DNA from: a virus
Length of the DNA stretch: 20,819 nucleotides
IMG/VR virus record: IMGVR_UViG_3300020411_001839
Coordinates: 1-20,819 of that record
Reading direction: 5' to 3' (one strand)
Shown here piece by piece: positions 1-20,819 of the stretch. Both the position numbers and the translations under genes were made by a program. Numbering within the stretch: position 1 is the first letter of the stretch; each line of letters opens with the position of its first letter. Under the pieces are notes generated by a model. That model was not told the DNA's origin. It worked only from the letters and a program-made list of their open reading frames with translations, and searched no databases.

Positions 1-406
1 CTCTCACCCAGTCGACTTACAGTTCTCATGCTGCGACAGTTTCCTTTGTAGTGTGGACATGGGATAAAGGCAATAAACCCACGACACCTATCGTAAGCCG
101 TTCCTAAGACCTACTAAGCAGTATCTTCTCTTTCTTCGTTCGCCGTCTCAACAGCCGTCACCTTGACATCATTGCCTACGTTGGTGGAGACTAGCGGAAG
201 GTTTGTCCGTTCCCTCTATTTTCTGATGGTCATCAATACACCATTGGACTATCCTTTAATAGAGTTGGGAAATTTGGTAACCCCCTCAGACCTGAATAGA
301 ATCAAACGTGTTCTTAACACAGGCTCTTTTACAGAAGGGCTAACCAGTCGGGGAGTCAGTGACCTCATTGTCACAGGGGAATTTCTCTTCCCACCCAACA
401 TAAATA
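1..406. other. Gene-free stretch downstream of a leftward promoter
   Basis: No convincing gene was found here on either strand. All three minus-strand frames are broken by stops every 30 to 40 codons or less. The best plus-strand frame needs a TTG start at 163 with no Shine-Dalgarno sequence and resembles nothing I know. The stretch lies directly downstream of the minus-strand promoter at 407-435, so it should be transcribed leftward. Three short inverted repeats occur early in that transcript: 377-381 with 388-392, 359-363 with 370-374, and 308-312 with 316-320, each a 5-bp stem. It may be an untranslated leader, a non-coding RNA or a decayed gene. No tRNA-like T-arm was seen. Confidence 0.5.
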
Positions 407-435
407 AGTATACACTACCTTGAGCGATTTGTCAA
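407..435 (-). promoter_or_regulatory. Sigma70-type promoter, leftward
   Basis: Read on the minus strand, a perfect TTGACA -35 box (430-435) is followed after 17 bp by TATACT (407-412). The predicted start is near 400. The flank is shared with the promoter at 17268-17296: both have TTCACTTGACA, then A or T, then ATCGCT, then 9 variable bases before GTATACT. This is one of four such promoters in the window, all on the minus strand. It has no obvious gene immediately downstream. Confidence 0.85.
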
Positions 436-447
436 GTGAAATATACT
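420..447 (+). promoter_or_regulatory. Possible rightward promoter for the nitroreductase gene
   Basis: On the plus strand TATACT (442-447) follows TTGAGC (420-425) after 16 bp. The -10 is good and the -35 matches at four of six positions. Transcription would start near 454, only two or three bases before the ATG at 457, giving a nearly leaderless mRNA. That agrees with the absence of a Shine-Dalgarno sequence before this ATG. The elements interleave with the opposite promoter at 407-435, so the two could exclude each other. Confidence 0.4.
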
Positions 448-456
448 AAATAATGT

Positions 457-1095
457 ATGAATATTGAAAAAAGTTCGTTATATGCTGGGCACTGTCAACG
501 CAACTGGGACCACACAAGGTTTATTCCAGATGCGGATATTGAGACAATAACCAACGTTGCTATGAACATGCCTACCAAACAGAATGTCCTTCAGTATGAA
601 CTCATTGTTGTCAAAGACAGAGAGAAGATAGAAGACCTCTTCGAAATAGCCGTCAGTGTACAGGATGATGTAATGTCTGGTGGTACAGTGTTTAGAGGCA
701 ATGAGTTTTACAGAAATGGACAAGTCAACGCATCCCTCCTCCTTATCTGGGCCACCACCACTCACCCAGAAATGAAAACTAACCCTGACTGGAAAGACTC
801 TTCTAATACAGACAAAGATAGTAAATGTGTCGGAGTTGGTATTTCAGCTGGTGCTACGGCTCTTGCTAGTAACCACTTAGGATACAGAACAGGTTTTTGT
901 AACTGTTTTGACAATAAGAGAATGCAAAAATTCATCAATGAACATACAGAGTATGGTGAGTTTTTCGTCACCTCATTAGGTATTGGATATCCCTTGGAAG
1001 GTTATGATAGAAACCAGACAGTCGTTGACGATGAGATATTGTATACTTCAGTCATCAAGGCAGACCAGAAAAGAAAAATTGTTACAGTAGTATGA
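457..1095 (+). CDS. Nitroreductase-family protein
   Basis: This 212-aa protein resembles the FMN-dependent nitroreductase family, which reduces nitro groups, quinones or flavins using NAD(P)H. What I see is the family's general plan: a short N-terminal segment with a Cys-Gln-Arg near residue 13, a helix followed by an Asn/Gln pair and a strand (Tyr-Glu-Leu-Ile-Val-Val, about 47-52), a central hydrophobic strand (Asn-Ala-Ser-Leu-Leu-Leu-Ile), and a Gly-rich helix with Gly-Tyr-Arg-Thr-Gly, where the family contacts FMN. A closing Leu-Gly-Ile-Gly-Tyr-Pro strand follows. The length is normal for the family. It overlaps the next gene by ATGA. Such genes occur in T4-like cyanophages, where the substrate is unknown. 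The family call is fairly safe; catalytic competence is not shown. Confidence 0.75.
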   Translation: MNIEKSSLYAGHCQRNWDHTRFIPDADIETITNVAMNMPTKQNVLQYELIVVKDREKIEDLFEIAVSVQDDVMSGGTVFRGNEFYRNGQVNASLLLIWATTTHPEMKTNPDWKDSSNTDKDSKCVGVGISAGATALASNHLGYRTGFCNCFDNKRMQKFINEHTEYGEFFVTSLGIGYPLEGYDRNQTVVDDEILYTSVIKADQKRKIVTVV

Positions 1096-1676
1096 ATGTT
1101 TGTCCGTCACAGAATATTACAAAGTCTCATTTAAAAATATTCCAAAATGAGAAACCTCTTGCCGTCAATACGATACCTAAACGAATAACTAGAAGATGTG
1201 GCGAGTTTGAACCTTATACGGACTGGTCTCTTGATGAGATCAACTATTTAGATTTCAAACTCACAAAACAAGGATATCATCTTGACATTCTTCGTGAGTA
1301 TCTATCTTCTGGCACAACAATAAAGATGCTACACTTGTGTCATTTTTTTGACTATTTGAACTCAAACTTATTTTTGTATTGGGATGTGGTTCTAGAGATA
1401 TTGAATAAACCACCAAACAGAGTCGTACACCTTGAACTATTTAATATTGACTATTATGCTAAAACGACTCATGAGGAGAATGTGAAATACTTGAATCAAC
1501 TCAACTTTGAGAACTTCTATCAAGTCGACTACCATCACGTATTGTCTGACAGTCAAGCCCTTCACTATTCAATATATACAAAAGAGCTTGACCATCGTTA
1601 TACATATCCTAATCAGTACATGGGTGTACAAGACATAGGTATCTTGTATGACCCTGAGGCGGATAGACTTAGTTAA
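1092..1676 (+). CDS. Hypothetical protein, coupled to nitroreductase
   Basis: This 194-aa protein matches no family I recognise. It is rich in Tyr, His, Asp and Asn, has no signal peptide or membrane segment, and has scattered Cys residues without a CxxC pair. Its ATG sits in the ATGA overlap with the nitroreductase stop, so the two are probably translated together from one rightward transcript. Its own stop (1674-1676) lies within the convergent gene on the other strand, an 8-bp tail-to-tail overlap with no terminator between them. One of only three GATC sites in the window lies here (1238-1241). It could be a substrate-specific partner of the nitroreductase, but that is only a guess from position. 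Confidence 0.7.
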   Translation: MNVCPSQNITKSHLKIFQNEKPLAVNTIPKRITRRCGEFEPYTDWSLDEINYLDFKLTKQGYHLDILREYLSSGTTIKMLHLCHFFDYLNSNLFLYWDVVLEILNKPPNRVVHLELFNIDYYAKTTHEENVKYLNQLNFENFYQVDYHHVLSDSQALHYSIYTKELDHRYTYPNQYMGVQDIGILYDPEADRLS

Positions 1677-2727
1677 TTGGAAACTTAGAAGTTACTCCAT
1701 CAACGTAGTACATCATAGTCTCAATTTCAGGTCGTTTGATGACACCGGCATCGATAGTAGAGCCGTCTTGTTTGGTGACTCCTTGTGAGAAAGGATACCA
1801 AGTGTCAAGTTCATCATTTACCCAATTCATCTTGATAGTCTCAACTTTGTTGACTACCTCGCCTGGGACGTTCTTACCCCAAGGAGAAAGACCGACACAG
1901 TTTGTCTCAATACCCCAGTTCCATCGATTACCAGAGGTGAGTTTACCCTCAGCCGCAAGATCAGCGATGTGTTTGTAGAGTACGTTCCAGTTGAACATCA
2001 TACCAGTGATGTAACTGTTAGGTCCAAACTGTCCCATAGGTGCATCATTACCCATACTCCAAACACCTTCTCTCTGTTCAGCGAGAGTGACCACACTTGG
2101 TGAGTCAGTGGTTGTGAAGAGAACGTCATTACCTTGGTCGGCTAATACCTTGGCCGCATCCATATCTTTGGGTGGGTCAAACCAAGAGTTAATCCATACT
2201 ACTGATACTTCTACGTCTGGGTTGACAGACTTTGCACCAATAGTCAGGGCGTTAATGTTACGAATGATTTCAGGAATGGGATGTGAACCGACAACCCCAA
2301 TCTTATTTGTCTTGGTCATCATACCCGCGGCGATACCTGTCAGGTAACGAGCCTGGAATGAGTGACAGACATAGTTATCCATATTTTTTGAACCCTTGTA
2401 TCCAGTAGCGTGTAAAAAGAAAGTCTTCTTCCTAGACTTTGACGCTCTGAGCATGGGTTCCATGTATCCAAAGGACGTACCAAAAACTAGGTCGTGCTTC
2501 CGAGCCAGTTTCTTGAATACACGTTCTGAGTCTGCCTCTGCTACAGACTCCACTCCCTCTACCTTGTATCCATGTTTGGTGAGAGACTGGAAACCTTGGT
2601 CGTGACGCATGGACCATCCCCCATCGTTCTTTGGACCGACCAGTACATAACCAATTGACAACTTGTCCTTTGCCAAAGCTCCAAATGCAAAGAACATTGA
2701 AATAATTAATAATGATATACGTTTCAT
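1669..2727 (-). CDS. BMP-family (Med/PnrA-like) ABC transporter substrate-binding protein
   Basis: This 352-aa protein looks like a periplasmic binding protein of the basic membrane protein family. Characterised members, such as Treponema PnrA, bind nucleosides and hand them to an ABC permease. Residues 1-19 form a clean Sec signal peptide ending Ala-Leu-Ala. The mature start (Gly-Tyr-Val-Leu-Val-Gly-Pro, then Asp-Gly-Gly-Trp and His-Asp-Gln-Gly) is the family's hallmark. A His-Ala-Thr-Gly-Tyr segment, Pro-Ile-Pro-Glu-Ile-Ile-Arg and Trp-Phe-Asp-Pro follow in family order. Remembered relatives are mostly alphaproteobacterial. The length is complete. The SD (AAAGG) lies in the 3' end of the lipoprotein gene one base upstream, so translation is coupled. 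No permease or ATPase genes are nearby, so it would have to use a host transporter. It is probably an auxiliary metabolic gene acquired from a host. Confidence 0.88.
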   Translation of the reverse strand: MKRISLLIISMFFAFGALAKDKLSIGYVLVGPKNDGGWSMRHDQGFQSLTKHGYKVEGVESVAEADSERVFKKLARKHDLVFGTSFGYMEPMLRASKSRKKTFFLHATGYKGSKNMDNYVCHSFQARYLTGIAAGMMTKTNKIGVVGSHPIPEIIRNINALTIGAKSVNPDVEVSVVWINSWFDPPKDMDAAKVLADQGNDVLFTTTDSPSVVTLAEQREGVWSMGNDAPMGQFGPNSYITGMMFNWNVLYKHIADLAAEGKLTSGNRWNWGIETNCVGLSPWGKNVPGEVVNKVETIKMNWVNDELDTWYPFSQGVTKQDGSTIDAGVIKRPEIETMMYYVDGVTSKFPIN

Positions 2728-2728
2728 T

Positions 2729-3577
2729 TTACCTTTCGAAAATGATGGTTAGTGTTTGGGAATGTGCACGACATTCATTGCCGACACCACCCCAGTTTGA
2801 GTTCCCTATCAAGGGACGCACAGTCCAGGCCTTTGTGGTACAGGAACAATCACCAGTGCTTCCAACTGCGATTGACCGACCACCACCACACTGTCCTATC
2901 CTCCAAGTTTTTCCATTACAGGAGAACACTGCATCGTTCTCGGCTTTATACCCTGTAATGACTTGTGAGGCATTGTCACAGGAAGTGAGGTTGTCTGGAT
3001 TGCCTAATGAGACTTTTGACCAGTTATCGGAAACTGATATGTTGTCCCAGAAGTTTTTATATTTCGTAATGATATCTTGTGTGGGTCTTGTGTTTCTGAT
3101 GAAGTCATCTGACCACGTGACGTTATCACCAGTGAGTGTGATTTCTTCTGTTGTCGTATTATCCGTTGTGTTATCTTGTGTAGTTTCAAAGATAGGATGA
3201 TTAGTATTGAAATGAACAGGAATACTAACAGTGATGGTATTTGGGCTTGAACTTGTGACAACAAAATTTGTGGAAAATCCATCTCCGTATAGCTCGGGAT
3301 GTGGGTCAATGTAGGACTCATAATCAATGTATATTGAGGTGTCAAGAGGTACAGTGACATACGCCGAACCATTTACCAGTTCGGCGGTGTCCCATACCAG
3401 AGTGTCTTGTTTTACTCTGACTATTTCTTTTGTTGGGGCTGGATAAGATACACTTGTCTTGGCGGCTCTAGGTGTTCCATATTTAATTGTTACTGTCTTC
3501 GGCTCTGACTTCTGTTCCGCACAACCCATCATCAGCAGAAGCAATCCTATCACGCAACTTCTCAGCATATCGGACAT
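2729..3577 (-). CDS. Putative lipoprotein with Cys-rich C-terminus
   Basis: This is a 282-aa envelope protein of unknown role. The N-terminus has a hydrophobic run ending in the lipobox Leu-Met-Met-Gly-Cys (Cys19), so it should be lipidated and anchored. A Thr/Asn/Asp-rich middle (about 60-160) is typical of exported beta-rich or spacer segments. The last 90 residues carry several Cys and Gly-rich turns (Cys-Gly-Gly-Gly-Arg-Ser, Gly-Asn-Ser-Asn-Trp-Gly-Gly), suggesting a disulphide-bonded domain. The start is either the ATG at 3577 or the one at 3568. Both overlap the upstream gene by about 90 nt, and the overlap encodes the signal peptide. Next downstream is the BMP gene, two bases away. An envelope role such as superinfection exclusion or receptor masking is possible but unsupported by similarity. 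Confidence 0.75.
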   Translation of the reverse strand: MSDMLRSCVIGLLLLMMGCAEQKSEPKTVTIKYGTPRAAKTSVSYPAPTKEIVRVKQDTLVWDTAELVNGSAYVTVPLDTSIYIDYESYIDPHPELYGDGFSTNFVVTSSSPNTITVSIPVHFNTNHPIFETTQDNTTDNTTTEEITLTGDNVTWSDDFIRNTRPTQDIITKYKNFWDNISVSDNWSKVSLGNPDNLTSCDNASQVITGYKAENDAVFSCNGKTWRIGQCGGGRSIAVGSTGDCSCTTKAWTVRPLIGNSNWGGVGNECRAHSQTLTIIFER

Positions 3578-3839
3578 CTGTATCTTCGAGAAACTCCTTA
3601 ATGGCTATGACCATTTCCGTTTTATCACGAAACGTCATATGTTGGAACCCATCTGGAAATTTCTCTTCTAACCAGACATCCACGTGTGAATACTCAGGGA
3701 GTGGTAACTCCCTTCTTGGTACATTAGGTTGTTCATCCAAAGACCACCAACAAGCCAACAACTCTTCGTTGATGTCTTCAGTCAAACTAGAACACCAGAA
3801 GATGTACCAGTTTGAAAATGACCACCTGAAATAGGACAT
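3483..3839 (-). CDS. Hypothetical protein, aromatic-rich N-terminus
   Basis: This 118-aa protein is of unknown function. The first 16 residues are strikingly aromatic (Tyr-Phe-Arg-Trp-Ser-Phe, then Trp-Tyr-Ile-Phe-Trp-Cys), and a second Trp pair lies near residue 31. The rest is acidic and probably helical. There is no signal peptide or recognised motif. I have a vague memory of similar N-termini in unannotated marine phage proteins, which is not evidence of function. The ATG overlaps the bS21 stop (TAATG), so it is co-translated with the ribosomal protein gene. Its 3' end overlaps the lipoprotein gene by 95 nt; either the C-terminal tail is dispensable or both frames are truly used. Confidence 0.65.
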   Translation of the reverse strand: MSYFRWSFSNWYIFWCSSLTEDINEELLACWWSLDEQPNVPRRELPLPEYSHVDVWLEEKFPDGFQHMTFRDKTEMVIAIKEFLEDTDVRYAEKLRDRIASADDGLCGTEVRAEDSNN

Positions 3840-4087
3840 TACCGCCTATTCCACTCTTCTTGCTCTGCCCAATATTGTTGTATTACATTCAACTCGTCCT
3901 TACGTCTTTGAGCCTCAGCCTTTTTACGTTTGAGGTTTCTTGCCAAGGATGGTTGAATATAATACCTTCTGTCCTTTACACCTTTGATAATACCCTCAGC
4001 GGTGACCTTAGACTTGAACTTGGACAGAGCCTTGTTTACATTTCCGTACTCCACTTTGACGGAGATACGTGTTACATTTCTACTCAT
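3839..4087 (-). CDS. rpsU: Ribosomal protein bS21 homologue
   Basis: This 82-aa basic protein matches small-subunit ribosomal protein bS21. Seen features are the opening strand (Val-Lys-Val-Glu-Tyr-Gly-Asn-Val), then a helix with Ala-Leu-Ser-Lys-Phe-Lys, a Gly-Ile-Ile-Lys-Gly-Val-Lys segment, the paired Arg-Arg-Tyr-Tyr and Pro-Ser motif, and a Lys/Arg-rich helical tail. Length and order agree with bacterial bS21 (about 70 aa) plus a short acidic and aromatic C-terminal extension. In bacteria bS21 sits near the anti-Shine-Dalgarno end of 16S rRNA and helps select mRNA starts. bS21 genes are known from marine phages, where exchange with the host copy is proposed to bias translation. The gene overlaps both neighbours (ATGA upstream, TAATG downstream). 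Confidence 0.9.
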   Translation of the reverse strand: MSRNVTRISVKVEYGNVNKALSKFKSKVTAEGIIKGVKDRRYYIQPSLARNLKRKKAEAQRRKDELNVIQQYWAEQEEWNRR

Positions 4088-4713
4088 ATTAAATTTGGGT
4101 TTGGTATTTTTAAAGATTGTCTACAGGCGTCTATGATAGAACCTGCCTCTGGTTTCCCTTCACTCTTGGGAGACCTTAGTATGTAGTATGCTTTTCTAAG
4201 TTTTGGTAACCAGTACGATGCAAAATCGTCATCTCCGTCTTTGGGTTTGACATCACTGACTCTTGCTATCTGTACACGTAGTCTCTCAAGTTTATTCTTG
4301 TCTTTCCAATTAGCGAATGTCGATACTATTCTTGAAAGATAGTCTTCATCCTTATTGAGAATGAACTTGGCCACCTTGAGATGTCCAGAGGTTGTCCAGT
4401 CTGAGAAGTCTATCTCAGCTCCAACATTCTCTTCTATCTGCGGTGGTCTTTGTGCTTCCATCATCTTTCTTCTTTTCTTTTCAGCGGCCAGTCTGAACCT
4501 CACTTGTTTTGGTATTGGACTGGAACCTACACCGACAACATAGTATGCCTTACCCCACATATCTTTTGGATGTGACTTTGATTCCTTTGGAACCTTGAAA
4601 GTCTCTCCTGTGTAGTACATCGGGTTGTCTTCAGGGAGTTTCTGTCCTCTCTCCTTCTGGACAAATGCTTTGTATTGTGGTGTGTTCTCGCTTCGTTCAT
4701 ATAATCTTTCCAT
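4084..4713 (-). CDS. Hypothetical protein
   Basis: This 209-aa charged protein shows no family I recognise. It has a basic helical segment around residues 72-87 (many Lys/Arg and Met), a middle acidic stretch, and a Lys-rich C-terminus. There is no signal peptide, transmembrane segment or Cys pair. Its ATG overlaps the stop of the HExxH gene (TAATG) and its stop overlaps the bS21 start (ATGA). Its place in a packed block with a putative capsid-targeted kinase-phosphatase and protease allows a virion-associated role. That is inference from position only. Confidence 0.7.
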   Translation of the reverse strand: MERLYERSENTPQYKAFVQKERGQKLPEDNPMYYTGETFKVPKESKSHPKDMWGKAYYVVGVGSSPIPKQVRFRLAAEKKRRKMMEAQRPPQIEENVGAEIDFSDWTTSGHLKVAKFILNKDEDYLSRIVSTFANWKDKNKLERLRVQIARVSDVKPKDGDDDFASYWLPKLRKAYYILRSPKSEGKPEAGSIIDACRQSLKIPNPNLI

Positions 4714-5456
4714 TATCTACCTATCTCTGTTCCGAACTTCTTCAGAGCGAGTTGATATCTTTTCTTATCATGTTGTTTCAAGACCTTAAAGAACTCACTC
4801 TGTGAAGTATAGTCTTTAATTTTAGAGGGAGTGTAGGGTCTTTGTACCCTAGCCTGAAACTCCCCAACTTCACTACGAATCGTTGGGTCAAACTCTTGAG
4901 GTGATAAGAAGTATGCCTTCTTGGACTTTCCTTTTGGTCCTTGGTTCTGCTTTTGGTGTTTGTACGCAAGAGAGATGTCCTGAACATAATGCATCAGTTC
5001 GTGTTTGACATCGTTCTCGATAATCGAGCACATCTTCACCAGTTCTACTTCCAAGTCTGACTCATCATCCACCACGCCGAGAACCTCTTCGACATAAGTG
5101 GCAAGGTATATAGTCACCATCCAGTTCTCAGGGTCATAGTCAGCTCTGTCTCTGGAGTTCTGTAGAGTTACATTCAGTCTCAGATAATCTGGGTCATCGT
5201 CTATTTCATCATGTTGATATTGTTTTGGTAGGTCAAGATGAGGTGATGCGTATTTGTAGTGGTTATCTTGTTGTTGTCTAGAAGGAACCTTCACGTGGAA
5301 TTGTTGTGCAACCTTCTTGATAATCTGTTTGGACTTACGTGAGTTCCAGTCTACCGATACACGTTTGAGTGCATGTCCCAGTGCAAAGGCACGAAAGTTC
5401 TTGTAGATGTTCGGTGGTGCCTTGATGAGACCTTCGAACAGTCCAAAAGGTTTCAC
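4713..5456 (-). CDS. Putative zincin-like metallopeptidase (HExxH)
   Basis: This 247-aa protein has a His-Glu-Leu-Met-His motif (residues 152-156) inside a helix, preceded by Asn-Asp-Val-Lys and followed by Tyr-Val-Gln-Asp. That is the zinc-binding and catalytic helix of zincin proteases. A conserved-looking Glu-rich segment about 40 residues later (Arg-Ser-Glu-Val-Gly-Glu-Phe) could supply the third zinc ligand of the gluzincin type. Upstream strands (residues 113-125) fit a zincin beta-sheet. The start is GTG in a GTGA overlap with the upstream kinase-phosphatase stop. No signal peptide is seen, so it works in the cytoplasm or the virion. The N-terminus Met-Lys-Pro-Phe-Gly-Leu-Phe-Glu-Gly resembles a T4 capsid-targeting peptide with an LxE/G cleavage site. 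The protease fold is likely; the substrate is unknown. Confidence 0.6.
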   Translation of the reverse strand: MKPFGLFEGLIKAPPNIYKNFRAFALGHALKRVSVDWNSRKSKQIIKKVAQQFHVKVPSRQQQDNHYKYASPHLDLPKQYQHDEIDDDPDYLRLNVTLQNSRDRADYDPENWMVTIYLATYVEEVLGVVDDESDLEVELVKMCSIIENDVKHELMHYVQDISLAYKHQKQNQGPKGKSKKAYFLSPQEFDPTIRSEVGEFQARVQRPYTPSKIKDYTSQSEFFKVLKQHDKKRYQLALKKFGTEIGR

Positions 5457-6703
5457 TTGAATCCAATTTTCTTGAGTTGTGCGATAGTCTTCGCTGCCGA
5501 TGTGTGGTGAATACCAATACCACCCTTGTCTCTGAAGGCCTTGATATTCTTCATGTGGTCATCGATGAGAATGTTTGGTCTTCCGTCTTTCCCATCTTTG
5601 GCGAAGTTTGCCTTGTTGATACGTTGGACAGTGTACACTCTACTTCTGTCTACGTTAAAGTTTTTCTTCATCCACTTTGTTTTGTCTTTGGGTGCTCTGG
5701 CTGAGATAGGACCACGGCCTGGTCTTGGGACTGCAGTCAACATATGTGGTTGGTACTTACCGATAAACTTCCAGAGTTGGTCAGCGTCAGGCATCTTGGG
5801 TAACTGGGCGAACATATCTTCTGGTAGACTGTCCCAGTCATCATCAGTGAACTTGTGACCAAGATGTTTTTGAGTGAATCCAACAAAGTCAGCTACGACT
5901 CCGTCCATGTCACAATAGATGTGTGGACTGTCAAACTCCGTGATGTATTCTCTCTCCTCTTTACCAGTCCAGTGGTGTAGGTTACTCATGAAATCGTCTG
6001 AGTTCATCAGTTTGTCAGCCGCGTCCTCTTTCGCTTTCTTCTCTGCCTTTATCCACGCCTGACCGATAGGGTTACCTACTTCTTTTTTAGAAGCCTTTGC
6101 AATGAGTTTGTATACTTTACCAAGTATCTGTTTGGATACCTCTTCTGGTTGGTCATCGTTGTCTACAATAACCAGTCTTTGACCGAACATTCTCTTATAG
6201 TTGCCTAGTTGAGACTGTACCTCATTCCACATATCCTCAACGACTTTATCTTTAAGTCTTCTTGCCCTCATTCTATTTCTCTGTAGGGCTGTTTCCAGTT
6301 TGGTATTTACGAATATCATGAAACAGTCGTAACCAAGTTTCTCAAACTTCAGTTTAGACTTTTGTATCTTTCCAGAGTCTTTACCTGTTCCGTCAACGAT
6401 GATACCCAGTCTACCTCTCAACCATATTTCGGTCTTCTTGTTGGTCAGTCGTTTTGCGTCAGCTCGTATCTCCTGTGACTTCTCCCAGTCGGCATCTGAA
6501 AACTTTGTGAAGTCTAGACCAACGGACTTGGATAGTTTGAGTTCATAGATTTCGTCTGAGTTGGACACCTTGTATCCCAGACCACCAGTCACATTTGACT
6601 GGACATATGACTTACCTGAGCCTGGTCCGCCTGCCATGAAGATACACTTCAGTACGGATGGGTCATAGACGCCCTCATTGAGGACTTGCATGAAGTTTTT
6701 CAT
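5453..6703 (-). CDS. P-loop kinase fused to HAD-type phosphatase
   Basis: This 416-aa fusion has an N-terminal P-loop (Gly-Gly-Pro-Gly-Ser-Gly-Lys-Ser, residues 25-32) of the zeta toxin or polynucleotide kinase type. A second strand ends Ile-Val-Asp-Gly-Thr-Gly near 105, and an Arg-rich lid lies around 142-149. A charged linker (about 205-255) leads to a HAD domain: motif I Asp-Met-Asp-Gly-Val-Val-Ala-Asp-Phe (265-273), a possible motif II Thr323, and a motif IV Asp-Asp pair (381-382) followed by Asn-Ile-Lys-Ala. The HAD part looks closest to 5'(3')-deoxyribonucleotidases. T4 Pnkp has the same kinase-then-phosphatase order in 301 aa. A repair role on RNA or DNA ends is therefore plausible, but nucleotide metabolism is possible too. 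An AAGGA SD precedes the ATG, which overlaps the cupin stop (ATGA). Confidence 0.82.
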   Translation of the reverse strand: MKNFMQVLNEGVYDPSVLKCIFMAGGPGSGKSYVQSNVTGGLGYKVSNSDEIYELKLSKSVGLDFTKFSDADWEKSQEIRADAKRLTNKKTEIWLRGRLGIIVDGTGKDSGKIQKSKLKFEKLGYDCFMIFVNTKLETALQRNRMRARRLKDKVVEDMWNEVQSQLGNYKRMFGQRLVIVDNDDQPEEVSKQILGKVYKLIAKASKKEVGNPIGQAWIKAEKKAKEDAADKLMNSDDFMSNLHHWTGKEEREYITEFDSPHIYCDMDGVVADFVGFTQKHLGHKFTDDDWDSLPEDMFAQLPKMPDADQLWKFIGKYQPHMLTAVPRPGRGPISARAPKDKTKWMKKNFNVDRSRVYTVQRINKANFAKDGKDGRPNILIDDHMKNIKAFRDKGGIGIHHTSAAKTIAQLKKIGFK

Positions 6704-6966
6704 TCGTGAATCCTTATTACCAAGTCTTGTGTTCCCTTGATGACTCTATGATAAGTCTCCTTCGGAACATAGACCATTTCTCCGTTCTCTAATTTTTGAG
6801 GTAGTTCATCATCCATCTGGTATGACCATCCACCAGCCTTAATCACCTCAACTACTCTATCGTTGTGGTCCCTGTGCCATATAAGTTCTGAGTCAGGTGC
6901 GGTCACAGGGAAAGTCCGAATGTCACCCTCTTCAATGTATGGGTTACCAGTAGAAGTTTCCACCAC
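6700..6966 (-). CDS. Small cupin-fold protein
   Basis: This 88-aa protein fits a single cupin barrel. Seen features are Trp-His-Arg-Asp-His near residue 30, Glu40 and the alternating strand around it, a Gly-Trp-Ser-Tyr-Gln turn, then Gly-Glu-Met-Val-Tyr-Val-Pro and Tyr-His-Arg-Val-Ile-Lys-Gly (second cupin motif, G-x5-P-x4-H-like). The His and Glu residues could bind a metal, but one canonical ligand is uncertain. Similar small cupins occur in T4-like cyanophages with no known substrate. The start is GTG at 6966 or at the next codon, overlapping the multi-module gene by 23 nt. The ATGA overlap at the other end couples it to the kinase-phosphatase. Confidence 0.7.
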   Translation of the reverse strand: MVETSTGNPYIEEGDIRTFPVTAPDSELIWHRDHNDRVVEVIKAGGWSYQMDDELPQKLENGEMVYVPKETYHRVIKGTQDLVIRIHE

Positions 6967-8029
6967 CAGATAAACCTAGTTGTTTTGCGTAACGTGGTAG
7001 GTTACATGCCCAGTAACCAGCCTCTGTTTTATCTTTCTTATTTGCACAGTCGTGTCGAGAGGCGAAGTTCTTTCTTGCCTCTGGGTCATCCAGTTTAACC
7101 TTCAGACCAGTAGTGTCACCCCATGAGACCTTCTTGATATTCTCACCATCCTTGACATAGACGTAATATTTTTTAGGTCCACCCTTCTTTGGTTTGTTGA
7201 GTTCTGGTTGTTTCTCATCTTCTTCCATCATTGGACAGTCGAGTGGTACAATGTTACCTTCGTACTCAGCGAAGTTTCCAATGTCTCCATTGATGATTTC
7301 TAGGTCGAACCCTTCCAGTTCTAACTTACCTTGGTTGTGGAGTTTACGAACCTCTGTCCACCAGTTAAAGTAGGCCTTCGAACCGACACGAAACTCGTTT
7401 GACTCTATCAGAACACTATCAACAATGTCGCCACACGGCTCACAGGCATTCTCACGGAACTTACTGAAACTCTCTTTACGTATGTGAGCGTCTACCTTAC
7501 GTGCTGGTCCACCCTTGATGTATGAGTTGACACGAGCCATTGCCCATTGATGTTGAGTCATGCCTGGTCGGTGACCAGAGGCGTAAGCGGCAAGTCCCTT
7601 CTTGTATACCTTCTTCAGGTCACCAAGTGGTTCACCTGACTCCTTGGCCTTGTTTGCCAATGCCTTGTCGGAATCCTCTGTCATATCTGAATAGGTCTTC
7701 TTTCCCTCTGGAACACAGTTGGGAACTTTTTTCCCATTCTTATCTTTCAGTCCTACTGCCTTGTACCCAGGCCAGCAGTCTTCTGTGTACTTAGACTTCT
7801 TAGCGTCTGGCATGTCACCCTTCTCTCGTTTCTTCATGACCTTCTTATCGATGGCCGTTGGTTCGTAGGCTGACTTATCTCCCTTGGCAGCCTTCTCCTT
7901 GTTTCTGTCAAATGCCTTCTTCTGTTTCTTTTCGTCATCACCTTTGATACCTTTACCATATCCAAAGGGATTTCCGTGTAGTGTCTCTTTCTCGTCGCTC
8001 ACATTCCACCTCTTAGTTCCCACAGCCAC
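6944..8029 (-). CDS. Multi-module protein of marine phage type
   Basis: This 361-aa Lys-rich protein appears to be built from small modules common in cyanophage and pelagiphage hypotheticals. One is a Cys-bracketed turn, Cys-Trp-Pro-Gly-Tyr-Lys to Val-Pro-Asn-Cys-Val-Pro (85-107). A second is a helical module with His-Arg-Pro-Gly-Met-Thr and Gln-Trp-Ala-Met-Ala-Arg-Val-Asn (about 138-172). The third is a C-terminal module with Tyr-Val-Tyr-Val-Lys-Asp and later Arg-His-Asp-Cys and Tyr-Trp-Ala-Cys (287-350), whose Cys/His residues could bind zinc. I recall these as domains of unknown function, not as enzymes. Between them lies an unassigned stretch with two CxxC-like cysteines (197, 200). The GTG start follows AAAAAGG by a normal spacing. 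It is the first gene of a coupled block running left. Confidence 0.75.
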   Translation of the reverse strand: MAVGTKRWNVSDEKETLHGNPFGYGKGIKGDDEKKQKKAFDRNKEKAAKGDKSAYEPTAIDKKVMKKREKGDMPDAKKSKYTEDCWPGYKAVGLKDKNGKKVPNCVPEGKKTYSDMTEDSDKALANKAKESGEPLGDLKKVYKKGLAAYASGHRPGMTQHQWAMARVNSYIKGGPARKVDAHIRKESFSKFRENACEPCGDIVDSVLIESNEFRVGSKAYFNWWTEVRKLHNQGKLELEGFDLEIINGDIGNFAEYEGNIVPLDCPMMEEDEKQPELNKPKKGGPKKYYVYVKDGENIKKVSWGDTTGLKVKLDDPEARKNFASRHDCANKKDKTEAGYWACNLPRYAKQLGLSGGGNFYW

Positions 8030-8067
8030 TTGGCCTTTTTGAGTTCTTCTTCAGTCATGCTAGGCAA

Positions 8068-8094
8068 TCGGGAGCACCCTTTTGATGCTCCCGA
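8068..8094 (-). terminator. Hairpin after the 43-aa gene, probable terminator
   Basis: A perfect 9-bp GC-rich stem (TCGGGAGCA with TGCTCCCGA) encloses a 9-base loop. It begins immediately after the TAG stop of the 43-aa gene. There is no T run on the minus strand, so it may be a weak terminator, an RNA-stability element or a processing site. On the plus strand the following bases are T-rich, but no plus-strand gene leads into it. Confidence 0.55.
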
Positions 8095-8226
8095 CTATCC
8101 TTTCTCGTTTTGTCGTTTTCCATCTTTGCTCCTTACTTTGACCAGCCACCCTCGTGTGCCGTCATCGTGTTTATATTCTAAAACAGTTTCTAGTTCAAAG
8201 TCTTGTTTATTGTTTCTCTGTACCAT
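8095..8226 (-). CDS. Small hypothetical protein (43 aa)
   Basis: This short frame starts at an ATG inside the 3' end of the RecB-like nuclease gene (37-nt overlap) and stops right at the hairpin. It encodes 43 mostly polar residues. The first part is acidic with beta-strand character (Asp-Phe-Glu-Leu-Glu-Thr-Val-Leu-Glu-Tyr), followed by Gly-Trp-Leu-Val-Lys-Val-Arg and a Lys/Arg-rich tail. The balanced composition, the otherwise empty 95-base gap and the stop abutting a hairpin argue that it is real. The SD is poor (AGAGAAT). It matches no family I know. Confidence 0.55.
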   Translation of the reverse strand: MVQRNNKQDFELETVLEYKHDDGTRGWLVKVRSKDGKRQNEKG

Positions 8227-8879
8227 TGGTCTATTCTCTGTTCTGTCAAAGGATACCAGTCCTCAACTTTCTCTTCAAAGACCAAAACGTCATGGTCCGT
8301 AGGAGCCATGACGATAACAATGTTCTCTATTTTCTCACCAGTCATTTCTTCCCACGCCGTGGCGTAGAAAGTACCCTGTACGAAATAGTCTCGAATATGC
8401 TCTCGTTTCTTTACCTTACGAGAAGTCTTCCAGTCAAGAATTGAGGGTTGACCTTTCCACTCAGCGATACAGTCACTACGTCCTGCACATCTTAACTTAT
8501 GAGAGAAAAGAGCAACCTCCAAGCCTCGTATGTTGTCAAGGTTTTGGTCTAACTCACTTTTAATCTTATTGAAGTCTTCAAGGTGGATGGGCATCAAATT
8601 ACTTTGATAGTCCTCTTTCCCGGCAATGTAGTCTTCAATGATTTTGTGTACGTTAGTGCCCCTTCGTGACGCTTGAGTTGATATTCTGTTTGCCTCTTTT
8701 TCACCGACACGTTTTCTCCACTCCTTGATTCCTTGGGCTGAGAACCAAGAGAGGATACTGGTGATACTTGGATATGCGACATCGCCTCCCTCCGTAGGGA
8801 TGATGTAATGTCTCTTACCATTGATGGTGCGTGTTGCAAAATCTGTGATATCATTTGTTAAATGCGTAAAGGTTGTCAT
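8190..8879 (-). CDS. RecB-like PD-(D/E)XK exonuclease
   Basis: This 229-aa protein has the residue series of RecB/Cas4-like nucleases. They are Gly-Thr-Asn-Val-His-Lys-Ile-Ile-Glu (His78), Glu121 on a strand, Gly-Arg-Ser-Asp (Asp136), Asp-Trp-Lys (Asp149, Lys151), and Gln168 with Tyr172 in the QxxxY helix. This is a complete active site for metal-dependent DNA cleavage. There is no 4Fe-4S Cys cluster, so it is not Cas4 proper. T4-like marine phages carry such genes and they are assumed to act in recombination or host DNA breakdown. The start ATG at 8879 lies downstream of the PhoH terminator. A CTAAATA element nine bases before the ATG is too close to act as a normal late promoter. Confidence 0.82.
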   Translation of the reverse strand: MTTFTHLTNDITDFATRTINGKRHYIIPTEGGDVAYPSITSILSWFSAQGIKEWRKRVGEKEANRISTQASRRGTNVHKIIEDYIAGKEDYQSNLMPIHLEDFNKIKSELDQNLDNIRGLEVALFSHKLRCAGRSDCIAEWKGQPSILDWKTSRKVKKREHIRDYFVQGTFYATAWEEMTGEKIENIVIVMAPTDHDVLVFEEKVEDWYPLTEQRIDQWYRETINKTLN

Positions 8880-8895
8880 AGGTATTTAGGAAATG

Positions 8896-8916
8896 AAGGG
8901 GGCTGAACGCCCCCTT
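8896..8916 (-). terminator. Hairpin terminator after phoH
   Basis: A perfect 8-bp stem (AAGGGGGC with GCCCCCTT) with a 5-base loop starts 7 bases after the phoH stop. The bases after the stem on the minus strand (CATTTCC) are only partly T-rich, so termination may be incomplete. Together with the promoter at 9651-9679 it frames phoH as its own transcription unit. Confidence 0.7.
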
Positions 8917-8923
8917 GGTTAGG

Positions 8924-9628
8924 TTAGGCTGCCAATTCTCTTCTCGCAATAATATATTCACGTACAAAGTCACTTCGTACAATATCCTCGTACTGGTCGA
9001 ATTCAATCATACCAAAGGATTCACATTTGTTGAGTATTGACATAACGGCGACACTAGATGCTTTCTCCTTATCGTTTCGGAAGTCCGACTGAAATACATC
9101 GCCGCTCAAGATAATACGAGTGTTTCTCCCTACCCTTGTTAGTATGGAATCCAACTCGTGTCCATTTAAATTTTGAAACTCGTCAATAAATAAAACTTTA
9201 TTGTCCAAGGTCAAACCACGTATAAACGAAGTAGATATAAAATCGATTTGTCCTGCCGACTTTAGTTCATTATATGCATTCACTTCACCAGTCAATTGGT
9301 GACACAATGACCAATAAGGTTGTTCGTATATCCCTATTTTCTCTTGTTCCGAGCCTGGGAGGTGTCCAATTTCTCTAGTAGGAACTATGGACCTGACTAT
9401 GACCACCTGTTCCTGCTCATTGGCCCTTACCGCACTTAATCCTAGATGGAGGGCTAGATACGATTTACCTGTTCCTGCAAACCCAGAAAGGACAAGGTTC
9501 TTTCCAGAGTTCCATGTCTGAATGACCTGACCTTGTTTGTATGTCTTGGGTTTCAGGTTTTTTAACCAAAATTGTCCAAACCTAAAGTCATAATTAATAA
9601 CTTGGGACTTTCGATTCCGTTTTGCCAT
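8924..9628 (-). CDS. phoH: PhoH-like P-loop ATPase
   Basis: This 234-aa protein is a PhoH-family ATPase. Walker A is Gly-Phe-Ala-Gly-Thr-Gly-Lys-Ser (49-56). The PhoH-specific stretch Val-Arg-Ser-Ile-Val-Pro-Thr-Arg-Glu-Ile-Gly-His-Leu-Pro-Gly follows (78-92), then Glu-Gln-Glu-Lys-Ile. Walker B is Val-Leu-Phe-Ile-Asp-Glu-Phe-Gln (145-152), and sensor-like Ser-Gly-Asp comes near 176. The size is that of phage PhoH, about 100 aa shorter than many bacterial versions. PhoH is widespread in marine phages; its biochemical role, perhaps in RNA metabolism, is unsettled despite the historical link to phosphate starvation. It stands alone between its own consensus promoter and a hairpin, unlike its densely overlapped neighbours. 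No Pho box was recognised. Confidence 0.92.
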   Translation of the reverse strand: MAKRNRKSQVINYDFRFGQFWLKNLKPKTYKQGQVIQTWNSGKNLVLSGFAGTGKSYLALHLGLSAVRANEQEQVVIVRSIVPTREIGHLPGSEQEKIGIYEQPYWSLCHQLTGEVNAYNELKSAGQIDFISTSFIRGLTLDNKVLFIDEFQNLNGHELDSILTRVGRNTRIILSGDVFQSDFRNDKEKASSVAVMSILNKCESFGMIEFDQYEDIVRSDFVREYIIARRELAA

Positions 9629-9650
9629 ATCTGACTTTCTATGAGGTTAC

Positions 9651-9679
9651 ATAATAACATACTATTTCACTCATGTCAA
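9651..9679 (-). promoter_or_regulatory. Sigma70-type promoter of phoH
   Basis: On the minus strand TTGACA (9674-9679) is followed after exactly 17 bp by TATTAT (9651-9656). The predicted start is near 9644, giving a leader of about 15 bases before the phoH ATG. It lies in the 72-base gap between the zinc-ribbon gene and phoH, one of the few true intergenic gaps in the window. The wider flank does not share the ATCGCT block of the promoters at 407 and 17268. Confidence 0.8.
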
Positions 9680-9700
9680 ATTGGTGGAATCACTACAAAG

Positions 9701-10012
9701 TCATAACATATTTCCTAACGTATTCTTCTTATGAGGAATACCACGAGCCTCCTTTGCAGCATCGGCTTTATCGTAGAACTTTTTTTGTTCTCTCAATATG
9801 TCCTTGAAGTTTTCATCGGGGCGTCGTGAAGTTAAACCATAACCGGCGACAAAACCAGGCGTCGCTAACTTCAGTTTTGGTTTACAGTGTCCCTGACCAT
9901 TGATAAAAGTTTCACAGTCAGGGGGGTTCGGTGGAGTGTGTCTGTCTGCGATAGGGACGAAATCGTCCCATTCAAGTCCGCAGTTTTCACAAGTATATTC
10001 GTATGTTGGCAT
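9701..10012 (-). CDS. FmdB-family zinc ribbon protein
   Basis: This 103-aa protein opens with Met-Pro-Thr-Tyr-Glu-Tyr-Thr-Cys-Glu-Asn-Cys-Gly, the signature of FmdB-type putative regulatory zinc ribbons. Cys8 and Cys11 form the first knuckle. Cys33 and Cys43 further on could complete the metal site, though their wider spacing is not the usual CxxC. The C-terminal half (Pro-Gly-Phe-Val-Ala-Gly-Tyr-Gly, then a charged helix) is like that seen in T4-like cyanophage versions. The function is unknown; regulators and small zinc-dependent chaperones have both been suggested for the family. Its ATG overlaps the SleB-like gene's stop. It is the last gene before the phoH promoter. Confidence 0.8.
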   Translation of the reverse strand: MPTYEYTCENCGLEWDDFVPIADRHTPPNPPDCETFINGQGHCKPKLKLATPGFVAGYGLTSRRPDENFKDILREQKKFYDKADAAKEARGIPHKKNTLGNML

Positions 10013-10587
10013 TATTTATAAAATATATGTAAGTCTATCTGGGATATTTTCCGTTTGGTCTTACTCCATTTAGGGTATTTCTCCATCCACTCAGCGTGGT
10101 AGAATAAGGCTCCATCCGTTATATCTATGTGGTCCTTGTGATAGTAGTCATTGACGAAATACTTGGTGAACTCAAGTATCTTGCTGAACTTTCGTTCGTC
10201 CGTTATTGCGTCTGACTTACCATCACAGTACCATGAAAACTGGCATCTGTTTCTGTATGGGACAAATGCCTTGAGTCTTGAATTAAAATAGTGTCTTCCT
10301 TCATAGACCACATCACATATGGTTGAAGGGAAACGTTCATTTGCCACTCTGTTCATCGTAACTTGAGCGACAGCCATCTTACCAGCCGTACCAAGAGAAC
10401 GTGCCTCAAAGTATATGTTTCTAGCCATGCAGTCTATTTCTTCTGCAATGACCTCTTGGGCTACCAGTGGTTTGATGATTTCTTCTGACTTGAAGTTGTA
10501 ATCTTCCGTTACTGCATTCCCACTAATGATAGGTGATACCAGTATCAGAAGGAATGTTAGCAATAAGTGTTTTGTCTGTTTCAGCAT
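10012..10587 (-). CDS. SleB-like cell wall hydrolase
   Basis: This 191-aa exported protein belongs to the SleB/CwlJ hydrolase family, lytic enzymes that cut peptidoglycan glycan strands. Residues 1-25 form a signal peptide (Lys-rich start, then a long Leu/Ile core). The core motif Cys-Met-Ala-Arg-Asn-Ile-Tyr-Phe-Glu-Ala-Arg (53-63) contains the catalytic Glu61. It is followed by Val-Ala-Gln-Val-Thr-Met-Asn-Arg, Phe-Pro-Ser-Thr-Ile-Cys, Cys-Gln-Phe-Ser-Trp and Gly-Ala-Leu-Phe-Tyr-His, all in family order. It is probably the phage endolysin, exported by Sec rather than relying wholly on a holin; no holin-like protein is seen beside it. AGGAAG six bases before the ATG supports a start inside the upstream gene, a 65-nt overlap that encodes the signal peptide. 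Confidence 0.87.
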   Translation of the reverse strand: MLKQTKHLLLTFLLILVSPIISGNAVTEDYNFKSEEIIKPLVAQEVIAEEIDCMARNIYFEARSLGTAGKMAVAQVTMNRVANERFPSTICDVVYEGRHYFNSRLKAFVPYRNRCQFSWYCDGKSDAITDERKFSKILEFTKYFVNDYYHKDHIDITDGALFYHAEWMEKYPKWSKTKRKISQIDLHIFYK

Positions 10588-11242
10588 AAGCTTCCTGTTC
10601 TGGCTCCAAACAGTCTAGAGGTTCTACAAGTTTTGTGGCAACTAGGAAGTCACTTTCCCAGTCTGCCCTCATATTACATTCTTCCATTAACTCACTCAAC
10701 ATTTCTTTTTGTCGTGAAGTGTAGTTCTGGATATTATTGAAAACCCAGACACCATCTTTCGGTGTCCGTTCATTCATAAAGCGAATGCCCTCTACTAAAT
10801 CCCCAATACGTGTGTTCGCATTGAAGTAAACAAATCCATACTCATTGATACGTACCTTCTCACTCTCATTATAGTAAAATATACCTGTCTGAAAGCGTTC
10901 GAAAAATTCGACATCTTCCATTGGGTAAAAGAGAAAGTGTTTCTTTTGTTGGTACGACCAAAGATACAACTTGCTCAATACTTCAACGGAAAAGTCATTA
11001 TCCCTGGCTAACCATGAGTCAGGGTATCCTAGTTTGTCTGCGTGTATTGTCCTCATACCGATACTTCCGTATGGGTCTATGATGACAAGTTTTTTATCTG
11101 AGGGGATTTTGTCTAGGATGGTGCGTGCAGACTCACCATGTCCTAACCCTAGCTGGGCAAAAAGGCCCCTCACTTCCAAGGTCTCGATTATTTCACCGAG
11201 CCTATCATGCGGAGTTTTCTTCCTTTCCAAGGTCACTGACAT
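10523..11242 (-). CDS. Possible SAM-dependent methyltransferase-like protein
   Basis: This 239-aa protein has a Rossmann-like start: Leu-Gly-Leu-Gly-His-Gly-Glu-Ser (residues 31-38) resembles methyltransferase motif I, and Leu-Val-Ile-Ile-Asp-Pro-Tyr-Gly (52-59) supplies the acidic residue expected at the next strand. A later strand with Gly-Val-Trp-Val-Phe-Asn-Asn (about 164-170) fits the family that includes small-molecule O-methyltransferases. A DPPY-type catalytic motif is absent, so it is not a base methylase of the common kind. The acceptor could be a sugar, in keeping with the glycosyltransferase in the same operon, but this is a guess. It starts 38 nt inside the upstream gene and ends 65 nt inside the SleB-like gene. 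The start is not backed by a clear SD. Confidence 0.55.
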   Translation of the reverse strand: MSVTLERKKTPHDRLGEIIETLEVRGLFAQLGLGHGESARTILDKIPSDKKLVIIDPYGSIGMRTIHADKLGYPDSWLARDNDFSVEVLSKLYLWSYQQKKHFLFYPMEDVEFFERFQTGIFYYNESEKVRINEYGFVYFNANTRIGDLVEGIRFMNERTPKDGVWVFNNIQNYTSRQKEMLSELMEECNMRADWESDFLVATKLVEPLDCLEPEQEAYAETDKTLIANIPSDTGITYH

Positions 11243-11441
11243 TTACATTACCAATTGGTAGGGTGATATTCGGAAGTTTTCCCGATACATCTAGTTCTTT
11301 GATGACAGTATGTTGAAAGTCCAGATTGGACAGTTCTTTGTTTACTGTTCTACTGGACTTCATCGCCCTTCGCAAACCTTTCAGTTCGCGTATAATTTGC
11401 TTAACTTCCTGTTCCTGCTTCTGTCGCTGGCGGTTGTTCAT
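11205..11441 (-). CDS. Small hypothetical protein (78 aa)
   Basis: The protein starts with a very polar helix rich in Gln, Arg and Lys (about residues 1-35), suited to a coiled coil or nucleic acid contact. A strand-forming part follows with Lys-Leu-Pro-Asn-Ile-Thr-Leu-Pro-Ile. The ATG at 11441 was chosen; a TTG five codons earlier (11456) is also open, and neither has a strong SD. The gene overlaps its upstream neighbour by 41 nt and its downstream neighbour by 38 nt. No family was recognised. Confidence 0.6.
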   Translation of the reverse strand: MNNRQRQKQEQEVKQIIRELKGLRRAMKSSRTVNKELSNLDFQHTVIKELDVSGKLPNITLPIGNVNVSDLGKEENSA

Positions 11442-11631
11442 TTTGGGGTCTTTCAATCATACTCTGTAATAATTGTTGAGATTGGAGCGTGTTACCGAGT
11501 ATCTCTAATGCGTCGGAAACTGTCGAAACATCTCCATCTTCCATACCTCGTGAGAGGTCAAGCCGAGCTTGTTCTGCTCTAGCATTCAAATGTGCGTTTA
11601 CCGCGTTCACAGTCAATTCAATTGCTGCCAT
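11401..11631 (-). CDS. Small hypothetical protein (76 aa)
   Basis: This is a short, mostly helical protein. Residues 1-30 form an Ala/Leu-rich helix (Val-Asn-Ala-Val-Asn-Ala-His-Leu-Asn-Ala). An acidic segment and a Gln-rich helix follow, then a Pro/Glu tail. It has one of the best SD sequences in the window, AGGAG four bases before the ATG, so its expression is well supported. It sits just after the 186-aa gene with a 7-base gap. No family was recognised. Confidence 0.65.
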   Translation of the reverse strand: MAAIELTVNAVNAHLNARAEQARLDLSRGMEDGDVSTVSDALEILGNTLQSQQLLQSMIERPQNEQPPATEAGTGS

Positions 11632-11638
11632 CGTTCTC

Positions 11639-12199
11639 CTATTTAGTTCGTGGAATTTTTGGTTTCATCCGTTCAGGTTTGTCACCTGTTTTCGGGCCTG
11701 GTTTTGGTTTTGGAACATTTGGGTCCAAGAGATTCTTCTCTTCATCGGAGAACATCTCTGGGAAGGCCTCGTTGACACACTGGTCATAGATGCCTGGATA
11801 TGCACTTCTGTTCTTGTCTTTGAGGTTGACAAGAGCCTCTAACTCTTTTTCAGTCAGAGTATCACAGAACTCCATAAACTTTCTCTCCCTCTGGATGTTG
11901 TTCTGTTGCTCACAGGTAGGAGTTCCGTTGATGAAGTAGTGCAGGTCCATCAGTTGATACAGACCTTTGTCTGGTTCACCTTCTACACTCTCGACACCTT
12001 TGATGCCTGGGATAGCACCACGTGGGAGTTTGAAAGTGATGTTTGGATGAAGTAAGGCTTTGAGATATATCTTGAGACCATCGTTCTCGTTCAGTTGGAG
12101 AATCTTAATCTTCTCATCATGAAACTTCTCATTACTTACCTGTTCTAATATTTCTGGGATGGAATGACGGACATCATCCACCTTGATAGGTAACTGCAT
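11639..12199 (-). CDS. Conserved phage protein of unknown function (possibly DUF6433-type)
   Basis: This 186-aa protein has a layout I recall from T4-like marine phages. An N-terminal helix has Ser-Ile-Pro-Glu-Ile-Leu-Glu-Gln-Val. A Lys-Ile-Leu-Gln helix then leads to a segment naming residues of the kind Leu-Pro-Arg-Gly-Ala. A Phe-Cys-Asp-Thr-Leu helix follows, then Tyr-Pro-Gly-Ile-Tyr-Asp and Val-Asn-Glu-Ala-Phe-Pro. The C-terminus is a Lys/Pro-rich tail, probably disordered. I associate the pattern with a family of unknown function (DUF6433), without certainty. No catalytic motif is seen. AGGA precedes the ATG by 6 bases and the gene begins 3 bases after the RNase H stop. Confidence 0.7.
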   Translation of the reverse strand: MQLPIKVDDVRHSIPEILEQVSNEKFHDEKIKILQLNENDGLKIYLKALLHPNITFKLPRGAIPGIKGVESVEGEPDKGLYQLMDLHYFINGTPTCEQQNNIQRERKFMEFCDTLTEKELEALVNLKDKNRSAYPGIYDQCVNEAFPEMFSDEEKNLLDPNVPKPKPGPKTGDKPERMKPKIPRTK

Positions 12200-12202
12200 A
12201 AT

Positions 12203-13048
12203 TTATCCTGTAAAGAAGTCTTGCACGTTTTCTTGTAACGTGGGTAGACGTTTTTCAATCAAATAGTTTAGTATTTTGGAGTTATCTCCGTGGGAGGCTT
12301 CACCAAAGTAAAGCTCCTTAATTTTAGCATCAACCTCTTTGGGTTGTTTTGTCAGGTCTACCATCATCTCGTTTCGAAGGTAGTTCCTGTAGAGAGTTTC
12401 ACTGAGAACCTTTTGAGGTTCAAACATTTTCCACTCTTCAAACTTTTTCTTGGAGAGAGGTGACTGTCTTCGTCCTTCGACAAACACGTTATCGTCTGTC
12501 ATGATATTCGGGACTCCGTCACCAGTATCACCATAGAATATCTTTCTGGTTAAGTCGTTCTTTTCATTCTGTTCTACAAACTTTTTCAACATTGGGTTGT
12601 ACTGACATACGTGTTCTGTATGTAGTTGAGCAAAATCTCCGTCTGAAGAAACAATGACTGTCTTCTCGTTTGTGTTACGAGATACGACAGCAATGATATC
12701 ATCAGCCTCACATCCATCCAGATGCATGACACGATACGGAAAGACTTTGATTATCTCATCCTTGATTTGGTGCATCCACTTGAACAGTAGGTTCCAGTCA
12801 AGGTCAGACTCTTCTCTCGTCTTCTTTCTATGAGCTTTGTAGTTGGGGAAATATTTTTTTCTCCAGTTATTACTTCCGTCATAACAGAGAATCATGGTAG
12901 GACCATACTCTTGTTTGAACTTCTTAAAGATGTTTCGATAAGAGTTCAGTATCACGTGTCTTACAAATCCCTCGTCTTCTAGGTTGCCCTGTTTCTGGGC
13001 AACCATGAGTGAGGCTACTGATATTTGTGTTGCATCAACTAAAATCAA
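12203..13048 (-). CDS. rnh: T4-type RNase H (5'-3' exonuclease, FEN1 family)
   Basis: This protein removes RNA primers and short 5' flaps at lagging-strand forks. I place the start at TTG 13048 in a TTGA overlap with the glycosyltransferase stop, giving 281 aa (T4: 305). The longer open frame upstream lies wholly inside the glycosyltransferase and adds an unlikely Arg-rich leader. Active-site acids appear in order: Asp5 (Ile-Leu-Val-Asp-Ala), Asp57 (Cys-Tyr-Asp-Gly) with the basic arch Arg-Lys-Lys-Tyr-Phe-Pro-Asn-Tyr-Lys after it, Glu114 with Asp116 and Asp117 (Cys-Glu-Ala-Asp-Asp-Ile), Asp136 and Asp138 (Ser-Ser-Asp-Gly-Asp-Phe), and Asp174 and Asp177 (Gly-Asp-Thr-Gly-Asp-Gly). A GAGGTGG sequence upstream can serve as SD. 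A strong hairpin lies about 45 bases into the gene. Confidence 0.88.
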   Translation of the reverse strand: MILVDATQISVASLMVAQKQGNLEDEGFVRHVILNSYRNIFKKFKQEYGPTMILCYDGSNNWRKKYFPNYKAHRKKTREESDLDWNLLFKWMHQIKDEIIKVFPYRVMHLDGCEADDIIAVVSRNTNEKTVIVSSDGDFAQLHTEHVCQYNPMLKKFVEQNEKNDLTRKIFYGDTGDGVPNIMTDDNVFVEGRRQSPLSKKKFEEWKMFEPQKVLSETLYRNYLRNEMMVDLTKQPKEVDAKIKELYFGEASHGDNSKILNYLIEKRLPTLQENVQDFFTG

Positions 13049-14133
13049 GCCGCTTCTTCCACCTCTTCTGTAATTGTTTCCGCAGTTTCTTTTGCGAGTT
13101 TCTGGTCTATCTGAACCAGATAGGCCCTGAGTAGTGCCTCCCATTGTGGTCCTCTGTTCTTCCACGAGTAGAACCTGTCAGCGTAGGCACGTCCAAACTT
13201 CATTGTATCAACAGCTCCCTGAGAGTGATACGTGTTCATTGAATGGTCAAGTAACCCAGCCATTCTCATTACGTGTTCTTCTGGTGAACCAGGCTGGTCG
13301 TAACAGATACCACAATTTGCCACTGTCTCTGGTAGAGCTCCGTGGGCTGATGCGATAATCATATTACCACCATACATCGCCTCCATCACAGCCATACAGG
13401 ATGTCTCTTCCCAGATGGATGGATAGGCGTAGATGTGGTTCGTTGAAAGGTGTTCCCTGACCTTCTCATTCGGTTGAACTCCGTGGTTGACAATCCAGTC
13501 ACATTCACCGATAGCCTCAAAGAGAGGTTTGAATGGTTCATTGTTGTCATCGAAACCATAGATGTCAAACCCAGAGAAGATGTTCAGTCGAAAGTCTGAA
13601 CGTTTGGTTCTGAGTGCACGACACGCCTCAAATAGAATAGCCAGTCCACGTTGTGGTGTGGAAGTGTATGTGATGTCAAAAGTCATATCCTTGTCATCTT
13701 CAAGGGTCCACTTTGACTCATCACATTCAACGTATTCTACTGCGTTGTGGATGGTTAGGATTCTGTCAGGAGGAATATTATAGTTGTATCTCTGGAACAT
13801 TTCTCGTTGCCAGTGAGATACGAATATAACCTTTTCAATTCGGTCGGATTCCCAGTCATTCCCTCTGAGGTGTTCATACATGGGATCACTATACAAGTCC
13901 TGTATGATATAAATAGTCGGCTTAGACTCATCAATGACTTCTTCATGCCACCGACTAACGATGATATTATATCTGTCACGAATCTCCTTCGGAACATTCT
14001 TAAACAGGTTTATTGTGTACAACTCAGACCCGCCCAACGAGTTGTAGGCTGGGTGTGTGTCAGTGGAATGTTGTGGGATAGTAAAATCTGCATCCCAGTT
14101 GTCTTTATATACTCTTTGTATATCTTTACTCAT
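13045..14133 (-). CDS. GT4-like glycosyltransferase
   Basis: This 362-aa enzyme has the two-domain GT-B layout. Domain 1 contains Gly-Gly-Ser-Glu-Leu-Tyr (34-39), the usual acceptor or phosphate loop, and ends near Val-Ile-Phe-Val-Ser-His-Trp-Gln-Arg (102-110) and Ile-His-Asn-Ala-Val (128-132). Domain 2 has the retaining-transferase motif Glu-x7-Glu (243 and 251) in a Glu-Glu-Thr-Ser-Cys-Met-Ala-Val-Met-Glu helix and Ser-Ala-His-Gly-Ala-Leu-Pro-Glu (262-269). It would move a sugar from a nucleotide donor, perhaps onto phage DNA, virion protein or host surface glycans. The ATG at 14133 overlaps the upstream stop by 8 nt; a longer frame up to 14190 only adds a Met-rich leader read from the neighbour. 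The third GATC of the window lies here (13884). Confidence 0.85.
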   Translation of the reverse strand: MSKDIQRVYKDNWDADFTIPQHSTDTHPAYNSLGGSELYTINLFKNVPKEIRDRYNIIVSRWHEEVIDESKPTIYIIQDLYSDPMYEHLRGNDWESDRIEKVIFVSHWQREMFQRYNYNIPPDRILTIHNAVEYVECDESKWTLEDDKDMTFDITYTSTPQRGLAILFEACRALRTKRSDFRLNIFSGFDIYGFDDNNEPFKPLFEAIGECDWIVNHGVQPNEKVREHLSTNHIYAYPSIWEETSCMAVMEAMYGGNMIIASAHGALPETVANCGICYDQPGSPEEHVMRMAGLLDHSMNTYHSQGAVDTMKFGRAYADRFYSWKNRGPQWEALLRAYLVQIDQKLAKETAETITEEVEEAA

Positions 14134-14392
14134 CATATTCACCATATTCATAATTAACTTCGTAGATGTCACCATCTCCATTTTCGTCAATGTCTTCTTG
14201 CTCTGAGTCTCTATCTAGGTAAGACAGTTGGTCAGTAGCGTCAATGTGACGTTCATGGTCAGGGTCTTCTATTGCTTCTGTAAATTCATCCCAAGTGAAG
14301 TTGTTTTCTTCCAACCACTCTGAACTGATATCGTAGTTGTATGTTTTCTTTACTCGTGGATATGCTATTTCTGTAACATAATATTCTGTCAT
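14126..14392 (-). CDS. Acidic small hypothetical protein (88 aa)
   Basis: This very acidic protein has Glu and Asp throughout, and its last 25 residues are almost wholly Asp, Glu, Gly, Asn and Tyr. The first third (Tyr-Tyr-Val-Thr-Glu-Ile, then Lys-Lys-Thr-Tyr-Asn-Tyr) looks beta-stranded, and a Trp-Leu-Glu-Glu-Asn-Asn helix follows. Such charge suggests a DNA mimic or a partner of a basic protein, but nothing specific was recognised. The start overlaps the upstream stop by 4 nt and the 3' end overlaps the glycosyltransferase start. Confidence 0.65.
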   Translation of the reverse strand: MTEYYVTEIAYPRVKKTYNYDISSEWLEENNFTWDEFTEAIEDPDHERHIDATDQLSYLDRDSEQEDIDENGDGDIYEVNYEYGEYDE

Positions 14393-14664
14393 TGTACTAT
14401 TCTAGAAACTGGTTCACCTAGTCCATCCTGAGTGTATTGATAGTCGTACATCTCAGAATTTTCTAGCTTACGAATCATTACCTCTGGGGCTTTCATACCA
14501 GAGGTTGTATCATAAACAAACTCAAAACGCTCACTGGTGTCAAAGTCAAGTTCCACTTTGATGTTTACGACATTCAGGTCTTTAAGGTCAAAGTGAGAGT
14601 CCATCTTCGTCAACATTTCCATGAGCTGTATTCTCACCTCATAGGCGTCTGAAGAGTTGTTCAT
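14389..14664 (-). CDS. Small hypothetical protein (91 aa)
   Basis: This acidic 91-aa protein has an N-terminal helix (Tyr-Glu-Val-Arg-Ile-Gln-Leu-Met-Glu-Met-Leu), alternating strand segments (Val-Val-Asn-Ile-Lys-Val-Glu-Leu-Asp-Phe), and a Met-Ile-Arg-Lys-Leu-Glu-Asn-Ser-Glu helix. There are no Cys residues, no signal peptide and no family that I recognise. It overlaps both neighbours by ATGA-type junctions, so it is translated as part of a coupled series with the 388-aa and 88-aa genes. Confidence 0.65.
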   Translation of the reverse strand: MNNSSDAYEVRIQLMEMLTKMDSHFDLKDLNVVNIKVELDFDTSERFEFVYDTTSGMKAPEVMIRKLENSEMYDYQYTQDGLGEPVSRIVQ

Positions 14665-15827
14665 TTAACGTACCAAATTAAGTGTTTAGCGATACGATAG
14701 TTGGTAGAGTCAACTACCTTGAAGTTCTTGAAGTCCAAAGGTTTACGACCACTGGCTGGAAACTTTGTTCCTTCATTTAGAATCAACTTACGAAAGACCT
14801 CTTTGTCTTGTGCCGAACGTTGAGGAGCCTTCCAGTGTTCTAAACTGGTTACGTTCTTGAGTGTGGAGCCTGAAATAGAGAATCCAGATGCGGACTCTGA
14901 GAGGAAACGTTTGATATCACCTTTAGGAGTCACGGCCCATAGTTCTTTGGCACCAATAATCTTGGACTTCTCCAGACTCTTCGCTACATAACCACCAGAC
15001 TGAAAGTCAATGTCTACCACTTCCAGTTTTTCTACAAGTTTACCAATGTTCTTATATTTAGTCTTGACCTTACGTGGTCCTTTCTTTGACTTGTGGACCT
15101 TGACAAACTGTTCTGCCTGAGACTTCAGAGTCTCTAACCACTTGATGACAGCCTTGACATCCTTTGGTTTCATGAACTTGTAGGCCTCACAGAAGTCCTT
15201 GTCGATACCTTCTTGAACGACATAGAACTCAGCCATGTACACACCAATGCGGTCCACAACTATCTCAACGTGTTTCGGTTTGGCCTGAGATGCCTCTAGG
15301 AATGAGAAGAGGTCGGGTTCACCTTTGAAACCACCATCGAAAAAGTCATCGTACCACTCATCTACCTCAGCCATAATGGATGAGGCCTTCTCATCGATAG
15401 CCTCTTTGATGAGTAGGTTGAGACTCTTTTTGGTTGTTGGTTCGTTGGTCTTCTGTTCCTCTTTCTTGAGGTCTTCAACATACTGTGCCTGGTCCATACC
15501 ACGTTTGACCCAGGCCTTCAGTTGTGACATATACTTTGCACCAATGTTGATTCCATTCATATCCATACGTGCCATCCATCCATAGGCATTTGGAATGAAA
15601 TACTTAGGACACTTCTTCAGTTTCTTTATCTGAGTGTCTTTGTAGCCGTTCTCTGTAACCCATTCAACGAGATACCTCATTGAGTCCTCACAGGTCTTTG
15701 CCCGTGCATACCAGTTCAGAGCGTCTATCATCTGAGTATCCTCAGTTGGCTCTTTCCCATATACAGCTTCTTCCGTGATAGTTTTGGCGTCTTTTCTCAT
15801 CTTTACTTTCTTTAATGTTGTACTCAT
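14661..15827 (-). CDS. Conserved hypothetical protein (388 aa)
   Basis: This Lys-rich protein has an apparent two-part build. Residues 1-240 are helical with Trp-Tyr-Ala-Arg-Ala and Trp-Met-Ala-Arg-Met patches and a long charged stretch. Residues 245-340 contain Lys-Thr-Lys-Tyr-Lys-Asn-Ile-Gly-Lys-Leu, then beta-rich Glu-Leu-Trp-Ala-Val-Thr-Pro-Lys-Gly-Asp and Gly-Ser-Thr-Leu-Lys-Asn-Val. I recall a similar C-terminal layout in T4-like cyanophage proteins without a known role. There is no enzyme motif, no signal peptide and no membrane segment. It overlaps peptide deformylase by TAATG and the next gene by ATGA. A virion or DNA-associated role is possible given the charge. Confidence 0.7.
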   Translation of the reverse strand: MSTTLKKVKMRKDAKTITEEAVYGKEPTEDTQMIDALNWYARAKTCEDSMRYLVEWVTENGYKDTQIKKLKKCPKYFIPNAYGWMARMDMNGINIGAKYMSQLKAWVKRGMDQAQYVEDLKKEEQKTNEPTTKKSLNLLIKEAIDEKASSIMAEVDEWYDDFFDGGFKGEPDLFSFLEASQAKPKHVEIVVDRIGVYMAEFYVVQEGIDKDFCEAYKFMKPKDVKAVIKWLETLKSQAEQFVKVHKSKKGPRKVKTKYKNIGKLVEKLEVVDIDFQSGGYVAKSLEKSKIIGAKELWAVTPKGDIKRFLSESASGFSISGSTLKNVTSLEHWKAPQRSAQDKEVFRKLILNEGTKFPASGRKPLDFKNFKVVDSTNYRIAKHLIWYVK

Positions 15828-16411
15828 TATGCAAACTCAGCTTGACGTTGTTGTTCTTTAAAGAAACGTTTCATTCTACGAACGTTCACTTTACGTTTTT
15901 TCCTTGCTAACTGTAGGTGTAACTTGGATGCCCTGTCTCGAAAGTCAATACCTTGAGTGTGGTCATACTCGTGGTTAAATACACGAGCCGTGAACTCACC
16001 CAATACTGTATCCACTTCTTCACCATGAGCGTCCATGTACCTGACACGGAGGGTTGCAGGTCTCTTCACTTTAACGAACAGGCCTGGGTAGGAGAGACAA
16101 CCTTCAGCTGCCAGTATTTGGTCTGGACTGTATGAAAGTATCTCAGGGTTGAAGGCTACCTTGTCTGTAAACGTGTTTCCATCGTATTCTTTGAATGCGA
16201 AGGCTGACATATTGTAACCTATTTGGGAGGCGGTTAGACCTACGCCGTTATGTTCATTCATATTAGCAATGAGCATCTCGGCAATATTTTCTGTGTCTCC
16301 TTGGACATATTCCATATGTTCCAAGACCATACCATGTGATGTGTCAAACTCGTTGTCTGTGATGAGCTCGTGAATGAGGTCACCATCGACTGCATAACTG
16401 TTATCTACCAT
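15827..16411 (-). CDS. def: Peptide deformylase
   Basis: This protein removes the N-formyl group from nascent peptides. All three motifs are present: Gly-Val-Gly-Leu-Thr-Ala-Ser-Gln-Ile-Gly (56-65), Glu-Gly-Cys-Leu-Ser-Tyr-Pro (103-109, metal Cys105) and His-Glu-Tyr-Asp-His (147-151, metal His and catalytic Glu148). Motif 1 has Ser where Pro is usual (Ala-Pro-Gln in most), and motif 3 has Thr-Gln-Gly after the second His where Leu is usual. It has 194 aa, with a strongly basic C-terminal tail (about 168-190) that many viral deformylases lack. In bacteria a C-terminal helix of this enzyme docks on the ribosome. Its start overlaps the upstream gene by 7 nt. Marine phage deformylases are usually linked to host photosystem or general protein turnover. 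Confidence 0.92.
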   Translation of the reverse strand: MVDNSYAVDGDLIHELITDNEFDTSHGMVLEHMEYVQGDTENIAEMLIANMNEHNGVGLTASQIGYNMSAFAFKEYDGNTFTDKVAFNPEILSYSPDQILAAEGCLSYPGLFVKVKRPATLRVRYMDAHGEEVDTVLGEFTARVFNHEYDHTQGIDFRDRASKLHLQLARKKRKVNVRRMKRFFKEQQRQAEFA

Positions 16412-16863
16412 AATAATGTATATTCAAATTGGTTTCCATTACAACTTGAGTTTCCACCTGAGATACTCTCATCTACAGGATAGAGGTCACAAGTCTGGTT
16501 TCCTGACTTGACAGTTGCCACCCAGTTAGGGCCGTCAGGTCGCCATGATTTTATATAGACTTTTGGGTTGTTTAAGAATATTTGAGGGTAACTTCTAGGT
16601 GTCACCATCACTTCGGTTCTGACTTCAATGACTCGTACTTCTACTGGTTTGGTCACATATGTATGTGAATGGAAGTCGTACTGGTTGTAGACATTCGTTA
16701 CGTTCGGTTCCTGTTTGGGACGAAAGACACAAGTTGGACAATACTCTTCCTGAGTTTTCGCCTCTGGGAATGTCTGACATCCAGCTGCACGTTCACAAGT
16801 CCATTCACCATACGCACTTGCAGATATAAGTAGACCCACGAACAGAGAAGTAAGTTTCCTCAT
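16405..16863 (-). CDS. Secreted Cys-rich protein
   Basis: This 152-aa protein has a clear signal peptide (residues 1-19, ending Ala-Tyr-Gly before Glu-Trp). The mature part has seven or so Cys residues, including Cys-Pro-Thr-Cys near residue 42, a mid-region of beta strands (Val-Glu-Val-Arg-Val-Ile-Glu-Val-Arg), and a C-terminal Cys pair around Gly-Gly-Asn-Ser-Ser-Cys. The cysteines suggest disulphides in the periplasm. The ATG at 16863 was chosen because it restores an ATGA overlap and a proper signal peptide; the frame open to 16914 adds a polar leader with no sense. The function is unknown; an envelope-directed effector or lysis accessory is conceivable. Confidence 0.75.
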   Translation of the reverse strand: MRKLTSLFVGLLISASAYGEWTCERAAGCQTFPEAKTQEEYCPTCVFRPKQEPNVTNVYNQYDFHSHTYVTKPVEVRVIEVRTEVMVTPRSYPQIFLNNPKVYIKSWRPDGPNWVATVKSGNQTCDLYPVDESISGGNSSCNGNQFEYTLLW

Positions 16864-17096
16864 GATACGTGTTCTACTATCCTCATATCCCTGTCCTCTG
16901 GAAGGTCTATCCATCTCCAGTTACCAGTACCCGACACTGGGGTCACACAGACCTTGGTGTTCAGGACACTTGAGTTGCCACCATCTACCATGATGACTTC
17001 CCACCAGTCTCCGTTCTCACGGACACGATTCTTACCATGTCGGTTGACACCTTCCAACCGAACCTCATCACCAATGTGGATTCTTTCTTCACTCAT
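16860..17096 (-). CDS. Small hypothetical protein (78 aa)
   Basis: This is a compact, beta-rich protein. Gly-Asp-Glu-Val-Arg-Leu-Glu-Gly near the start, Trp-Trp-Glu-Val-Ile-Met-Val near residue 30 and Trp-Arg-Trp-Ile-Asp near 60 resemble the alternating strands and turns of an SH3- or KOW-like barrel. The resemblance is only in pattern. The ATG at 17096 lies two bases after the 42-aa gene's stop; the frame stays open to 17204, but that part is the 42-aa gene in another frame. The stop overlaps the secreted protein's start (ATGA). Confidence 0.65.
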   Translation of the reverse strand: MSEERIHIGDEVRLEGVNRHGKNRVRENGDWWEVIMVDGGNSSVLNTKVCVTPVSGTGNWRWIDLPEDRDMRIVEHVS

Positions 17097-17097
17097 A

Positions 17098-17226
17098 TTA
17101 CACCTCAAAGTTAGCGAAATGGTCAAACAGTTCTTCCTCAGCCTCTTCGATTTCCATGATGGAGTCAATGGCCTCAGAGATAGCGACTTCATCGTCAAAG
17201 TCAATGATGTTTACTTCGTTTTCCAT
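17098..17226 (-). CDS. Small acidic protein (42 aa), first gene of the long operon
   Basis: This 42-aa frame was found by reading from the promoter. It starts at ATG 17226 with a strong SD (GAAAGG, then four bases and ATG) and ends in TAA at 17098. It is very acidic: 15 of 42 residues are Glu or Asp in a likely single helix (Ile-Met-Glu-Ile-Glu-Glu-Ala-Glu-Glu-Glu-Leu-Phe). The SD and promoter are among the best in the window, so it is probably expressed early and heavily. Small acidic early phage proteins often bind host enzymes or mimic DNA, but no target can be named. Confidence 0.75.
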   Translation of the reverse strand: MENEVNIIDFDDEVAISEAIDSIMEIEEAEEELFDHFANFEV

Positions 17227-17267
17227 TTTTACCTTTCGTTCGGGGTTTCTCTCACTCAACAGATTAT

Positions 17268-17296
17268 AGTATACCCGAACTCCAGCGATATGTCAA
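17268..17296 (-). promoter_or_regulatory. Sigma70-type promoter of the long leftward operon
   Basis: On the minus strand TTGACA (17291-17296) is followed after 17 bp by TATACT (17268-17273). The predicted start is near 17261, leaving a leader of about 35 bases before the 42-aa gene. The -35 box contains the TGA stop of the methylase gene (17293-17295), so promoter and coding end overlap. The flank TTCACTTGACA with ATCGCT six bases on is shared with the promoter at 407-435. Confidence 0.9.
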
Positions 17297-18174
17297 GTGA
17301 AAAGTGCATTTTTTTCAAAAAAGTTTCGAATAAATACTTCCGTCACTTTTCTCTTCCCTTTTCTCTGGGCTGTAAAGTTGTTCTCCAACTCTATTATTTC
17401 AAAGTGTGGAATATGTTGTTGAAAGAAGCCGTCACCAATGTCTTTGTTTGAGTAGGAAACCAGAGAACCCTTTGTATCAAGTTCATCACAGAGGTGAAGA
17501 AGGTCTATCTGGTCTTGCTCTGAGAATACGTCAACTCCCTCGTAACCATCGGAGTCTCTGTAAGGTGGGTCAAAATAGAAGTATGTACCTTTACCAGCAT
17601 ATCTATCTAGGTATCGAAAGTCCCAGTCGTTAATGGAACATCTCTCACGAAAGAAGGATGCAGTCTCTTTGAGGTTTTCGATGTCCAGAAAACTTTTCTT
17701 CTCTTTCACAGTTCCTGGCGGTGTAGCGTATCTTCCATTTGAATAGTTGTAGGTCTTCCACCAACCATTGAAGTTTATCTTCAACATGAAAAGAAGTTTG
17801 GATGACTCAGTCGGAGTTTCACCAAATGGTTGGTTTGCAGCGATGTAGGAGAGTTTTATCTTATTATAGAAGGCCTTACGTTCTTCCTTTAGGTCATGGT
17901 GTATCTCAAGATACTTTGACTCAAGTTCGAATGAACGTTCTATCATTTCAGCCTCGTGTGAGGCTAAGTTCTTGTAAAGTGATACCAACTCGTTGTTGAC
18001 ATCATTTATTATGAAGCGTGCGTTGGGAAAGCGTTCTTTGGCCGCACAAGTGACAGACCCAGCTCCGTAGAAACCATCTACGAAAGTTGTCACCTCTTCA
18101 GCAGGCCAGAATGATGGACCGAACTTGTCCATCATTTTTCTTTTAGAACCTGTCCACTTGAAAAGTGGTTTCAT
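17293..18174 (-). CDS. D12-class adenine-N6 DNA methyltransferase (Dam-like)
   Basis: This 293-aa enzyme transfers a methyl group from SAM to adenine in DNA. N-terminal Lys-Trp-Thr-Gly-Ser-Lys-Arg-Lys (6-13) is the class signature. Phe-Tyr-Gly-Ala-Gly-Ser-Val (34-40) is the SAM loop, Asn-Asp-Val-Asn (57-60) binds the ribose, and Asp-Pro-Pro-Tyr near residue 200 is the catalytic motif IV. The length is right for Dam and T4 Dam relatives. Recognition of GATC is common in this class but cannot be proved from the sequence. It is striking that GATC is nearly absent from the window. The gene follows a putative nuclease by two bases, and its end supplies part of the next promoter. Confidence 0.92.
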   Translation of the reverse strand: MKPLFKWTGSKRKMMDKFGPSFWPAEEVTTFVDGFYGAGSVTCAAKERFPNARFIINDVNNELVSLYKNLASHEAEMIERSFELESKYLEIHHDLKEERKAFYNKIKLSYIAANQPFGETPTESSKLLFMLKINFNGWWKTYNYSNGRYATPPGTVKEKKSFLDIENLKETASFFRERCSINDWDFRYLDRYAGKGTYFYFDPPYRDSDGYEGVDVFSEQDQIDLLHLCDELDTKGSLVSYSNKDIGDGFFQQHIPHFEIIELENNFTAQRKGKRKVTEVFIRNFFEKNALFT

Positions 18175-18176
18175 AC

Positions 18177-19346
18177 TTATTTAAGGGCTATTCCTATTGC
18201 TCCAGCAGGTACAGCGTATGTGCTCTTACCTTTGGAGATGGTTGGTGTTCCTGTCCTTACGGACGGAGGCATGTCGTATCCATCGATGATGTTCGCGTAC
18301 TTTGAACCTTTCAATACGATGAGAGAGTCAAACTGTTCAACATCTCGATATGAGTTGAATACGAATGGTGTGAAGACCTCTTTACTGACTTTCTCTATCA
18401 GTTTGACATCTCCAAGGGCGGGAAACAGTTTCGATGCCATTCTCTTCGCCTCGTTCATATCCAGTTGGATGTAGACCTTGGCGAGATACTTAGCAAGAAA
18501 TGTCTCTGCCTGTTGTTTGGGTAACTTCTTACCCTCAGTTTTTCCAGTCAGGTATTCATGGAACCAGTCACCACCACGTGTCTGTTTTCTACCTACTGGA
18601 CTGAAACGAAAATACTTAGCATCGGCCGGTACACCATCTGAGGTGTTTGTAGAGTAACCATTCTTCTTGGCCCACTGTATCATTTTCTCATTGAATGCAA
18701 ATACCTCTGAGGCTTTAGCAAGACCCTCTTCTTTACCAGCATGGAACATTCCACCAGAGTCTTTTACTTCGATGTGGTGTCCATCAATGATAACGTCACC
18801 TTTTGCACCCCCACCACGTGAAGATGGTTTCTCTGAGTTCTTACCAAAGATGAGGAGAAACAGTTCTCCTTTACCTACACCAGACGCGGCCTGTTCGTTG
18901 AACTTTAACACTTTGTCACGGAATGTGGGATAGTCAAACTCACCAGACTTGATACGTGTGTCTACTAAGTCATCAAGGTCACCAGCACCCTTTTGAGTAA
19001 ATGCACTCTTGTCAAACTTGTATTTCTCATCCTTCAACATCTTGATGAATGCCATCTTAGCTGTGACATCCGACTTGTCGTTTAGAATGAGCTGTTTGAC
19101 TAGGTCAGCTGCGTTACCCTCATACCAAGATGTACTTTTCAGTTCGTCTATCTTCTCATCTAACAGACTCTTCATCAGAGAAGTTTTGAGAGGAACGAGT
19201 TCCTTGTCATCCATCTTATCAACCAGAACTTTTATCTGGTCACGGATGTCTCTCTTTTCTGTCAGGTCTAAGAGTTTGTTGCACTCTTTCTGGTAGTCTA
19301 AGAATCGTTCCATACTGCCTTCTACAAAGTTAGTTACATCAGTCAT
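18177..19346 (-). CDS. Putative PD-(D/E)XK nuclease
   Basis: This 389-aa protein has a restriction-endonuclease-like core in the middle. Gly-Lys-Gly-Glu-Leu (Glu161 on a helix) is followed by Lys-Gly-Asp-Val-Ile-Ile-Asp-Gly (Asp184), then His-His-Ile-Glu-Val-Lys (Glu193, Lys195). Spacing and order suit the E...D...ExK catalytic set. The N-terminal 130 residues are helical and charged, and the C-terminal 190 residues are of unknown fold. Similar cores occur in unannotated marine phage proteins. It sits between gp46 and the Dam-like methylase with two-base gaps, as a nuclease next to its partner methylase would, but a role in phage recombination or packaging is equally possible. No direct match to a named restriction enzyme is claimed. 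Confidence 0.6.
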   Translation of the reverse strand: MTDVTNFVEGSMERFLDYQKECNKLLDLTEKRDIRDQIKVLVDKMDDKELVPLKTSLMKSLLDEKIDELKSTSWYEGNAADLVKQLILNDKSDVTAKMAFIKMLKDEKYKFDKSAFTQKGAGDLDDLVDTRIKSGEFDYPTFRDKVLKFNEQAASGVGKGELFLLIFGKNSEKPSSRGGGAKGDVIIDGHHIEVKDSGGMFHAGKEEGLAKASEVFAFNEKMIQWAKKNGYSTNTSDGVPADAKYFRFSPVGRKQTRGGDWFHEYLTGKTEGKKLPKQQAETFLAKYLAKVYIQLDMNEAKRMASKLFPALGDVKLIEKVSKEVFTPFVFNSYRDVEQFDSLIVLKGSKYANIIDGYDMPPSVRTGTPTISKGKSTYAVPAGAIGIALK

Positions 19347-19348
19347 AT

Positions 19349-20819
19349 TTAGTGTTCTACTGAAATGACGGAGAAGTTCCCTTGTTTCCTTACGTTGATG
19401 GTTCTAGTAAATTTGTCTGCCAGTATCTCACCCTTGTGGGAGATAATGAATATGTTCGTCCCTGTTAAATCATAAATGATTTTAATAAGTTCTTCTGTAC
19501 CAGAAGCATCAAGACTAGAGTCAAAGGTCTCATCCAGAATAAGAAGGTTCGTACTGACTGAACCTCGGCTCTTACTTATTGCCCTCCAAGTCAGTAGTAA
19601 AGCCAGGTCTATTCTCTGTCTCTCACCCATAGAAAAGTTCTCATACTTGAACTCATCTTGATACCTTGACCTTACTACCTCCTTGAACGACTCATCAAGC
19701 TCAAAACGAATAGGTAGCCCCATTCTCTGAAGATACACATTCGCAGTGTGGTTGATGATGGGTACATACTGTTTGATGATTTGGGCCTTGATGCCGTCAT
19801 CACGTAACAGTTTGTACGCCGTGTCATACAGGTCTTTCGTGTGAACGAGTTCTTCCAGTTCCTTTTCAAGGACTTTCAAAGTCTTACGTTCGTCTTCCAA
19901 GTCTGACGTATCCATCTCTTCTAGTTCGGACATCACTTTCTCAATATCCTTGTGTCGGAGTTTGATTATCTTCTTGGTGTTTTCTATCTCCTGTATCTTA
20001 CGTTGAATACTATAACTCAATTCAGCACATTTGTCAAGTGTATTCTGAATATTTTTTTGAGTTTTTTCAAGTTCGGTAATGCCGTGGTCACATTCAGTCT
20101 GTTTCTCTGTCGCCTCTTTTCTCTTGGTCGAACGAATATCGTCTGGGAGATGTTGAGTGCAGGTCGGACATTCTGTATTGTCCTCAAAGAACTTATTCTC
20201 TTTGGCCCACTTCTTTGCATTGGTCTTGAGTTGGTAGATGAGGTCGTTGACTGTATCGAGTTCATCCTCTTTACCTTTGGAGTTGAGGTTGGCCAGTTCA
20301 GCTGACATAGTCTCCTGTTCACTCCGAATAGTTTCTAGGTTCTGAGTTTCTTTGTCTATCTCTGTCTTGATAGCCTCAACCTTCTTCTCAGCCTGTTCTT
20401 CTTGTTTTGCAACATGACTCTCTTTGATAGAGATGGACTGAGTCTTGAGGTCCACATTGTGTCGGGTGTCCTGTAACTCCACCTTGTTGTCTGACCTCTT
20501 CGAACCTAGAACGTCATTCATCAGAGAGAATATTTCTATGTCCAATAGGTCTTCGACTATCTTTCTCCTCTCACCAGTTCCCAACAACATGAATGGTGTG
20601 TGAGATGCAGAACCAAGACAGACAACTTGTCGAAACGAGTTTATTCTCATCTTGAGAATATTCTGTTCTAGGTTCTTCTGATAGTCAGCCACAGAGGCTG
20701 GTCTTGGTAATACCTTTCCATCACAATAGATGTCAAAGATAGTTGGTCCGATACCACGAACTATCTTGTATTCACGACTTCCAATAGTAAACTCACATTC
20801 GACTACACAGTCTCTCTTG
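19349..20819 (-). CDS. 46: Recombination endonuclease subunit gp46 (SbcC/Rad50-like), 5' end cut off
   Basis: This is the ATPase subunit of the T4 gp46-gp47 complex, which trims DNA ends for recombination-dependent replication. The frame is open to the right edge, so the visible 489 aa lack roughly the first 70 (Walker A). A GTG at 20692 is internal, not the start. Seen features are Val-Val-Cys-Leu-Gly-Ser-Ala-Ser near residue 66 and a long coiled coil interrupted by the zinc hook Cys-Pro-Thr-Cys (217-220). The ABC signature Ser-Met-Gly-Glu-Arg-Gln-Arg comes late, with Walker B Leu-Leu-Ile-Leu-Asp-Glu-Thr-Phe-Asp and Ile-Ile-Ser-His-Lys after it. The partner gp47 is expected beyond the window. 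A consensus promoter lies inside the coding part (20009-20037). Confidence 0.93.
   Translation of the reverse strand, partial: KRDCVVECEFTIGSREYKIVRGIGPTIFDIYCDGKVLPRPASVADYQKNLEQNILKMRINSFRQVVCLGSASHTPFMLLGTGERRKIVEDLLDIEIFSLMNDVLGSKRSDNKVELQDTRHNVDLKTQSISIKESHVAKQEEQAEKKVEAIKTEIDKETQNLETIRSEQETMSAELANLNSKGKEDELDTVNDLIYQLKTNAKKWAKENKFFEDNTECPTCTQHLPDDIRSTKRKEATEKQTECDHGITELEKTQKNIQNTLDKCAELSYSIQRKIQEIENTKKIIKLRHKDIEKVMSELEEMDTSDLEDERKTLKVLEKELEELVHTKDLYDTAYKLLRDDGIKAQIIKQYVPIINHTANVYLQRMGLPIRFELDESFKEVVRSRYQDEFKYENFSMGERQRIDLALLLTWRAISKSRGSVSTNLLILDETFDSSLDASGTEELIKIIYDLTGTNIFIISHKGEILADKFTRTINVRKQGNFSVISVEH
20009..20037 (-). promoter_or_regulatory. Promoter-like site inside gene 46
   Basis: On the minus strand TTGACA (20032-20037) is followed after 17 bp by TATAGT (20009-20014). 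The flanking ACTTGACAAAT and GCT match the promoters at 407 and 17268. It lies within the coiled-coil coding part of gene 46, so it could drive the nuclease and methylase genes downstream without full gp46. Coding constraint makes a chance match possible, but the spacing and shared flank argue otherwise. Confidence 0.55.

Follow-up and report, generated by a model that had tools for sequence, protein, structure and literature searches.

The bmp gene of a 20,819-base IMG/VR viral record, the whole of which was analysed here and is called the window, probably encodes a secreted purine-base binding protein that feeds the host permease. The carrier, a T4-like phage known from metagenomes only, would have acquired the gene from its host, out of an ABC operon of BMP type. 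The gene is real and intact. Its open reading frame begins with ATG and comprises 352 codons (Table 1), and the product matches the Pfam Bmp profile PF02608 over positions 2-293 of 301 with 153.5 bits, as compared with a cut-off of 24.1 (E=8e-45). The AlphaFold2 model is that of a two-lobe binding protein (pLDDT 91.6, pTM 0.88), and dN/dS values of 0.05-0.18 within the viral bmp clade establish that the gene is under purifying selection. The N-terminus, MKRISLLIISMFFAFGALA followed by KDK, reads by eye as a Sec signal that has an A-x-A site but no lipobox Cys, and the low model confidence over residues 1-19 fits a signal that is cleaved. The first-pass annotation had described a BMP-family protein with an intact signal peptide and complete family motifs; an intact member of the family, with its ligand residues in place, is borne out, and a signal peptide is readable.

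Table 1. Features of the window, with their positions on the 20,819-base record, strand and the basis of each assignment.
Feature	Position	Strand	Basis
Segment downstream of bmp, unlike L001: 86-aa, nitroreductase-family and 194-aa ORFs on + strand	1..1663	.	Identity break
bmp: purine-nucleobase-type BMP-family periplasmic binding protein (putative ligand class), 352 aa	1669..2727	-	ORF, Pfam, AlphaFold2, Foldseek
F245 codon; lysine contacting ribose at same position in nucleoside binders	1993..1995	-	Alignment with Lbp, PnrA
Base-pocket stretch: S85, F86, E153, N157, W182, T206, D208; W38 upstream of stretch	2104..2475	-	AtzT ligand residues mapped
Signal peptide (putative), residues 1-19	2671..2727	-	By eye from sequence; low model confidence there
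282-aa lipoprotein-like gene, directly upstream of bmp	2729..3577	-	Gene clustering, cluster 82
PhoH-like protein	8924..9628	-	phrog_170 E=4e-68
T4 RNase H-type 5'-3' exonuclease	12203..13165	-	phrog_107; PF02739, PF09293
D12-class adenine methyltransferase	17293-18174		
T4 gp46/SbcC-like recombination nuclease subunit, 5' end off contig	19349..20818	-	phrog_77 E=5e-102

The protein had been annotated as nucleoside-type and Med/PnrA-like. Sequence, fold and pocket residues all place it instead in the purine-nucleobase branch of AtzT and 3s99, and the phage BMP most likely binds adenine or guanine. The nearest solved proteins by sequence are 3s99 (E 3e-69) and AtzT (1e-65), with the nucleoside binders at 3e-18 or weaker, and the best Foldseek matches of the model are the same two proteins, with TM-scores of 0.84-0.90 (0.85-0.90 for AtzT) as against 0.72-0.73, by query length, for PnrA, BmpD and Lbp, which bind nucleosides. 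The crystallised ligand of AtzT is guanine, bound with a Kd of 110 nM (2.5 uM for adenine), and adenine has been modelled in the 3s99 structure (PMC6834077). The ligand residues of AtzT map to W38, S85, F86, E153, N157, W182, T206 and D208 of the phage protein and, T206 excepted, these are invariant in all viral rows covering each position; at the T206 position 72 viral sequences have Thr and 2 have Ser. Loss of the ligand-binding residues, which the annotation had named as one observation that would tell against it, is not seen.

Among the AtzT residues by which membership of the branch was judged, Ser97, Phe98, Glu165 and Trp194 are matched by S85, F86, E153 and W182, and Asn218 and Asn220 are replaced by T206 and D208. 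In the alignment AtzT is likewise not matched at the latter two positions by 3s99 or by the majority of the bacterial proteins in the branch, so these do not define it. Because of the two replacements the ligand may differ from that of AtzT; guanine, adenine and hypoxanthine are the candidates. AtzT, from Pseudomonas sp. ADP (PDB 6pi5, 6pi6, 6pii), is like the phage protein a two-lobe cluster B binding protein, to which it is 36% identical, and its guanine-pocket Ser, Phe, Glu, Asn and Trp are retained in the phage BMP, whereas its Tyr45, Asn218, Asn220 and Thr139 are replaced by Trp, Thr, Asp and Arg. It is moreover a plasmid-borne bacterial protein of measured guanine affinity, whereas the phage BMP is known from its sequence and a predicted model. 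The best sequence match, the Brucella melitensis BMP protein 3s99, for which we found no binding study, has Trp and Asp, like the phage BMP, where both deviate from AtzT, and differs from the phage protein in that His replaces T206 and Gly replaces N157.

That the protein is a Med/PnrA-type nucleoside binder feeding nucleosides to a host permease is unlikely. PnrA, BmpA, BmpD and Lbp belong to the same Pfam family, have the same general fold (TM about 0.72) and are the next nearest solved proteins, but their scores are far lower than those of 3s99, and the base-pocket Ser, Glu and Asp, which this group does not have (Lbp and PnrA in the alignment), are all present in the phage BMP. Further, nucleoside binders contact ribose through a lysine (BmpA Lys242, PMC13325309) that is present in Lbp and PnrA; its counterpart in the window (F245) and in every viral row is Phe. 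W38 and W182 stand where Lbp and PnrA have Phe, at sites that presumably correspond to Phe27 and Phe176 in BmpA numbering, and the aromatic cradle of these two BmpA residues is not reproduced. The Med/PnrA assignment was rejected on the pocket residues and the similarity scores, and because of its nearest proteins and folds, its conserved base pocket and its lost ribose lysine we read BMP as a purine-base binder.

The annotation had taken the window for phage rather than host DNA, and rightly so given the company that bmp keeps: genes of gp46 type and RNase H type, PhoH, a D12 methyltransferase (Table 1) and also a peptide deformylase. The best INPHARED matches of the gp46/SbcC-like gene are T4-like phages, and the T4 major capsid protein gp23 is encoded on 4 of 9 contigs of bmp-bearing relatives as opposed to 0 of 14 control genomes. 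It is extremely improbable that host DNA has been misclassified as viral here; while the nearest bacterial homologues are chromosomal and at least one short record (L038, which may itself be a bacterial fragment) clusters with host copies, the possibility is effectively refuted by the phage genes that flank bmp in identical order in the window and the related loci L001 and L007, and it is at odds with relatives that have bmp and gp23 on one contig and with the position of bmp close downstream of an apparent T4-type DNA polymerase in roughly 20 loci. A host contig was accordingly ruled out by the PHROGs matches nearby together with gp23 on the contigs of relatives. Being phage-encoded and having host orthologues in the same clade, bmp is a candidate auxiliary metabolic gene. 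The 282-aa lipoprotein-like gene, which has no match in Pfam or PHROGs, likewise lies directly upstream of bmp in L001, L006 and L007. Elsewhere in the window, positions 5453-6703 encode a protein of 416 aa in which a P-loop kinase domain, matched weakly by Zeta_toxin and AAA_33, is combined with a C-terminal portion of HAD-like appearance. It is probably not a toxin but a repair enzyme resembling polynucleotide kinase/phosphatase.

Only 3 GATC sites occur in the window where 67.5 are expected, and one of them, at 1959, is inside bmp, as the first-pass annotation had stated in proposing a late arrival of the gene. With 1 site in bmp and a single one in the remainder of the window past bmp, where 60 are expected, there is a weak hint in this direction. 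The proposal is nevertheless poorly supported and we have rejected it: the GC content of bmp (44.5%) and its GC3 (44.8%) are similar to those of neighbouring genes, GATC is low in bmp as well (1 as against 3.7 expected), and L007 has bmp in the same gene order. Since this order is shared although the two BMP proteins are just 80% identical, bmp probably predates the split between the window and L007. GATC is equally depleted in L007 (3 as against 40 expected) and in the first 6.7 kb of L001 (2 as against 25), and is not depleted in L006 and L015; its near-absence fits the encoded D12 methyltransferase or host restriction. The DNA recently exchanged is likely to be that just downstream of bmp, not bmp. 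Identity to L001, at 98.9%, ends at window position 1663, about 6 bp past the bmp stop codon, and the differing segment of L001 has a normal number of GATC sites (5 as against 5.1 expected). The nitroreductase-family ORF of the window segment is recognised by Pfam with E=4e-7; L001 carries a tRNA-synthetase-class-II-like gene in place of this ORF and the 194-aa ORF.

Homologues are widespread in viral metagenomes; the annotation had suggested looking for them in marine viromes. BMP relatives are encoded by 286 stretches in IMG/VR, of which we retained the best 80 for analysis, and in the tree all of these 80 that are long enough fall into one virus-dominated clade that stands apart from most bacterial homologues. 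The exceptions are L077-L080 (about 40% identity), which cluster with a bacterium of SAR116 and were not counted in the viral clade. The earlier remark that a phage-borne BMP is unusual is correct for deposited phages, as INPHARED yields distant matches only, with at most 34% identity and mostly to unannotated faecal contigs that are possibly bacterial. Lactobacillus phage Ldl1 and Enterococcus phage Efs 1-1-1 have BMP-like stretches that are 21-23% identical over about 60% of the length and lie outside this clade. PHROGs gave no match to BMP, the best BFVD structure is a partial match to a fragment, and in the open-access literature searched we found no earlier report of phage BMP genes.

The nearest bacterial orthologues, 66-74% identical, are found in 5 of 52 genomes of one phylum, which was reached through the MAG 'Deltaproteobacteria bacterium isolate NP72' and is probably SAR324, a former Deltaproteobacteria cluster that is now ranked as a phylum (PMC9031357). 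Judging from these orthologues the host of the window phage would be a member of the same phylum. Three of the five genomes have the order permease, permease, bmp, 2OG-Fe(II) oxygenase; permeases adjoin bmp in the fourth, and in the fifth the oxygenase adjoins it with no permease there. The operon permeases match the NCBIfam models of BMP-type ABC permeases with scores below the cut-offs. A cousin in genome G043 (45% identical) is embedded in the order allantoinase PuuE, deaminase, ATPase, two permeases, bmp, adenosine deaminase, PuuD-like, UraD, where PuuE, adenosine deaminase and UraD score above their NCBIfam cut-offs and the PuuD-like, guanine-deaminase-like and HIU-hydrolase-like assignments are read from sequence and so are putative. 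Three host copies lie inside the viral part of the BMP tree, suggesting exchange between these bacteria and their phages. The best reading of bmp is that of a captured host binding-protein gene from a BMP-type ABC operon.

In order to describe the surroundings of bmp in viral loci the neighbouring genes were clustered into groups, and the counts that follow refer to non-redundant groups of loci unless contigs are named. A purine phosphoribosyltransferase, with 1vdm and GpT-1/GpT-2 as nearest solved relatives, lies at most three genes upstream of bmp in 29 of the 36 viral groups with context, and is present on 18 of 26 contigs searched whole; GMP reductase is found on 8 of 26 contigs of viral relatives. 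A 2OG-Fe(II) oxygenase follows bmp in 17 of 33 viral groups, with one copy 68% identical to the oxygenase of the host operon, and the nearest solved relative of the latter is thymine dioxygenase. Also near bmp in relatives are an APRT-like enzyme, PRPP synthetase, OMP decarboxylase, half of a Na/Pi cotransporter and an NMT1/THI5-type ABC system. A ligand other than a purine, for instance a pyrimidine base or a vitamin, seems improbable to us, slightly more so than a nucleoside. It would find some footing in the thymine dioxygenase kinship of the linked oxygenase and in the nearest NCBIfam model, NF047927 (putative B6 transporter), a weak match at 46 bits for a cut-off of 400, but the pocket agrees with purine binders, the linked phosphoribosyltransferase is nearest to purine enzymes and the cousin operon in G043 is one of purine catabolism.

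Several further genes recur in these loci. Downstream of bmp in L002, L004, L005, L010, L014 and L017 there is a phage-borne NMT1/THI5-type binding protein, ATPase and permease, a set after which several loci encode an arylsulfotransferase-like protein. Of 43 phage groups, 7 have an isocitrate-lyase-family gene in the vicinity of bmp (L046:5009-6271, L047 and L016-type loci; E=7e-103). On the opposite strand near bmp a gene for a class II tRNA-synthetase-like protein (Asp/Asn/Lys type) of about 292 aa, shorter than the usual full length, is common (L063:6558-7436 and relatives), and L058:16844-19144, L006 and L015 encode, close to bmp, a VWA-like protein of about 766 aa that looks CobT-like and has no Pfam match.

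No salvage enzyme or permease was seen in the window or on the contigs of its four closest relatives, all of which are fragments (8-27 kb), and the BMP of the window phage would on this account rely on the permease and the salvage enzymes of the host. The salvage island is a feature of relatives, and what is supported for the window phage is the purine-base-type binding protein. A broader proposal, to which we give even chances, is that of a widespread, uncultured T4-like phage lineage, infecting SAR324-like bacteria, with a modular island for purine acquisition and salvage by which bases from the water would be imported into viral DNA; the island would consist of the binding protein, the purine phosphoribosyltransferase, GMP reductase, the APRT-like enzyme, PRPP synthetase and a polytopic protein that is possibly a new base permease.

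This polytopic protein, of 377 aa, is encoded within three genes after bmp in 9 of 33 viral groups (just after it in L010, L012, L031, L033, L043, L058, L072 and others). It is strongly conserved in phages, usually with an APRT-like gene after it, and two other phage groups, where no bmp lies within about 4 kb, also have it beside the APRT-like gene. It has no match in Pfam, NCBIfam, PHROGs, INPHARED or the PDB, nor in the host phylum, a search run without a positive control. Identity as an NCS2 permease was considered and is unsupported by Pfam, NCBIfam, PDB profiles, hhalign and AlphaFold: the PDB profile search and hhalign against four NCS2 proteins gave nothing usable, and the AlphaFold model has a pLDDT of 46. 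Its context allows the guess that it represents a new family of base permeases. It is highly unlikely that BMP partners this phage-encoded membrane protein rather than the host ABC permease. The proximity to bmp and to the APRT-like gene, the latter also where bmp is not seen nearby, would suit such a partnership, but neither the window nor its closest relatives show the protein, it is missing near most viral bmp genes, and the searches for a family assignment gave none.

The best-known uptake genes of phages are those for phosphate. Phage-encoded PstS is a lone periplasmic binding protein that is thought to work through the host permease, and although it belongs to another protein family and binds phosphate rather than a purine, the parallel suggests that here too a single binding subunit may suffice. 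Cooperation with a host permease, as the first-pass annotation had proposed for nucleosides, is plausible for purine bases. A T4-like phage would have captured bmp from a host ABC operon of BMP type; in the infected cell the gene would place more binding protein in the periplasm, where the phage BMP would dock to the host's own permeases and pass on purine bases (adenine and/or guanine/hypoxanthine). Phosphoribosyltransferases, supplied by the host in the case of the window phage and encoded beside bmp by many related phages, would then convert the bases to nucleotides for phage DNA, to the benefit of its replication.

The significance of these results lies in a putative purine-base receptor that selection maintains in many T4-like phages, often with its gene beside that of an enzyme converting the base to a nucleotide. 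Purine exchange has been described among ocean microbes (PMC11698098). If the proposed role is correct, some phages would draw building blocks for DNA from outside the cell during infection, and viruses would be tied to this exchange.
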